From contig NZ_LDJI01000025.1 of assembly GCF_001431415.1 (NCBI RefSeq), forward strand, positions 1 to 64,000: DNA of 64,000 bases, in the 5' to 3' direction. Source of the DNA: Stenotrophomonas humi. GTDB lineage: Bacteria; Pseudomonadota; Gammaproteobacteria; Xanthomonadales; Xanthomonadaceae. Position numbers and translations under genes: made by a program. The notes beneath the pieces are model-generated. The model was not told the DNA's origin. It worked only from the letters and a program-made list of their open reading frames with translations, and made no database searches. Within the stretch, counting starts at the first letter, position 1. Each line of letters starts with the position of its first letter. Of the stretch, positions 1 through 64,000 are shown piece after piece.

Positions 1-73
1 AACCGTGATCAATGCCGCGCGACGGACGCGCTTGGGGGGGCCCAGCGGGAACCGTTGGGTTTCCTTCGATCCA

Positions 74-110
74 ATAAAAAGCCCCGCCGACCAGGGGGGG
101 GTCGACGGGG
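74..110 (-). terminator. Intrinsic terminator of the sX13-type RNA
   Basis: An 11-bp GC-rich stem (82-92 with 100-110, one G-U pair) has a C-rich loop and is followed on the minus strand by CTTTTTATT. It ends the small RNA and would also stop read-through from polA. Confidence 0.8.
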
Positions 111-195
111 CCGGGGAGCGGGTATTTGGGGAGGAATCCCCGCTCCGAGATCTGCTCCAGGGGATGGGAGAGATCCGCGACAGGTATTGCGCCTG
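74..195 (-). ncRNA. sX13: sX13-type small RNA downstream of polA
   Basis: The minus strand here folds into a series of hairpins. The first is a 6-bp stem at 179-197. The second, at 149-175, has stem GATCT/AGATC then CTCC/GGAG and loop CATCCCCT. The third, at 115-146, has stem GGAGCGGG/CCCGCTCC and a 16-nt loop containing CCTCCCC. The last is a strong intrinsic terminator with a C-only apical stretch. Three hairpins with C-rich loops, about 115-120 nt in all, about 150 nt downstream of polA, match what is published for Xanthomonas sX13, an Hfq-independent regulator acting through C-rich loops on G-rich mRNA leaders. The match is to architecture and position; I could not align sequences. A possible -10 (TATAGA, 207-202) puts the 5' end near 195. 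A short reading frame overlaps this locus but lacks coding character. Confidence 0.72.
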
Positions 196-344
196 TCGGG
201 GTCTATAACACCACCCCCAACATTGATGGTTCGTGAAGAATCCGCTTGCTTTCCCTGAGAATTAAGGAGGGATTCATCCCTGCAAAGCATCACTGGCAAT
301 GAATGCGCAACCACCCCTATTCAGGGTGAAACGGATCACATTCC

Positions 345-3113
345 TCAGTGCGCCTGGTCCCAGTTTTCACCCACGCCTGTATCCACCACCAGTGGAACAC
401 GCAGGGTCGCCGCAGCGGCCATGCGCGATTCCACCTCTCCCCGCAGCGTGTCGATGAAGTCCACATCGGCCTCGAACACCAGTTCATCGTGCACCTGCAG
501 GATCATTTTCGCCTGCTCGGCATGCCCGGCCAGCCAGCCATCCACGCTGACCATGGCACGCTTGATGATGTCCGCCGCCGTGCCCTGCATCGGCGCGTTG
601 ATCGCCGCACGCTCGGCGCCGGCACGCAGGCCCTGGTTGCGCGCGTGAATGTCGTTCAGATACAGGCGGCGACCAAACAGCGTTTCCACATAGCCGTTTT
701 CACGAGCCTGAACACGCATGCGCTCCATGAAATCGCGCACGGCCGGATAGCGGCTGAAATACAGCGCCACATAATCCTGTGCCTGGCCACGGTCGATGCC
801 CAGGTTCTTGGCCAGGCCAAACGCGCTCATGCCGTACATCAGGCCGAAGTTGATCGCCTTGGCGGCGCGCCGTTCGTTCGGCGTCACCTCTTCCAGCGTG
901 CGCCCGAACACTTCCGCCGCAGTGGCGCGGTGCACGTCGGCGCCCTGTTCGAAGGCGCTGATCAGGCCCGGGTCTTCGGACAGATGCGCCATGATCCGCA
1001 GCTCGATCTGCGAGTAGTCGCAGGCCATCAGCCTGCGCCCCGGCGGTGCCACGAACGCCTTGCGGATGCGTCGGCCATCCTCGGTGCGGATCGGGATGTT
1101 CTGCAGGTTGGGATCGGACGAGGACAAACGCCCGGTGGCTGCACCGGACTGGTGGTAGCTGGTGTGCACGCGGCCGGTATCCGGGTTGACCATCTCCGGC
1201 AGCTTGTCGGTGTAGGTGCTGCGCAGCTTGGCAAGACCCCGGTATTCCAGGATCACGCGCGGCAGCTCGTGCTGCTCGGCAATGGCCTCCAACGCTTCCT
1301 CGTTGGTGCTGGGCTGGCCCTTCGGGGTCTTCACCAGTGCCGGCAGGCCGAGCTCATCGAACAGCACCGCCTGCAGCTGCTTGGGCGAATCCAGGTTGAA
1401 GGTATGCCCGGCCATTTCGGTGGCCTTCTGCTGCGCGGCGAGCATGCGCGCGGACAGATCAGCGCTCTGTCGCTTCAACTCGACACTGTCGATGGACACG
1501 CCATTGGCTTCGATGCGTGCCAGCACCTGCACCAGCGGCATTTCAATCTCGCGGTACACCTTCTGCAGCGAGGGTTCGGCCGCCAGCTGCGCGGACAACA
1601 CACGGTGCAGACGCAGGGTGATGTCGGCATCCTCGGCGGCGTAGGCACTGGCCTCGTCGATGCCCACCTGCGAGAACGAAATCTGCTTGGCGCCCTTGCC
1701 GGCCACTTCCTCGAACTTGGTCGTGGTGTAGCCCAGGTAGCGTTGCGCCAGCGAATCCATGTCATGGCGGGTGGCGGTGGAGTTGAGCACGAAGCTCTCA
1801 AGCATGGTGTCGTCGTGATAACCACGCACATCGATGCCATGACGACGCAGCACGTGGATGTCGTACTTGCCGTGTTGGCCGAGTTTCTTCTTCCCGGCGT
1901 TTTCCAGCAGTGGCTTCAATGCGTCCAGCACCTGCGTCATTGGCAGCTGCGCCGGTGCGCCCGGATAGTTGTGGCCCACCGGGATGTAGGCACCCTTGCC
2001 CGGCTCGACCGACAGGCTCACACCCACCAGGTTGGCGCGCATGGCGTCCAGCGCATCGGTCTCGGTGTCGAAGGCGAATTCGTCGGCGTCGTGCAGGCGT
2101 TTTACCCAGGCCTGCAGTTGTTCGTCGGTGAGCACGGTTTCGTACTCACCCTTGGCCGCCAGGACTGGGTCGGCCTCGATGGCCGGCGCGCTGTCGGCGG
2201 CTTTGGCATAGCCGGCGGCGGTGCCGCGCAGGCTGATCTTGCTGTCGTCCACTGATGCCGGTGCTGTACCGCCACCCAGCTCACGCAGCGCCTGGGTGAA
2301 GCCGTAGCGGGCGTACAGGCCGCGCAGGGCATCGGCGTCCTGCTCACGCAGCTGCAGGTCACGCGGGCCCTGGTCCAACGCCAGATCGGTGCGGATGGTG
2401 ACCAGCTCGCGGTTGAGCGGCAGGCGCGGCAGGGCAGCGCGCAGGTTCTCGCCGATCTTGCCCTTCATGGTCGGGGCGGCGGCGATGACGCCGTCCAGAT
2501 CGTTGTACTCAGCCAGCCACTTGGCAGCGGTCTTTGGGCCGCATTTGTCCACGCCGGGCACGTTGTCCACGGTGTCGCCCATCAGCGCCAGGTAATCGAC
2601 GATCTGGTCGGCGCGCACGCCGAACTTGTCCATCACCGCGGCATCGGAGTCGGTGCGGCTGCCGGTCATCGTATTGACCAGGACCACACCGGGGCGCACC
2701 AGCTGCGCGAAATCCTTGTCGCCGGTGGAGATGGTCACTTCCAGTCCATCGGCAGCGGCGGCCAGCGCCAGCGTACCGATCACGTCATCGGCTTCCACGC
2801 CGTCCACGCGCAGGATGTCGATGCCCAATGCCTGGACGATGTCGCACATCGGCTGCACCTGCGAGCGCAGGTCATCGGGCATCGGTGGGCGGTTGGCCTT
2901 GTACTCGGCGTACAGGTCATCACGGAAGGTCTTGCCCGGCGCATCGACCACGAAGGCAACGTATTCGGGCTTTTCCTTCAGCGTGGCGCGCAGCATGTTG
3001 ACCACGCCAAACAGCGCACCGGTCGGCTCGCCTGCGGCGTTGGTCAGCGGCGGGAGCGCATGGAATGCGCGGTACAGGTAACTGGACCCGTCAATCAGGA
3101 CTAATCTGCTCAT
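345..3113 (-). CDS. polA: DNA polymerase I
   Basis: This is a 922-residue family A DNA polymerase for Okazaki-fragment maturation and repair synthesis, close to the 928 residues of E. coli Pol I. An N-terminal 5'-3' exonuclease domain (about 1-290) starts with LVLIDGSSYLYRAFHAL. The 3'-5' proofreading domain has its DTE triad member near residue 348, so proofreading looks intact. The polymerase domain has motif A (DYSQIELR, near 698), motif B (KAINFGLMYG, near 749) and motif C (HDE, near 875). It is transcribed alone on the minus strand, with an sX13-type RNA downstream. The small lipoprotein gene upstream diverges from it. No truncation or missing catalytic residue was seen. Confidence 0.98.
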   Translation of the reverse strand: MSRLVLIDGSSYLYRAFHALPPLTNAAGEPTGALFGVVNMLRATLKEKPEYVAFVVDAPGKTFRDDLYAEYKANRPPMPDDLRSQVQPMCDIVQALGIDILRVDGVEADDVIGTLALAAAADGLEVTISTGDKDFAQLVRPGVVLVNTMTGSRTDSDAAVMDKFGVRADQIVDYLALMGDTVDNVPGVDKCGPKTAAKWLAEYNDLDGVIAAAPTMKGKIGENLRAALPRLPLNRELVTIRTDLALDQGPRDLQLREQDADALRGLYARYGFTQALRELGGGTAPASVDDSKISLRGTAAGYAKAADSAPAIEADPVLAAKGEYETVLTDEQLQAWVKRLHDADEFAFDTETDALDAMRANLVGVSLSVEPGKGAYIPVGHNYPGAPAQLPMTQVLDALKPLLENAGKKKLGQHGKYDIHVLRRHGIDVRGYHDDTMLESFVLNSTATRHDMDSLAQRYLGYTTTKFEEVAGKGAKQISFSQVGIDEASAYAAEDADITLRLHRVLSAQLAAEPSLQKVYREIEMPLVQVLARIEANGVSIDSVELKRQSADLSARMLAAQQKATEMAGHTFNLDSPKQLQAVLFDELGLPALVKTPKGQPSTNEEALEAIAEQHELPRVILEYRGLAKLRSTYTDKLPEMVNPDTGRVHTSYHQSGAATGRLSSSDPNLQNIPIRTEDGRRIRKAFVAPPGRRLMACDYSQIELRIMAHLSEDPGLISAFEQGADVHRATAAEVFGRTLEEVTPNERRAAKAINFGLMYGMSAFGLAKNLGIDRGQAQDYVALYFSRYPAVRDFMERMRVQARENGYVETLFGRRLYLNDIHARNQGLRAGAERAAINAPMQGTAADIIKRAMVSVDGWLAGHAEQAKMILQVHDELVFEADVDFIDTLRGEVESRMAAAATLRVPLVVDTGVGENWDQAH

Positions 3114-3191
3114 GTGCCGATTCTACGCGGCGGGCCGCCGGCCTACCTGCACAGGCATAATCAAACCCACGTCGATACAAGGAAACCCACC

Positions 3192-3473
3192 ATGAAGCAG
3201 TTGCTGCTTATTCCCTTGCTGGCCCTGGCCGGCTGCGCCACCACCGGTGACGGTGCGGCGCCAGTTGACGTCAGGGGTGCCGATGTCACCCGCAAGGCAA
3301 TGGACAACGGCGACACCATCGAGGAATTCCGTGTCGGCGGCCAGCTGCGCATGGTCAAGGTGACCCCGGCCCGTGGCGCACCGTTCTACATGTATGACCG
3401 CGATGGTGACGGCCGCATGGACAGCGACAACGACGGCACCAAGCCGGTCTATTGGAAGCTCTACAGCTGGTGA
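3192..3473 (+). CDS. Small lipoprotein, DUF2782-like
   Basis: A 93-residue secreted protein. The start at 3192 is chosen because AAGGAAACCCACC precedes it and the product then opens with a lipoprotein signal, MKQLLLIPLLALAGC, with lipobox LAGC (Cys at 15). The mature part is rich in Asp and Gly (YDRDGDGRMDSDNDG) and ends PVYWKLYSW. This resembles the DUF2782 family, commonly found divergent from polA in Xanthomonadaceae. The function is unknown. The acidic DxDxDG-like stretch could bind a divalent cation, but that is a guess. The family assignment is from recall of its pattern, not a search. Confidence 0.8.
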   Translation: MKQLLLIPLLALAGCATTGDGAAPVDVRGADVTRKAMDNGDTIEEFRVGGQLRMVKVTPARGAPFYMYDRDGDGRMDSDNDGTKPVYWKLYSW

Positions 3474-3475
3474 TG

Positions 3476-3922
3476 CCTGGCAATCGCCGCTGACGCTTCA
3501 CGCCCCTCTCTTGCGCCGAAGGCGGAGGGGAGGGTTGGAAAGGGCTGCGCCAAGCCAAGCAGCGCTGAAGAAGCCGGTTTGCCCCTTCTCCCGTTTACGG
3601 AGTGAAGGCATGCGGCCTGCAAGCCACTGGCTCGCGCATGGCTGAACGCCCAACGCGCTGCGTTGGGCCGGGGCGCGAATCGAGGTACCCCGAAGGGGCC
3701 GATGAGGGGGAGCTTCTCGCCCTCAAGCAACATTTCCGCACGTCGAGAAGAGGTATCGCGGCCTCATCCAAGCCGCTTCGCTGCAATCCTCACCCCAATC
3801 CCCGCTGCGCGTCCCGGCCCTTGCGCCAGCGCAAGGCCGTTCGTGGGGCAGCGAACCAAGGGTTCGCAAGCACTGCCCCCCTCACCCCGCAGGGAGAGAG
3901 GGGCTCAAGCACCGCTCCGCCC
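3476..3922. repeat. Gene-free stretch with intergenic repeat elements
   Basis: About 450 bases lie between the lipoprotein and the stress-protein gene with no credible gene. The stretch contains palindrome-like pieces: CCCCTCTC...GGAGGGGAGGG at 3503-3534, and CCCCTCACCCCGCAGGGAG near 3880-3902. An 85-bp segment (3581-3665) recurs inverted at 29502-29578. Long open frames across it are low-complexity products of high GC. Confidence 0.6.
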
Positions 3923-4372
3923 TCAGCGGATCACCAGCACCGGCACCACGCTGCGGGCCAGCACTTCGGCGGTCTGGCTGCCCAGCAGCACCCGGGTCAC
4001 GCCACGGCGACCGTGCGAGGTCATGACCACCAGGTCGCTGCCACAGGCCGTGGCGGTATCGATGATGCCGTCAGCGGCATAGCGGTCCAGCACGTGATGC
4101 GTCAGCACCTGGTCCACGCCCGCGGCACGCGCGGCCTCGGCGGCCGGCTGCAGGATCTTCTGGGCAGCCGCCTCGCGATCCTTCTGGTACTCCGGGCTGG
4201 CTTCATAGCCGGCACTCCAGCCCATGGCGTCATACATGCCTACCGCCCACGGCTCGGACACTGTGACGATATCGGCATGCGCGCCCAGCTGGGCGGCCAG
4301 CTCCAGGCCCTTCTGCAGGCCCTTGGCCGAGAGTTCGGAACCGTCGGTGGCAATCAGAATGCGCTTGTACAT
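3923..4372 (-). CDS. Universal stress protein (UspA family)
   Basis: A 149-residue single-domain Usp protein. It opens MYKRILIATDGSELSAKGL, the usual first beta-strand and nucleotide-contact loop. Near the C-terminus it has the ATP-binding pattern GSDLVVMTSHGRRGVTRVLLGSQTAEVL, matching G-2x-G-9x-G(S/T). It is therefore probably an ATP-binding Usp of the UspFG type, a cytoplasmic stress-survival protein. The start at 4372 has AGGAGA seven bases upstream. An in-frame upstream extension to 4447 lacks a ribosome site and homology. It lies just downstream of rtcA on the same strand with a 91-bp gap, so it could be read with the RNA-repair operon, but no functional link is established. Confidence 0.93.
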   Translation of the reverse strand: MYKRILIATDGSELSAKGLQKGLELAAQLGAHADIVTVSEPWAVGMYDAMGWSAGYEASPEYQKDREAAAQKILQPAAEAARAAGVDQVLTHHVLDRYAADGIIDTATACGSDLVVMTSHGRRGVTRVLLGSQTAEVLARSVVPVLVIR

Positions 4373-4463
4373 GGCAGTTCTCCTGGCGATGTGGTGACAG
4401 TAACCATTGCACACTCGATGTTGCCGCCGCGCATTGAGGCAAATCAAGCCGCCGGAATCATGC

Positions 4464-5480
4464 TCAATGGCTCACCCGAACCCGCCAGCAACCGTCGGTC
4501 TGTTGCCACTCGAACTCCACCGGCAGGAACTTTTCGATCAACCGCGCATTGCTACGGAGGTGGTCGCTGATCTGCTGGGTGGTGAAACTGCCCTCCCCGG
4601 CCAGCGCCATCGGTAGCAGCAGCTGGTCGGACAGGTGTTCGCCCACACAGGCTTGGCCTTGCAGATATCGCAATACCGTCTCGGATAACCGCGTGGCCAC
4701 CAACTCAGCGGCCAGACCTCGTTCGCCGTGACTGTCGAACATCTCCACATGCTCAGCGTGGCGCACAATGACCGAGGCGACATTCCCCGGCCCCAATGCC
4801 GGGCGCACCACGCGTACATGCCTTGGATGCGTGTCGACCCCGAGCCGGTTGCCCAGCAGATCGAGTTCACGTTGCCCAACGGCGGCGGGCAATCCCGAGA
4901 CCAGCACCGACGCACCCACTGCCTCAAGCGTGCCACGCTGCACGTGATCATAAGGCCGCACACCTGGGCACGGCTGCACTTCCAGCTCCAGCATGCCGCC
5001 GCCCGCCGGGTGAAAGCCGTACTGCTGCAGCTGCAACTCCGCTCGCACCCCCATGCGGGCCAGGGCCGGCAGATAGCAGGCCCTGATGAAATCAGCACTC
5101 GGTGCCAGCGGATTGTGCGTGCCGCCCTCCAACCGCACCCGGGAGGGGGCGTTGGCCTGCCACAATGCCGGCAGCAGGGTCTGCAGCACCAACGTCGCCG
5201 ACCCTGCACTGCCGATGGCGAAGTGATAGTCACCTGCCTGTATCGCGGCCGGCATGAAACGCAGTTTCGTTGCGCCCAACGTCGCCCCCTCAACCCGCGC
5301 ACTACCGATCTGCGCGGCGGCATTGACGGCCGTCAGATGCTGCCGCATCAGTCCCGGACGCGAACGCGCGGCACGGATGTCACTCATGCAGAAGCCGATA
5401 CCGGTGCACAGACTCAAGGTAAGTGCGGACCGCAGCAACTGTCCTCCGCCATGTGCTCCGCCAATTTCGATCATATCCAT
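4464..5480 (-). CDS. rtcA: RNA 3'-terminal phosphate cyclase RtcA
   Basis: This 338-residue enzyme converts RNA 3'-phosphate ends to 2',3'-cyclic phosphate through RNA-adenylate. It opens with IEIGGAHGGGQLLRSALTLS, the family signature, and carries the glycine-rich FHPAGGGMLELEV segment near residue 155. The adenylated histidine is expected in GEHLSDQLLLP at His282 (His309 in E. coli). The start at 5480 is preferred because AAGGAAGGC precedes it and it matches the family N-terminus; 16 in-frame codons lie upstream. It lies 59 bp after rtcB, in the usual rtcBA order of RtcR-controlled repair operons, and is the last core gene of the operon. Confidence 0.96.
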   Translation of the reverse strand: MDMIEIGGAHGGGQLLRSALTLSLCTGIGFCMSDIRAARSRPGLMRQHLTAVNAAAQIGSARVEGATLGATKLRFMPAAIQAGDYHFAIGSAGSATLVLQTLLPALWQANAPSRVRLEGGTHNPLAPSADFIRACYLPALARMGVRAELQLQQYGFHPAGGGMLELEVQPCPGVRPYDHVQRGTLEAVGASVLVSGLPAAVGQRELDLLGNRLGVDTHPRHVRVVRPALGPGNVASVIVRHAEHVEMFDSHGERGLAAELVATRLSETVLRYLQGQACVGEHLSDQLLLPMALAGEGSFTTQQISDHLRSNARLIEKFLPVEFEWQQTDGCWRVRVSH

Positions 5481-5539
5481 GGTCTTGCCTTCCTTCGGCA
5501 CCCCAGCCTTTGATGCTGGGGCGCTCATGTCATGTCATC

Positions 5540-6766
5540 TCATCCCTTCACGCATACCACCTGACGCAGGGTGTGCATGATCTCCACCAGGTCACGCTGC
5601 GCTTCCATCACCGCCTCGATTGACTTGTAGGCGGCTGGTGACTCATCCACCACCTCGGCGTCCTTGCGGCATTCCACATGTGCGGTGGCCTTGATGTGGT
5701 CGTCCACACTGATCAGCTTGCGCGCCTTGGTGCGGCTCATCACGCGGCCAGCACCGTGGCTGCAGCTGTGGAAGCTGTCCGCGTTGCCCAGCCCACGCAC
5801 GATGAAGCTCTTGGCGCCCATGCTGCCCGGGATGATGCCCATCTCACCCTTGCGCGCACTCACCGCACCCTTACGGGTCACCAATACATCCTTTCCGAAG
5901 TGGTGCTCGCGGTTGACATAGTTGTGGTGGCAGTTGACTGCCTCGGCCTGCGCCTCGAACGGCTTGCTGATCACCGTACGCGCGGCCGCAACCACATTGC
6001 GCATCATCACCTCGCGGTTGATGCGGGCGAAACGCTGTGCCCAGTCCACTGCGAACACGTAGTCGCCGTAATGCACGCTGCCTTCCGGCAGGTACGCCAG
6101 GTCCTGGTCCGGCAGATTGATCATCCAGCGACGCATCTCCTGCTTGGCCAGTTCGATGAAGTAGGTGCCGATGGCATTGCCGACGCCACGCGAGCCGGAG
6201 TGCAGCATGAACCACACGCGCTGCTCTTCATCCAGGCACACCTCGACGAAGTGATTGCCGGTGCCCAGCGTTCCCAGGTGTTTGAGGTTGTTGGTGTTCT
6301 TCAGCTTGGGGTGGCGCTCACAGATCAAGGCGAAGTCGGCAGCAAGCTGCGACCAGCCCTCGACCGCCAGCTCCGGCGCGGTGTCCCAGCTGCCCTTGTC
6401 ACGGCCGCCACGGGTCACGCTGCGGCCATGTGGCACTGCGCGTTCGATCGCGCTGCGCAGCGCCGATAGATTGTCGGGCAGGTCGCTGGCGGTCAGCGTG
6501 GTGCGGGTAGCGATCATGCCGCAGCCGATATCCACGCCGACCGCCGCCGGGATGATGGCGCCGATGGTCGGGACCACCGAGCCCACGGTTGCGCCCTTGC
6601 CCAGATGGACGTCGGGCATCACCGCTACCCATTGATGGATGAAGGGCAGGCGCGCGATGTTCTTCAGCTGCTCGCGGGCCTCGTCTTCCAAGGGCACGCC
6701 GCGCGTCCACAGCTTGATCGGTGCCGCACCCGGCTCCTGGATCACGTTGTAATTGGTGTCGTTCAT
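5540..6766 (-). CDS. rtcB: tRNA-splicing/RNA-repair ligase RtcB
   Basis: A 408-residue GTP- and Mn2+-dependent RNA ligase, exactly the length of E. coli RtcB. It joins 2',3'-cyclic phosphate or 3'-phosphate ends to 5'-OH ends. Metal-site and catalytic landmarks are present: VDIGCGM (Cys82), LGTGNHFVEV (near 168-176), HSGSRGVG (near 189) and the guanylated His337 in HSCSHGAGRVMSR. The start at 6766 gives the family N-terminus and follows CAGGAA. Upstream open frame runs into the structured RNA and is not coding. It sits 33 bp downstream of the last tRNA-like RNA and upstream of rtcA, so ligase and candidate RNA partners share a transcript. Confidence 0.97.
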   Translation of the reverse strand: MNDTNYNVIQEPGAAPIKLWTRGVPLEDEAREQLKNIARLPFIHQWVAVMPDVHLGKGATVGSVVPTIGAIIPAAVGVDIGCGMIATRTTLTASDLPDNLSALRSAIERAVPHGRSVTRGGRDKGSWDTAPELAVEGWSQLAADFALICERHPKLKNTNNLKHLGTLGTGNHFVEVCLDEEQRVWFMLHSGSRGVGNAIGTYFIELAKQEMRRWMINLPDQDLAYLPEGSVHYGDYVFAVDWAQRFARINREVMMRNVVAAARTVISKPFEAQAEAVNCHHNYVNREHHFGKDVLVTRKGAVSARKGEMGIIPGSMGAKSFIVRGLGNADSFHSCSHGAGRVMSRTKARKLISVDDHIKATAHVECRKDAEVVDESPAAYKSIEAVMEAQRDLVEIMHTLRQVVCVKG

Positions 6767-6799
6767 TGATGGCGTTCCTGTCATCTTCAAATCAAAGGT

Positions 6800-6915
6800 G
6801 CGGTGACAAACGGTGGTGGAACTGCCCGCAACGCCGGACATCTGTCTGGTATTGCGGCCGGGAGTCGAACCCGACCCCGCAGGGCTGCCTCTGTAATTCC
6901 ACCTGCATTCACCGC
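6800..6915 (-). ncRNA. tRNA-like/Y RNA-like element 4 (T-arm, no D-arm)
   Basis: This is the last of four structured units between rsr and rtcB, 116 nt on the minus strand. The ends pair as GCGGTGA (6915-6909) with TCACCGC (6806-6800). An internal loop follows, then GGTGGAAT (6903-6896) with GTTCCACC (6822-6815). Inside is a T-arm with loop GGGTTCGACTCCC. Next comes an acceptor-like stem, CCGCAA with TTGCGG, which continues into a small hairpin (GAC-agat-GTC) instead of free ends. GGAATTACAG echoes GGAACTACAG of units 2 and 3. No TAGCTCAG D-arm is present, so this is a diverged member. The fold is hand-built. Confidence 0.6.
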
Positions 6916-6935
6916 ATGAAACATCTACGAAAGGT

Positions 6936-7076
6936 GCCGGCCTGCACGACGAGGTTTGAAGGAACATCCTGCTCTACCTGACTGAGCTACCGCTGCGTTT
7001 CCGCAGCGGGCGGGATTCGAACCCGCGACCCGGAGCTTAAGAGGCTGTAGTTCCTTCGGCATTCGTGCGTGCCGAC
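6936..7076 (-). ncRNA. Y RNA (YrlA-type), permuted tRNA mimic, unit 3
   Basis: The minus-strand 141 nt fold as an inside-out tRNA. The ends form a long interrupted helix: 7076-7063 with 6949-6936, then GAAGGAAC with GTTCCTTC (7057-7050 / 6965-6958). Inside, the order is permuted: variable-loop-like GGGTC, T-arm GCGGG-TTCGAAT-CCCGC (7026-7010), then a perfect 8-bp acceptor stem CCGCTGCG/CGCAGCGG closed by a GAAA tetraloop (7001-6998), then TA and a D-arm GCTC-AGTCAGGTA-GAGC (6987-6971). An anticodon-stem remnant, GGA/TCC, joins the long helix. Bacterial Y RNAs are known to bind Rsr through such a helix and to mimic tRNA with such a module. The closed acceptor means it cannot be aminoacylated. 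Confidence 0.86.
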
Positions 7077-7119
7077 GTTGAATGAGTCATGCCAAAGCAT
7101 GAAGTAGTACGATCAAGGT

Positions 7120-7291
7120 GCCGGCTTGTACGACAAGAGTGATGGAACGTTTCACCGCCGTGTCACGAGGACAAGACGGCGATCCTGCTCTAACCACTGA
7201 GCTACCGATGCATCGCGGCGTCGGGCGGGATTCGAACCCGCGACCTGGAGCGTGAAAGGCTGTAGTTCCATCGGCATTCGTACAAACCGAC
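7120..7291 (-). ncRNA. Y RNA (YrlA-type), permuted tRNA mimic, unit 2
   Basis: The minus-strand 172 nt have the same inside-out tRNA plan as unit 3. A terminal 14-bp helix (7291-7278 with 7133-7120, two G-U pairs) is followed by GATGGAAC/GTTCCATC (7272-7265 / 7148-7141) and TTTCAC/GTGAAA. The tRNA-like part runs T-arm GCGGG-TTCGAAT-CCCGC (7241-7225), acceptor stem CCGACGC/GCATCGG with one mismatch and a six-base loop CGCGAT, TA, then D-arm GCTC-AGTGGTTA-GAGC (7202-7187). An extra GCCGT/ACGGC hairpin replaces the anticodon loop region. CGAATGCCGA and GGAACTACAGCC are shared with unit 3, so the two are tandem duplicates. Binding to the neighbouring Rsr is expected from known Y RNAs. Confidence 0.86.
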
Positions 7292-7299
7292 ATAGAGGG

Positions 7300-7389
7300 T
7301 GGGAGCAGACGGCAAGGGTTGGACTGACTCTCCGGATTCGAACCGGAGTGAACAACCAATGTAGTCAGGCCGGCATCCGCCTTCTCCCA
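7300..7389 (-). ncRNA. tRNA-like minihelix RNA, unit 1
   Basis: The first structured unit after rsr, 90 nt on the minus strand. The outer helix pairs 7389-7377 with 7312-7300 as two 6-bp blocks separated by one mismatch. The inner stem CTGACT/AGTCAG (7368-7363 / 7329-7324) abuts, without a gap, a T-arm CTCCGG-TTCGAAT-CCGGAG (7348-7330), as the acceptor stem abuts the T-arm in tRNA. The 14-nt connector contains TTGGTTG, which could supply the D-loop GG. There is no D-stem or anticodon arm. It looks like an acceptor/T-arm minihelix on a Y RNA-like base. I do not know a described equivalent. The fold is manual. Confidence 0.65.
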
Positions 7390-7406
7390 TAAAAGAATTC
7401 TCCAGG

Positions 7407-7432
7407 CCCGGCCGGCCCCATTGCCGGCCGGG
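7407..7432 (-). other. Strong hairpin just after the rsr stop codon
   Basis: A perfect 10-bp GC stem (CCCGGCCGGC/GCCGGCCGGG) with a six-base loop lies 28 bases downstream of the rsr stop. Its run of T (TTCTTTT) comes only about 10 bases later, so it is a poor terminator. It may mark an mRNA processing or 3'-protection point separating rsr mRNA from the structured RNAs, or attenuate read-through. Confidence 0.55.
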
Positions 7433-7460
7433 CATCACATCGGCGACATCCGTATCGCCC

Positions 7461-9008
7461 TTACAGATCCATTGCCGCGATCCGCTCCACCCAGCGTGGG
7501 CGTTGTGCCGACGGCAGGCTGACATTGGCCAGCAGCTCGAACACCGCATCGCTGAAGCCGCCGATATGCAGCACGTCCTCGCGCTCTACCGTCTGGCTGC
7601 TCGCCACCGGTTGCAGGTCGATGCAAACCAGCTGTGCCTGTGGGCACCGCGCCTTCAGCGCGGTCCACTCACGCATGGTTGCGGTCTCACGGTTGCCGCG
7701 GGTGTCCTGCCAGCTTTCGTTGTCCGACACCAGCACCAGCAGATCCACCTGTGCCCGCTTGCGATTGAGGTAGGCCAGTGGTGCACTTACCGACGTACCC
7801 CCACCATTGATCGCCAACTGCCGCGCCAAGGTCATCACGCTGTCGCGTGGGTTCAGCGGCTGCGGACGCACCTCGGTGTCGAACGGCAGCACCTGCGCCT
7901 GCGGGTGACCGCGCAACACACAGGCCGCGATCAAGGCCGCCACGTCGACGCAACGCGCCGCCGAGCTTGCTCCCTTGCGATAGCCGGTCACCGGCCACTG
8001 CATCGAACCGGAGACGTCCACCGCCACCACCACGTTGCCCTGCAATGCCGGCACAGAGGCGGTCGCCACTTCCATCGCGTCCTGCAGCGCGTCCAGGATC
8101 GGACGCGGCAAGGCGGCACCTGCGTGGTAGGCCATCAGCAGCTGGTACGGCATTACCCGTGAACGGGCGATCTGCTGCGGGTCACGCAGCTTGGCGGCCA
8201 CTTCGGCCACCATCGCCGCGTCCTCGAACACTCCGTGACGGGCAAAGGTGTTCAAGTTCATCCGCAACTGCTGCCAGGACGAGTTGCGCACCAGCACCGC
8301 CCACTGCGCGGCGTCCAATGCCAGCGCGCTGTAGTACTGGAACGGCAGGTCCGGCAGCATTCCGCGCGGTTCGCGCTTGAATGCTTCGTAGGCACGCAGC
8401 TCTGCTGGCAGCAACACTTCGTCGTAGGGCCGCCCGATCACCCAGGCATACAGCGCCTCACGCGCGGCATCCTGCGGCTTGGGGTGGACCATGCGGATCA
8501 CATCGGCCAGCGACGGCTGGTTGCCGATCGCCGCACGGATGATGGCCTTCGGCGAAGCCTGCTCCAGCCACTGCCGCAGCAGGCGCTTCGGCAACGACCC
8601 CAGCGAACGGCGACCCACCCGACCACTACGCATGATCTGCACGAAGGTGCGCAACATGCGGCCGTTGTCGATCACATGCGGGAAGGCAGCGGCAAAGGCC
8701 TCGCCATCACGCACGCTCAGCAGCGCCAACAACAGCGCCGGCACGTCCTTCATATGCGCCACGCCGTGGGCATAGGCGGCGGTGCGGGCAATGAAGCCGG
8801 CATCGACCTCGTCGCACAGCGCCTGCACCTTTTCCAGTTGCGCATCAGCGCTGGCGTAGAAGGTGCTGTTCAAGCAACCGGTGGCGGCGAACAGGGCCAA
8901 GGCCGCACGCGGGTCACGGGCATAGGCCGATCCACCGGCTTCGTTGCGGACCGTGGCCTTCGGCAGCAGGGCGCCGCGGAAGGATGCGAACAGGTTTGCG
9001 TTGGCCAT
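7461..9008 (-). CDS. rsr: Ro60/TROVE-domain ring protein Rsr
   Basis: A 515-residue bacterial Ro60 orthologue. The N-terminal TROVE HEAT-repeat ring (about 1-320) opens with ANANLFASFRGALLPK and contains the N-G-x-A-Y/S-A-x-D type segment GGSAYARDPRAALALFAATG. It is followed by a von Willebrand A domain with a complete MIDAS start, VVAVDVSGSM (Asp331, Ser333, Ser335), and later VSDNESW. Ro60 rings bind Y RNAs on the outer surface and misfolded or damaged RNA ends in the cavity. Four tRNA-like RNAs follow immediately downstream. The start at 9008 follows AAGGAG at good spacing, and a sigma54 promoter lies about 50 bp upstream. This is the first gene of the rsr-Y RNAs-rtcBA operon. Confidence 0.95.
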   Translation of the reverse strand: MANANLFASFRGALLPKATVRNEAGGSAYARDPRAALALFAATGCLNSTFYASADAQLEKVQALCDEVDAGFIARTAAYAHGVAHMKDVPALLLALLSVRDGEAFAAAFPHVIDNGRMLRTFVQIMRSGRVGRRSLGSLPKRLLRQWLEQASPKAIIRAAIGNQPSLADVIRMVHPKPQDAAREALYAWVIGRPYDEVLLPAELRAYEAFKREPRGMLPDLPFQYYSALALDAAQWAVLVRNSSWQQLRMNLNTFARHGVFEDAAMVAEVAAKLRDPQQIARSRVMPYQLLMAYHAGAALPRPILDALQDAMEVATASVPALQGNVVVAVDVSGSMQWPVTGYRKGASSAARCVDVAALIAACVLRGHPQAQVLPFDTEVRPQPLNPRDSVMTLARQLAINGGGTSVSAPLAYLNRKRAQVDLLVLVSDNESWQDTRGNRETATMREWTALKARCPQAQLVCIDLQPVASSQTVEREDVLHIGGFSDAVFELLANVSLPSAQRPRWVERIAAMDL

Positions 9009-9058
9009 TTCGTACTCCTTGGCGGGAACGGCCCGCCGCTTGTCTTGCCCCTATAAAA

Positions 9059-9074
9059 GCAATGGCCGTGCCAA
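9059..9074 (-). promoter_or_regulatory. Sigma54 (RpoN) promoter of the RNA-repair operon
   Basis: The minus strand reads TTGGCACGGCCATTGC, an essentially perfect match to the sigma54 consensus TGGCACG-N4-TTGC with GG at -24 and GC at -12 in correct spacing. Transcription should start near 9047, giving a leader of about 38 nt before rsr. The divergent gene encodes RtcR, a sigma54-dependent activator. Confidence 0.93.
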
Positions 9075-9104
9075 CTTTTCGATACTCCAATCAAGATACT
9101 GATT

Positions 9105-9120
9105 TACAAAGGTATTTGTA
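9105..9120. promoter_or_regulatory. Palindromic candidate RtcR upstream activator site
   Basis: An AT-rich inverted repeat, TACAAA-GGTA-TTTGTA, lies about 30 bp upstream of the sigma54 -24 element, in the divergent rsr/rtcR spacer. It stands out from the surrounding high-GC DNA and is the best enhancer candidate for RtcR. A binding function is inferred from position and symmetry only. The distance to the promoter is short for an enhancer, so further sites may lie nearer rtcR. Confidence 0.5.
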
Positions 9121-9195
9121 TTTTTCCGGAGAAGATTTGCACCTCCCGATTGCGCCTTTACGTATACTTTCAGCGCGCTATTTATAGGAATGGAT

Positions 9196-10794
9196 ATGTC
9201 CAAGCGTCAGGTCATCTTCGGCATGCTCGGCACCCAGCTCGATTCGGGCAGCGGCCCCGGTCGTTGGGAAAAATGGCGGCCCACCGTAGCCCTGGGCATG
9301 CATGAAGACTTCCAGCCCGATCGCATCGAGCTGATGCTGGACGAGCGCCGCTTCAGCCGGCTGGCCAAACTGGTGCAGGAAGATCTGGCTCTGGTATCGC
9401 CGGGTACCGAGCTGCGCCTGCACGACACCTATCTGGTCGACCCCTGGGAATTCGAAGGCGTGTACGCACGCCTGCATGACTTTCTTGCGGCCTATCCATT
9501 CCAGCCGGACGAGGAGGACTATTACGTCCACATCACCACCGGCACCCACGTCACCCAGATCTGCTGGTTCCTGCTGACCGAGAGCCGCCACTTCCCCGGC
9601 CGCCTGCTGCAGACCTCCCCGCCGCGCAAACAGGCCAATGGCGACCCCGGCAGCCACACGGTGATCGACCTGGACCTGTCGCGTTACGACCATATCGCCC
9701 AGCGCTTCGCCCAGCAGCAGCTGCAGGACCGCGACCTGCTCAAGAGCGGCATCGCCACCCGCAACCCGGCCTTCAACCGGATGATCGAGCAGATCGAGAA
9801 AGTGGCCACGCGCTCGCGCGCACCAATGCTGCTGACCGGCCCCACCGGCGCCGGCAAGAGCCAACTGGCCAAGCGTGTGTTCGAGCTGAAGAAACTCAAA
9901 CACCAGCTGCCCGGTCGCTTCGTTGAAGTGAACTGCGCCACCCTGCGCGGCGACGGCGCGATGAGCACCCTGTTCGGCCACACCAAGGGCGCCTATACCG
10001 GCGCCAGCAGTGACCGTGCCGGCCTGCTGCGTTCGGCCCACCAAGGCCTGCTGTTCCTCGACGAGATCGGCGAACTGGGGCCCGACGAACAGGCCATGCT
10101 GCTGCGCGCACTGGAAGAAAAGCGCTTCCTGCCGGTCGGCAGTGACCGCGAAGTGGAGAGCGATTTCCAGCTGATTGCCGGCACCAACCGCGATCTGCAG
10201 CATGACGTACGCCAAGGCCGCTTCCGCGAGGACCTGCTGGCGCGCCTGAACCTGTGGACCTACCAACTACCCGGCCTGGCCGAACGCAGCGAAGACATCG
10301 AACCCAACCTGGAATTCGAGCTGGAGCGCTGGTCGCGCGAGCAGCACGAACGCGTGCGCTTCAACGCCGAAGCACGCAACCGCTACCTTGGCTTCGCGAC
10401 CAGCAGCGAAGCGGCATGGCGCGGCAACTTCCGCGACCTCGGCGCAAGCGTGGTGCGCATGGCAACACTGGCAAATGCCGGGCGCATCCAGATCGATGGC
10501 GTCGATGAGGAGATCAGCCGCCTGCGCACGCAGTGGCATGGCGGCGATGACGCATCGCCCCTGCTGGCATTGATGGGCGATGCGGCAGGCCAACTGGACC
10601 ACTTCGACCGCGTGCAGCTGGAAGAAGTGGTGCGCGTCTGCCTACGCTCGAAAAATTTGTCTGCCGCCGGTCGTGAACTGTTCGCGGTATCACGCACTCA
10701 GCGCGCCAGCACCAACGACGCCGACCGCCTGCGCAAGTACTTGGCCAAGTTCGAGCTGGATTGGGAACAGTTGCGCCAACACGCCGCGCAGTGA
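9196..10794 (+). CDS. rtcR: Sigma54-dependent RNA-repair regulator RtcR
   Basis: A 532-residue activator. The N-terminal RtcR-type CARF domain (about 1-180) opens with KRQVIFGMLGTQLD and contains YYVHITTGTHVTQICW. In known RtcR this domain senses RNA ends, reportedly tRNA fragments with 2',3'-cyclic phosphate. The central AAA+ domain has Walker A GPTGAGKS (near 215), the sigma54-contact loop GAYTGA (near 265) and Walker B LLFLDEIGEL. The C-terminal region ends in a helix-turn-helix-like segment around NLSAAGRELFAVS. The start at 9196 is chosen over 9190 because TAGGA then has proper spacing. It is divergent from rsr and should activate the sigma54 promoter there. Confidence 0.95.
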   Translation: MSKRQVIFGMLGTQLDSGSGPGRWEKWRPTVALGMHEDFQPDRIELMLDERRFSRLAKLVQEDLALVSPGTELRLHDTYLVDPWEFEGVYARLHDFLAAYPFQPDEEDYYVHITTGTHVTQICWFLLTESRHFPGRLLQTSPPRKQANGDPGSHTVIDLDLSRYDHIAQRFAQQQLQDRDLLKSGIATRNPAFNRMIEQIEKVATRSRAPMLLTGPTGAGKSQLAKRVFELKKLKHQLPGRFVEVNCATLRGDGAMSTLFGHTKGAYTGASSDRAGLLRSAHQGLLFLDEIGELGPDEQAMLLRALEEKRFLPVGSDREVESDFQLIAGTNRDLQHDVRQGRFREDLLARLNLWTYQLPGLAERSEDIEPNLEFELERWSREQHERVRFNAEARNRYLGFATSSEAAWRGNFRDLGASVVRMATLANAGRIQIDGVDEEISRLRTQWHGGDDASPLLALMGDAAGQLDHFDRVQLEEVVRVCLRSKNLSAAGRELFAVSRTQRASTNDADRLRKYLAKFELDWEQLRQHAAQ

Positions 10795-10854
10795 TCGGCT
10801 ACCCCTTGTGGCAACGTCGGATGCCGGCCTTCCGACACCCGAACGATGCACTTG

Positions 10855-12051
10855 TCACTGCAATCCATCGCGCCGGAGCCGGACCAGTCCCAGCAGACAG
10901 GCTGCAGGCACCACAAGTGCCTGCGCAACCAGCGGCCAGGCACTGTCGCCGCCGAGGAAAAGCACCCAGAACGTGCCCAGCCCCGCCACGAGAACACCTT
11001 GTATGCAGTAGTACAGCGCTACTGCGGCACCCGCGTTGTCGGCGAAACCGGCAAGCGCGCCGTTGGCGGTCACCGACACCGTCATCACGATACCGATCGC
11101 GATCACCCACATCGGCACGAGCAGCGTCACCAGCGAGGACGGCAGCAGCCATGTACAGATTGCGAGAAGCACCGCACCGGACATCATCACCAGCGCCCCA
11201 CGTGCACAACATCCAGCCACGCCCCAGCAGGCCACAAAACGGCCAGCGAACCGAGTGACAACGATCATCACCAACGCAACCGACGCAAACGCCAGACTGA
11301 ACATCAACTGCGAAAGCCCCACAACACCGATAAGCAGCCGCGGCGCAATCGAGAAGAAGACAAAGAAGCTGCCCATTGCCGCGCTGAAACCCAGTGTGTA
11401 GACCCGGAATGGCGCATCCGCCAGGACGGCGCCGAGCACAGCACGTCGCCGGGGCGTTGGCGCTGGACGCGTCTCATGCCAACCACGCCAGGCATGGACC
11501 ATGGCGATCAATCCCGTCACGCCGAGCATGACGAAAATCGCGCGCCAGCCAAAGGACAGGGCGATCAACGTGCCCAGTATCGGCCCCAACGCCGGCACGA
11601 ACGCCAGGATCGATCCGAACAGGCTGTAGATCGTGTTGCCCTGACGCGTGTCGGCGTAGACATCACGCACGGTTGCGAACGTGGCCACCAATGCGGCCGA
11701 GGCGCCGAGCGCCTGCAGCATCCGCAGGGCCAGGAACAACCCGCCGCCCTGTGTTGCCGCCAGCGCGAACGAGGCACTGGTGAACAACAGCGCACCACCG
11801 AGCAGCACCGGACGCCGGCCAATGCGATCAGACAGGGGCCCAAAGATCAGCTGCCCCATGCCAAGCACCAGCAGGTAGCCACTAAGGGTCAACTGCACCA
11901 ATGCAGACGAAGTTCCCAGGGCAGCCGGCATCTGCGCCAACACAGGCAGATAGACGTCCATCGCCAGTGAGGCGAGTACGTCGAAAGGGACCATCAACAG
12001 CAGTGCCGATGGCAAGGAAGGTGCCCAGCTTCGGGCAGGATGAACGGGCAT
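10855..12051 (-). CDS. CmlA/FloR-like MFS drug efflux protein
   Basis: A 398-residue 12-helix major facilitator antiporter of the drug:H+ type. Strong resemblance to CmlA/FloR chloramphenicol exporters is visible: FDVLASLAMDVYLP, QLTLSGYLLVLGMGQLIFGPLSD, RIGRRPVLLGG (motif A) and GSFFVFFSIAPRLL. It probably exports phenicols or related drugs across the inner membrane; the substrate is inferred. The start at 12051 follows GGAGG, and an upstream in-frame extension is rejected. The ribosome site sits in a small hairpin, and a nine-codon leader frame lies upstream (see the separate entries), suggesting drug-inducible translation. Base composition matches neighbours, so it looks intrinsic rather than recently acquired. 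It converges on rtcR. Confidence 0.88.
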   Translation of the reverse strand: MPVHPARSWAPSLPSALLLMVPFDVLASLAMDVYLPVLAQMPAALGTSSALVQLTLSGYLLVLGMGQLIFGPLSDRIGRRPVLLGGALLFTSASFALAATQGGGLFLALRMLQALGASAALVATFATVRDVYADTRQGNTIYSLFGSILAFVPALGPILGTLIALSFGWRAIFVMLGVTGLIAMVHAWRGWHETRPAPTPRRRAVLGAVLADAPFRVYTLGFSAAMGSFFVFFSIAPRLLIGVVGLSQLMFSLAFASVALVMIVVTRFAGRFVACWGVAGCCARGALVMMSGAVLLAICTWLLPSSLVTLLVPMWVIAIGIVMTVSVTANGALAGFADNAGAAVALYYCIQGVLVAGLGTFWVLFLGGDSAWPLVAQALVVPAACLLGLVRLRRDGLQ

Positions 12052-12058
12052 GGCAAAG

Positions 12059-12150
12059 CCTCCGTACGGAAGAAAATCCGACGGCGACCGGCAATTCATG
12101 CAATCAAAGCAGAACGGGCCGCCGCAACAACATCAAGGTGTTGTTGCGGC
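12059..12150 (-). promoter_or_regulatory. Putative attenuator hairpins upstream of the CmlA-like gene
   Basis: Two hairpins lie in the leader on the minus strand. One, at 12121-12150, has a perfect 12-bp stem (GCCGCAACAACA and its complement, six-base loop) and begins directly after the leader stop codon. The other, at 12059-12072, pairs CTTCC with GGAGG around loop GTAC and so hides the ribosome-binding site. No T-run follows the large hairpin, arguing against simple termination. The layout resembles translational attenuation of cmlA and cat genes; the switching pairings are not worked out. Confidence 0.55.
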
Positions 12151-12180
12151 TTAGCGAACTGCGAGCGGGTTGGCTCCCAT
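12151..12180 (-). CDS. Nine-residue leader peptide (attenuator)
   Basis: A minus-strand mini-gene, ATG to TAA, encodes MGANPLAVR. An AAGG lies about ten bases upstream of the ATG. Its stop codon abuts the 12-bp hairpin in the leader of the CmlA-like efflux gene. Inducible chloramphenicol resistance genes carry leaders of about nine codons at which the antibiotic stalls the ribosome, freeing the downstream ribosome site. The match in length and position is suggestive. Coding is unproven, since a frame this short can occur by chance. Confidence 0.45.
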   Translation of the reverse strand: MGANPLAVR

Positions 12181-12275
12181 CGTTCAGATACCTTGCGTGG
12201 CAATGCACCCGCGCAGTGTATCCAACAAGCGCGGAAGGGTCACAAGCTGCAATCCCTGACCACGCCACAGTTGTG

Positions 12276-14468
12276 TCAGATCACCGTCAGATTGGCATAC
12301 GCCATCACCAGCCATTTACTGCCGGCATCGGCGAACTCGACCTGCACGCGTGCATGCGCGCCATTGCCCTCGTAGTCGGTGACCATGCCTTCGCCGAACT
12401 TGGGGTGCGTGACCAACGCGCCAAGCTTGATCGGCGGTGCTTCGATGGACGCGTGGCCCATCACCCGACTGCTGCCCAGCGAGGCCGGGCGCGAGACCTG
12501 CACCTTGGGTCGCACTTCGTGCAGCAGTTCACGCGGGATCTCACGCAGGAAACGCGATGGCAGGCTGTAGTTGTCCTGCCCATGAATACGCCGCGATTCG
12601 GCATAGCTCAGCACCAGCTTCTGCCGGGCACGCGTGATGCCGACGTAAGCCAGACGGCGCTCTTCTTCCAGGCGACCGCTTTCTTCCAGCGAACGGGCGC
12701 TGGGGAACAGCCCCTCCTCCATGCCCGCCAGGAACACCAGCGGAAACTCCAGGCCCTTGGCCGAATGCAGCGTCATCAACTGCACGCCTTCTTCGCCCGC
12801 CTGCGCCTGGCCTTCGCCGGCTTCCAGCGACGCGTAGGACAGGAACGCCACCAGCTCGCTCATGTCCTCGGCGCCTTCTTCGATATCGTCATCGCGACGC
12901 ACGAAGCGCGAGGCCACCGAGATCAATTCGTCCAGGTTGTCGGTACGCGATTCCGAATCCAGCGCGTTGCGGCTTTCCTTGCTCCAGTGCTCGCGCAGTG
13001 CCGAGCGGGTCAGCACATGCTCGATGCGCTCGGCCAGGTCCATCTCACCGGTCTCGGTGGTGATCTGCTGGACCAGGTTGATGAAACCGGCCAGTGCATT
13101 CTTGGCGCGCGAGGTCAGGTCGTTGCCCTGGGTGGCCAGCATTGCGGCCTCCCACAGCGACAACGCCTGCTGACGCGCGATGCGCCGCACTTCATCCAGC
13201 GTGCGATCACCAATGCCGCGCGTCGGCGTGTTCACCGCACGCTCGAACGCCGCGTCATCGTTGCGGTTGGTCATCAAACGCAGGTAGGCCAGCGCATCCT
13301 TGATTTCGGCGCGCTCGAAGAAGCGCATGCCACCATAGACGCGGTACGGCACCTGCTCACTGAGCAGCACTTCTTCGAACGCGCGTGACTGTGCATTGCT
13401 GCGATAAAGCACCGCGACGTCGCCGTAGCTGCCGCCATCGCGCACCCATTGCCGCGCGCGCTCGACCAGGTAACGCGCCTCGTCCATTTCGTTGTAGGCC
13501 GCGTACAGATCGATGGGATCGCCATCGCCGCTATCGGTCCACAGTTCCTTGCCGATGCGGTCCGGATTGTGCGCGATGACCGCATTGGCCGCGCCCAGGA
13601 TGTTGGCGGTGGAGCGGTAGTTCTGCTCCAGGCGCACGGTTTCGGCGCCGGGGAAATCCTTCAGGAAACGCTGGACGTTTTCGACCTTGGCACCGCGCCA
13701 ACCGTAGATGGCCTGGTCATCGTCGCCGACCACGAACACATGGCCGCTGTCGCCGGCCAACACGCGCACGAAGGCGTACTGGATGGCGTTGGTGTCCTGG
13801 AACTCGTCGACCAGGATTTCGCGGAAGCGCGAACGGTAGTGCGCGAGCAGACCCGGGTTGTCGCGCAGCAGCTCGTGTGCGCGCAGCAGCAGTTCGGCGA
13901 AATCCACCAAGCCGGCGCGGTCGCAGCGCTCCTGGTAGGTGACGTACGCCTGACGCATGGCTTCGCCCCACCGGTCATGCGGCTCGGGCTGGATGTGCTG
14001 CGGGCGGCGACCCTCATCCTTCTGCGCGTTGATCCACCACATCACCTGCTTGGGCGGGTACTTTGCATCGTCCAGCTCCAGCTGCTGCACGACGCGCTTG
14101 ATCATTCGCAGCTGGTCGTCCGAATCCATCACCTGGAACGCTTCGGGCAACTTCGCTTCGGGCCAGTGCAGGCGCAGCAGGCGATGTGCCAGACCATGGA
14201 ACGTGCCAATCCACATGCCACGGCTGCCCTTGGGCAACTGCGCATCGATACGGTGGCGCATCTCGCCTGCCGCCTTGTTGGTGAACGTCACCGCAAAGAT
14301 GCCGTGCGTCGGCACCTCGAAGACTTCATTGAGCCAGGCGATGCGGTGAATGAGCACGCGGGTCTTGCCGGAACCGGCGCCGGCAAGAATCAGGTGGTGA
14401 CCAAGAGGCGCGGAAACGGCCTCGCGCTGGGCTGCGTTCAGCCCGTCGAGAAGGTGGGAGACATCCAT
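12276..14468 (-). CDS. uvrD: DNA helicase II UvrD
   Basis: A 730-residue superfamily 1A 3'-5' helicase, about the length of E. coli UvrD (720). It has LLDGLNAAQREAV (Q motif), Walker A AGAGSGKT (near 29-36), motif Ia VTFTNKAAGEM, motif II VDEFQDTN (near 220), motif III VVGDDDQAIYGWRGA, motif IV RLEQNYRS, motif V LMTLHSAKGLEFP, and motif VI GITRARQKLVLSYAE. The C-terminal tail ends in the Tudor-like segment VTHPKFGEGMVTDYEG. It acts in nucleotide-excision and mismatch repair. The last gene of a minus-strand run after the rhombosortase gene, 52 bp apart. Nothing unusual seen. Confidence 0.96.
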   Translation of the reverse strand: MDVSHLLDGLNAAQREAVSAPLGHHLILAGAGSGKTRVLIHRIAWLNEVFEVPTHGIFAVTFTNKAAGEMRHRIDAQLPKGSRGMWIGTFHGLAHRLLRLHWPEAKLPEAFQVMDSDDQLRMIKRVVQQLELDDAKYPPKQVMWWINAQKDEGRRPQHIQPEPHDRWGEAMRQAYVTYQERCDRAGLVDFAELLLRAHELLRDNPGLLAHYRSRFREILVDEFQDTNAIQYAFVRVLAGDSGHVFVVGDDDQAIYGWRGAKVENVQRFLKDFPGAETVRLEQNYRSTANILGAANAVIAHNPDRIGKELWTDSGDGDPIDLYAAYNEMDEARYLVERARQWVRDGGSYGDVAVLYRSNAQSRAFEEVLLSEQVPYRVYGGMRFFERAEIKDALAYLRLMTNRNDDAAFERAVNTPTRGIGDRTLDEVRRIARQQALSLWEAAMLATQGNDLTSRAKNALAGFINLVQQITTETGEMDLAERIEHVLTRSALREHWSKESRNALDSESRTDNLDELISVASRFVRRDDDIEEGAEDMSELVAFLSYASLEAGEGQAQAGEEGVQLMTLHSAKGLEFPLVFLAGMEEGLFPSARSLEESGRLEEERRLAYVGITRARQKLVLSYAESRRIHGQDNYSLPSRFLREIPRELLHEVRPKVQVSRPASLGSSRVMGHASIEAPPIKLGALVTHPKFGEGMVTDYEGNGAHARVQVEFADAGSKWLVMAYANLTVI

Positions 14469-14520
14469 CGGGGCATTTTACGACACCACGCGGGTCCTTC
14501 CCCGAACCCGGGCTGCAGTC

Positions 14521-15150
14521 TCAGTCGCGCTGCGCCCGTGCGTGCCGGATACGCCTCACGGCCCACCCCGCCACGGCCCACGCCACGCCCCCCGCAGCGC
14601 CAAGGCGGTGCGCCAGGGTGATGACGGCAAAGCCATCCCAGTGGCTGCCATTGCGCCATTCATACGCCAGCTTGAGCGCCATCAACAGCAGCAACGTCCA
14701 GGCGATGGCGCCACCGCGTCGCAGCAGCACCATGACCAGCAGGCCGTGCAACAGCCCGGACAGACCGGCGTACCACTGCAAAGCGGGATCGACCTGGAAC
14801 AACGCCAGCGACAGCAGTGGCATGCCGAGCAGCGCAGCGGCGGCAATGCTGCCGAGCATCCGCTGGCGCAACCCCAGCATCACGATGACCGCCAACGCCA
14901 CCAGGTTCAGCAACGCATGGGGCATGTCCAGGTGCATCAAGTGACCGCTCCACAGCCGCCACCACTGCCCTTGCGCCACCGCATCGCGGTCGAGCACAAG
15001 TGTTGCCGCAGCCGCCGGCCAGCGCAGAGCTAGCGCACTGACCAGAACCGCCGGCAGCAGGATCAGCGACGGCGCAACAACAGCGCGGCGCCAGCCAGCA
15101 ACAAGGCCAGTTCCCACCACTGCGTACTCCCGCCACCACCCCGGCGCCAC
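14521..15150 (-). CDS. rrtA: Rhombosortase (rhomboid-like intramembrane protease)
   Basis: A roughly 209-residue polytopic membrane protein of the rhomboid fold. A Ser-His dyad is visible: GLSGLLHG (GxSG) and the histidine in LAHRLGAAGG near the C-terminus. HLMHLDMPHALLNLVAL supplies the conserved H-x-x-x-N helix. The length is short, as for rhombosortases, which process GlyGly-CTERM proteins. The gene directly upstream encodes exactly such a substrate. The GTG start at 15150 would overlap that gene by 88 bp; GTG codons at 15120 or 15117 are alternatives, so the true start is uncertain. Expected role: inner-membrane cleavage of the partner near its C-terminal GlyGly segment. Confidence 0.85.
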   Translation of the reverse strand: MAPGWWREYAVVGTGLVAGWRRAVVAPSLILLPAVLVSALALRWPAAAATLVLDRDAVAQGQWWRLWSGHLMHLDMPHALLNLVALAVIVMLGLRQRMLGSIAAAALLGMPLLSLALFQVDPALQWYAGLSGLLHGLLVMVLLRRGGAIAWTLLLLMALKLAYEWRNGSHWDGFAVITLAHRLGAAGGVAWAVAGWAVRRIRHARAQRD

Positions 15151-15956
15151 TCACCACCGGAGCGGCGATCCACCAGCTTCACCTGGCCTTCTTCGCGTGC
15201 GCGCACGGCGAAATCGGCGATGGATTTATCCAGATTGCCGGTCATGGCGTTCATCGCCACGCTGAAACTCTCTCCGGCCAGACGCGCCTGGGTTTGGTCC
15301 ACGCGCACCGCGGTGGAACCGGCGTCGCGCTGGTCGGTGCCCGGGGCACGGAACAACAGCGCGCGTGTCTTCACATCGAACACCGAGGTATCCACGAACG
15401 TGCTGACCTGGTTGCTGTTGCCATGGATGGTATAGGCGCCGACCAGCGTCCAGTACAGCAATGAGGCCGCGTTCTGGTCGGTACGAACGATCTGGTCGTA
15501 GGACACCAGTGCGACCAGGTCCACGCCATACATGCGTGCAACCTGCTCAAGATTGTCAAAGCCCCCCTTCGGACGCAGGTAACCGTCCGGGATGACTTCG
15601 ATGCGCTCGATGAACGGCTGCTCGCGGAATGTCTGCCGCACTTTTTCCAGCAACGCGCTGCGATCAGCAGCACTCACGCCCACCGGATCGTTGTGCGAAG
15701 GCACGAACACCAGGCCCACACGCGCCGGCAACCGCACCTGCGGTACCGCACTTTCGGTAGCAGGCTCGAACTTCTCGCCGCTCGGGTACAGATAGTCCAC
15801 CACGCTGCTGGAAACACCACGGCGCTGGCTACCCTCGCCAAACAAGGTGGCGCAGCCACCCAACAGCAATGTCAATGCAGCCGCTGCGACCACGGCCATG
15901 GGCCTGGCACGACGCGCGCGTTTCACGCTGCTCGCCATCTGCTTCGTCGATTCCAT
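15063..15956 (-). CDS. Rhombotarget lipoprotein with GlyGly-CTERM
   Basis: A 297-residue secreted protein. A basic N-terminus and hydrophobic stretch end in lipobox LLGGC (Cys35), so it is a lipoprotein. The C-terminus has the full GlyGly-CTERM layout: RRGGGGSTQWW, a hydrophobic helix LALLLAGAALL and an RRR tail. This is the recognition tag for rhombosortase, encoded by the overlapping next gene. The combination of lipobox and GlyGly tag fits the family called rhombotarget lipoprotein. The body (FVPSHNDPVG..., YDQIVRTDQNAASLLYWTLVGAY) has no function I can name. The protein is held at both ends until processed, an unusual topology. Confidence 0.88.
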   Translation of the reverse strand: MESTKQMASSVKRARRARPMAVVAAAALTLLLGGCATLFGEGSQRRGVSSSVVDYLYPSGEKFEPATESAVPQVRLPARVGLVFVPSHNDPVGVSAADRSALLEKVRQTFREQPFIERIEVIPDGYLRPKGGFDNLEQVARMYGVDLVALVSYDQIVRTDQNAASLLYWTLVGAYTIHGNSNQVSTFVDTSVFDVKTRALLFRAPGTDQRDAGSTAVRVDQTQARLAGESFSVAMNAMTGNLDKSIADFAVRAREEGQVKLVDRRSGGEWRRGGGGSTQWWELALLLAGAALLLRRR

Positions 15957-16026
15957 ACGTCGCCTGTCTCCATGTGTGGCTTGATGCCGGCACTATACAT
16001 ACCCAGACCTTGAGAGCTGGAGCGCG

Positions 16027-17406
16027 TTAGCCCAGCAGCGCCGTTGCCGCCTGCGCGGCCTGCACGCGCAGCTCGGGAATCGCCAGGCTCTCCCACAGGC
16101 TGCCGATGCGCAGACTGCCGAGCACCTGCACACGCGGCTCGACGACGCCATCGGCGTCGATCAGGCTACCGTCGGCGGCACTGTCGATGCCCATGCCATG
16201 TGGACCCGGGCGTGCCATGCCGCTGCCCAGCAACTGCTGCAACAGGGCATTGCGCATGGCCTGCGCACGCATCTCCACGCCGGTGGCGTTGATGACATGC
16301 TGCACGTCCAGCTGGAACGGGTGACGCCGCTTGTCGAACGCGGTGAGCTGCACACAGGCGCCGTCGGCGAAGGCAGTCTCCAGACGGCCACGGTGCAACT
16401 GCAATTGCCCTTGCTGCTGCAGCTGCATCAACTGCGCGTGCACCGATGCGGCAATGCGGTGACGGTGCACGTCCCAGTAACGCACCACGTGCCGCAGGAA
16501 GCGGCGCTGGTCGTCAAAGGACAACGTCTGCCACAGCGCCTGCCCCATCGGGCGGATGCGCTCCATCACGTTCTGCCACGGAATGCCGCGCTCGGCGGCC
16601 TGTACCGCGTGCTGGCGCAGCGCATGCAGGCGCTGGCGCAGATCCATCCTCAACAGCGGTTCGGGGTCGTAATCGGCTGCCGGCCCCTTGGCATGCGGCA
16701 ACGGCAGCAACGCATGACGCGACAGCACATGGATGCGCCCGCGATGACCGGTCGCCACCAGCGACACCACGGTATCGGCCATGCTCAGGCCGGAACCGAC
16801 GATGGCTACATCGGCATTGCCGGCAATGCCATGCACCGCATCAAAATCCCAGGCCTCCACCCGCTTGCCGTCTGGTAGCGAGCCAGCGCCGCGCGCGGGC
16901 AGTGGACGCAGGGCATTGCCGGAAGCCAACACCACACGGCGCGCCAGCAACTGCTGGCCCGAGGCCAGCGTCAGCTGGAAACCGACGGCATCGCGATCCA
17001 GCGCCTGCACGCGCTCGGCACGGATCTCCAGTTGTGCGGGGCTGACCTCCACCGCCTGCTGCAGGCGATGGCGCAGGTAATCGGCGAAACAGCGGCGCGG
17101 CACGAATTGCGTTGCCAGCGTGTCGCGATCGACGCCCGGGAAGGCCTGCACATCCAACAGGTACTCGAGGAAATCCTCGACCTTGTCGGGAAAGCCGCCC
17201 ATCTTGCCGGCAGGCACGTTGAGCAGGTGCTCGGGATAGGGGGTGGCATAGGCCACGCCACGTGCCAGTGGCAACGATGGCTCCAGGATCAGCACACGCA
17301 GCGGCTGTTGCGCACCGCGCAGCACCCCGATGGCAGCAAGGACGCCGGCGGCGCCGCCGCCGATGATGGCCACATCACACGGCCCGGAAGTATCAATCAC
17401 GCTCAT
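16027..17406 (-). CDS. FAD/NAD(P)-binding protein (HcaR/NAD_binding_9 type)
   Basis: A 459-residue cytoplasmic flavoprotein-like oxidoreductase. The N-terminal dinucleotide fold VAIIGGGAAGVLAAIGVL is followed by GVAYATPYPEHLLNVPAGKMGGFPD, typical of the FAD/NAD(P)-binding family PF13454. A second nucleotide-binding segment, DVAIVGSGLSMADTVVSLVATGHRG, lies near residue 210. The substrate is unknown; the family includes predicted hydroxylating and N-oxygenase-like proteins. The ATG at 17406 is preferred to GTG at 17430 because it places the Rossmann strand at the expected distance. It stands alone between the rhombotarget and ribosomal genes on the same strand. The symbol is left empty because no member of known function is recognised. 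Confidence 0.82.
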   Translation of the reverse strand: MSVIDTSGPCDVAIIGGGAAGVLAAIGVLRGAQQPLRVLILEPSLPLARGVAYATPYPEHLLNVPAGKMGGFPDKVEDFLEYLLDVQAFPGVDRDTLATQFVPRRCFADYLRHRLQQAVEVSPAQLEIRAERVQALDRDAVGFQLTLASGQQLLARRVVLASGNALRPLPARGAGSLPDGKRVEAWDFDAVHGIAGNADVAIVGSGLSMADTVVSLVATGHRGRIHVLSRHALLPLPHAKGPAADYDPEPLLRMDLRQRLHALRQHAVQAAERGIPWQNVMERIRPMGQALWQTLSFDDQRRFLRHVVRYWDVHRHRIAASVHAQLMQLQQQGQLQLHRGRLETAFADGACVQLTAFDKRRHPFQLDVQHVINATGVEMRAQAMRNALLQQLLGSGMARPGPHGMGIDSAADGSLIDADGVVEPRVQVLGSLRIGSLWESLAIPELRVQAAQAATALLG

Positions 17407-17504
17407 TGGCCCGATTGTAGGCGATGCCACGTAATTACCTGATGCCCACGGCGCATGTGCTCATGGGCGATGCGCCGCTGCTTTTTCACACCGCTGAAAC
17501 ACAA

Positions 17505-17524
17505 AACCCGCCTTTCGGCGGGTT
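17505..17524 (-). terminator. Intrinsic terminator after rpmG
   Basis: Stem AACCCGCC/GGCGGGTT with a GAAA loop is followed on the minus strand by TTTTGTGTTTC. It lies 38 bases past the rpmG stop and should end the rpmB-rpmG transcript. Confidence 0.8.
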
Positions 17525-17561
17525 CTGAGCGATACGGCAAGCCAAACAATCCGCGGGCGGA

Positions 17562-17726
17562 TTACTTGATCTTGCCTTCCTTGTAGAGGACGTGCTTGCG
17601 CACAACCGGATCGTACTTGGAGAATTCCATCTTCCCCGGGGTGTTCTTCTTGTTCTTGTCGGTCGTGTAGAAGTGACCGGTACCAGCGGTCGAAATCATA
17701 CGGACCTTATCGCGCTTGCCTGCCAT
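17562..17726 (-). CDS. rpmG: Large ribosomal subunit protein bL33
   Basis: A 54-residue protein, [22 protein letters not shown]..., ending [11 protein letters not shown]. It is the L33 family at its usual length. There are no Cys residues, so it is the zinc-independent (C-minus) form. It is the second gene of the rpmB-rpmG pair with 13 bp between, the standard order. It was identified by reading the minus strand directly, as the gene is short. The ATG follows AGGAGTAGACA. It ends at a clear terminator. Confidence 0.97.
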
Positions 17727-17739
17727 GATTGTCTACTCC

Positions 17740-17976
17740 TCAGACCTTTTCGCCGCGCGCACGCAGCTCAGCCAGAACGGAATCAATGCCGTTCTTGTCG
17801 ATGGTGCGCAGTGCATGCGCGGAAACACGAAGCTTGACCCAGCGGTTCTCGCTGGCAACCCAGAAACGGCGCTCGTGCAGGTTCGGCAGGAAACGACGAC
17901 GGGTCTTGTTGTTGGCGTGCGAGACGTTGTTACCCGTCTGCACTCCCTTGCCGGAAACTTGGCATACGCGGGACAT
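17740..17976 (-). CDS. rpmB: Large ribosomal subunit protein bL28
   Basis: A 78-residue L28 protein beginning [33 protein letters not shown], the canonical N-terminus and length. The C-terminus [23 protein letters not shown] is also typical. Two-gene operon with rpmG. The 212 bp upstream up to 18188 contain no gene and should hold its promoter; I could not pick convincing -35/-10 boxes. Confidence 0.98.
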
Positions 17977-18188
17977 TGCGCACCTCGGTAATGTTGATGA
18001 CTTCCTTAGCCAGGAAGACGGCGGCCCCGGCGGTTACCCGCCACGCGTCATGGGAATCAAAGGGTTACGCTGTCGAGGGTGGGCCGAATGACGTGTTCCC
18101 GGCCACCGATCCGGAGAATTCCGGACACAGCGAGCCGGCAATTATGCAAGCGACCGGCCCTCAGTGCAAATCCTGGCCCTCGGAGGGC

Positions 18189-18881
18189 TCATTCAGCGGC
18201 GAATGACAGGGTGCGCCGCCAGCGCAGCGGGGTCGTGGCGCGTGCCGGGTCGGGCGGAAACAGGCTCATGTAACCGGCTGCGATGGCCCGTTCACGCAGC
18301 CGTTCACCCACACCCTCGGCCACCTCGACGTCCACATGGGTGACCTTGCCCTGCGGGTCCACGTCCATCGCCCAGACCAACCGGCCAACCCACTGTTCTG
18401 CCGGGATCGAGGCGTCGTAGTTGGGCCGCCCGGCCACATAAGGGGCCGATAGATCCCGATATTGCGGCGAATCCTCGATACGGGGATCGACCCGGATCTG
18501 TGCCGAATGCTCGCGGCCATCACCGAGCACGACGCGCACCGTCCAGTCACCCGGCGCGCCATCCTTGCCCAGATCAGCGCGATAGCAGCGCTTGGCACCT
18601 TGGTAATCGGCATGTTGCTGCAGCGATACACGCTTGCCCTGCGCGTCGAGCAGCTCAAGCTGCAACCCGCCTACCTCGGTGGGTTTGGCATTGGCGGCGA
18701 CGCAGATTTGATGGTCATGCCCGCCCTCGGTGACAAACTGCCGGGTCTGCTGCCGGGCAAGCGAATCAGCCGGAGGCTTGGACCAAAGGAATTCGATGTA
18801 GATGTCGGTGTCTTCGGCCGCAACGTTGCCACTGAACACCGCCATCAGCCCCGCTGCCAGAACAACATGCCGTGCCTTCAT
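18189..18881 (-). CDS. Periplasmic protein with TonB-C-like C-terminus
   Basis: A 230-residue protein of unknown function. The start at 18881 follows AGGGAGAACGG and gives a clean signal peptide (MKARHVVLAAGLMAVFSGNVAAE), so it should be periplasmic. The last about 90 residues, VGRLVWAMDVDPQGKVTHVDVEVAEG... with PLRWRRTLSFAA, resemble the energy-transducer TonB C-terminal fold: strand, turn with a positive-phi Gly, helix, strand. There is no transmembrane anchor or proline-rich linker, so it is not a working TonB. Two Cys in the middle may form a disulfide. Single gene, with a 69-bp gap to the CDF transporter gene on the same strand. Confidence 0.7.
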   Translation of the reverse strand: MKARHVVLAAGLMAVFSGNVAAEDTDIYIEFLWSKPPADSLARQQTRQFVTEGGHDHQICVAANAKPTEVGGLQLELLDAQGKRVSLQQHADYQGAKRCYRADLGKDGAPGDWTVRVVLGDGREHSAQIRVDPRIEDSPQYRDLSAPYVAGRPNYDASIPAEQWVGRLVWAMDVDPQGKVTHVDVEVAEGVGERLRERAIAAGYMSLFPPDPARATTPLRWRRTLSFAAE

Positions 18882-18950
18882 GGCCGTTCTCCCTGAATGT
18901 GCCGCTCCGACTCTAGAAGCTGGGCACGGCAAGCATCAAGTCGTGAGCGA

Positions 18951-19586
18951 CTACGGGGCGTGCGCAATCTTGTTCAGCTGAAGCTCGCGCCAAGCGGCGC
19001 GGGCCACGCGCCAGGCCGAGCGCAGGAACAGCAGCAGCAAGGCCACGCCGATCAGCAGATCCGGCCAACCGGCGCCGAATGCCCAGACCGCCACCGCGGC
19101 CAGGATCACCGCGCCGCCTTCGTACACATCATTCAGTGAACACGCCCAGGCCGAGGCCAGGTTGATGTCGCCCTGCCGGTAGGGCCACAGCAAGCGCAGG
19201 CACAGCAGATTGGCCGCCAGATTCAGCAGTGCTGCGATGCCCATGCTCTCGAACAGCGGCAGGTGCGGATGGGCCAGCTTCCAGCCAATGCCCACCGCCA
19301 CCGCGATGGCGGCGCATAGGATGAACACCGCTTTGAGCATCGCCACGCGCGCCTTGGCGGCAAGGCTGGCGCCTACCACCGCGATGCTCAGGGCATAGGT
19401 AAGTGCGTCACCGAGGTTGTCCAGGCTGCCAGACAACAATGACGCCGAACCGCTGTGCCAGGCCGCGAGCACCATCATCACGAACGTGACCAGGTTGATC
19501 GCCAGCACCTGGTAGAGCACACGGCGCTGTCGGGCCTGCATGCGCTCGACTTCAAGGGTTTTGCCGCAACCGCAACAGTCGCTCAT
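18951..19586 (-). CDS. CDF-family cation efflux protein
   Basis: A 211-residue cation diffusion facilitator-like protein with about six transmembrane helices. The N-terminus MSDCCGCGKTLEV carries a CCxC cluster that could bind metal. Helix II SGSASLLSGSLDNLGDALTYAL has the D-x-x-x-D type metal site; helix V LNDVYEGGAVILAA has the second, slightly altered. The usual cytoplasmic C-terminal domain is missing, as the chain ends after the last helix. Likely role: exporting Zn2+/Co2+/Cd2+ from the cytoplasm; the specificity is unknown. It lies about 200 bp downstream of the czc-type RND operon on the same strand, separated by a repeat palindrome. Confidence 0.85.
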   Translation of the reverse strand: MSDCCGCGKTLEVERMQARQRRVLYQVLAINLVTFVMMVLAAWHSGSASLLSGSLDNLGDALTYALSIAVVGASLAAKARVAMLKAVFILCAAIAVAVGIGWKLAHPHLPLFESMGIAALLNLAANLLCLRLLWPYRQGDINLASAWACSLNDVYEGGAVILAAVAVWAFGAGWPDLLIGVALLLLFLRSAWRVARAAWRELQLNKIAHAP

Positions 19587-19733
19587 GGGGGACTCAAGTT
19601 TTTCGTCGCGGCTATTGTCGCGCTGAAGCGGATCGTTTGCAGGAGGTTGTAGGTCCTTTGGGTTCCGTGGCGCTTAGTAAGCGCTGCGCATCCGGCGTGT
19701 TTCGTGCTCCCGGTGCATTGCGAGCCAAGAGCG

Positions 19734-19776
19734 CCCCTCACCCCAACCCCTCTCCCGCTAGCGGGAGAGGGGATCA
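19734..19776. repeat. Intergenic palindrome CCCCTCTCCCGC
   Basis: A perfect 12-bp inverted repeat, CCCCTCTCCCGC (19747-19758) and its complement (19761-19772), has a two-base spacer and follows CACCCCAACC. Similar palindromes occur at 25761-25784, 25835-25858 and 57234-57258. It sits between the RND operon and the CDF gene and could also act as a hairpin at the operon end. Confidence 0.75.
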
Positions 19777-19794
19777 AAGCAGGCCTGCGTGCGC

Positions 19795-23962
<4,168 letters not shown>

Positions 23963-23966
<4 letters not shown>

Positions 23967-25243
23967 CGTGCGTTCTCCACGGCAATGGGGGCGTCTTCGG
24001 CAAGCATCGACTGGCCGGTGAGACGCTGGATTTCGATCAGGGCTGTATGCGCGGCGATGGCGGAATCGAGCTGGCGCTGACGCGCCTCGATGCGCATGGC
24101 CTGCAGCTGGGCCCACTCCATATAGCTGGCGGCACCGGCGCGCCATGCCTGCTCGGCGGCACGCTCGGCCTTCTGCAGCTGCGGCAGCACGTCGCGCTTC
24201 ATCCGCTCTACTTCCAATCGCGCACCGGCATAGCGGCCGTGCGCTTCAGCCAACGTGGCATACAGCTGCTGCTGACGCGCTTTCCGCTCATACGGCAGCA
24301 ACGCGAGACTGCTTTCAGCCTCGCGGATCTCCGGTGCCGCGCGACGGGCACTGCCCAGAGGAATGCTGAAACCACCGACCAGCGACGTGGAGCTGTCAGC
24401 ACGGCTGTTGCGCACGCCCGCCTGCCAGTTCCAGTCCGGCTTGGCGGCGGTACGGGCCAGCTGCAGCTGAGCTTCGCGGATGCGCTGCTCGCCGAGCAGT
24501 TCGGCCAGTTCCGGTGCACGTTGCAGTTCCTCGGCCAGCACCTCGAAATCGCGGGCGGCCGGCAGCTGCAGGGCATCGCCGCTGACCGCGCTGAAGCCAG
24601 CCTGGCGTGCTCCCCACAGCGCTGCCAGGGCGAGACGTGCCGATGCCGCCTCCTGGGTGGCGCGGTCGCGGTCCAGTTCGGCCTGCGCCAGCATTGCCTG
24701 CGCGGTGAACAGCACCGATTCGGGCGATGCACCCGCCTGCAGCCGCAGGCGCGCGGCATTGACCGCACGGCGTCGCTGCTCGATATCGGTCATCGCGATA
24801 TCCAGCGCGGACTGCGCACGGGCAACTTCGAGGTAGCGGCGTGCGGCTTCGGCCAGCAGATCCAGACGCGCCGTGGCACGCTGCGGCGCCAGCGCATCGA
24901 GGTTGGACTGGGCCAGCAAGCGGCGCGCGTCAAGCTTGCCCCCGCGCTCCAGCACGCCGGACAGGCTTACCGTGGTTTCCAGGCCCTGCAGGCCGCGGTT
25001 GTCGCCGCTGCCGAGCAGGTTCTCGACATCGACGCCCACCTGCAGCGGCGGGCGCAGCGATGCCGCGTCGCGACGTGCTTCAAGCACCGGACGCTGCGCG
25101 TCGACCAGCTGCAGGTCGGGGTGATCAAGGGCGACGCGGGCGATGGCCGCATCGAGGGTCAACGGTACAGCGGGCACAGGTTCCTGCGCGTGCACGCGCG
25201 GAACCAGCGCAAAAGCGGCAATCGCCGCCAGGCGCATCCACAT
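23963..25243 (-). CDS. czcC: Outer-membrane efflux protein (CzcC/TolC family)
   Basis: A 426-residue outer-membrane factor. The signal peptide is MWMRLAAIAAFALVPRVHAQ. Two repeats of long helices and strands follow, as in TolC (LTLDAAIARVALDHPDL...; later SIPLGSARRAAPEIREAE). The start at 25243 follows GGAGAT. First gene of the czcCBA-order operon, overlapping the adaptor gene by 4 bp. It provides the outer-membrane exit duct. A small His-rich secreted-protein gene lies upstream on the same strand. Confidence 0.92.
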
Positions 25244-25298
25244 GGGGAATCTCCAGATAGCAGGTACAGACGTGGGCAACCGGCCACTGGCCGGGACG

Positions 25299-25682
25299 TC
25301 AGGCGGCTATCGGGGGGCGGAACAGACTCTCGGCGGGCTGCGAAGCCAACTGCGGCGTCAAGGCGACGCGGGTGTGCTGGATCGGCGGCGGTGACAACTG
25401 CCAGGCCGGTGCGAACAACGGCAGCACGCCGCCGTGACCATGGCAGTCCACGCAATGCACCAAGGCATGCAGCAGGGCATTGGCCGCATCTTCGGCATCG
25501 GGTGCGACCGCCAGTGCGGCGTCATCGTGCTCATGCACATCGGCACCGATGTCGGTGTGCGACAGCATGTGGATATCGGTCAATGCCGACGCCAGCGAGG
25601 TACCGAACACGCCCATGCCGACCAGCGCCAGCATCAGCAGGCGCAGCAGGTAGAGACGGCGGTGGCGCAGGGAACGCGGCAT
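25299..25682 (-). CDS. Small His-rich protein upstream of czcCBA (CzcI-like?)
   Basis: A 127-residue protein with one N-terminal hydrophobic segment (LYLLRLLMLALVGMGVFGTSLASA), so it is secreted or membrane-anchored. The mature part is histidine-rich (HMLSHTDIGADVHEHDD) and has HALVHCVDCHGHGG, a Cys/His cluster likely to bind metal. It lies 55 bp upstream of czcC on the same strand and probably belongs to the same transcript. Small periplasmic proteins at this place (CzcI type) modulate metal resistance, but no sequence identity to CzcI can be claimed. Confidence 0.7.
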   Translation of the reverse strand: MPRSLRHRRLYLLRLLMLALVGMGVFGTSLASALTDIHMLSHTDIGADVHEHDDAALAVAPDAEDAANALLHALVHCVDCHGHGGVLPLFAPAWQLSPPPIQHTRVALTPQLASQPAESLFRPPIAA

Positions 25683-25738
25683 GCTGCGCAGCCTAGCGGT
25701 GGTGGGGGCCGTTACACAATCGCAGGGTTCAGAAAGCC

Positions 25739-25888
25739 GCCCTCATCCGCCCTACGGGCACCTTCTCCCGCACGCGGGAGAAGGGAAGGGTTGGTCGCAA
25801 GCTGGAGCAATGCCTGCAATCGCAGCGCTGACGTCCTTCTCCCGCGTGCGGGAGAAGGTGGCGCGCAGCGCCGGATGAGGGCGCCTTT
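25739..25888. repeat. Composite inverted-repeat element (two facing palindromes)
   Basis: Two nearly identical 24-bp palindromes (CCTTCTCCCGC, two bases, GCGGGAGAAGG) at 25761-25784 and 25835-25858 are flanked outwardly by GCCCTCATCCG at the left and its complement CGGATGAGGGC at the right. The 150-bp unit is thus itself an inverted pair, like a bacterial interspersed mosaic element. A single half recurs at 57139-57180. Confidence 0.8.
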
Positions 25889-25897
25889 GCTTCTGTC

Positions 25898-27682
25898 TTA
25901 CTTGGCGCCCTTGCGCTGTGCGATGTAGGCGTTGATCTGCTGCTCCAGCACCGGCAGCGGTACCGAGCCGAGCTTGAGCACGGTGTCGTGGAAGCCCTTG
26001 ATGTCGAACTTGTCGCCCAGTTCCTTCTCGGCCTGGGCACGCAGCTTGACGATGGTGATCTCGCCCAGTTTGTAGCTCAGCGCCTGTGCCGGCCAGGAAA
26101 TGTAGCGGTCCACTTCGGTGGTGACTTCGTGTTCGCTCAACGCGGTGTGGTCGCGCAGGTAGGCAATGGCACGCTCACGATCCCAGCCGTAGTGGTGCAC
26201 GCCGGTATCGATGACCAGGCGCGCGGCACGCCACATTTCATAGGTCAGGCGGCCGAAGTCCTCGTAGGGCGTCTGATAGATACCCATCTCCACGCCGAGC
26301 TTTTCGGTGTAAAGGCCCCAGCCTTCACCGTAGGCGGAAATGTAGTTGTAGCGTCGGAAATCCGGCTGGTCACCCTGCTCGGCGGCGAGCGCGCCCTGCA
26401 GGGCATGGCCCGGATCCGACTCATGCAGGGTGAGTGCCGGCAGGTTGTACAGCGGGCGCGCCGGCAGGTTGTAGGTGTTGAGCCAGTAGGTGCCCATGCC
26501 GCCACGGCCGGCGGTCCAGAACGGGGCGATGTCCGGCGGTACCGGCACGATGGTGAAGCGGGCACGCGGCAAGGTCATGTACTTGCCGATCACGCCGTCC
26601 ACGCGCTTGGAGATCCACGCCGCGCGCCACAACAGTTCATCCGGGGTCTTGGCGTAGAACTGCGGGTCGGTGCGCAGGAACTCCAGGAAATCGGCAAAGC
26701 GGGTCTGCGGGCTCTTTCCGGTGAAACCCACCTTGTCGATGATGGTGTTCATCTCACGCTGGATGCGGTTGACCTCACTCAGACCGATGGCGTGGATTTC
26801 CTGCGGGCTCAGGTCCAGCGTGGTGTATTCGCGGATCTGCTGGCTGTAGAACTCCTTGCCACCCGGCATCTTTTCGGCGGCCAGGGTGGTGCGTGACTGC
26901 GGCACATACTCCTGGCGATAGAACGTCAACAGCTTGCCGAAGGCCGGCACCACGCTGCCGCTGATGGCCTGGCGGGCGTCGGCCTGCAGCTTCTGCTGTT
27001 CTGCCGCCGGAATGCTGGACGGCAGCTTCTTCAGCGGCTCGTACAGCGGTGATTCGGTCGGGTCCTTGAGTTCGGCCACCGTCGAGATGGAAACGTCACG
27101 GCCTTCCAGCACCGCACGCGGCACGCTGAAACCACGCGCCAGGCCAGCACGCATGTTGACCATCTGCTGATCGAAGTAACGCGGCACATCATTCAAGCGG
27201 GCGATGTAATTGCGGTAATCGGCAGCGCTCTTCATCTCGCGCCGGGCCATGAAACTGAGGTTCGACCAGAACGAGGAGTCCGAGTTGAACGGCATTTCGT
27301 AGGTCCGTTGGCGGACTTCGTCGGCCAGATTCTCGACCTGGTATTTATAGATGGCGTAGTTGATCTGGGCTTCGGCCGACAAGCTCGCCGGGTCGATGGC
27401 CTCAAGTTGCGCGAGGACGTCGTCCCATACTTTCAGGCGCGCCTGGTGCGCCGCTGCGCTCACATCCGGCAGCGTGGTCGCGTTGGCCGGGGCGTCGCTG
27501 TCCTCACTGGCCTCACCACCGCCAGTCTGGCGCCAGGCCCACTCCTTTTCATAGATCGCCTTGAACTGCGCGTCGGCGTTCTGCACCGCCAATGTGGCCG
27601 GGGCAGCGGTCCTGGCAGCGAAAGCAGGAGTGGCACTCAGGCCAAGGGCAAGCAGCAATGCAGCGGTCAACGACGATTTCAC
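25898..27682 (-). CDS. DUF885 family secreted protein (predicted metallopeptidase-like)
   Basis: A 594-residue protein of the DUF885 family. The GTG start at 27682 gives a clean signal peptide (VKSSLTAALLLALGLSATPAFAA) and follows GGGGA; an in-frame TTG further up is less likely. The family hallmark LTLHESDPGHALQGALAAEQ is present near the middle. H-E-x-x-x-x-H resembles gluzincin metal ligands, and YGEGWGLYTEKLG follows as in the family. A hydrolase acting on peptides in the periplasm is plausible, but no substrate is known. It stands alone on the minus strand. Confidence 0.85.
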   Translation of the reverse strand: MKSSLTAALLLALGLSATPAFAARTAAPATLAVQNADAQFKAIYEKEWAWRQTGGGEASEDSDAPANATTLPDVSAAAHQARLKVWDDVLAQLEAIDPASLSAEAQINYAIYKYQVENLADEVRQRTYEMPFNSDSSFWSNLSFMARREMKSAADYRNYIARLNDVPRYFDQQMVNMRAGLARGFSVPRAVLEGRDVSISTVAELKDPTESPLYEPLKKLPSSIPAAEQQKLQADARQAISGSVVPAFGKLLTFYRQEYVPQSRTTLAAEKMPGGKEFYSQQIREYTTLDLSPQEIHAIGLSEVNRIQREMNTIIDKVGFTGKSPQTRFADFLEFLRTDPQFYAKTPDELLWRAAWISKRVDGVIGKYMTLPRARFTIVPVPPDIAPFWTAGRGGMGTYWLNTYNLPARPLYNLPALTLHESDPGHALQGALAAEQGDQPDFRRYNYISAYGEGWGLYTEKLGVEMGIYQTPYEDFGRLTYEMWRAARLVIDTGVHHYGWDRERAIAYLRDHTALSEHEVTTEVDRYISWPAQALSYKLGEITIVKLRAQAEKELGDKFDIKGFHDTVLKLGSVPLPVLEQQINAYIAQRKGAK

Positions 27683-27788
27683 GATCAGGATTCCCCGGAT
27701 GAACAACGATTCATCCTGATCATCGCATTGAACCTGTTGGCCGACCTAGACCGAATCAGGCAGCAAATCCGCCGGAATCGCCCCCGCG

Positions 27789-28124
27789 TCAATACTCGGC
27801 CCGGTCGCGCTTCCAGCCACGGTGCCGGATATCCAGGCGCAGGCTGTACAAGGCAGTGAAGGCCGGGAACAGGTTCTGGATCACGCCCACCGCATCCTGC
27901 TTGGCCGAGAACACGAAGTAGCTCAGCGTCATCAGGCTGCCCAGCACACTCATGTACCAGAACAGCCGCGGGATGACCGGCTTGCCGGCGCGGCGCGAGG
28001 CAACAAACTGCACCAGCCAGCGGCCACCAAACATCAGCGCACCGGTCAGGCCAATCAGCTTCCACGGCGACATGTGCACGCCGGTCCACTCCAGCCACAC
28101 CAGCGGTTGGTTCATGAAATCCAT
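27789..28124 (-). CDS. LAB_N-domain small membrane protein
   Basis: A 111-residue protein with three predicted membrane segments, resembling the N-terminal domain found on some lipid-A-disaccharide synthases (LAB_N): WKLIGLTGALMFGGRWLVQFVASRRAGKPVIPRLFWYMSVLG. The start ATG at 28124 comes two bases after the stop of the glycosyltransferase gene, so the two are translationally coupled. This pairing with a polyprenyl-phosphate glycosyltransferase is common and suggests a role in lipid A or polyprenyl-linked sugar modification. No catalytic residues are apparent. Confidence 0.87.
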   Translation of the reverse strand: MDFMNQPLVWLEWTGVHMSPWKLIGLTGALMFGGRWLVQFVASRRAGKPVIPRLFWYMSVLGSLMTLSYFVFSAKQDAVGVIQNLFPAFTALYSLRLDIRHRGWKRDRAEY

Positions 28125-28126
28125 GC

Positions 28127-28849
28127 TCAGACTTCCTCCACCGCCGTGCGCTTGCTGCGGACGATCAACCAGGCCACGCCACGCAGGTCGCGGATGCCGA
28201 CCAGCGCGCGGCCCAGGTTGTTGTACTTGGACACGCCGGCAGTGCGATGGCGATGGTTGACCGGCACGCTCACCGTCTTCCAGCCGGCGCGTTGCATCAG
28301 CGCCGGCAGGTAACGGTGCATGTGGTCGAAGTACGGCAGGTCGAGAAAGGCCTCGCGCTCGAACAGCTTGATGCCGCAACCGGTGTCGGGCGTGTCATCG
28401 CGCAGCATGCGTGCGCGGATGGCATTGGCCCACTTGCTGGCCCAACGCTTGGAGCCGCTGTCCTGCCGATTGACGCGCCACCCGGCGAACAGCTTGACCT
28501 GGTACTCCGCGGCGACGCGCGCGGTCAGAAGCTTGGGGATGTCGGCAGGATCGTTCTGGCCATCGCCATCGAGCGTGGCGATCCACGCTGCGCGCGCGGC
28601 TTTTACCCCCGTGCGCACCGCCGTGCTCTGGCCGCTCTGCTGCACATGGTGCAGCACCCGCAGCTCGGGATTGTCCCGCTTCAGCGCCTGCAGTACCTGC
28701 AGGGTATCGTCGCGGGAGTTGTCGTCCACATAGACGATCTCGAAGGACAACCGCCCACGCAGCGCGGCGGTGATTTCATTGACCAGGGGCGCGACGTTGT
28801 CGCGCTCGTTGAAGACGGGGACAACCACCGAAAGGAGGGGTTGGTTCAT
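28127..28849 (-). CDS. Family 2 glycosyltransferase (DPM/ArnC-like)
   Basis: A 240-residue GT-A glycosyltransferase. It opens LLSVVVPVFNERDNVAPLVNEI and has the donor-site aspartates VYVDDNSRDDTLQVL and ATLDGDGQNDPADIPKL (the DxD-like DGD). FSPALQ upstream is non-coding. There is no C-terminal transmembrane pair, so it is a dolichol-phosphate-mannose-synthase-like soluble or peripheral enzyme. It likely makes a polyprenyl-phosphate sugar used by a later transferase. Start 28849 follows AAAGGAGGGG closely. Two-gene operon with the LAB_N protein. Confidence 0.9.
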   Translation of the reverse strand: MNQPLLSVVVPVFNERDNVAPLVNEITAALRGRLSFEIVYVDDNSRDDTLQVLQALKRDNPELRVLHHVQQSGQSTAVRTGVKAARAAWIATLDGDGQNDPADIPKLLTARVAAEYQVKLFAGWRVNRQDSGSKRWASKWANAIRARMLRDDTPDTGCGIKLFEREAFLDLPYFDHMHRYLPALMQRAGWKTVSVPVNHRHRTAGVSKYNNLGRALVGIRDLRGVAWLIVRSKRTAVEEV

Positions 28850-29014
28850 CGTTGGATCCGTTTGCAGTGCAGGGGAAAAAGAACCACGCAATTCCTGGGC
28901 ACAACGTAGCGGAACGTGATTTCAGGCGCATGATCAAAAACAGCCGTAGCGCCACACCCTACCCTCGATGACAGGCTCGCTTCGATCGACGGTGCCGCGC
29001 TGCAAGCAGTAATG

Positions 29015-29190
29015 GCATGAGCCATGTCACTCCAGAGCAGCGGCGGTCACGTCGATGAAGTGTTCCCGTTCCACCGGGGGATGGATGTCGAGGCAGCACA
29101 CGGGTGCACTGGTCTCGATGCTGGGTACAACAGCTTGCCAAGGCTACTGAGCCTGATGTCAGAAACATGTGCAAAGGCACCGCACACTGG
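29015..29190 (-). pseudogene. Remnant of a UDP-sugar epimerase gene
   Basis: The plus strand at 29047-29084 matches 32021-32058 inside the intact epimerase gene at about 34 of 38 positions, including a 20-base exact run starting TCACGTCGATGAAG. A second block, GATGTC-GAAACATG, at 29155 matches 32133 with the same spacing (108 versus 112 bases). Orientation is the same. The segment corresponds to roughly residues 213-260 of the epimerase (HVSDIV...ELEHFIDVI). Frameshifts and missing ends make it a decayed paralogue. It is next to a glycosyltransferase, which suggests a lost sugar-modification gene. Confidence 0.7.
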
Positions 29191-29501
29191 CTACCGGGCG
29201 CGTTGGTCCCCGCACAACCGGCGCTTGTTCGCCAAGCCCGTGGGAAGCGGCTTTCAGCTTGCCACCAGGATGGCCAACCGATCCTTCCCTGCCTCCGCCG
29301 GGCGCTTGCAGCAGCACCTGAAATACCGGGCCCGCTGATTCCCCCGCGTACGGGACTGCAAGCTGTTCGGACGAACCTGGTCCGCGTCGATCTTGAGCTG
29401 CCCGTCGAATGCCCCTGCGCCAGCCCGTGGCCGGGGCACGGTGCGGCAGCGGGGAGGCGCCCAGATCCGGCCCGGTGAACTACCCGCTTGGGGGTTGCGA
29501 T

Positions 29502-29578
29502 AGACGCAGCGCTCCGCCATCCATGGGCCAGCAACGCACAGGCCGCATGCCTTCACGCCGGGAATGGGAGAAGGGACC
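29502..29578. repeat. Dispersed ~80-bp repeat, second copy
   Basis: The segment with GACGCAGCGC, CAGGCCGCATGCCTTCAC and GGGAGAAGGG is an inverted copy of 3581-3665, with short gaps. Neither copy lies in a gene. It carries no obvious terminal repeats or coding capacity. Confidence 0.65.
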
Positions 29579-29735
29579 GCATCAGGCAGTTCTGCTTCCG
29601 CGGGAAGGTCGCGTCACCGTTGACGACGGGCACTGCCATCGCGGCTCGCATTCAGGATAAGATTTTCGCGTCATGCAACGCCCATGACGGTCTCCCCGCA
29701 GGTTCACTCGCGGGGACGATGGCAGGCCACCCGGC

Positions 29736-31712
29736 GTGTTCTGCCACCCAACGACGGACTCAACCTTGCGCAAGCTCACCTGGCGTTTCCTGCTGCTCAC
29801 CCTGGTTTTCCTGACCCTGTGCCGTGTGGGGTTGTCGTTGTGGTTGTGGTCGCGGGTGCAACCGGCCGGTGGGCTGTGGCCAATTCTGCTGGGTGGCTGG
29901 CGTATCGATCTGAGCCTGCTGGCCATGGTCTGCGCCGTGCCGGCGTTGCTGTCGCCGTGGCTGGGCCACCGGCAATGGCCCACGTGCATCACCGGCTGGT
30001 GGTACCGGCTGTGGTGGTTGCTGTTCGTGTTGCTGGAGGTGTCCACCCCGCAGTTCCTGCTCGAATACGACACCCGCCCCAACCGGCTTTACGTGGAATA
30101 CCTCAACAGCCCGCAGGAGGTCTCGGCGATGCTGTGGCACGGCTACAAGGGCGTGCTGCTGCTGGCCCTGCTGGGTCTGGCCGTGCTGGGCTGGGCCGGG
30201 TTCCGTTGGCTGCGCGCGCAACGTGATGCGGTTTCGTTGAAGCCCTGGCTCCGCGTGGTTGTCACCGCGGTCGCCTTCGTGGTGCTGTTCCTGGCCGCAC
30301 GCGGCACGCTGGAGCATCGCCCGTTGAATGCCTCGAAAGTAGCGTTCAGCGACGATGCCATGGTCAATGCGCTGCCGCTGAATTCCCTCTACAACGTCAT
30401 TCACGCCATCCGCGGCATGACCAACGAGCGCTCGGCCGCGCAGGTCTACGGCACGATGCCGGAGGCGGACATGCACCAGCTCGTGCGCAGTGCCGCCGGG
30501 ATGGAAGGGCCAATGCTGGACCCCTCGCATCCCAGCATGCACCTGCAGCAGGCCACGGCGACGCCGGCCAGGCCATTGAACCTCGTGGTGATCGTCGAGG
30601 AGAGCCTGGGCGCGCAGTACATCGGCACGCTGGGCGGGCAACCGCTGTCACCGCAGTTTGATGCACTGGCCAAGGATGGCTGGCTGCTGGCCCGCGCCTA
30701 TGCCACCGGCACCCGCTCGGTACGCGGGCTGGAAGCGCTCAGCACCGGCTTTCTGCCTACGCCGGCCGAAGCCGTGCTGAAACTTCCGCGCAGCCAGAGC
30801 GGCTTTTTCACCCTGGCCGACCTGCTCGGCGAGTTCGGCTACCGCTCGCGCTTCCTCTACGGCGGCGAGGCGCACTTCGACAACATGAAGTCGTTCTTCC
30901 TCGGCAATGGTTTCGACGAAGTGATCGATCGGCCCCGTTTTGAAGTGAAGCCCGGCTTCGTCGGCTCGTGGGGCGCGTCCGATGAGGACATGTTCAACGA
31001 GCTGCATCACCGCCTGATGCAGGACGACGGCCAGCCCCGCTTCACCATGGCGTTCAGCGTCTCCAATCACTCGCCGTGGGAATACCCGGCCGGGCGCATC
31101 CAGCCCAGCCATCCGGCCGCCAGCGTGGAAAACACCGCCCGTTATGCGGACTGGTCGCTTGGGCAGTTTTTCGCCCGCGCCAAACAATCCCCCTATTGGG
31201 AAAACACCGTTTTCCTGGTGGTTGCCGACCATGATTCGCGTGTGTTTGGTGCCAGCCTCGTTCCGGTGCGGCACTTCCACATTCCTGCGCTGATTCTCGG
31301 GCCGGGCGTGCCGGTGCAGCGCGACGAACACATCGTGAGCCAGATCGATCTGCCGCCCACGCTGCTGTCGTTGATCGGCATCAGCAGTGCGCACCCGATG
31401 CTGGGCGTGGACCTGACCCGAGGCCACCCTGACCGCGCGATCATGCAGTACGGCGACAACCACGGGTATCTGCAGGGCGACCAGCTGCTGGTACTGCAGC
31501 CACAACAGCCCGCCGAGCAGTTCCGTTACCAGCGCGACGGCGAGACGCTGACGTCAACCACCGTGGATCCTGCACTGGCCAAACTGGCGCTGGCCCATGC
31601 GCTGTGGCCCAGCTGGGCCTATACCCAGCAGCGTTACGCGTTGCCAGACCGTCATCTGCAGCCGCAAACGGCGGCGGTTGCCCCCGTAGGCTCGGCGGCG
31701 ACCGAGAAGTAG
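29736..31712 (+). CDS. LTA synthase/phosphoglycerol-transferase-like membrane sulfatase
   Basis: A roughly 658-residue protein of the alkaline-phosphatase/sulfatase superfamily, with about five N-terminal transmembrane helices (1-200) and a large periplasmic domain. Metal and nucleophile sites are visible: NLVVIVEESLGAQYIG (first metal Glu), then ATGTRSVRGLEALSTG with the catalytic Thr, and VFLVVADHDSRVFG (Asp-His). SVSNHSPWEYP adds the conserved H. Relatives transfer phosphoglycerol or phosphoethanolamine to envelope glycans, for example OpgB and LTA synthase. The substrate here is unknown, though glucans are likely in a Gram-negative. The start is uncertain: GTG 29736 is listed, TTG 29766 is an alternative. 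Confidence 0.85.
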   Translation: MFCHPTTDSTLRKLTWRFLLLTLVFLTLCRVGLSLWLWSRVQPAGGLWPILLGGWRIDLSLLAMVCAVPALLSPWLGHRQWPTCITGWWYRLWWLLFVLLEVSTPQFLLEYDTRPNRLYVEYLNSPQEVSAMLWHGYKGVLLLALLGLAVLGWAGFRWLRAQRDAVSLKPWLRVVVTAVAFVVLFLAARGTLEHRPLNASKVAFSDDAMVNALPLNSLYNVIHAIRGMTNERSAAQVYGTMPEADMHQLVRSAAGMEGPMLDPSHPSMHLQQATATPARPLNLVVIVEESLGAQYIGTLGGQPLSPQFDALAKDGWLLARAYATGTRSVRGLEALSTGFLPTPAEAVLKLPRSQSGFFTLADLLGEFGYRSRFLYGGEAHFDNMKSFFLGNGFDEVIDRPRFEVKPGFVGSWGASDEDMFNELHHRLMQDDGQPRFTMAFSVSNHSPWEYPAGRIQPSHPAASVENTARYADWSLGQFFARAKQSPYWENTVFLVVADHDSRVFGASLVPVRHFHIPALILGPGVPVQRDEHIVSQIDLPPTLLSLIGISSAHPMLGVDLTRGHPDRAIMQYGDNHGYLQGDQLLVLQPQQPAEQFRYQRDGETLTSTTVDPALAKLALAHALWPSWAYTQQRYALPDRHLQPQTAAVAPVGSAATEK

Positions 31713-31832
31713 TCGGTGTCGGCGCTGCAGCAACGGCTCGGACTGTTGCTGTTGCCTTTGTACTCGCGCGTCATTCCCGCCTGCGGAGGAATGATGCGTA
31801 GAAATTCCAGAACGAAGCCAACGCCAGAACGA

Positions 31833-32798
31833 TCAGGCACCCGCACCAAAGTAATCGCGACACCACGCCACCACTGGCGGCAAACCCACTTCGATGGGCG
31901 TGCGTGGCTCGTAGCCAAATGCAGCCTTCGCCCGCGTGGTATCAGCCATGGTCTGCACCATGTCGCCCGGCTGCATCGGCTTGTAGATCTTCTGCGCAGG
32001 GCGCCCCGCGGCCGAGGCGATCACGTCGATGAAGTGTTCCAGCTCCACCGGGGTGTGGTTGCCCAGATTGAACAGCTGGTGCGGCGTGGCCTCGCCACTG
32101 GGGTGCGACAGCGCGCCGAGAATGCCGGCCACGATGTCGGAAACATGCGTGAAGTCGCGGCGCATGTGGCCATCGTTGAACACATCGATGCTGCGCCCGG
32201 CCAGCACCGCACGCGAGAACAGCAGCGGAGCCATGTCCGGTCGGCCCCACGGGCCATACACGGTGAAGAAGCGCAGGCCCGTGGCATGCAGGCCATACAA
32301 CTGCGCATAGGTGTGAGCCATCAACTCGTTGGCGGCCTTGGTCGCTGCATACAACGAGCGCGGCTGGTCCACGCGTTGCTCTTCGGAGAACGGCGGCGTG
32401 GCCGAATCGCCATAGACCGAACTGCTGGAGGCATACACCAGATGCTGCGCGCCACGATGGCGGCACAGCTCCAGCATGTTGACGAAGCCGGCCAGGTTGC
32501 TTTCGACGTAGGCGTGCGGATTTTCCAGCGAATAACGCACGCCGGCCTGCGCGGCCAGGTGGATCACCCGCGTCGGCTGGAGCTCGTCGAACAACGCAGC
32601 CAGGCCCTCGCGGTCGGTGATATCCAGCGCGCGGATATCCACCTGCGGGCACAGCGCAGCCACGCGGTCGCGCTTGAGCTGCGGGTCGTAGTAGTCGTTG
32701 TAGTTGTCCAGCCCGACCACACGCTCACCGCGCGCGGCCAACGCCTGGCAGGTGTAGGCACCAATGAAACCGGCCGCGCCGGTGACGAGAATGGTCAT
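31833..32798 (-). CDS. NAD-dependent UDP-sugar epimerase (UDP-glucuronate 4-epimerase-like)
   Basis: A 321-residue extended SDR. It has the Rossmann motif TGAAGFIGAYTCQAL at the N-terminus, then GLDNYNDYYDPQLKRDR, which is characteristic of UDP-glucuronate 4-epimerases. Catalytic YxxxK is in SLYAATKAANELMAHTY, preceded by the Ser-rich YASSSSVYG. FFTVYGPWGRPDMA is the usual substrate loop. It would make UDP-galacturonate or a related sugar nucleotide for surface polysaccharide. Start 32798 is the ATG at the Rossmann strand. A decayed second copy lies 3 kb to the left. Confidence 0.9.
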   Translation of the reverse strand: MTILVTGAAGFIGAYTCQALAARGERVVGLDNYNDYYDPQLKRDRVAALCPQVDIRALDITDREGLAALFDELQPTRVIHLAAQAGVRYSLENPHAYVESNLAGFVNMLELCRHRGAQHLVYASSSSVYGDSATPPFSEEQRVDQPRSLYAATKAANELMAHTYAQLYGLHATGLRFFTVYGPWGRPDMAPLLFSRAVLAGRSIDVFNDGHMRRDFTHVSDIVAGILGALSHPSGEATPHQLFNLGNHTPVELEHFIDVIASAAGRPAQKIYKPMQPGDMVQTMADTTRAKAAFGYEPRTPIEVGLPPVVAWCRDYFGAGA

Positions 32799-32808
32799 CC
32801 GAAAATTC

Positions 32809-33525
32809 CTAGAAAACCGCCACGGCCGGGTTGCTGCGCCCCGGCTCGATGACATCACCAATGTCGTTGTCACTGAGCAGATCGATCAGCGCATCGGTAC
32901 CGTGACTCAGCTTCAATGCCATTTCTTCCGGATACAACGGCACCACGGAAAGAAACTCGATCGTTCTACCGTCGCTGACCTGCAGTTCGTCGAACGCGTC
33001 GGGCGCCGACAGGGCCAGCAAAAGAATCGCACCATCAAATCCCACGCCCGGCGCATAAGGCTCGGCGGGGTCGCCATTGGGCACCGTGTGACCCAGGCCC
33101 AGCCAGGTACCGTACTTGTGCGGGAACCGCGCCAGGGTCTTGAGCAGACGGATCGGCCAATAGTTGCGCTCGTCCTGCAACTGCTCCTGCTGCAGCGGCC
33201 AATCGGCCGGCAGTGTCAACATCAGCTCAAGGTAAGGGGAGGCTTCGACGCCTTCGCCCAGCGTCATCGGCAGATCGCTCATGCCGGACGTCACCAGCCG
33301 GATGTTCGGGCAGTCCGCCGTCGGCATCACCACGTGTACGTCGAGATGCACGGCGTCGGAGATGAGCTCGTGGAAAACGTTCGCGATCGGCCCGAGGTGG
33401 TGCTCGATGTGCGTGCTGATCTCGCCGATACTCGATTGGCCGCGTGCCGGCGTGAAATCAGTCGGCGGCTCATGCAGCACGATGGCGCTACCGCCGGGGC
33501 TCATCTCGTCGTTTCGGTTGCGCAT
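32809..33525 (-). CDS. Suppressor-of-fused (SUFU) domain protein
   Basis: A 238-residue soluble protein with the SUFU fold. The recognisable parts are IEHHLGPIANVFHELISDAVHLDVHVVMPTADCPNIRLVTSGMSDLPM, then LELMLTLPADWPL and WPIRLLKTLARFPHKYGTWLG. Bacterial members occur in polymorphic-toxin immunity settings and as solitary housekeeping genes. No toxin gene is adjacent here, so immunity is not supported. Start 33525 (MRNRNDEMS) follows GGAGCAAGCA. It is 10 bp from the epimerase gene start and 39 bp after the HHH gene, all on the minus strand. Confidence 0.88.
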   Translation of the reverse strand: MRNRNDEMSPGGSAIVLHEPPTDFTPARGQSSIGEISTHIEHHLGPIANVFHELISDAVHLDVHVVMPTADCPNIRLVTSGMSDLPMTLGEGVEASPYLELMLTLPADWPLQQEQLQDERNYWPIRLLKTLARFPHKYGTWLGLGHTVPNGDPAEPYAPGVGFDGAILLLALSAPDAFDELQVSDGRTIEFLSVVPLYPEEMALKLSHGTDALIDLLSDNDIGDVIEPGRSNPAVAVF

Positions 33526-33564
33526 TGCTTGCTCCGGTTCGGGGCCACGAACCACCGCGGTACC

Positions 33565-33873
33565 TCACCACAGGGTGAGCGGCTTTTCCTTGGCCAGGGT
33601 GTCCTTGCGTTCCTTGCTGAACGCCCACCACGGTTGCGGCGCTTCGCCGCCCATGAAGCGGACGATGGACAGAAACACATCGATCACGCAGGGGTCGTGC
33701 ACCACGCCGGTCTTCAGACACAGCTGGGCGTACATGTCGTAGGGATCGCGCCCACGCAGATGCGCCGGGACACGGATTCCAATCAGACGGAGATCTTTCT
33801 CACAGGCCGGCCCGACATTCGGCAGGTCGGTCAGACGCAACAGATGGTTGCGGTCGACCTTGGTGGGGTTCAT
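33565..33873 (-). CDS. Small helix-hairpin-helix protein (Cdd1-like)
   Basis: A 102-residue protein with an HhH-type DNA-binding segment, LLRLTDLPNVGPACEKDLRLIGIRVPAHLRGRDPYDMYAQLCLKTG. It resembles the family once labelled pathogenicity locus (Cdd1, PF11731). Two Cys in LCLKTGVVHDPCVIDV are conserved in the family as I recall it. The role is unknown. It lies between the SUFU-domain gene and parB on the same strand, 33 bp after the parB stop. Confidence 0.85.
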   Translation of the reverse strand: MNPTKVDRNHLLRLTDLPNVGPACEKDLRLIGIRVPAHLRGRDPYDMYAQLCLKTGVVHDPCVIDVFLSIVRFMGGEAPQPWWAFSKERKDTLAKEKPLTLW

Positions 33874-33905
33874 TGACTTGCAGGCACCTCAGGGAGAATG
33901 AAACG

Positions 33906-34820
33906 TCAGCCTTGCTGACGAGTGCGAAGCCGCTCAAGCACGCCTTCCAGCGTATCCAGATCGGTGTAATGAATGACCAGCTTGCCCTTGCCGCCACGGC
34001 CGTGGCTGATGGCCACCTTGGTGCCGAGCGATTCAGACAGCTCGGTTTCCAGCGATGCGATATCGGCCTGCGGCGCGGTCGGCAACGGCTTGGCCTTGCG
34101 TGCACCGGGCACCTTGCCGGCAGCGAACTGCTGGGCACGGTGTTCGACTTCACGCACCGACCAGCCCTCGTCGGCGGCTTCTTCGGCCAGCTTGGTGGCC
34201 AGTTCCGGCGCCAGCGTCAGCAGCGCGCGGGCATGGCCCATCTCCAGGCGGCGGGTTTCCAGCAGCACGCGCACGCCGATGGGCAGGTCGATCAAACGCA
34301 GCAGGTTGGACACCGAGGCACGCGAGCGGCCCACGGCCTGCGCCGCTTCGGCATGGGTCAGGGTGAACTCGCTGACCAGCCGCGCCAGGGCTTCGGCTTC
34401 TTCCAGCGGGTTGAGGTCTTCGCGCTGGATGTTCTCGATCAGCGCCATCGCGATGACGGTGCGGTCTTCCAGCTCGCGCACCACGGCCGGCACGACGTCC
34501 AGCCCGGCCAGGCGCGAAGCACGCCAGCGCCGTTCACCGGCAATGATTTCGTACTTGCCGCCCTCGATCTGGCGTACCAGGATCGGCTGGATGATGCCCT
34601 GCGCCTTGATCGACTCGGCCAGTTCCGCCAGCTTGCCTTCGTCCATGTCGCGACGCGGCTGGTACTTGCCCGGCTGCAGCTGGTCCACGGGCAGCTTGCG
34701 CAGCACCTCGCCCGGCTGCGGCTCGGCCACGGCGGCCACCGACACCTGCGTCATCGAACCCTTCGGGCCCAGCAAGGCATCCAGGCCGCGGCCCAGGCCG
34801 CGCTTCTTGGCGCTACTCAT
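33906..34820 (-). CDS. parB: Chromosome partitioning protein ParB
   Basis: A 304-residue CTPase/DNA-clamp protein. It opens with KKRGLGRGLDALLG, has IQPGKYQPRRDMDEGKLAELAESIKAQGIIQPILVR and the arginine-rich CTP motif GERRWRASRLAG (near 96-107), then the HTH region LTHAEAAQAVGRSRASVSNLLRLIDLP. It binds parS and loads SMC. Its start overlaps the parA stop at 34820. I looked for a parS palindrome (TGTTNCACGTGNAACA type) in the window and found none. Confidence 0.96.
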   Translation of the reverse strand: MSSAKKRGLGRGLDALLGPKGSMTQVSVAAVAEPQPGEVLRKLPVDQLQPGKYQPRRDMDEGKLAELAESIKAQGIIQPILVRQIEGGKYEIIAGERRWRASRLAGLDVVPAVVRELEDRTVIAMALIENIQREDLNPLEEAEALARLVSEFTLTHAEAAQAVGRSRASVSNLLRLIDLPIGVRVLLETRRLEMGHARALLTLAPELATKLAEEAADEGWSVREVEHRAQQFAAGKVPGARKAKPLPTAPQADIASLETELSESLGTKVAISHGRGGKGKLVIHYTDLDTLEGVLERLRTRQQG

Positions 34821-35617
34821 CAGACAGCCTCCACGGCCCGGGAGGGCTGCTTGCGTTCGTTGTGACGGCGGATGATCTCGCCGGCCAGGCCCAGGTAGGC
34901 CACGCCGCCGCGCGAGGTGCGGTCATAGCCGACGATGCTCTGGCCATGGCTGGGCGCCTCGGCCAGGCGCACGTTGCGCGGCACGATGGTGCGGAACACG
35001 CGGTCGCCGAAATATTCGGTGAGCTGCGCCGACACGGCGTTGGCCAGGTTGTTGCGCACATCGAACATGGTGCGCAGCACGCCTTCGATTTCCAGCGCCG
35101 GGTTCAGGTTGATCTTCAGCGCATCGATGGTCTGCACCAGCGCGCTCAGGCCTTCCAGCGCGTAGTACTCGCACTGCATCGGCACGATCACCGAATCAGC
35201 GGCGGCCAGCGCGTTGAGCGTCAGCAGCGACAGTGCCGGTGGGCAGTCGATGAGGATGTAATCGTATTCGTCGCGGATCGGCGCCAGCGCGCGCTTGAGC
35301 CGCTGCTCGCGTTCGCCCTGGTCCATCAGCTGGATCTCGGCGGCGGTCAGGTCGATGTTGCCGGGCAACAGGTCGTAGCCCTCGGCGGTCTGCACACGCA
35401 CTTCGGCAGCGGTGTTCTCGCCCAGCAGAAGGTCGCAGGTGGAGGCAGCGACTTCACGCTTGTCCACGCCACTGCCCATGGTCGCGTTGCCCTGCGAATC
35501 CAGGTCGACCAGCAGCACACGCTTGGGTGCGGCGGCAAGGGAAGCAGCCAGATTGACGGCCGTGGTGGTCTTGCCGACGCCGCCTTTCTGGTTGGCGATG
35601 GCGATGATGCGAGCCAT
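34820..35617 (-). CDS. parA: Chromosome partitioning ATPase ParA (Soj)
   Basis: A 265-residue deviant Walker ATPase. It opens MARIIAIANQKGGVGKTTTAVNLAASLA, with the signature K-G-G-V-G-K-T-T. LVDLDSQGNATMGSG holds the A' motif, and YILIDCPPALSLLTLNAL is the Walker B. The start at 35617 is fixed by the family N-terminus; open frame upstream runs into repeats. The rsmG-parA-parB order is classical, although 490 bp of repeat-rich DNA separate rsmG from parA here. Confidence 0.96.
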   Translation of the reverse strand: MARIIAIANQKGGVGKTTTAVNLAASLAAAPKRVLLVDLDSQGNATMGSGVDKREVAASTCDLLLGENTAAEVRVQTAEGYDLLPGNIDLTAAEIQLMDQGEREQRLKRALAPIRDEYDYILIDCPPALSLLTLNALAAADSVIVPMQCEYYALEGLSALVQTIDALKINLNPALEIEGVLRTMFDVRNNLANAVSAQLTEYFGDRVFRTIVPRNVRLAEAPSHGQSIVGYDRTSRGGVAYLGLAGEIIRRHNERKQPSRAVEAV

Positions 35618-35789
35618 GCAGGAGAGCCTCGTAGGCGGAGTTGGACTGTTCATTATGCGGGTACCAGCGCCAAGGCGGAAATCGGCGTCCACGCCGGTGC
35701 CGCCCAGCGGCGGGGAAAGGCCTTTTACTGGCTGGATTTCGGGGCGTGGCTTGCTGGCTGTTCGCCGGGAACGTTGCCGGTGGGTTGCG

Positions 35790-35998
35790 GGAGTGACTCC
35801 CCTCCCCAACCCTCCGCTGGGCCTTTGGCCAAAGGGAAAGGCTGAACCGGGCGCCGCCCGGCGGTGAGCAAAGGCCTGGGTGAGGCGGCTCGCTGGACGG
35901 CTGGCGGGAAGAGGCCCCCTCTCCAACCCTCCGCTTTGATCTGCCCAAAGAAGGGAATAGAGCAGAGTCGTGCTTCTGGGGTTGGCTGGGGAGGCCCT
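35790..35998. repeat. Repeat-rich spacer between parA and rsmG
   Basis: The stretch contains two copies of the phrase CCCTCxCCAACCCTCCGCT (near 35799 and 35920), each followed by TTTGGCCAAAGGG or CTGCCCAAAGAAGGG. A palindrome GGGCGCCGCCCGG lies near 35849. Similar phrases recur near 38660-38790. No gene is present. It probably represents a nested or duplicated extragenic element. Confidence 0.6.
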
Positions 35999-36021
35999 TG
36001 CCGAGCATGGCTCGGCACTAC
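35999..36021 (-). repeat. SMAG-like element (GTAG palindrome)
   Basis: On the minus strand GTAG heads TGCCGAGC-cat-GCTCGGCA, an 8-bp perfect stem. GTAG-headed palindromes are the SMAG repeats described for Stenotrophomonas maltophilia. Only this copy was recognised with confidence. It is an organism-level marker. Confidence 0.7.
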
Positions 36022-36106
36022 CGCTGGGATGAACTGTTGGAACTGGCCGGCGGGGTCGGCTGCTGCGTTCGAGCGGCCGGGTTTTCCCGCCGGTTTGCTG
36101 CCGTGG

Positions 36107-36751
36107 TCAGGCTTTGCGCTCGACCACGACCAGATGGCGGTCGCCGACCAGGCCGGGAACCTGCAGCGGACGCACCTCCAGCACCTGCCAGTCGGCCGGC
36201 AGCTGGGCGATTTCCTCGTGCGGGTAGACGCCCTTCATCGCCAGCAGCTGGCCGCCGGGGCGCAGCAGGTGGCCGCCGACCTCGATGATGCCTGCCAGGG
36301 TGTCCATCGCGCGGGCGGTGAGGTTGTCGAACGCGCCGGGCTCGTCCAGCGCTTCGGCGCGGGATTCGGCCACGCGGGCGTTGCCCAGGCCGAGCTGGCG
36401 CACCGCTTCACGCAGGAAGCGGGCTTTCTTGCCGTTGCTCTCCACCAGCGTGACGTGCAGCTGGGGATGGGCGATGGCCAGCGGGATGCCGGGCAGCCCG
36501 GGGCCGGTGCCGAGGTCGGCCAGCGTGCCGGATTCGACGTGCGGGACCATGGCCAGCGAGTCGAGCAGGTGGCGGGTGACCATTTCGCGCGGATCGCGGA
36601 TGGCGGTGAGGTTGTAGGTGCGGTTCCAGCGCGCCAGCAGCGTGAGGTAAGCCAGCAGCGGCGTGGCCAGTGCGGCCACGTCCAGGCCCATGGCCTGCAG
36701 GCCGTTGTGCAGGTCGGTGGCGACTTCAGGCGGAAGGGTGGTGTCGTTCAT
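36107..36751 (-). CDS. rsmG: 16S rRNA m7G527 methyltransferase RsmG
   Basis: A 214-residue SAM-dependent methyltransferase. It contains [29 protein letters not shown], the RsmG signature, and motif [34 protein letters not shown] and [12 protein letters not shown] follow as in GidB proteins. It methylates G527 in the 530 loop of 16S rRNA. The start at 36751 matches the family length; the open frame upstream is non-coding. First gene of the rsmG-parA-parB group. Confidence 0.96.
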
Positions 36752-36847
36752 GGCGGGGATTATCGCAGGAGTCGGCGGGCCGCCCCTCTCCCCCGCAGGC
36801 GAAAGAGAGATGAAGCAACAAGGCCATCTGCTCCGGTTACCCGGCAA

Positions 36848-37441
36848 TCACAACGGGTACCACGCCAGCGCCGCGCGGAACTCCGGGGTGGCCTGCCACT
36901 CATGCAGATGCCAACGCGCCGCATCCCCCAGGCCCGGGTCGCACCAGACCAGATGCAATGCCCCCGCCTCATCCGGGGCGAAGCGCAGTTTTTCCAGGCC
37001 GAATGAAATTCCATGCCCGTGCGCCTTCAGCAAGGCTTCCTTGGCGCACCACACCCGGAAAAACCAATGCTCGCAGCCGGCTTCGTCCAGGCCGTCCAGC
37101 CATGCGATCTCCTCGGGATGGAAGAAACGGCGGATCACCTCGCGCATCTGCTTGCGCGGACGCTGCCGCTCCAGGTCCACGCCCAGGCGGGCGCCCTCGC
37201 CCAATGCCACCAATAAATGACCACCACTGTGACTCCAGCCGGTGCCGAAATGAGACAGCTCGCCAATCAGCCACGGCCGGCTGCGCTCATCGCGGGTCAG
37301 CGGCAGTGACTGCGGGGCGTGGCCCAATTGTTGGGCCAGCAGTTCGCGGGCTTGTGGCTCGCCTCGGGTGCCGGGGGTATGCGGCAACAGCCAGACCCGT
37401 ACCGGGTCGAACCACCAGGTGGACAGATCAGCCTCGGTCAT
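36848..37441 (-). CDS. 4'-phosphopantetheinyl transferase (Sfp/HetI type)
   Basis: A 197-residue PPTase that transfers 4'-phosphopantetheine from CoA to carrier proteins. The metal and catalytic motifs are LGVDLERQRPRK (GVD-x-E) near residue 90 and FFRVWCAKEALLKAHGHG (W-x-x-KEA-x-x-K). It is an Sfp-like monomer, broad in substrate. No ACP or synthase gene is near. In xanthomonads an enzyme of this type serves pigment or polyketide synthesis; applying that here is inference. Start ATG 37441 is preferred to GTG 37450. Confidence 0.9.
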   Translation of the reverse strand: MTEADLSTWWFDPVRVWLLPHTPGTRGEPQARELLAQQLGHAPQSLPLTRDERSRPWLIGELSHFGTGWSHSGGHLLVALGEGARLGVDLERQRPRKQMREVIRRFFHPEEIAWLDGLDEAGCEHWFFRVWCAKEALLKAHGHGISFGLEKLRFAPDEAGALHLVWCDPGLGDAARWHLHEWQATPEFRAALAWYPL

Positions 37442-37542
37442 GCTGAACACCCTGTCGCCGGATCAACACCGCGTTCACGGCCCGGCGCGTTGACTGTAGC
37501 CACCGCACCGCCCGAGGTGCTTTCAGGCAGGGAGATTCACGC

Positions 37543-37797
37543 ATGGGCATCATCATCTGGTTGATCGTCGGTGGCGTCGTGGGCTGGCTGGCCAGCCTCA
37601 TCATGCGCCGCGATGCGCAGCAGGGCATCATCCTGAACGTCGTCGTCGGCATCGTGGGTGCCATGCTCGCCGGCTTCCTTTTCAGTGGCGGCAGCATCAA
37701 TGGCGCCATCACCCTGCGCTCGTTCCTGCTATCGCTGCTGGGCGCGGTGATCCTGCTGGCCATCGTCAATCTGTTCACCCGTAAAAGCGTTCGCTGA
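37543..37797 (+). CDS. GlsB/YeaQ/YmgE family membrane protein
   Basis: An 84-residue protein with three hydrophobic helices and glycine zippers. It opens MGIIIWLIVGGVVGWLASLIMRRDAQQGIILNVVVGIVGAMLAGFL, the family signature (transglycosylase-associated protein family). The function is unknown but it is linked to stress response. AGGGAG precedes the ATG at eight bases. A hairpin terminator follows, shared with convergent xthA. Confidence 0.94.
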   Translation: MGIIIWLIVGGVVGWLASLIMRRDAQQGIILNVVVGIVGAMLAGFLFSGGSINGAITLRSFLLSLLGAVILLAIVNLFTRKSVR

Positions 37798-37818
37798 TAT
37801 CGATCGCCGTGATCCGCC

Positions 37819-37844
37819 GTGCCCGGCCAGCAATGGCCGGGCAC
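37819..37844. terminator. Hairpin between convergent yeaQ-like gene and xthA
   Basis: An 11-bp perfect stem (GTGCCCGGCCA/TGGCCGGGCAC) with loop GCAA sits 22 bp after one stop and 8 bp from the other. The T-runs are weak on both sides, so it may act as a bidirectional terminator or as an extragenic palindrome. Confidence 0.6.
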
Positions 37845-37851
37845 GCTCGTT

Positions 37852-38625
37852 TCAGCCCTGCGCCAGTTGTACCCACGCCGGGGCATGGTCGCTGGGACGT
37901 TCCCAGGTACGCGGCTCGCGGTCGATACCCGATGCCAGCGCGCGCGGCTTGAGTGCATCGGACACCAGGGTCAGGTCGATGCGCAGGCCCAGATCACGAC
38001 GGAAGCCCGCCGCGCGGTAATCCCACCAGCTGAAAATGCCGCCGTCTTCGTTGTGCAGGCGGAAGCCATCGTGCAGGCCCAGCTCCAGCAGCTTCTGCAG
38101 CGCGCCGCGTTCGGCGGTGGAGGTCAGGATGTGGTTCTCGTCCCAGACCGCCGGGTCGTACACATCGCGCGCGTCCGGGGCGATGTTGAAGTCCCCCATC
38201 ACCACCAGTTGCGGGTGCTTCTGCAGCTCGGCGGCGATCCAGTCGTGCACCGCCGCCAGCCAGCGCAGCTTGTAGGCGTACTTGTCGGTGCCCACATCCT
38301 GGCCGTTGACCACATACAGATTGATGATGCGCACGCCGTTGACGGTGCCGGCGATCACCCGCTTCTGCTCGTCCTCGAAGCCCGGGATGCCGATCTGCAC
38401 GTCCTCGATCGGATCGCGCGACAGCAGCGCCACGCCGTTGTAGGTCTTCTGCCCGGCGAACACGTTGCGGTAGCCCAGTTCGAGCAGGCGCGTATCCGGG
38501 AACTTGTGGTCCTCCAGCTTGGTTTCCTGGATGCCGACCACGTCGGGGGCAAAGTCGGCCAGCCACTGTTCCAGGTGCGGCAGGCGGACGTTGAGGGAGT
38601 TGACGTTCCACGAGGCGATTTTCAT
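37852..38625 (-). CDS. xthA: Exodeoxyribonuclease III (AP endonuclease)
   Basis: A 257-residue EEP-family nuclease for base-excision repair. It opens MKIASWNVNSLNVRLPHLEQWL; FAPDVVGIQETKL carries the metal-binding Glu, NLYVVNGQ the conserved block, and VMGDFNIAPDARD the D-x-N pair. DLGLRIDLTLVSDAL and RPSDHAPAWVQL supply the terminal Asp-His. All catalytic residues appear intact. The start is at 38625; further upstream is repeat DNA. Confidence 0.96.
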   Translation of the reverse strand: MKIASWNVNSLNVRLPHLEQWLADFAPDVVGIQETKLEDHKFPDTRLLELGYRNVFAGQKTYNGVALLSRDPIEDVQIGIPGFEDEQKRVIAGTVNGVRIINLYVVNGQDVGTDKYAYKLRWLAAVHDWIAAELQKHPQLVVMGDFNIAPDARDVYDPAVWDENHILTSTAERGALQKLLELGLHDGFRLHNEDGGIFSWWDYRAAGFRRDLGLRIDLTLVSDALKPRALASGIDREPRTWERPSDHAPAWVQLAQG

Positions 38626-38654
38626 GCAGTGGATTCTAGCCGGGGCGTGGCGCG

Positions 38655-38795
38655 ATCGCCCCTTTGGCTGAAGGCCAAGGCGTGGGTTGGGGAGGGGTGC
38701 TCTGGCTTTGGCCTGAAGGCAAATGCACATGCAAAGACCCAATGCCCCCTTCCACCCTCCGGGCACCTTCCCCTGCCTGCGGGGGAGGAGGAAGA
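38655..38795. repeat. Intergenic repeat cluster upstream of xthA
   Basis: The stretch has CCTTTGGCTGAAGGCCAAGG and GGTTGGGGAGGGG (related to the parA/rsmG spacer), a second TTGGCCTGAAGGCAAA copy, and CACCTTCCCCTGCCTGCGG, part of the other palindrome family. No gene is seen between 38626 and 38930. The nearest bases to the next start should hold its promoter. Confidence 0.55.
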
Positions 38796-38930
38796 CCTTC
38801 AGTTTTTGCTGCGCCGCACCAACCGAAAGCCCCCGGCAGACCACAACAAAAACTATCTCGTGAATGTCGGGGAATACACTTTTACAGCGTTTCGATTCGC
38901 GCAGACTGCCCCTTAGTACGAGGGGAAGCC

Positions 38931-39788
38931 ATGCGTAGCAAGCTGTTTGTGCCCGGCGCGCGTCCGGAGCTGTTCGACAAGGCCATGGCCAGTCCGGCCG
39001 ATGCCTTGTCTTTCGATCTGGAAGATTCGGTGCCCGAGTCCGGCAAGCAGGCCGCTCGCGAACAGGTGGCCGACTTCCTGGCCCGCACCGACATCAGTGC
39101 CAGCGGCAAGCTGGTCATCGTGCGTACCAATGGCACCGACAGCCCGCATTTCAGCGCCGACCTGGCCGCGATGGCCGTGCCCGGCGTGTGGCTGCTCAAC
39201 ATCCCCAAGATCGAATCCGTGGCGCAGGTGCATGACGTGGCCGCCGCGCTGGAACAGGCCGAAGCCGCCAATGGCATCAGCCGCCCGATCGGCCTGTTGA
39301 TCAACATCGAAACCCCGCGCGGGCTGCGCCTGGCGGCCGAACTGGCTGCCGCGCATCCGCGCGTGGCCGGCCTGCAGCTGGGACTGGGCGACCTGTTTGC
39401 GCCCAACGGCATTGCCCGCGACCCAGCGAACGTGCATGCCACCTTGCTCGCGGTGAAAATGGCCGCCGCCGAAGCCGGGGTGTTCGCCTGCGATGGCGCC
39501 TGGCCGGATGTGGCCGACGCCGATGGCTTCCGCATTGAAGCGGAGATGGCGCAGAAGCTGGGCTTCATCGGCAAGAGCTGCATCCATCCGCGCCAGGTGG
39601 CGCTGGCCAACGCGATCTTCAGCGTGCCCGAGGCCCTGGTCGACGAGGCCCGACGCATCGTGGCCGCCGCGCATCAGGCCAGTGACCAGGGCCGCGGTGC
39701 GTTTCTGTTTGAAGGCCGCATGATCGACCTGCCGTTCCTGCGGCGGGCCGAGGCCATTCTCGCCGGGACCAGCCAGGCCCACGCCTGA
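38931..39788 (+). CDS. CitE-like CoA ester lyase (HpcH/HpaI superfamily)
   Basis: A 285-residue TIM-barrel lyase. It opens MRSKLFVPGARPELFDKAMASPADALSFDLEDSVPE, the citrate-lyase-beta-like signature with the metal-site Glu and Asp. LLINIETPRGLRLAAELAA (second Glu) and GLQLGLGDLFAPNGI follow, then GFIGKSCIHPRQVALAN. Family members split or form citryl-, malyl- or citramalyl-CoA with Mg2+. A class III CoA-transferase lies 16 kb downstream in the same-strand block, so a citramalyl-CoA-type route is possible, but the substrate cannot be assigned. The ATG follows GAGGGGAA. Confidence 0.88.
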   Translation: MRSKLFVPGARPELFDKAMASPADALSFDLEDSVPESGKQAAREQVADFLARTDISASGKLVIVRTNGTDSPHFSADLAAMAVPGVWLLNIPKIESVAQVHDVAAALEQAEAANGISRPIGLLINIETPRGLRLAAELAAAHPRVAGLQLGLGDLFAPNGIARDPANVHATLLAVKMAAAEAGVFACDGAWPDVADADGFRIEAEMAQKLGFIGKSCIHPRQVALANAIFSVPEALVDEARRIVAAAHQASDQGRGAFLFEGRMIDLPFLRRAEAILAGTSQAHA

Positions 39789-39845
39789 ACCTCCTGTTCC
39801 GTGACGGTCCGCCGTCATATCTGTTTTCTTTTCGGGGTCCATCCC

Positions 39846-42260
39846 ATGTCCAAGCTTGCGGCCAACACAGCGGCCATCCTGAGGCAGCGCTTCACCTTCG
39901 GCTTTCGCCTGTTCGTGGCCATCACCTTGCTGGCAGTGGGCGGCATGGCTTCAGCCGAGAGCCTGAACTCGGTCGCCACCGGCACCTTGCCGGCGCTGCC
40001 CGGCAATGCCCCGCCGCAACAGCTGTTGACGGTGGACGGACGCATGCTGGCACTGACCGGCGACAACGCCTGGACCTTGGCCAAGGGCGGCAAGACCTGG
40101 AGCCCGCTGGATCTGGGCAAGCTCACGGGCAATGCCATCCACGGCAGCTCCAGCAACAACAGCACCACCTGGTTGCTGGTGGGCGCCGACGCACGGCGCA
40201 GCGATCACCTGGAACAGGTCAGCCTGAAGGGTGACGCGCTGGTCAGCAGCCGCACGCTGCCCCTGCCGACAGCCTTGGCCGATGCCGTGCTCACCGCACT
40301 GGGTGACACGTTGTATGTGGCAGGCGTGGATGACGCCGGCAAGCCCCAGCTCTACCGCAAGCCTGTCGATGCGGCGCAATGGCAGCCCGCGCCGCTGTGG
40401 CCGAGCAACACCGCGCCGGCGGCGATGCAGGCGCAGAAGGGCGCGTTGTATGTCGTTGATGCCGCCACGCCCGGTACCCAGCAGCTGTGGCGCTGGACCA
40501 CCGAAAAGGGCTGGCAGGCCGTGCCGGGCATCGGTGGCACGCTGGTGCCCGGCTCGATGCGTTCGCTGGGCCAGGCCCACCTGCTGATGCAGGTGCGTGA
40601 CGCATCGGGCGTGGTCACCGCCCGCACCTTCCACACCATTACCAGCGCCTGGGCGAGCCTGGATGACACCGTCGCCAATGCGCCGGTCGCCACCGCCAGC
40701 TGGGGCAACGGCCTGGCCTGGGTCGGCGCCGATGGCAGCTTCCACACCTTCGAGATGCAGAGCGGCAAGCACCTGCTGGGCTGGCTGGACTGGACCGTGA
40801 TCATCGTCTACCTCGCAGCGATGCTGGGCATGGGCGCGTGGTTCTACTTCCGCGAAAAGCGCGGCAGCACCGCTGACTTCTTCGTCGGCGGCCGCAGCAT
40901 TCCGTTCTGGGCCGCCGGTGTCAGCCTGTATGCCACCAACACCAGCTCGATCAGCTTCATCGCCATTCCGGCCAAGGCGTTCGAGACCAACTGGCAATAC
41001 CTGACCAACAACCTGATCGCGGTCGTGGGCCTGATGTTCGTGGCGGTATGGATCGTGCCGTTGCTGCGCCGGCTCGACCTGATGAGCGTGTTCTCCTACC
41101 TGGAAACCCGCTTCCACCCGGCCATCCGCATGCTCGCCAGCGCGCTGTGCATCGTCATGCAGATCGGCGCGCGCATGAGCGTGGTGCTGTTCCTGCCCGC
41201 CCTGGCCATCGCCACCATCACCGGCATCAACGTGGTGTGGAGCATCATGATGATGGGCGTGTTCACCATCCTCTACACCGCGATGGGGGGCATGAAGGCG
41301 GTGATCTGGACCGACTTCGTGCAGGTCATCGTGAAGATGGGCGGGGCGATCTTCGCCATCCTGTTCATCGTGTGGACGCTGAAGGGCGGCTTTGGTGAAT
41401 TCGTCGCCACCGCGGCGATGGAGGACAAGACCAAGCTGTTCGATTTCAGCTTCGACCTGACCAAGGCCACCGTGTGGGGCTTCATCTTCCTGGTGGTGTT
41501 CGACGTGGTGCTGACCTTCCCGAAGGACCAGGTGCTGATGCAGCGCACCCTGGCGACCAAGTCGGACAAGGAAGCGGGGCGTTCGATCTGGGCATTCGCG
41601 GCGATCATGATCCCGGGTGGCTTCATCTTCTACGGCATCGGCACCGCGCTGTGGGTGTTCTACAAGAACAACCCGCAACGCCTGGACCCGTTGCTGCCGA
41701 TCGATGCGACCTTCCCGCTGTTCATCGCCGCCGAGCTGCCTCCGGGTGTCACCGGCCTGATCATCGCCGGCGTGTTCGCCGCGGCCATGGCGACGCTGTC
41801 GAGCATCATGAACAGCGTGGCGACGCTGATCTCGGTGGATTTCTACGAACGCCTGGCCAAGAACCCGAACCCGCGCAGGAGCGTGTTGTTCGCCGAGATC
41901 TCCACCGTGATGGTCGGCCTGACCGCGATCGGCCTGGCCCTGATCATGTCGCGTTATGACATCCACTCGCTGTTCGACGTTTCCATCGAACTGGCCGGCC
42001 TGCTCGGCGGTGGCTTTGCCGGCGCCTACACGCTGGGCATGTTCACCCGTCGCGCCAACTCGCCGGGTGTGGCGATCGGTGTGGCCGCGTCCATCGTCCT
42101 CACCTTCGTGGCGTGGTGGTTCAGCCTGGTGCACCCGTACTTCTACCTGGCCATCTCGATCATGCTGTGCATCGTGATCGGCTACGTGGCCAGCCTGTTC
42201 TTCCCGGCGCCGACCCGCTCGCTGAAGGGCCTGACGATCTACAAGCAGGATGCGGTGTGA
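39846..42260 (+). CDS. Sodium:solute symporter with periplasmic beta-propeller-like domain
   Basis: An 804-residue fusion. Residues 1-40 form a signal anchor (LFVAITLLAVGGMASAES). Residues about 45-310 have repeated short W/G-rich units (VDGRMLALTGDNAWTLAKGGKTW, LGDTLYVAGVDDAGKPQLYR, WRWTTEKGWQAVPG), suggesting a kelch/mutarotase-like propeller in the periplasm. From about 316 follows a full SSS transporter with some 13 helices, including GSTADFFVGGRSIPFWAAGVSLYATNTSSISFIAIPA and FVAVWIVPLLRRLD. SSS proteins of the sialic-acid/sugar branch use Na+ to import carbohydrates; the extra domain may bind or anomerise the sugar. The fusion is unusual and fits the flanking sugar genes. Confidence 0.85.
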   Translation: MSKLAANTAAILRQRFTFGFRLFVAITLLAVGGMASAESLNSVATGTLPALPGNAPPQQLLTVDGRMLALTGDNAWTLAKGGKTWSPLDLGKLTGNAIHGSSSNNSTTWLLVGADARRSDHLEQVSLKGDALVSSRTLPLPTALADAVLTALGDTLYVAGVDDAGKPQLYRKPVDAAQWQPAPLWPSNTAPAAMQAQKGALYVVDAATPGTQQLWRWTTEKGWQAVPGIGGTLVPGSMRSLGQAHLLMQVRDASGVVTARTFHTITSAWASLDDTVANAPVATASWGNGLAWVGADGSFHTFEMQSGKHLLGWLDWTVIIVYLAAMLGMGAWFYFREKRGSTADFFVGGRSIPFWAAGVSLYATNTSSISFIAIPAKAFETNWQYLTNNLIAVVGLMFVAVWIVPLLRRLDLMSVFSYLETRFHPAIRMLASALCIVMQIGARMSVVLFLPALAIATITGINVVWSIMMMGVFTILYTAMGGMKAVIWTDFVQVIVKMGGAIFAILFIVWTLKGGFGEFVATAAMEDKTKLFDFSFDLTKATVWGFIFLVVFDVVLTFPKDQVLMQRTLATKSDKEAGRSIWAFAAIMIPGGFIFYGIGTALWVFYKNNPQRLDPLLPIDATFPLFIAAELPPGVTGLIIAGVFAAAMATLSSIMNSVATLISVDFYERLAKNPNPRRSVLFAEISTVMVGLTAIGLALIMSRYDIHSLFDVSIELAGLLGGGFAGAYTLGMFTRRANSPGVAIGVAASIVLTFVAWWFSLVHPYFYLAISIMLCIVIGYVASLFFPAPTRSLKGLTIYKQDAV

Positions 42261-42377
42261 AACCCCGAGGGGCGCGATGGCCGTAAAATCGGCCGCTTCG
42301 CCTTGGCGCCCTCTCCCGCATGCGGCTAGCGGGCGCCTGACTTCGGTGGCATCGAGCGCGTTTCAAGAGGTCAAATC

Positions 42378-43259
42378 GTGGAAACCCAGTTTCTCAATAC
42401 ATTCGTCACCGTCGTGGATCGAGGCTCGATGGCAGCGGCCGCACGCTCGCTGCACATTACCCCGGCAGCGGTGGCACAGCAGATCCGCACGCTGGAACGC
42501 GAGCTGGGCGCACCGCTGATCGCCCGCGCCGGACGCACCGTGAGCGTCACCGAAGAAGGCGCGCGCATCCTGCAGCGCGCCCGCGACCTGCTGCGCAACG
42601 TCGCAGATCTGCGCAGCGTGGCCAATGAAAGCGGCATGGCCGGCGAATTGCGCCTGGGCGCGTGCCCCACCGCACTGGGCGGGTTGTTGCCCGACATCCT
42701 GGCGCGGATGGTGGCCAAGTTCCCCGAGATCAACGTGTTCATCAAGCCGGGTTATTCAGCCGATCTGTATGGCGCGGTGGAAAGCGGCGACCTGGATGCA
42801 GCGATGGTGCTGCAGGCCCCGTTCTCGCTGCCCAAGACCTGCGACTGGCAGCTGCTGCGCGAAGAACCGCTGGTGGTGCTCGCGCCCGCACGCCTGGCCG
42901 GCAGCGACCCGCACCAGTTACTGCGCGAAGAACCGCTCATCCGCTACGACCGCCACGAATGGGGCGGCCGCCAGGCCGATGAGTATCTGCGCACGAATGG
43001 CATCGTGCCGCGCGAACGGTTTGAGCTGAACGCGCTCAACGCGATCGCGGTGATGGTCGACCGTGGGCTGGGCGTGTCGCTGGTGCCCGATTGGGCAAAA
43101 CCATGGCCCGAAGGCCTGTCGGTGGTGAGCATTCCGCTGCCCGAACCGGGTGAGCCGCGCCGCATCGGCATGGTCTGGTCGCGCGCTTCGGTACGCCTGC
43201 GCCAGGTCAATGTGCTGTTGGAAGAAGCGCGCACAGCGTTGTTGCAGGCGCCGCAATAA
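42378..43259 (+). CDS. LysR-family transcriptional regulator
   Basis: A 293-residue LTTR. The N-terminal winged HTH METQFLNTFVTVVDRGSMAAAARSLHITPAAVAQQIRTLERELG is followed by a linker helix and a substrate-binding domain (GELRLGACPTALGGLLPDIL..., later VMVDRGLGVSLVPDW). The start is GTG at 42378, after AAGAGG. It lies between the symporter and TonB-receptor genes on the same strand, so it probably controls this uptake block. Its inducer is unknown. No T-N11-A site could be chosen confidently. Confidence 0.92.
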   Translation: METQFLNTFVTVVDRGSMAAAARSLHITPAAVAQQIRTLERELGAPLIARAGRTVSVTEEGARILQRARDLLRNVADLRSVANESGMAGELRLGACPTALGGLLPDILARMVAKFPEINVFIKPGYSADLYGAVESGDLDAAMVLQAPFSLPKTCDWQLLREEPLVVLAPARLAGSDPHQLLREEPLIRYDRHEWGGRQADEYLRTNGIVPRERFELNALNAIAVMVDRGLGVSLVPDWAKPWPEGLSVVSIPLPEPGEPRRIGMVWSRASVRLRQVNVLLEEARTALLQAPQ

Positions 43260-43663
43260 CGCCTGTTTCCGGCTGGCTGGAACAGATTCCAGCGACGGAG
43301 TTGCCCGGACGACGAGGATTTCATCCGCACCGACAAAGCCCTGCCGCGTAGCACCAGATTCGGCAAAGTGCTTGCCCGCAGCACTATCGCGGAGCCCGGC
43401 TGTGTTCTTCCGGAGGGCGGAATACCGGCGTCATTCAATCGCAACAAACCCTAGGCAATGAACATACAGAACCGCGCTTCTATCACCGGGAAGCGGCGCC
43501 TAGTCTCACGCCCAATGCCGGCGCCACGCGGCGGGTCTGCCTTGGCAGCCCCACGCGCGACCAAACGGTTGGATCAAAGGGGCGTCAGTCCCCATCGCTA
43601 TCTGGTGCAGTCGGCTCCCCAGCCCGCTTCGCCGTACTTTCATATCTGGGGGGAGAGAACTAC
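43260..43663. other. 404-bp leader/promoter region upstream of TonB receptor 1
   Basis: No gene is supported. The region should contain the promoter of the TonB-receptor gene; GGGGGGAGAGAAC just before 43664 is its ribosome site. I found no convincing operator palindrome, riboswitch or terminator. Confidence 0.5.
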
Positions 43664-45844
43664 ATGATCAAGCCACTTTCGGCTGCCATCAGCGCCGCGC
43701 TGCTCGCCAGCGTGATGAGCCCGGCTTTCGCGCAGGACAAGAACGACCAAGCGGTGAACCTGGACCAGGTCATCGTCACCGGCACCCGTACCCCGGTGGC
43801 CATCGAGAAGGTACCCGGCGCCGTCACCCTGGTGACCGCCGAGCAGGTGCAGCGCACCTTGAACCTGACCGAAGATGCCACTGCCGTGCTCGCACGCATG
43901 GTGCCGGGTTATTCCGAATCCTCGCAGGCGATGAGCAACTCCGGTGAGACCCTGCGTGGCCGCATCGCGCTGCGCCTGTTCGACGGCGTGCCGCAGGGCT
44001 CCCCGCTGCGCGAAGGCAACCGCAACGGCACCTTCACCGACATGGGCGTGATTGGCCGCATTGAAGTCATCAACGGCCCGTCGGCGGCCGAAGGCATCGG
44101 CGGCGCCGGTGGCGTGATCAACTATCTCTCCAAGAACCCGGAAGTGGATGGTCACCAGACCACCATCTCCACCCGCTACGGCACCCAGTTCAAGGACGAC
44201 AGCGCACAGTCCAAGATCGGCGTGATGCACACCTACAAGGATGATGCCGCCGACTTCCTGATCAGCGGCGCCTACATCGACCGTGGCGTTGCCTACGACG
44301 GCGACGGCCGTCGCGTCGGCCTGAACACCTCCGGCTCGCTGTCCGATTCGTACAGCAAGAACCTGTTCGTGAAGGGTGGCTACAACTTCGGTGAAGGCCA
44401 GATGCAGCGCATCCAGGCCAGCTACAGCAACTTCCATATCGGCGGCAAGCACAACTACATTCCGGTGGAAGGTTGCCGCTTCGATCCGGTCGAATGCCCG
44501 AAGCCGAGCACCAACACCGCCGAGAAGGGCTCCATCGCCGGCTCGCTGGCCGAGTTCAACGATTTCGAACAGTTCGCGGTGAAGTACACCAACGCCGATT
44601 TCTTCGGCGGCGACCTGAGCGTGGATGCGTACTGGGCCGAGCAGGCCATGCGCTACGTGCCCGAGAACGGCGCGGATCGCCAGCTGGTCAAGCCGGCACC
44701 GCCGGAAGCCGAGCGCATCTGGGACCAGTCGGAAATCAACAGCGAGAAGAAGGGCCTGCGCTTCGGTTACGCCTATGGTGACCTGTTCAAGGTGGAAGGC
44801 CTGCGCCTGCGCGCCGGCCTGGACCTGGTGGAAGACACCGCCGAACAGCGCCTGGCACTGACCAACCGCCTGTGGGTGCCGCCGATGAAGTACACCAGCA
44901 TCGCGCCGTATGCGCAGCTGAGCTGGGACATCGGCCCGGTGACGCTGGATGCCGGCATCCGCCGCGAAGACGGCGAGCTGGAAATCGACAGCTACACCAC
45001 CGTGGCCTTCCGCGACCACACCCCGGTGCAGGGCGGCAAGATGGACTACAAGGCCAACATGCCCAACTTCGGCGCGATCTGGCGCATCAGCGATGAGTGG
45101 TCGGTGTTCGCTTCGTACTCCGAAGGCTTCGGCATCGCCAACGTCGGCATCCCGCTGCGCAACATCCAGGCCAACAGCCCATGCAAGGCCGTGTCCTGCA
45201 TCGCCGACCTGCAGCCGCTGATCACCGAGAACAAGGAAATCGGCTTCAACTGGCGCGGTGCCAAGGGCCAGGTCGGTGCCTCCGTGTACCGCTCGACCTC
45301 GGACTTCGGCTCCACGCTGACCATCGACAAGGTCACCGAAGACTTCATCCTCACCCGTGCTCCGGTTGAGATCGAAGGCTTCGAGCTCAACAGCGCATGG
45401 ACCTTCAACGAGCATTGGAAGGCAACCTTCCTGTACTCGCGCATCCGCGGCCAGACCCAGTACTTCCCGGGTTCGGGCTTGAAGAAGGAAATGGGCATCC
45501 TGGACATCTCGCCGGACAAGGTGAATGCCTCGGTCACCTGGACCCCAACGGATACGCTCAACGCTACCCTGGGCGTGAGCAAGACCTTCGACCGCGATCT
45601 GCGTGAGACCTTCACCAATCCGGCCAACGGCGATGTCTACGAGAACGAAGAGAACACCTATGGCTACGCGCTGTGGGACCTCAGCGTGAACTACGACACC
45701 GGCCGCTACGGCCAGCTGTCGCTGGGCATCGAGAACCTGTTCGACAAGCAGTACGTGTTGACCTGGTCGCAGCTGCCGGGCTGGCAGAACTACTTCTCCG
45801 GCCGCGGCCGGATGGTGTCGCTGTCGCACACCTTCAAGTTCTGA
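43664..45844 (+). CDS. TonB-dependent outer-membrane receptor, copy 1
   Basis: A 726-residue TonB receptor. Signal peptide MIKPLSAAISAALLASVMSPAFA; TonB box-like LDQVIVTGTRTP; plug domain with PGAVTLVTAEQVQR and VIGRIEVINGPSAAEGIGGAGGVINYLSK; then a 22-strand barrel ending in YSF-like VSLSHTFKF with terminal Phe. It should import a ligand needing proton-motive force through TonB. The ligand is unknown, but the position among glycosidase and sugar-kinase genes points to an oligosaccharide. It is very similar to the next gene over the whole plug (LARxxPGYxESSQAMxNSGExLRGRI), so the pair arose by tandem duplication. A strong terminator follows. Confidence 0.93.
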   Translation: MIKPLSAAISAALLASVMSPAFAQDKNDQAVNLDQVIVTGTRTPVAIEKVPGAVTLVTAEQVQRTLNLTEDATAVLARMVPGYSESSQAMSNSGETLRGRIALRLFDGVPQGSPLREGNRNGTFTDMGVIGRIEVINGPSAAEGIGGAGGVINYLSKNPEVDGHQTTISTRYGTQFKDDSAQSKIGVMHTYKDDAADFLISGAYIDRGVAYDGDGRRVGLNTSGSLSDSYSKNLFVKGGYNFGEGQMQRIQASYSNFHIGGKHNYIPVEGCRFDPVECPKPSTNTAEKGSIAGSLAEFNDFEQFAVKYTNADFFGGDLSVDAYWAEQAMRYVPENGADRQLVKPAPPEAERIWDQSEINSEKKGLRFGYAYGDLFKVEGLRLRAGLDLVEDTAEQRLALTNRLWVPPMKYTSIAPYAQLSWDIGPVTLDAGIRREDGELEIDSYTTVAFRDHTPVQGGKMDYKANMPNFGAIWRISDEWSVFASYSEGFGIANVGIPLRNIQANSPCKAVSCIADLQPLITENKEIGFNWRGAKGQVGASVYRSTSDFGSTLTIDKVTEDFILTRAPVEIEGFELNSAWTFNEHWKATFLYSRIRGQTQYFPGSGLKKEMGILDISPDKVNASVTWTPTDTLNATLGVSKTFDRDLRETFTNPANGDVYENEENTYGYALWDLSVNYDTGRYGQLSLGIENLFDKQYVLTWSQLPGWQNYFSGRGRMVSLSHTFKF

Positions 45845-45859
45845 TCCAGACGTGACATG

Positions 45860-45893
45860 CGGCGCCACAGGCAACTGTGGCGCCGTTTTTGTT
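45860..45893 (+). terminator. Intrinsic terminator after TonB receptor 1
   Basis: An 11-bp perfect stem (CGGCGCCACAG/CTGTGGCGCCG) with a four-base loop is followed by TTTTTGTTT. It is 16 bases past the stop and separates the two receptor genes. Confidence 0.93.
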
Positions 45894-46159
45894 TGTGCAG
45901 CAGCCGGCTCGTCCCGCCCGCAGCAATAAAACCTTTCTTGTTGCGTCGCAAGAAAAAACCGCAGCTTGCTTCAAGCAACAAAACCTCACGTCTGAAGCTA
46001 CGCCACCCGCCTTCAACGCTCCCCTGTCCAACCCTAGGCTGGCTTTGCCAGGGGGCTGCATCGGGAGGGATGCAGCGGGCCAACAGAAGTATCGGAATGC
46101 CGCGATCCGCGGCAGCAGTTCATGCGCGTCTTCTCTAGAAAAACAGCGAGATAAACAAC

Positions 46160-48418
46160 ATGAAGAAGGTACCGGTAGCGTTGGGGGTATTGGTTCTGGC
46201 TGCAGCGGTAAGCAGCAGCGTGCGTGCCCAGCAGGTTGATGCAGTGAAAGACAACGAGTCCGGCAGCGCGACCAAGCGCGCGCAGGACAACAAAGCCACT
46301 GAGCTGGACCGTGTGATCGTCACCGGCGTGCGTGCGCCCAAGGCCGTGGACAAGATTCCCGGTGCCATAACGATCATCACACCGGAAGAGATCAAGCAGT
46401 CCTTGGTGATTACCGAAGACAACACCGCGGTTCTGGCACGCACCATTCCCGGCTATGCCGAATCCTCGCAGGCGATGACCAATTCAGGTGAATCGCTGCG
46501 CGGCCGCATTCCGCTGCGCCTGTTCGACAGCATCCCGCAGGGTTCTCCGCTGCGCGAAGGCACCCGCAATGGCACCTTCACCGACATGGGCGTGATCGGC
46601 CGCATCGAGGTCATCAACGGCCCCTCGGCGGCAGAAGGCATCGGCGCCACCGGCGGCGTGATCAACTACATCTCCAAGGTGCCCGAGCACGAAGGCAGCG
46701 AGACCACGATCAGCGCGCGTTACCAGACCCAGTTCAACGACGACAGCGTCGGCTGGAAGCTTGGCCTGAGCCATGCGATCAAGCAGGACAACTACGACTT
46801 CCTGGCCAGCGTCTCGCAGCTGGAACGCGGCATGGCCTACGATGCCAAGGGCCGCAGCATCGGCATGAACTCCAGCGGTTCGCTGGCCGACTCGCAGTCA
46901 CGCAACCTGTACATGAAGGGCGGTTTCAACTTCGGCCAGGACGGCGAACAGCGTCTGCAGGCCACGTACAGCAACTTCAACATCGGCGGCAACGGCGACT
47001 ACATCCAACTGGTCGGCTGCAAAGGCCCCAACGACTGGCCGCCCTGCGATAAGCCGGTGCCCAACACCTCGATCAAGGGCCATATCGACGGCCAGCGCGA
47101 CGCACTCAACAAGTTCATCCAGTACAGCCTGCAGTACACCCACAACGACTTTTACGGCGGCACGCTTGACCTGGTCGGCTACCAGGCCAAGCAGGGCATG
47201 CGCTTCCTGCCTGAGAACGGCGCCGACCGACAATTGGTGAAGCCTGCACCGGCCGACGATGCCGACCGCATCTTCGACCAGTCCGAGATCCAGTCACGCA
47301 AGAAGGGCCTGCGTACCTCGTGGACGCGCCCAAGCATCTTCGGCGTGGATGGACTGGAGCTGCACACCGGCGTGGACTTCGTGCAGGACGTGGCCCAGCA
47401 GCGCCTGGTGATGACCGACCGGGTGTGGGTGCCGCCGATGGACTACAAGAGCGTGGCGCCTTACGCACAGCTTTCATGGGATATCGGACCGGTAACCGTC
47501 AGTGGCGGCCTGCGCCGTGAGAATGGCGAGCTTGATATCGACAGTTACACCACCGTCGCCTACCGCAACAACGCCTTCGTCGAAGGCGGCACCCTGGACT
47601 ACACCGCCAACCTGCCCAACTTCGGCGCGATCTGGCGCGTCACCGATGAGTTCTCGCTGTTCAGCGCCTACAGCAAGGGTTTCACCTTGCCGGACATCGG
47701 AATCCCGCTGCGCAACGTCAACTACCCGGGACAAACGGTGGCGGGCATCCTCGACCTGGAAGCGATCATCGTCGACAACATCGACATCGGCTTCAACTGG
47801 CGCGGTTCCCGTGGTGCGCTCAGCGGCAGCTGGTACCACTCCACCTCGGACTTCGGTGCATCGCTGGAAGTGGATCCACTGACCAGCGACTTCATCATGA
47901 CCCGCGCACCGACCGACATCAAAGGCATCGAGCTGAGCGGCGAATTCCGCTTCACCGACACCTTCAAGATCACCGGCCTGTACACGCACCTGCGTGGTTG
48001 GACCTCGTTCTGGGGCCCGGACCCGCAGGGCCGCTACGATGCTGGCCCGCTGAAGAAGCCGCTGGGCATCTTCGATGCCACACCTGACAAGATCAATGTC
48101 GCACTGGTGTGGAAAGCCCTGCCAAACCTCGACGCCACGCTGGGCACCAGCATGCTGCGTGATCGCCACCTGACCAGTTCGGCGGTACGGCCCTATGACG
48201 GCGAAGAGTACGACTACGACGAAAAGATCAACGGCTACACGCTGTGGGATCTGGGCGTGAACTACGATAGCGGCCGCTTCGGTACGTTCTCGTTGGGCGT
48301 GGACAACCTGTTCAACAAGTACTACATCCTCAGCGGCTCGCAGGGCGATGGCTGGCAGAACTACTGGGCCGGTCGCGGCCGCGTGGTGTCGCTGAGCTAT
48401 TCGTATACGTTCCGCTGA
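46160..48418 (+). CDS. TonB-dependent outer-membrane receptor, copy 2
   Basis: A 752-residue paralogue of the preceding receptor. Signal peptide MKKVPVALGVLVLAAAVSSSVRAQ, TonB box-like LDRVIVTGVRAP, plug with VIGRIEVINGPSAAEGIGATGGVINYISK, and a barrel ending VSLSYSYTFR. It shares long identical plug segments with copy 1, for example NGTFTDMGVIGRIEVINGP, but the barrel and loops differ, suggesting a related but distinct ligand. A terminator lies between them, so it has its own promoter in 45894-46159. The stop overlaps the next gene's upstream ATG by one base, so copy 2 heads the sugar-catabolic run. Confidence 0.93.
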   Translation: MKKVPVALGVLVLAAAVSSSVRAQQVDAVKDNESGSATKRAQDNKATELDRVIVTGVRAPKAVDKIPGAITIITPEEIKQSLVITEDNTAVLARTIPGYAESSQAMTNSGESLRGRIPLRLFDSIPQGSPLREGTRNGTFTDMGVIGRIEVINGPSAAEGIGATGGVINYISKVPEHEGSETTISARYQTQFNDDSVGWKLGLSHAIKQDNYDFLASVSQLERGMAYDAKGRSIGMNSSGSLADSQSRNLYMKGGFNFGQDGEQRLQATYSNFNIGGNGDYIQLVGCKGPNDWPPCDKPVPNTSIKGHIDGQRDALNKFIQYSLQYTHNDFYGGTLDLVGYQAKQGMRFLPENGADRQLVKPAPADDADRIFDQSEIQSRKKGLRTSWTRPSIFGVDGLELHTGVDFVQDVAQQRLVMTDRVWVPPMDYKSVAPYAQLSWDIGPVTVSGGLRRENGELDIDSYTTVAYRNNAFVEGGTLDYTANLPNFGAIWRVTDEFSLFSAYSKGFTLPDIGIPLRNVNYPGQTVAGILDLEAIIVDNIDIGFNWRGSRGALSGSWYHSTSDFGASLEVDPLTSDFIMTRAPTDIKGIELSGEFRFTDTFKITGLYTHLRGWTSFWGPDPQGRYDAGPLKKPLGIFDATPDKINVALVWKALPNLDATLGTSMLRDRHLTSSAVRPYDGEEYDYDEKINGYTLWDLGVNYDSGRFGTFSLGVDNLFNKYYILSGSQGDGWQNYWAGRGRVVSLSYSYTFR

Positions 48419-48438
48419 TGAACGCAGGAGTGCCCGCC

Positions 48439-49695
48439 ATGCAACCACACACCACAATACCGCGCAGCCATCGATGGCTGCGCAGTGGCGCCGCACTCCT
48501 GCTGTGCCTGTCCGCACCGCTGCTGCACGCCAATGACCGCTGGCAGCGGCTGGATGGCTTTCTGCAGGCAAGCACCGCTCCGGGCCAGTTCCCGGGCGCG
48601 GTCGTCATCATCGAGCGCGATGGCAATGTCGCATTCCAGAGCCACTACGGTTACACCGACAGCGCCCGCACCCGACCGATGCAGGCCGACAGCATCTTCC
48701 GCATCTATTCGATGACCAAGCCCGTGACCTCGGTCGCCGTACTGATGCTGCTGGAAGAAGGCAAGCTGTCACTGGATGATCCGCTAGCGCGCTATCTGCC
48801 CGAGTTCGCCAATCGCCAGGTCGTGATCGGCGGCGATCTGCAACAGCCGCAGACCGAAGCCACGCCCCGTGCGATTACCCTGCGCCACCTGCTTACCCAC
48901 ACCAGTGGCTTTGCCGCGGCATCGGATACCCATCGGGTGGCAACCAAACTGCTGACCGCTGCGGACGTTGACAGCGCCACATCGCTTAACGATGTCGCAC
49001 ACCGCCTGGCCACGCTGCCACTGGCCGATGCGCCTGGCACACATTTCCACTACGAAGGCAGCAATACCGACCTGTTGGCGCGTGTGGTGGAGGTGGTCAG
49101 CGGCCAGCCGTTCGCGCAGTTCCTGCAGCAACGCATCTTCACCCCGCTGGCAATGCGGGACACCGGCTTTGAGGTGCCTGCGGCCCAGCGTGGCCGTGTG
49201 GTCGAACTGCCCATCAGCAATGATGATGGCAGTCTGCGCGTGGCCGATACACCGAGCGCGCGACATCCCGGCACGCGCCTAAAGGGTTATGACAGCGGTG
49301 CGGGTGGCCTGTACTCCACTGCCGCCGATTATCTGAAGTTCGCCAACATGCTGCTCGCCAATGGCCGCAGCGACGGACAGCAACTGCTGGCACGCCAGAC
49401 CGTGGACCTGATGATGAGCGATCAGCTCGGCGGCTTCGAGCCCGCGATCACCAGCTACGGCGCTGGCGAAGGCTTCGGCCTGGGCGGCTATGTCGTCACC
49501 AACCCTGCCTACCGCGGCAAGCTCGGCAGTGTCGGCCAGTTCGGTTGGTCGGGCGCGGCCTCCACGTACTTCACCATCGATCGCAAAGAAAAGCTGGTGG
49601 CGATCCTGCTGATGCAATACCTGCCCAGTGGTGACAAGGCACTGGCTTCGCCGTCTACCCGTTTCTACAACCTCGTTTACCAGGCCATTCCATGA
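48439..49695 (+). CDS. Beta-lactamase-family serine hydrolase (class C/EstB-like)
   Basis: A 418-residue serine hydrolase of PF00144. The catalytic S-x-x-K is IYSMTKPVTSVAVL (Ser near 91). The tyrosine element is HYEGSNTDLLARVVE near 205, slightly unlike the usual Y-S/A-N. A secretion signal is seen (SGAALLLCLSAPLLHAN). Typical relatives are periplasmic esterases, transpeptidase-like hydrolases or D-aminopeptidases rather than true beta-lactamases. Here an esterase removing acetyl or feruloyl groups from a glycan is possible, but inferred. Start 48439 is preferred for AGGAG upstream; ATG 48418 overlaps the receptor stop. The stop overlaps the kinase start by 4 bp. Confidence 0.86.
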   Translation: MQPHTTIPRSHRWLRSGAALLLCLSAPLLHANDRWQRLDGFLQASTAPGQFPGAVVIIERDGNVAFQSHYGYTDSARTRPMQADSIFRIYSMTKPVTSVAVLMLLEEGKLSLDDPLARYLPEFANRQVVIGGDLQQPQTEATPRAITLRHLLTHTSGFAAASDTHRVATKLLTAADVDSATSLNDVAHRLATLPLADAPGTHFHYEGSNTDLLARVVEVVSGQPFAQFLQQRIFTPLAMRDTGFEVPAAQRGRVVELPISNDDGSLRVADTPSARHPGTRLKGYDSGAGGLYSTAADYLKFANMLLANGRSDGQQLLARQTVDLMMSDQLGGFEPAITSYGAGEGFGLGGYVVTNPAYRGKLGSVGQFGWSGAASTYFTIDRKEKLVAILLMQYLPSGDKALASPSTRFYNLVYQAIP

Positions 49696-50633
49696 CCTCC
49701 ACCGTTCTTGTCGCCGGCTCGGCCAATCTCGATTTCGTGGTGCGGGCCGCACACGTTCCGGCGCCGGGTGAAACCGTGCTCGGGCGCGAATTCCAGACAT
49801 TCCCCGGGGGCAAGGGGGCGAACCAGGCCGTGGCCTGCGCACGCGCCGGTGGCGCTGAGACGCGCATGTTGCTGGCACTGGGTGCGGACGATTTCGCCAA
49901 ACCCATAGAAACCTCGCTGATCGATGCTGGCGTGCAGCTGCACACCGTGCGTGATGCACAGTTGCCGACGGGCACTGCCTTCATCTGCCTGTCCGATGAT
50001 GCCGAGAACGCAATCACCGTCGCGCCCGGTGCCAACATGGCGTTGCAGCCAGAGCACCTGCCCGCCCTGGGCGGCGTGCAATGGCTGCTGCTGCAATTGG
50101 AATCACCGCTGGACAGCGTGCTCGCCTATGCGCGCGCCGCACGCACTGCCGGTGTGAAGGTCGCACTCAACGCAGCACCTGCACAGGAGCTGCCGGCCGA
50201 ACTGCTGGCGCAGCTGGACATGCTGATCGTCAACGAAGGCGAGCTGGCTGTGGTGGCCGGCAATCCACCGGATCTTGCCACCGGCCTGGAGCGACTGGAC
50301 GTGCCCTGCGTAATCGTCACCCTGGGCGCGCGCGGCTGCCTGGCGCGCGTTGATCAGCGCATCCTGCTGCAACCTGCCTTCAGGATTTCTCCATTGGACA
50401 CCACGGCCGCTGGCGATACGTTCTGCGGCACCCTGATCGCCTGTCTTGCACGTGGTGGTGCACTGGATCGCGCCCTGCTCGCTGCCAGCGCCGCATCGGC
50501 CCTGGCCTGCACGCGGCTGGGTGCACAATCCAGCATTCCCGACCACGCCGAAGTGAACGCACTGCTGGCCGATGCCACGCGCCTGCCCGGTGCCGACGCC
50601 CATGCCGCACTGGCGGCCTGGTGCGCGCTGTAA
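49692..50633 (+). CDS. rbsK: Ribokinase-family sugar kinase
   Basis: A 313-residue PfkB kinase. The N-terminus GSANLDFVVRAAHVPAPGETVLGREFQTFPGGKGANQAVACARAG contains the first PfkB signature. The second, DTTAAGDTFCGTLIACLARG, has the catalytic Asp, with AAGD exactly as in E. coli ribokinase. It phosphorylates a pentose, ribose by analogy, in the cytoplasm. The overlap (ATGA) with the serine hydrolase couples translation. With GH127 and transaldolase in the same block, pentose salvage fits the context. Confidence 0.86.
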   Translation: MTSTVLVAGSANLDFVVRAAHVPAPGETVLGREFQTFPGGKGANQAVACARAGGAETRMLLALGADDFAKPIETSLIDAGVQLHTVRDAQLPTGTAFICLSDDAENAITVAPGANMALQPEHLPALGGVQWLLLQLESPLDSVLAYARAARTAGVKVALNAAPAQELPAELLAQLDMLIVNEGELAVVAGNPPDLATGLERLDVPCVIVTLGARGCLARVDQRILLQPAFRISPLDTTAAGDTFCGTLIACLARGGALDRALLAASAASALACTRLGAQSSIPDHAEVNALLADATRLPGADAHAALAAWCAL

Positions 50634-50663
50634 CCCTTTTTTGCTCCCCCTGCTCTTAGTTGG

Positions 50664-52862
50664 ATGAATACCATGACCACGCCGTACACCACGCCCGATT
50701 ACGACAACGAAACCGCCGACTACGGACGTGAGGCGATCCACACCGAGTACAAGTTCTCGCACGTGACCACCGGCCGTTACCTGCCCACCCCGGGTAAGGC
50801 ACCGGCCTGGCCGTTCGCCGACATCGGCAGCTGGATGATCGATGCCAATGCCAGCGCCGGTGACTGGCTGACCGAGCTGAAGGAATGGCGCCGCGAACAT
50901 CTGGTGCGCATCGGCTACACCGACGTGAACTACCGCCGCCCGGAACTGCAGTGGGCACAGCGCAACTTCGTGCACGCGCAGATGATGGTCGAGGACCGTT
51001 ACTTCTTCGATGTGGACACCGCGCAGTACACGGTCGACAAGTACCTGGATGATCTGACCGCACGCTTCGGCGGGCTGGACTCGGTACTGATCTGGTACAT
51101 CTACCCGAACATCGGCATCGACGACCGCAACCAGTTCGATCTGGCGCATACGCTGCCGGGCGGCCTGGAAGGTTTGAAGGCCGCGGTGCAGGCGTTCCAG
51201 AAGCGCGGCGTGCGCGTGTTCCTGCCGGCCAAGCCGTGGGACCACGGCACCCGTGATCCGGGCGTCACCCATTGGGACGGCCTGGCCGAGATCATCAAGG
51301 CCACCGGCGCCGATGGCATCAACGGTGACACCTTCAACGGCGTGCCGCGGGCGTTTTTCGACGCCTGCGATGCCAATGGCAACCCGGTGGTGGTGCAGCC
51401 CGAATCCACCATCAGCTCCGAAGAGCAGCTGATCTGGAACGTGCAGAGCTGGGGCAAGAAGGCACCCGACGGCCCGGTGCCGCCGGTGTCCAAGTGGAAG
51501 TGGCTGGAGCCGCGCCACATGGTCAACTACGAGAACCGCTGGGGCCGCAACCGCAACCACGACCTGCAGTACTGCTTCTTCAACGGCATCGGCTACAACG
51601 CCTGGGAAAACATCTGGGGCATCTGGAACCAGTTCACCGCGCGCGATGGTGAAACGCTGCGCCGCATCGCAGCGATCTACCGCCAGTTCCCGCAGCTGGT
51701 CGTGTCGATGGACTGGGAGCCGTACCAGGTGTGCTACCAGGGCGGCATCTTCGCCAGCAAGTTCCCGGTGGACGGACTGAGCCTGCACACCTTCATCAAC
51801 CGCAACGAGTACGCAGTCAACGGTGAGCAGATCGGTCTGCCGCATGTTGAAGGAACGCGTTACTACGACGTGTGGCACGGTATTGAACTGTCGCCGTCGA
51901 TCCGCGACGGCGTGGCGGTCATTGAACTGCCGATGGAAGCACGTGGCTTCGGCGCAGTACTGAGCGTGCAGCCGGGCGTCGTGGTTGAGGGCTTCGATGC
52001 CTTCATGGCCGATGCCGCCAAGCGTGCCGAGCAGCCGCTCAACAGCTACTCCGCTGCATGGAAGGCGATTCCGCAGCAGCTGCGCGAGATTCCGGCCACC
52101 ACGGTGCAGGCAACGGCGCCACAAGGCATGGTCAGCATCCCCGCCGGCGAGTTCGTGTTCGCGGTGGGCGGTATCGAGATCGAAGGCTTCAACTGGGCCG
52201 GCCAGGATGTGCAGTTCCCGTGGGAAGACTGCCCACGCCGCCATCACCGCAAGCTGATGCAGATCGACGCGTTCCACATCGATCGCTTCCCGGTCACCAA
52301 TGCGCAGTTCAAGGCCTTCATCGATGCCACCGGCTATCACCCTGCCGATGACATCAACTTCCTCGCGCATTGGCTGGATGGCGCGCCGCGTGCCGGCTGG
52401 GAAAACAAGCCGGTGGTATGGGTATCGCTGGAAGATTGCCGCGCCTACGCAGCATGGGCTGGCAAGCGTCTGCCGCACGAATGGGAATGGCAGTACGCCG
52501 CACAGGGCAACGATGGCCGCACCTATCCGTGGGGCAACGATTGGGACGACACCCGCGTGCCGCGCGTGAACCGTGGCCGCCGCGTGCTGGCCCCGGCCGA
52601 TGTGGATGCGCATCCGCAGGGCGCCAGCCCGTTCGGCGTGGAAGACCTGGTCGGCAACGTGTGGCAGTGGACCGATGAATTCATCGACGAGCACACCCGT
52701 GCGGCGATCCTGCGCGGTGGCTCCAGCTACCAGCCGCAGACCTCGCATTGGTATTTCCCGCAGGCGTATCGCCTGGACCAGCACGGCAAGTACCTGCTGA
52801 TGGCACCGGCCAAGGACCGCAGCGGCATGCTCGGCTTCCGTTGCGTGGTGGATGCGGCATGA
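50664..52862 (+). CDS. Glycosidase-like protein fused to FGE/SUMF1-fold domain
   Basis: A 732-residue cytoplasmic protein without signal peptide. Residues about 1-480 look like a TIM-barrel glycoside hydrolase or related enzyme, with DSVLIWYIYPNIGIDDRN, GVRVFLPAKPWDHGTRDPG and TGADGINGDTFNGVPRAFF as strand-and-acid segments. I cannot assign a GH family. Residues about 488-732 are an FGE-sulfatase (SUMF1) fold: GMVSIPAGEFVFAVGG, HIDRFPVTNAQFKAFIDATGY, LPHEWEWQYAAQGNDGRTYPWGNDW and GNVWQWTDEF. The two active-site Cys of true formylglycine-generating enzymes are missing: the RGGSSYQPQTSHWYFPQAYR segment has none. It is thus not a sulfatase maturase; the fold may bind substrate. It overlaps GH127 by four bases (ATGA). 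Confidence 0.75.
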   Translation: MNTMTTPYTTPDYDNETADYGREAIHTEYKFSHVTTGRYLPTPGKAPAWPFADIGSWMIDANASAGDWLTELKEWRREHLVRIGYTDVNYRRPELQWAQRNFVHAQMMVEDRYFFDVDTAQYTVDKYLDDLTARFGGLDSVLIWYIYPNIGIDDRNQFDLAHTLPGGLEGLKAAVQAFQKRGVRVFLPAKPWDHGTRDPGVTHWDGLAEIIKATGADGINGDTFNGVPRAFFDACDANGNPVVVQPESTISSEEQLIWNVQSWGKKAPDGPVPPVSKWKWLEPRHMVNYENRWGRNRNHDLQYCFFNGIGYNAWENIWGIWNQFTARDGETLRRIAAIYRQFPQLVVSMDWEPYQVCYQGGIFASKFPVDGLSLHTFINRNEYAVNGEQIGLPHVEGTRYYDVWHGIELSPSIRDGVAVIELPMEARGFGAVLSVQPGVVVEGFDAFMADAAKRAEQPLNSYSAAWKAIPQQLREIPATTVQATAPQGMVSIPAGEFVFAVGGIEIEGFNWAGQDVQFPWEDCPRRHHRKLMQIDAFHIDRFPVTNAQFKAFIDATGYHPADDINFLAHWLDGAPRAGWENKPVVWVSLEDCRAYAAWAGKRLPHEWEWQYAAQGNDGRTYPWGNDWDDTRVPRVNRGRRVLAPADVDAHPQGASPFGVEDLVGNVWQWTDEFIDEHTRAAILRGGSSYQPQTSHWYFPQAYRLDQHGKYLLMAPAKDRSGMLGFRCVVDAA

Positions 52863-54718
52863 GTGCGCCCATCGCCTGCGGCCAGCAGTTGATCGCGCCG
52901 GCAGCGGTGCAGCTCGATGGCGTGTTCGGGCAGATGCTCGATGCCAACCGCAGCGGACGCCTGAGCCACTTCATCGTCGATGAAGCCAGCCCGTCGATCA
53001 GCATCTTCGGCCAGGCGCACAAGCAGCAGAACCAGGAAGGCGACTGGTATGGCGAACATGCCGGCAAGTGGCTGTCGGCGACCGCACGCGCGGTCGCCCA
53101 GGGCGGCCAGCCGGAACTGGAAGCCAATCTGCGCCGCGTCGCCGACTGGCTGATCAGCCAGCAGGACGCGGACGGCTATCTCGGCAACTACGCGGCCGAC
53201 CGTCGCTTTACCGTGCCGCAGCCGCCAAAACCCGAAAGCTGGAATGGCGAACCGGCATTGCGCACCTGGGACATCTGGACGCACAGCTACCTGATCCTGG
53301 GCTTCCTGGAAACCTGGCGTGCGCTGGGTGATGACCGCTACCTGCAGGCCGCACGCGACATCGCCGACCTGTGCTGGCAGGCGCTGGAATCGGGCATCGA
53401 CATCACCACGCTGGGCAACCACCACGGCATGTCGGCCACGGTGCTGCTGGACCCGACCGCCGACCTGTACTTGGTCACCGGCGAGCCGCGCTATCTCGCG
53501 CTGGCTGAAAAGATCCTGCAGCAGGCCAACGCCAACCCGCGCCTTGCGCTGCTCGACAAGGGTCTGGACGGCGAGGACGCTGCGTTCATCGCCACCGGCA
53601 AGGCGTATCAGCTGTCGTGGAATCTGGTGGGCCTGGCCAAGCTGTACAAGGCCACCGGCAAGGCCGACTACAAGCTGGCCATCGACAACCTGTGGAACAA
53701 CATCCGCGAGCAGCACCTCACCTTGGGCGGTGGTCCATGGGGTGGCGTGGCGCATCGTTCGCGCGAAGTGTTCAACGCACCGCGCACGTTCTTCCCGCAG
53801 GCCTATGTGGAAACCTGCTCGGTACTGGCGTGGATGCAGCTCAACCGCGAACTGCTGGCCATCACCGGCCATGCGCGTTACGCCGACGAACTGGAACGCA
53901 CCGCCTACAACGACCTGCTTGCCGCAATGGCGCCCAATGGTGAGGACTGGTGCTACTACACCTTCCCCAACGGCAAGCGCGTGCACACCACGTACTGGCG
54001 CTGTTGCAAATCCTCCGGTGCGATGGCGGTGGAGGAACTGCCGCAGATCGCCTATGGCGCGACCGCCGACGGTGGCCTGCGGGTGAATCTGTATGGGCCC
54101 GGCCAGGCGACATTGCCGCATGCCGACGCAGGTAACGTGGTACTGCAGCAGCAGACCCGATATCCCTTCAATGGCCAGGTCAGCCTGCGCGTTTCGCCCG
54201 AACGCAGCGCCACCTTCGGCATCGGCCTGCGCATCCCTGCCTGGGCCGAGGATGCGCGCATCCAGGTCAACGGCGTGAATGTGCCAGTGCAGGTGGGCGC
54301 AGACGGCTACGTGCAATTGCAGCGGCAATGGCAGTCCGGTGATCTGGTCAGCGTGCAGCTGCCGATGCAACCGCAGCTGCAACGCGCGGCCAACATCAAC
54401 GTGCAGGAGTCACGTGCGCCGGATGGCTCACCGGTGGCACAGGAAGTACTGCACTGGGACTACGTCGGCCTCACCTACGGTCCGCTGGTCTATGCCACCA
54501 CGCTGATCGACGGCTTCAAGACCGACGAGACGGTGAAGCTGCCGGCAGGCGATCCCTCGAACTGGTTGCAGGTGGGCGAAGACCTCGGGGAGGGCGCGAC
54601 CGTGACGATGCAGCTGGATTGCCGCGCGCCACTGGTGTTCGAGCCGTATTACCGCTGTGGTGGCCGCGAACACGGCGCCTGGCGTTTGAGCTGGCTGTCA
54701 TTGGCGCCGCAGGCCTGA
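52859..54718 (+). CDS. GH127 beta-L-arabinofuranosidase
   Basis: A 619-residue enzyme of GH127 (HypBA1 type), which removes beta-L-arabinofuranose from plant hydroxyproline-rich glycans or arabinans. Metal/nucleophile residues match HypBA1: ETC (Glu and Cys near 318-320) and the Cys pair in YWRCCKSSG (near 382-383), with the second Cys expected to act as nucleophile or ligand. PRTFFPQAYVETCS and DWCYYTFPNGKRVHTTYWRCC are the signature region. There is no signal peptide, so hydrolysis should be cytoplasmic. Start 52859 overlaps the upstream stop by four bases. It supplies the strongest functional clue for this locus. Confidence 0.92.
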   Translation: MSAPIACGQQLIAPAAVQLDGVFGQMLDANRSGRLSHFIVDEASPSISIFGQAHKQQNQEGDWYGEHAGKWLSATARAVAQGGQPELEANLRRVADWLISQQDADGYLGNYAADRRFTVPQPPKPESWNGEPALRTWDIWTHSYLILGFLETWRALGDDRYLQAARDIADLCWQALESGIDITTLGNHHGMSATVLLDPTADLYLVTGEPRYLALAEKILQQANANPRLALLDKGLDGEDAAFIATGKAYQLSWNLVGLAKLYKATGKADYKLAIDNLWNNIREQHLTLGGGPWGGVAHRSREVFNAPRTFFPQAYVETCSVLAWMQLNRELLAITGHARYADELERTAYNDLLAAMAPNGEDWCYYTFPNGKRVHTTYWRCCKSSGAMAVEELPQIAYGATADGGLRVNLYGPGQATLPHADAGNVVLQQQTRYPFNGQVSLRVSPERSATFGIGLRIPAWAEDARIQVNGVNVPVQVGADGYVQLQRQWQSGDLVSVQLPMQPQLQRAANINVQESRAPDGSPVAQEVLHWDYVGLTYGPLVYATTLIDGFKTDETVKLPAGDPSNWLQVGEDLGEGATVTMQLDCRAPLVFEPYYRCGGREHGAWRLSWLSLAPQA

Positions 54719-54922
54719 TGTCGGCACGGCCGCCTGCCAGCTTCGCGCTGCAGGTTGCCACAGCGCAGTGCGACCGGAGCTGGCCCCACCTGGGGCCGGC
54801 CTCGGGGCCACTGACGAGGCGCGGCCGGGAATCTCCTTCGGAAGGTTTTTGTCCTCGCTGAAAATACCCGCACGATATGTTTCTTCCCGCGCACCGGGAG
54901 GAAACTGCAATCAAGGAATCGA

Positions 54923-56137
54923 GTGCACGTCATGTCAGGAAGCCACACCCCTTCTCCCTTCGATATCGCCCACCGCGATGGCGCCGCTGGCCCGTTGAGC
55001 GGTGTCCGCGTGCTCGACCTGAGCGCCTACATCGCCGGCCCATATGGCTGCACGCTGCTGGCTGACCAGGGCGCGGAAGTCATCAAGGTGGAACCGCCGG
55101 TTGGCGACAACCTGCGCAAGTACCCGTCAACGCTGGAAGCGGAGAGCCGCGCCTTCTTGGGCGTGAACCGCTCCAAGCGCGGCGTGGTGCTGGACCTGAA
55201 GCAGCCCGACCAGCGTGCGGTGTTGATGCGCCTGGTGCGCGATGCCGACGTGCTGGTGCACAACTTCCGCCCCAGCGTGCCGGCGCGTCTTGGCATCGAC
55301 TTCGACAGCCTGCACAAGCTCAATCCTCGCTTGGTGTACTGCGCGGTCACCGGGTACGGCGACAGCGGTCCGCTCAAGGACAAGGCCGGCTACGACCAGG
55401 TGCTGCAGACCATGACCGGCATGTGCGCGATGCAGGGCAAGCCCAGCGGTGCGCCTGAAATCCTGTACGGCTCGGTGGTTGACTATTACGCCGCCGCGCT
55501 GGTCGCTGCAGGCGTGTCCTCGGCACTGTACGAGCGCGAGCGCAGTGGCGAAGGTCAGTACGTCGGCGTGTCGCTGCTGCGCAGTGCGCTGACCATGCAG
55601 TCGGCACGGATGATCTGGGCCGATGGCGAACCCGAAGGCGTGGGCCGTGACATGCGTTCGGGTGGCGTCACCGGCATCCATCCCACCGCGCACGGCCATC
55701 TGTACATTTCGGCCAACACGCCGCGTTTCTGGCAGGCGCTGTGCGAGAAAACCGGCCTGGCGGAACTGGCCACCGACCCGCGCTATGACAGCGTGCGCAA
55801 ACGCGCCGACCATTCCGACGAACTGCTGGCCAAACTGCATGCCGCACTTGCCACGCGCAGCGCGCTGGAGTGGGAAACGCTGTTCGGCGAAGAAGTGCCG
55901 TGCGCTGCCGCGCGCAAGGTCGAGGACATGTTCGACCATCCGCAGGTGCTGGCCGAGGAAATGATCACCACGCTGCCGCACCCGTTGCTGGGCAACTACC
56001 GCGGCATCACCCGTCCCATCGTGTTCGGGCGCACGCCCGGGCCGCAGCCCTTTGCCGCGCCGGTGTTCGACCAGGACACCGCCGCTGTCATCGCCGTGAC
56101 CGGCGCTGCCGGCAACGATGACGACGCCCAAGCCTGA
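54923..56137 (+). CDS. Family III (CaiB/BaiF) CoA-transferase
   Basis: A roughly 404-residue family III CoA-transferase, moving CoA between carboxylic acids. It has the signature [43 protein letters not shown] and [32 protein letters not shown], with the active-site Asp expected in GYDQ. The GTG at 54923 follows AAGGA by five bases; ATG 54932 is an alternative. A 13-bp gap separates it from transaldolase. Substrate unknown; with the CitE-like lyase upstream a C5-dicarboxylate (itaconate or citramalate) route is conceivable but no hydratase gene is present. Confidence 0.85.
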
Positions 56138-56150
56138 CCGGAGCAACCGC

Positions 56151-57113
56151 ATGACCGCTGCATCCAAACTCGCCCAGCTGCGCGAACTGTCCGTCGTCGT
56201 CGCCGACACCGGCGACTACGACGCCATCAAGCGCCTGCGCCCGGTGGACTGCACCACCAACCCGACGTTGGTGAAGAAAGCCCTCGACCTGCCGGTGTAC
56301 GCCGGCCTGATCGAGCGCGAGTTGCAGTGGGGCCGTGCTCAAAGTGGCGACACGCAGGACATCGCCAAAGTGGTGGTGGACCGCCTCACCGTCGGTGTCG
56401 GCACGATGCTGGCCGAGCTGGTACCCGGCCGCGTGTCCACCGAGGTCGACGCCGACCAGGCGCACGACACCGCCGCCACCATCGCCAAGGCACGCGAGTT
56501 CATCGCCATGTATGAAGCGGCCGGCGTGCCGCGCAGCAAGGTGCTGATCAAGATCGCCGCCACCTGGGCCGGCGTGGAAGCCGCGCGCGTGCTGCAGGCC
56601 GAAGGCATCGACTGCAACCTGACGTTGATCTTCAACCCGACCCAGGCGCTGGCCTGCTCGGAAGCCGGCGCGTTCCTGATCTCGCCGTTCGTCGGCCGCA
56701 TCCTGGATTGGTATGTCGCCAACGGCCAGACCCCGGCCAGCATCGACGAAGACCCCGGCGTGCAGTTCGTGCGCGGCGTGTACGCCGCGTTCAAGCGTCG
56801 CGGCTCGCCGACGGTGGTGATGGGCGCCTCGTTCCGTTCCACCGCGCAGATCGAAGCGCTGGCCGGCTGTGATCGCCTGACCATCTCGCCGGACCTGCTG
56901 GAAAAGCTGGATGCCGACTTCGGCGAACTGCCGCGCAAGCTGGCGGCCGGTGCTGCGGAAGCGACGTCGGTTGCTGCGATCGATGAAGCCAGGTTCGACG
57001 CGGATATGGCGGCCGATCCGATGGCGACCGAGAAGCTGGCGACCGGCATTGAAGCGTTTGCCAAGGATCTGCAGACCCTGCGTCAGCGGATTGCGGACGA
57101 GTTGGCCGGCTGA
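56151..57113 (+). CDS. tal: Transaldolase
   Basis: A 320-residue class I transaldolase of the pentose-phosphate pathway. It contains [19 protein letters not shown] and the Schiff-base lysine in [19 protein letters not shown] (Lys near 133). [28 protein letters not shown] is characteristic. The length and pattern fit the TalB group. The start at 56151 follows GGAGCAACC. It transfers a dihydroxyacetone unit from fructose- or sedoheptulose-phosphates and could channel pentose phosphate from the neighbouring kinase. Followed by a terminator at 57234-57275. Confidence 0.94.
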
Positions 57114-57138
57114 CAGCCAAAGCAATGCCTGACGTCTG

Positions 57139-57180
57139 CCTTCTCCCACCGGGAGAAGGTGACCGAAGGCCGGATGAGGG
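57139..57180. repeat. Intergenic palindrome with GGATGAGGG tail
   Basis: CCTTCTCCC-acc-GGGAGAAGG (57139-57159) is followed by TGACCGAAGGCCGGATGAGGG. It matches one half of the composite element at 25739-25888 in both the stem and the tail. Confidence 0.75.
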
Positions 57181-57183
57181 TTC

Positions 57184-57275
57184 GTGCGAAGCCTGGTGGC
57201 ATCTGCTTGCTGGAGGCTTCGCACTTACTCTCACCCCTCTCCCGCACGCGGGACGGGGTTTTTAGAGTTTTTTGA
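57184..57275 (+). terminator. Hairpins and T-run after transaldolase
   Basis: A 10-bp inverted repeat (GTGCGAAGCC / GGCTTCGCAC, 57184-57193 and 57215-57224) precedes a second hairpin, CCCC-TCTCCCGC-ac-GCGGG-AC-GGGG (57234-57258), followed by TTTTTAGAGTTTTTT. The second hairpin plus T-runs is a good intrinsic terminator on the plus strand for tal. Confidence 0.7.
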
Positions 57276-57347
57276 CACCCGGCTCCCTCTCCCTCGTGCC
57301 GGGGTCACCGCAACCTGCGTCTTGTGCCTGGTTGCGGCTTTTCTACC

Positions 57348-58757
57348 TCACCGCGAAATCAGGTCAATGAACTTCGCCACCTTCGAATAAGGCGGTCGCA
57401 GCAGATCACTGCCTGCGCGCTTGGTCTGCCACAACACCGGCAGTCGCTTGCTCATCGCATCGAAGCCGGCACGTCCGTGATAAGCACCCATGCCACTGGC
57501 ACCAATGCCGCCAAACGGCAGACCGTTGATCGCAAAATGCAGCAGCGTGTCGTTGACGGTGACACCGCCGGAAACAGTCCGGCCGACAATCTTCTCCACC
57601 GTCGCTTTGTCATGGCTGAAGGGATACAACGCCAGCGGCCGATCACGGCCGTTGATCGTGGCAATGGCGTCATCCAGATTCCGGTAGCTGCGGATCGGCA
57701 GGATCGGCCCGAAGATTTCCTCCTGCATCACCGTGGCATCGTCGCCCGGCTGCAGGATCAGGGTCGGCGGGAACAGACGCTCACGGCGTGAGCGCTCACC
57801 ATCAATCTGCGCCAGCTCGATCACCTGCAGGCCACGCCCGCGTGCATCGCTGACATAGTTCTTCAGCCGCTGGAACTGCGCGTCATTGATGATGCGGCTG
57901 TAGTCGGCGGCGTCACTGAAGTCGCCATAGCGCAGCCGCACCTGCTCGCGCAGCGCATCGACCAGGGCATCGATGCGACCTTCGTCGATCAGCACGTAAT
58001 CCGGCGCGATGCAGGTCTGCCCGGCGTTGAACCATTTGCCGGTTGCCAACCGCGCAGCCGCACCGGCAACGGGGTAGTCGGCCGCCACCACCGCCGGAGA
58101 CTTGCCACCCAGTTCCAGCGTCAATGGCGTCAGGTGCTGTGCGGCGGCGGCCATCACCTTGCGCCCCACCGCGGTGGAGCCGGTGAATACCAGGTGGTCG
58201 AACGGCAAGGCCGAGAACGCCGACGCCACACCGGCATCGCCCTGCACCACCCGCACCCGCCCGGCCGGAAATACCTCGGCCAGCAACGACTGCAAGAAGG
58301 CTGACGTCGCCGGTGTATGTTCCGACGGCTTCAGCAGCACATGGTTGCCGGCCGCAATCGCCGTGGCCAGCGGCACCAGGGCAAGATTCACCGGGTAGTT
58401 CCACGGCGAGATCACCCCCACCACGCCCACCGGCACCGCCCGCACCTGGGCCCGTGCCGGCCAGAACCGCCAACCCACACCGACCCGCTCGGGCTTCATC
58501 CAGCCGCGTAGGTGCTTGAGCAGATGATCGATCTCACCAGTGACAGTCATGCCGTCGGCAATGATGGATTCGTGGTGCGAACGGTGGCCGAAGTCAGCGG
58601 CGATCGCCTCGATCATCTGCGGAATGCGCGCCTTGAACACCGCGCGCAGCCGACGAAGATCATCGCGGCGCTGCGTGTAGTCGGGCCGTTGCTGCAGCCA
58701 TGCTTGGCGTAATTGATCCAGCGTTGCAGCCAGCGTCACTGCTGGCGTTTCGGACAT
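57348..58757 (-). CDS. Coniferyl-aldehyde-dehydrogenase-like aldehyde dehydrogenase
   Basis: A 469-residue NAD(P)-dependent aldehyde dehydrogenase. The Rossmann segment VFTGSTAVGRKVMAAAAQ, the catalytic Glu in LELGGKSPAVV and the catalytic Cys in NAGQTCIAPDYVLID are intact. The general likeness to coniferyl aldehyde dehydrogenases, including ISPWNYPVNLALVPLATAIAAGNHVLLKPSEHTPATS, suggests oxidation of an aromatic or fatty aldehyde. A plant-phenolic substrate would fit the neighbouring plant-glycan genes but is speculative. The start at 58757 (MSETPAV) is chosen by family length; the frame extends further upstream without support. The gene diverges from the LuxR regulator. Confidence 0.88.
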   Translation of the reverse strand: MSETPAVTLAATLDQLRQAWLQQRPDYTQRRDDLRRLRAVFKARIPQMIEAIAADFGHRSHHESIIADGMTVTGEIDHLLKHLRGWMKPERVGVGWRFWPARAQVRAVPVGVVGVISPWNYPVNLALVPLATAIAAGNHVLLKPSEHTPATSAFLQSLLAEVFPAGRVRVVQGDAGVASAFSALPFDHLVFTGSTAVGRKVMAAAAQHLTPLTLELGGKSPAVVAADYPVAGAAARLATGKWFNAGQTCIAPDYVLIDEGRIDALVDALREQVRLRYGDFSDAADYSRIINDAQFQRLKNYVSDARGRGLQVIELAQIDGERSRRERLFPPTLILQPGDDATVMQEEIFGPILPIRSYRNLDDAIATINGRDRPLALYPFSHDKATVEKIVGRTVSGGVTVNDTLLHFAINGLPFGGIGASGMGAYHGRAGFDAMSKRLPVLWQTKRAGSDLLRPPYSKVAKFIDLISR

Positions 58758-59107
58758 CGTCACAGGCGGCCCCCAGAGCGTTATGCGTCCCACCAGCAAT
58801 GGTGGATGGATGGGAAGCCGCGCGACAGTGCGATTACCTGCCCCTGTACACCGCGATCGGCAGGGGCTTGGGACCACAGCTCAGGCACCTGGGCGGAGTG
58901 CTTCCACCCGCGAACATAGGCACCCGCCCCGGGCAACGTCAACAGGCGCCACCGGCAGCAGGACCTGGGCCGGCTTGCCTGCACCTTGGAGCGGGTGCTA
59001 GAAGGGTTCAAGCCTATGCGGCCCGGCCTCTGGCCAAGTGTGACGGGGCACGCAGGATTGGCTGCGACGTTGGTCGCCGTGCTTTTCGCTTGGGGGCAGG
59101 CAACACC

Positions 59108-60196
59108 ATGCTGGGACGAGAACATGACATCGCATTGAACCCGGATGCCTGCCCGGTCCAGGCCAAGGTGGACATGATCCGGGCGCTGGACATGCACGCG
59201 TTGTGGCGGGCCTGCGTGGACCTGATCAACCAGCACCTGCCCTGCCATTCGTGCACGCTGATGTACGACATCACCGGGGGCTACCAGCCACAACGCAGCC
59301 TGCACTTTCTCGGCGAGACACCCTGCAGCGATGCACGGCCGCTGCGCAGCCTGGACGTGGCCGCGCCCTACCTGCAGCAGAACCCCCGCGTCCACTGGTA
59401 CACGCTCTCGCAGATTGCCTCCAGCGATGCGCAGGCGCGGCAGCGCTTGCGCGCGCAGAACCCGGCACCGGGCTGGCGCGAGTTCATCCACATGGCGTTC
59501 TGGGGTGATGACGGCCCCGAGGCGGTGCTGAGCATCCGCATGCACGAAGGCCACGAACAGATCACCGATGCGCACCAGCAGTTCCTTGGCGAACTGCACC
59601 AGCTGATGGGCGCCGGCCTGCAGCGCGTGCGTTCGTTGCAGGATGAGCGTCGCACGGTCTACCAGGCATTGCTGGACCGGCAGAGCCTGCCGGACATCAT
59701 TCTTGATCACGACCTGCACCCGATCAGCGTGTCACCGGCCGCGCAGCGGCTGTACGCAGACTGGCTCAGCCGTCACGACCAACCCGCCGACCTTCCCGAT
59801 GCAATTGCCTCTGCCCTGCGTGGCTGGCTCGGCCGCGCCGATAAACGCGATATCGGCAGTGGCCTGCAGGTAAGCCACCCACGACGCCCCGAGGTGGAGC
59901 TGCACATCACCCTGGAAGGCCGTCTGCTGGCCCATCCCCAGCAACCGCTGTACCTGTTGCGGTTGGCAGCGATGCAGTCGACCACGGCGACCCCGGCACG
60001 GCCGATGTGGTCCAAGCTCTCACCCACCGAGCAGCGCGTGGCCGGGCTGGTCGTAGATGGGATGCGCAACGATGAGATCGCCCATCACCTCAGCCGCTCG
60101 CGCAAGACCATCGAGAGCCAGATCAGCGCGATCTACCGCAAGCTCGATGTCGGCCATCGCGCACAACTGGTCCGGTTGCTCAGCACCGTCTGCTGA
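59108..60196 (+). CDS. LuxR-type transcriptional regulator
   Basis: A roughly 362-residue regulator. The C-terminal about 60 residues are a GerE/LuxR helix-turn-helix: LSPTEQRVAGLVVDGMRNDEIAHHLSRSRKTIESQISAIYRKLDVGHRAQLV. The N-terminal 290 residues have no named domain I can support; a cysteine-bearing segment, INQHLPCHSCTLMYDIT, and aromatic stretches suggest a sensor fold of PAS or GAF type. ATG 59108 follows GGGGCAGGCAAC and is chosen by appearance; a longer N-terminus is possible. It is divergent from the aldehyde dehydrogenase gene, which it might regulate. No binding site was identified. Confidence 0.82.
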   Translation: MLGREHDIALNPDACPVQAKVDMIRALDMHALWRACVDLINQHLPCHSCTLMYDITGGYQPQRSLHFLGETPCSDARPLRSLDVAAPYLQQNPRVHWYTLSQIASSDAQARQRLRAQNPAPGWREFIHMAFWGDDGPEAVLSIRMHEGHEQITDAHQQFLGELHQLMGAGLQRVRSLQDERRTVYQALLDRQSLPDIILDHDLHPISVSPAAQRLYADWLSRHDQPADLPDAIASALRGWLGRADKRDIGSGLQVSHPRRPEVELHITLEGRLLAHPQQPLYLLRLAAMQSTTATPARPMWSKLSPTEQRVAGLVVDGMRNDEIAHHLSRSRKTIESQISAIYRKLDVGHRAQLVRLLSTVC

Positions 60197-60217
60197 AGCA
60201 TCGCGGACAACCGCCGC

Positions 60218-61249
60218 TCACGGCACGAACAGGAAGTAGTCGTGTGCCGCACGCGCCAGCTGTGCGATGGCTGCATCACGCTCCTCGCTGCTTGCCCGTG
60301 ACTGCACGAATACGGTGACGATGGCATGGCCGCGCCCGCCCGGCAGCGTGATCACGCCGACGTCGTTGATCACGTCACCCACGGTGCCGGTCTTGTGCGC
60401 GACCGGCGTGTCCTTGGGCAGCATGCCGCGCAGGCGTGCGGCACCGGTGCGGGTGTCGCGCATGATCTCCTGCAGCAGCTGGGTCGACGTTGGCTTCAGC
60501 ACCTCGCCACGCCAGACTTTCTGCAACAGGGTCGCCATCGCGCGGGCACTGCTGGTGTCGCGCGGGTCTTCATTCCAGGCATTGGTGTGGCCGCGACGCA
60601 GCTCCTCGCTGCGCTCACTGCGCGAAAGCTCGGCATAAGCCGCCGGGCCCATCGGTTTGGCCTGCGAGGCAGCATTACCGCGGTAATTGGCCAGCAATTC
60701 CCAGATGTAGCGGTCCACCCGCATGCCGCTGATGCCCAGCGCCTGCATGCGTGCATTCACCGCGTGGGTGCCTCCGCCCAGGCGGATCAGGATGTCGGTG
60801 GCGTTGTTGTCGCTGACCGTGATCATCATATGCAGCAGATCGCGCACGGTGATCGCCGAACCGGCGCTCAGGTGCAGGTCCATCGGCCCGCCCATTTCCG
60901 GATACACATCGTCGGGGCCGAGCGTCACCTGCTGCTGCAGCGACAGCTTGCCCTCGTCGACCAGCGTGAGGATATGCACTGCCACCGGCACCTTCATGGT
61001 GCTGGCCATCGGGAACGGATGGTCCGCATTGAGGAAGACGCTGCGGCCACTTTCCAGATGGACGATGGCCGCACCCAGCTGGCCGGGCAACAGTGCCGAC
61101 AGCCGTTGCGCTTCGGCCTGCAGGCCCTGGCTGGATGCAGGCTTGGTGGCGGCCATTGCCGGCAGCAGCATGCAGGCCAGCAGCGGTGCCACGAACAGCG
61201 CACGCAGGCGGGGACGCGATGGGGAACGACGAAGTTGGTGCTGATACAT
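60218..61249 (-). CDS. Class A beta-lactamase-like serine hydrolase
   Basis: A 343-residue secreted serine hydrolase. Signal peptide LRALFVAPLLACMLLPAMAAT. Catalytic elements: SxxK in FPMASTMKVPVAVHIL, SDN in MITVSDNNATDILIRLGG, and KTG in PVAHKTGTVGDVINDVG. The Omega-loop end EDPRDTSSARAMA resembles class A enzymes, but the Glu166-x-x-Leu-Asn element expected ten residues earlier is not there (RRGHTNAWN stands instead). It may be a penicillin-hydrolase relative with altered deacylation, or not a beta-lactamase at all. Start 61249 follows AGGATT. Resistance cannot be assumed. Confidence 0.82.
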   Translation of the reverse strand: MYQHQLRRSPSRPRLRALFVAPLLACMLLPAMAATKPASSQGLQAEAQRLSALLPGQLGAAIVHLESGRSVFLNADHPFPMASTMKVPVAVHILTLVDEGKLSLQQQVTLGPDDVYPEMGGPMDLHLSAGSAITVRDLLHMMITVSDNNATDILIRLGGGTHAVNARMQALGISGMRVDRYIWELLANYRGNAASQAKPMGPAAYAELSRSERSEELRRGHTNAWNEDPRDTSSARAMATLLQKVWRGEVLKPTSTQLLQEIMRDTRTGAARLRGMLPKDTPVAHKTGTVGDVINDVGVITLPGGRGHAIVTVFVQSRASSEERDAAIAQLARAAHDYFLFVP

Positions 61250-61320
61250 GCTGGAATCCTCTACAAAAAGCCCGCAAATGCAACGCCGCCGCCCATCATT
61301 GGGGGCAGCGGCCATCATCC

Positions 61321-64000
61321 CTAGAAGCGCATGCGCGCACCCAGCGTGAAGTAACGGCCCACCACATCGTAGTAAGGCGAGCCGACCGCGCCCAGTGGTG
61401 ACTTCTTGTCGAACAGGTTGCTGATGTCGGCGTAGACCTCAACCTCGTTGTCGCCCGACAGCGGGAAACGCGCCTTGCCACCTACATCCCAGTACACATA
61501 CGAAGGGATGTTGCCGTTGGTCAGCATCAGCTGGTTGTTGTAGACACCGGCGGAGATGTAACGCGCCCGCGCCTGTGCGCCATAGCGGTCACCGCGCCAG
61601 CCGAAGGTGGCATTGGCCCGCCAGCGTGGTACACCGGAGCCACCGGTCAGGCCCTGCGAGGTCACATACTCGAAAGTGTTCTTGCCATCGTAGGTGCTGA
61701 GATTATCGGTCCACGTCGCCAGCACGCGGGTGTGGAAGTTGCCCGACATCGCCGGGAATAGTTTGGCCGCCGGCAGGTTGTAGAGCAGGTCGAGGTCGAC
61801 ACCATTGGTGCGGTACTCGGCCAGGTTGACGTAGTTGGAATTGATCCGCTCGATTTCACCACTGCCATCGCGCTGGATGCGCCCACACATGGCCTGGTTG
61901 CCGGCGATGCAGCGCAGCACGGTTTCCTGTGCCGACACCTGGGTGATCACGTCCTTGATCTCGATGTCGAAGTAATCCACCGACATGATCAGCCCCGGCA
62001 CGCTGGCCGGTGCCCAGGTGAAGCCGGCGGTCAGCGTGTCGGCCTTCTCCGGGTCCAGCAGCGGGTTGCCGCCGCCGATCACCAGCGCGCTGATCGAGGT
62101 GCCGGTCAGCGGATCGCTGATGGTCGACCAGCCGGTGGTGCTGGTGGTGTACATCTCCGACAGATTGGCTGAACGGATATCGCGCGAACGGGTGAAGCGG
62201 CCACGGAAGCCATCGAAGAATTCATTGGTCATGCCGTACTTCCACGACCAGATCGCACCGGAGCTGTTGTAGTCGCTGAAGCGCGCCGCCGCATTGACCT
62301 GCAGGTCGCGCAGCCCCGGGACATCACGCAGCAGCGGCGCGGCCACTTCGGCGAAGGCTTCGCGCACCTGGAAGCTCCCCGCCATCGGCGAGGAGCTCCA
62401 GGTACTGAACGACTTGGTCAGATCCTGTGCACCCACTTTCTGATCAATCTGTTCCTTGCGCGCCTCAAGGCCCACGGCCACCGAGACTTCACCTGCTGGC
62501 AGCGAGAACGGTTCGCCACGCAGGTCCAGCCCGGCCGCGTCGAGCTTGGTATTGGTCATGCGCTTGGGCGTGCCGGTGACGTACGCCGCCGCCTCCGCCG
62601 ATGGTGCGCCGTGGCCGATCAGGTTGATCGGCACGCAGCCGGAGTTGGGATTGGTCAGCGTCACCCGGCATACCGCCTTGCCGGTGGCCGGGTCGATCAC
62701 CGCATCCACCGCGTCGCGGTAGTTGCTGGTCAGCAGGAAGCCCGGCGCGGCCAGGTCGGACTGGTTGTCACCGCGGCTGTAATAGCCGCTCCAGCGCCAG
62801 TTGTCGCCGACCACGCCATCCAGCGCCAAGGTGAACTGGGTGGTGCGACGGTCGTAATCGATATCGGGAAAAGCAAAATCGCTGTTGAAGCGGCCCAGAC
62901 CAAAGCTGGTTTCACCTGCGGCCACAAGTGCATCGCGCACTGCCGTTGGCAGGTAGGCGTTGTCTACGCCGATCTTCAGCCCGGTGCCACGGTTGTGGTC
63001 GCCGAACCACGGGAAACGGTTCCAGCTGCGCGAGTGGCGCACGTCCATGGTCAGGCTGGTGTTGTTGGTGAGGTTCCACGACAACCGACCCAGCACGATG
63101 TAGCGGCGTTGTGGCGTCATCAGTGAGCTGATGTCATCGTTGTTCGGGCTTTCGCCGCCCTGGATCAGCGACGCACCGGTATAGCCCGGGAACGCACGCA
63201 GGCTGCCATCCGGATTGAAGGCCTGCCCGGCCAGCACGCCGGTGGTGATCAAGCCGCCGATGGCGGCATTGCCATAACCGACGTCGTCTTTCATCGTGAA
63301 CGTGCCGTCGCCATTGGACAGTTGCGCGGTGCGGCCCAACCACGGCCGCGATGACTTGGGCAGAATGCCGTCGTTGTTCAGCGCCTCGCCGCCAATGACG
63401 ATGTGGCCGCGCCCCTGCGCGATCTCGAAGCCGGTAGCGGCCGAGATGTACTGCTTCTGGTTGTCCGAGCGCGAGGACATGCCGCCTTGCACATCGATCC
63501 TGGTGCCGACCAGCTGGCTGTCCAACTGCACGTTGACCACACCAGCAACTGCACCCGAGCCCCAGGCCGCGGATGCACCGCCGGTAACCACATCCACGCC
63601 ACTGATCAGGATCGAGGGGATGCTGGCCAGGTCGTTGTCGCTGGAGAAGCGCCGACCATCCAGCAACACCAGCGTGCGGCTGGTGCCCAGTCCACGCAGA
63701 TCGACAGGTGCACGCGCCGCATCCACACCGGTGGTATGGGTCTGCGGTGACACCGTGCCACGGAACTGCGGCAGGTCATTGAGCGCGGCAGCGATATTGG
63801 TATGCGTGGAAAGCTGCAGATCCTCCGGGGTGACCTTCACCGTCGGCGTGGGTGCGTTGAAGCCGGGGCGATCAATGCGCGAGCCGGCGGCCGTGACATT
63901 GACGCTGGCGATCTCCACCACCTTGTCCTTGTCATCGGCGGCTGGCGTGGCAGCCGTCTGTGCGAATGCGGCGGCAGTCATTCCCATCAGGGTCAGAGCG
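61321..64000 (-). CDS. TonB-dependent receptor (5' end beyond window)
   Basis: At least 890 residues of a large TonB receptor; the start is cut by the right edge. The first residues visible include a signal-peptide tail (MGMTAAAFAQTAA), then TonB box-like IASVNVTAAGSRIDRPGF, and a plug (LPQFRGTVSPQTHTTGV..., DLRGLGTSRTLVLLDGRRF, ISGVDVVTGGASAAWGSGAVAGVVNVQLD). The plug is of the oligosaccharide/vibrioferrin-like GGASAAYGS type common in xanthomonads. The barrel ends FTLGARMRF with terminal Phe. The ligand is unknown. It lies 71 bp before the beta-lactamase-like gene on the same strand. Confidence 0.88.
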   Translation of the reverse strand, partial: ALTLMGMTAAAFAQTAATPAADDKDKVVEIASVNVTAAGSRIDRPGFNAPTPTVKVTPEDLQLSTHTNIAAALNDLPQFRGTVSPQTHTTGVDAARAPVDLRGLGTSRTLVLLDGRRFSSDNDLASIPSILISGVDVVTGGASAAWGSGAVAGVVNVQLDSQLVGTRIDVQGGMSSRSDNQKQYISAATGFEIAQGRGHIVIGGEALNNDGILPKSSRPWLGRTAQLSNGDGTFTMKDDVGYGNAAIGGLITTGVLAGQAFNPDGSLRAFPGYTGASLIQGGESPNNDDISSLMTPQRRYIVLGRLSWNLTNNTSLTMDVRHSRSWNRFPWFGDHNRGTGLKIGVDNAYLPTAVRDALVAAGETSFGLGRFNSDFAFPDIDYDRRTTQFTLALDGVVGDNWRWSGYYSRGDNQSDLAAPGFLLTSNYRDAVDAVIDPATGKAVCRVTLTNPNSGCVPINLIGHGAPSAEAAAYVTGTPKRMTNTKLDAAGLDLRGEPFSLPAGEVSVAVGLEARKEQIDQKVGAQDLTKSFSTWSSSPMAGSFQVREAFAEVAAPLLRDVPGLRDLQVNAAARFSDYNSSGAIWSWKYGMTNEFFDGFRGRFTRSRDIRSANLSEMYTTSTTGWSTISDPLTGTSISALVIGGGNPLLDPEKADTLTAGFTWAPASVPGLIMSVDYFDIEIKDVITQVSAQETVLRCIAGNQAMCGRIQRDGSGEIERINSNYVNLAEYRTNGVDLDLLYNLPAAKLFPAMSGNFHTRVLATWTDNLSTYDGKNTFEYVTSQGLTGGSGVPRWRANATFGWRGDRYGAQARARYISAGVYNNQLMLTNGNIPSYVYWDVGGKARFPLSGDNEVEVYADISNLFDKKSPLGAVGSPYYDVVGRYFTLGARMRF

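What the first reader, a model, noticed from the sequence alone, without database searches (positions are those of the whole stretch)
6800..9196. RNA-repair operon carrying four tandem tRNA-like RNAs between rsr and rtcB
The sigma54/RtcR-controlled operon reads rsr, four structured RNAs, rtcB, rtcA. Each RNA keeps a T-loop (TTCGANT) and a paired base. Known relatives such as the Salmonella operon have one or two Y RNA-like RNAs (YrlA/YrlB); four in series, of three different architectures, suggest a diversified set of Ro60 ligands, ligase targets or decoys that also could feed back on RtcR.
Basis: partly seen in the sequence, partly recalled or inferred. Interest (0 to 1): 0.93.

Follow-up and report, generated by a model that had tools for sequence, protein, structure and literature searches.

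The report
Y RNA array mimicking whole tRNAs
Between two genes of a bacterial RNA-repair operon lie four small RNAs built to be held by a ring-shaped protein; arrays like this are common, but two of these RNAs, like many of their kind, carry a rearranged tRNA complete with an anticodon-like loop, which suggests they may act as stand-ins for tRNAs under attack.

Summary
Confirmed: the rsr-rtcB spacer encodes four Y RNAs (88, 174, 141, 116 nt) of three architectures, with compensatory changes in relatives (weak for the first), behind a sigma54-type promoter and a divergent rtcR. Not confirmed: that four is exceptional. Of 99 complete rsr-rtcB spacers, 33 hold two, 34 three, 21 four and 3 five Y RNAs; 990 shuffled spacers gave 2 hits.

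New here: the type with T-arm and D-arm is often more than a tRNA without an anticodon arm. Between Y stem and T-arm lies a 3-bp hairpin with a 7-nt loop, mostly C-U-N-N-N-A-(A/C). At a fixed distance from the T-arm all three pairs form in 79 of 92 unique sequences, with 15 helices (slid controls 0-1). It recurred in 12 of 21 permuted tRNA-like elements in viral contigs. RNA b carries the loop of the genome's own tRNA-Glu(UUC), RNA c that of tRNA-Lys(CUU). Rfam's YrlA model treats these 13 nt as an insertion.

Function is inferred: Rsr-bound tRNA mimics, possibly baits for anticodon nucleases. In close relatives the loop evolves at about linker rate, and two phages carry the hairpin without rtcB, so neither decoy nor RtcB-substrate is shown. 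The primary Y RNA papers were not held.

The parts
9059..9073 (-). sigma54-type promoter TGGCAC-N5-TTGC upstream of rsr
   Evidence: one match in the window, 0.35 expected by chance
9190..10794 (+). rtcR, divergent sigma54 activator with RtcR N-terminal domain
   Evidence: Pfam RtcR and Sigma54_activat
7461..9008 (-). rsr (Ro60 orthologue)
   Evidence: Pfam vWA_Ro60; relatives
7404..7436 (-). GC-rich hairpin with AAUGGG-type loop just after rsr; such a hairpin in 32 of 41 Xanthomonadaceae loci examined
   Evidence: one perfect copy in this genome
7301..7388 (-). Y RNA a (88 nt): Y stem plus T-arm only
   Evidence: descriptor; YrlA 27.5 bits below cut-off; pairs
7119..7292 (-). Y RNA b (174 nt): Y stem, anticodon-like hairpin, T-arm, closed acceptor stem, D-arm, extra hairpin
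7249..7261 (-). anticodon-like hairpin of b, AGC-CTTTCAC-GCT; loop identical to this genome's tRNA-Glu(UUC)
   Evidence: class test
7156..7181 (-). extra hairpin of b after the D-arm, 5-nt loop
6936..7076 (-). Y RNA c (141 nt): full permuted tRNA-like domain
   Evidence: YrlA 75.3 bits over cut-off; pairs
7034..7046 (-). anticodon-like hairpin of c, AGC-CTCTTAA-GCT; loop identical to this genome's tRNA-Lys(CUU)
   Evidence: class test
7010..7026 (-). T-arm of c
6990..7009 (-). acceptor-like stem of c closed by GAAA, covarying
   Evidence: helix 4
6971..6987 (-). D-arm of c
6800..6915 (-). Y RNA d (116 nt): UNCG-capped hairpin, T-arm, acceptor-like hairpin, no D-arm
5540..6766 (-). rtcB RNA ligase
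   Evidence: Pfam RtcB
4464..5528 (-). rtcA RNA cyclase
   Evidence: Pfam RTC

Best explanation
The spacer encodes a set of four bacterial Y RNAs, transcribed with rsr, rtcB and rtcA from an RtcR/sigma54 promoter and then most likely cut out as separate RNAs. Each has the two-part Y stem with the internal loop to which Rsr should bind. The part beyond the stem is modular and mimics tRNA to different degrees: a is a T-arm stub; b and c are circularly permuted tRNAs in the order anticodon-like hairpin, variable loop, T-arm, acceptor stem closed by a loop, D-arm; d is a UNCG-capped hairpin, T-arm and acceptor-like hairpin. Most likely function: once broken tRNAs switch the operon on, Rsr displays these tRNA-shaped surfaces to proteins that handle tRNA (modifying enzymes, PNPase, and for b and c perhaps anticodon nucleases), either bringing Rsr to them or competing with real tRNAs. 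Shown here: gene order, four Y RNAs, conserved structures, the 7-nt anticodon-like hairpin. Inferred: processing, Rsr binding, choice of partner, decoy action.
For: Operon and four YrlA hits. Y-stem descriptor with null. Pair changes: class c 96.2% of cells paired, 14 pairs with changes on both sides against 3-7 when slid; d 6; b 5; a 2. Anticodon-like hairpin: 7-nt loops in 78 of 109 unique T+D segments (null mean 7.1, highest 14); fixed-geometry test 79 of 92 unique sequences, 15 helices, slid 0-1, shuffled mean 15.5; U33 69/79, A37 67/79; 12 of 21 in viral contigs. 10 of 54 unique loops equal a tRNA loop of this genome against 4.4 expected, P 0.003. Collinear similarity to tRNA-Asp from anticodon loop to acceptor strand, e.g. 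40 nt at 87.5% (L012 RNA 2). From print: RtcR binds 5' tRNA halves with cyclic phosphate (PMC7790460, introduction and discussion read); YrlA is a DusA and TruB substrate and its effector domain binds PNPase (review PMC8394870, passages).
Against: No expression, processing or Rsr-binding data. In Salmonella no YrlA fragments were detected under conditions that cut tRNAs (PMC7790460, passage); the enterobacterial YrlA I could read shows by eye only a 2-bp, 6-nt version of the hairpin and fails the fixed-geometry test. In 14 close pairs both the triplet (16/63) and the loop flanks (13/82) change no more slowly than linkers (794/4917). A34 is common (24/79; 1 of 43 real loops) and 44 of 54 unique loops equal no tRNA loop of this genome, so the loops are not faithful copies. 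52 of 147 T+D Y RNAs lack the hairpin in this register. Related sequences inflate the counts.
Confidence: 0.6

Rival explanations
1. Dosage and stability only: several Y RNAs per transcript supply enough ligand for Rsr; the tRNA-like part serves folding and stability, and the 7-nt loop is a neutral cap.
For: In close pairs triplet and loop flanks change no more slowly than linkers; copy number varies between 0 and 5; 52 of 147 T+D Y RNAs lack the hairpin in this register.
Against: Over long distances loop size 7, U33 and A37 are kept on 15 different helices and recur in viral contigs; copies within one array differ in architecture.
Confidence: 0.25
2. The RNAs are substrates of RtcB/RtcA or ligands of RtcR, closing a feedback loop: cut in the anticodon-like loop, they would signal to RtcR or be resealed.
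For: Same operon; the cut would leave both parts held together by the Y stem; RtcR binds 5' tRNA fragments with cyclic phosphate (PMC7790460).
Against: Two phages that carry the hairpin, Alice and GMA2, gave no rtcB match; YrlA fragments not detected in Salmonella. Two bacterial genomes with rsr but no rtcB match (those of L090 and L100) do not help: the three L090 sequences in the fixed-geometry test all fail it.
Confidence: 0.1
3. b and c are precursors of working tRNAs, as in algal permuted tRNA genes, with the Y stem removed and the ends joined by RtcB.
For: Full arm set in permuted order; RtcB joins tRNA halves in archaea and metazoans (PMC7790460); 15 of 146 acceptor loops contain CCA.
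Against: The fourth pair of the anticodon stem forms in 3 of 92 sequences, so a mature tRNA would lack a normal stem; 92 of 146 acceptor loops have 4 nt; ARAGORN calls no tRNA in the window.
Confidence: 0.02
4. Cis-acting leader of rtcB: the structures act inside the messenger, as a tRNA-like translation or decay control element.
For: They lie just before rtcB; the yjdF riboswitch is a tRNA-like leader (PMC9142559, passages); hairpin after rsr in most related loci.
Against: The Y stem itself covaries (helices 1 and 2); copy number varies; Y RNA hits lie upstream of rsr in L110 and L117; the GMA2 copy lies next to tRNA genes.
Confidence: 0.05

Closest known systems
YrlA, Rfam RF02553 (bacterial Y RNA with tRNA-like domain)
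   Same: Next to rsr; Y stem with AUGC and CUUGUC-type internal loop; T-arm, closed acceptor stem, D-arm. RNA c passes the cut-off.
   Different: A 3-bp, 7-nt anticodon-like hairpin sits between Y stem and T-arm; in the alignments seen the Rfam model has no consensus positions for these 13 nt. a, b and d score below the cut-off.
Salmonella rsr-yrlBA-rtcBA RNA repair operon
   Same: Gene order rsr, Y RNAs, rtcB, rtcA; divergent rtcR; sigma54 promoter (PMC7790460; PMC9879122, passages).
   Different: Four Y RNAs, no YrlB match at E up to 10; two carry the anticodon-like hairpin. Two Y RNAs are named in print; an enterobacterial contig shows a third.
Deinococcus RYPER (Rsr, Y RNA, PNPase)
   Same: Rsr with a tethering Y RNA (PMC8394870, PMC4726728, passages).
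   Different: PNPase binding not tested here; operon and Y RNA set not compared.
Circularly permuted tRNA genes of algae and archaea
   Same: Termini joined by a loop at the acceptor end, permuted order (PMC3978253, passages).
   Different: Break lies between D-arm and anticodon arm and holds a Y stem; anticodon stem only 3 bp.

Membership tests
Bacterial Y RNA (YrlA type) | Encoded beside an Ro60 orthologue | tested here: met
Bacterial Y RNA (YrlA type) | Paired 5' and 3' ends with internal loop (Rsr site) | tested here: met
   all four
Bacterial Y RNA (YrlA type) | tRNA-like domain with T, acceptor and D arms in at least one RNA of the locus | tested here: met
   met by b and c; a and d lack the D-arm
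Bacterial Y RNA (YrlA type) | Rfam RF02553 score over its cut-off | tested here: inconclusive
   c 75.3 bits met; b 39.6, d 33.9, a 27.5 not met
Bacterial Y RNA (YrlA type) | Binds Rsr in the cell | not testable with these tools
   needs pull-down
RtcR-controlled RNA repair operon | rsr, Y RNAs, rtcB, rtcA with divergent rtcR and sigma54 site | tested here: met
Permuted tRNA gene making a working tRNA | Full anticodon stem and tRNA gene call | tested here: not met
   fourth stem pair 3 of 92; no ARAGORN call
Anticodon-nuclease decoy | Is bound or cut by an anticodon nuclease | not testable with these tools
   only the loop geometry was tested

The most novel reading that the evidence does not exclude
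Y RNA arrays are panels of Ro60-held anticodon-loop baits: complete permuted tRNAs with changing anticodons, made when tRNAs are being broken, that bind or absorb anticodon nucleases and spare the cell's tRNAs, and that phages carry beside their tRNA genes for the same purpose.
Probability: 0.2. Interest if true: 0.92.

Novelty: new variant of a known kind. Interest (0 to 1): 0.68.

Why it matters
What bacterial Ro60 and its Y RNAs do inside an operon for mending cut tRNAs is open. If many YrlA-type RNAs carry an anticodon-like loop, the suggestion in print that YrlA competes with an anticodon nuclease (PMC7790460) becomes testable by single loop swaps. It also suggests that results from an enterobacterial YrlA, whose hairpin looks degenerate, may not represent the family, and that the Rfam model omits a conserved helix.

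Tried and rejected
Four copies as an exceptional expansion: rejected by the survey. Other YrlA hits in this genome: 11 outside the spacer, of which the four checked lie on tRNA clusters. The extra hairpin of b as an anticodon arm: rejected, its loop has 5 nt. Working permuted tRNA: weakened by the missing lower stem pairs. Diversifying selection on the triplet: not shown, 16/63 against 794/4917 in linkers, P 0.058; the loop flanks, 13/82, are no slower than linkers either. A first version with a gap-permissive alignment understated divergence of the rest of the RNA in my judgement and is not relied on. Independence of the hairpin from rtcB: supported by two phages only. The AAUGGG hairpin as a genome-wide repeat: rejected, one perfect copy and one with three mismatches. 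The small protein inside the Lysobacter-type array has no Pfam match over a cut-off. Papers: Chen 2014, Wang 2018 and Sim and Wolin 2018 were not held, so that the hairpin is undescribed rests only on searches; I opened nine papers, all but PMC7790460 as passages only.
Full report
WHAT IS THERE. On the minus strand the operon reads rsr (9008-7461), a 694-nt spacer, rtcB (6766-5540), rtcA (5528-4464); rtcR runs the other way from 9190. A TGGCAC-N5-TTGC site lies at 9073-9059. Rfam YrlA matches the spacer four times, once over its cut-off. In the whole genome there are 15 YrlA matches at E up to 10, 11 of them elsewhere; the four of these that I checked sit on tRNA clusters. A descriptor for the Y stem alone (AUGC, UAC, two paired segments, internal loop) also finds exactly four, scoring 13-17.5 against a maximum of 9.5 in 60 dinucleotide shuffles. 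Stem to stem they are 88, 174, 141 and 116 nt. Order of transcription: a (T-arm only), b (full domain plus extra hairpin), c (full domain), d (UNCG-capped hairpin, T-arm, acceptor-like hairpin).

STRUCTURE HOLDS IN RELATIVES. Class c, 38 Xanthomonadaceae sequences that I picked from the 107 T+D references: 96.2% of cells paired, 14 of 31 pairs with changes on both sides (shuffled mean 11.1, 2 of 500 as high), against 3-7 pairs and 35-51% paired when slid. d, 12 of the 14 Stenotrophomonas last copies (two short ones left out): 6 pairs (shuffled 2.6, 2 of 500 as high), but the count of pair types is no better than shuffled (248 of 500). b, 5 sequences: 5 pairs (31 of 500 as high), cells changed on both sides 8 against 3.2 (0 of 500). 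a, 5 sequences: 2 pairs, 30 of 500 as high, so weak.

FOUR IS ORDINARY. rsr is in 16 of 91 genomes of the genus, 28 of 297 of the family sample and 5 of 369 of the class sample, two of the five in the genus. With 80 named loci from one scan (the best 80 of at least 514 relatives, so close ones are favoured; 14 of the 80 duplicate loci I already had), 99 non-duplicate complete rsr-rtcB spacers held 0, 1, 2, 3, 4 or 5 Y RNAs in 1, 7, 33, 34, 21 and 3 cases. Shuffled spacers gave 2 hits in 990, rsr coding sequence none in 150,651 nt. The descriptor demands AUGC and UAC, so Y RNAs that lack them are missed. An enterobacterial contig filed as a Salmonella phage shows YrlB, YrlA and a third Y RNA before rtcB.

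THE ANTICODON-LIKE HAIRPIN. In the type with T-arm and D-arm (T+D), the stretch between UAC and T-arm reads, in c, UAC-AGC-CUCUUAA-GCU-CC-GGGUC-T-arm. Among 109 unique T+D stretches of at least 18 nt, 78 have a stem of 3 or more Watson-Crick pairs with a 7-nt loop anchored after UAC (null mean 7.1, highest 14 of 200). Loop sizes 4, 5, 6, 8, 9 and 11 are within the null range; size 10 is above it (19; null highest 15), which I did not follow up. T-only Y RNAs show 2 of 42 (null 3.3). A test with no choice of register, 10 nt before the T-arm and loop 7, gives three pairs in 79 of 92 unique 21-mers, with 15 distinct helices; slid by 1 or 2 it gives 0-1, shuffled mean 15.5, highest 27; the fourth pair forms in 3 of 92. 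T+D rows with a stretch under 21 nt were outside that test (37 of 147). The 13 failures are listed there; some look like the hairpin shifted by one. In the 79 loops, U33 occurs 69 times, A37 67, C32 or U32 77; entropies at 32-38 are 0.91, 0.64, 1.96, 1.52, 1.88, 0.76, 1.36 bits. Counting every T+D row, short ones as lacking it, 95 of 147 and 79 of 97 loci have it: Xanthomonadaceae 50/64, other Xanthomonadales 10/11, Burkholderiales 12/12, Alphaproteobacteria 7/15, Verrucomicrobiota 6/21, Phycisphaerales 2/4, single cases elsewhere, and none in two Polyangia, two PVC, one Acidobacteriota and one Methylomonas rows (group labels assigned by me from record titles).

SECOND SAMPLE. 86 lie inside ARAGORN tRNAs, 15 have unpaired acceptor strands, and the other 23 give 21 unique permuted elements. 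Of these, 12 have three pairs at the same geometry (shuffled mean 0.29, highest 3; no other of the distances 8-12 and loops 4-10 above 3), all 12 with U33 and a purine at 37; 6 of the 12 loops equal a tRNA loop of the window's genome. Phage loci with Ro-like genes: in 3 of 11 actinophage stretches read (L190-L200; Alice, LRRHood, GMA2) an element that is not an annotated tRNA shows the geometry; in the others it is shifted, incomplete or not found.

HOW TRNA-LIKE. 47 unique tRNA sequences of this genome were collected (58 hits), giving 43 loops. The loop of b equals that of tRNA-Glu(UUC), that of c tRNA-Lys(CUU). Similarity runs collinearly from anticodon loop to acceptor strand, often best with tRNA-Asp, in other cases with tRNA-Gly, Lys or Pro (eight loci compared). 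10 of 54 unique loops equal a tRNA loop of this genome, 4.4 expected with independent columns, P 0.003. C36 goes with C38, P 0.023. Against faithful copying: A34 in 24 of 79 (1 of 43 real loops); U35 is in excess, 46 of 79 against 10 of 43 (related sequences inflate these).

RATE. In 14 close pairs that I chose as independent from 26 examined, the triplet differs at 16/63 sites, loop flanks 13/82, other Y RNA sites 499/5351, linkers 794/4917. The triplet is faster than the rest of the RNA (P 0.0002) but not clearly faster than linkers (P 0.058), and the flanks change at linker rate. So the frame of the loop is recognisable over long distances, but within close relatives neither frame nor triplet is seen to be slowed by selection. 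This counts against a precise, fixed target.

READING. I take the array as a set of Rsr ligands with graded tRNA mimicry, made when broken tRNAs activate RtcR (PMC7790460, introduction, discussion and passages read). That paper reports no YrlA fragments in Salmonella and suggests competitive inhibition of the nuclease. The enterobacterial YrlA I read shows by eye only a 2-bp, 6-nt hairpin and fails the fixed test, so that negative result may not apply to RNAs like b and c; S. Typhimurium itself was not examined here. Decoy action, RtcB ligation and RtcR feedback are untested. At E up to 1e-4 RtcB was not found in 7 of 8 phages searched nor in two of six genomes whose rsr stands without rtcB beside it. 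Only two of these records, phages Alice and GMA2, are known here to carry the hairpin; the three sequences tested from one of the two genomes fail it (L090). On rechecking this I raised the RtcB-substrate rival from 0.08 to 0.1.

LITERATURE. PMC8394870 (passages) describes the YrlA domain as similar to D, T and acceptor arms; none of the passages I saw mentions an anticodon hairpin in Y RNAs. The primary papers were not held, so novelty of the hairpin is provisional.

Noticed in passing
window 7404-7436 (-): GC-rich hairpin with AAUGGG-type loop just after rsr, a like hairpin in 32 of 41 Xanthomonadaceae loci with changed stems; some Lysobacter-type loci have another hairpin with an A-GGAC-type loop there.
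   Followed up: partly
window 75-188 (-): Rfam sX13 small RNA, 117.6 bits.
   Followed up: no
L184:924-1034: Third Y RNA after YrlB and YrlA and before rtcB in an enterobacterial contig filed as a Salmonella phage.
   Followed up: partly
L028, L026, L032 spacers: A small open reading frame of about 109 residues with a hydrophobic start, seen by eye inside the Y RNA array; the L028 one has no Pfam match over cut-off.
   Followed up: partly
L032 spacer positions 170, 292, 414: Three copies of a Y RNA 3' half, two of them without a 5' half, as if left by recombination.
   Followed up: no
L187:4444-4579: Rfam tRNA model scores 39.7 bits, over its cut-off, across two neighbouring Y RNAs in Xanthomonas sacchari; a pitfall for annotation.
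   Followed up: no
L113, L115, L133 fourth and L118 third Y RNA: Y RNA with GGTAGACGCA, tetraloop- or short-loop-capped stem, long arm and TTCAAGT-type T-arm; resembles tRNA-Leu, partly by recall (one search shows an 11-nt match to tRNA-Leu for L113).
   Followed up: partly
L096 sixth Y RNA: Agitococcus Y RNA with a 5-bp AGGGA-CTAAAAA-TCCCT arm, 23 nt at 95.7% to tRNA-Leu(UAA) of the window genome.
   Followed up: partly
L110, L117: Y RNA hits lie upstream of rsr, with none at score 11 downstream, in Neisseria elongata and a Sandaracinaceae MAG.
   Followed up: no
L193:4201-4978: Gordonia phage GMA2 carries near its Ro-like gene a tmRNA match, a YrlA-like element, a tRNA and a pistol ribozyme match in a row.
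   Followed up: no
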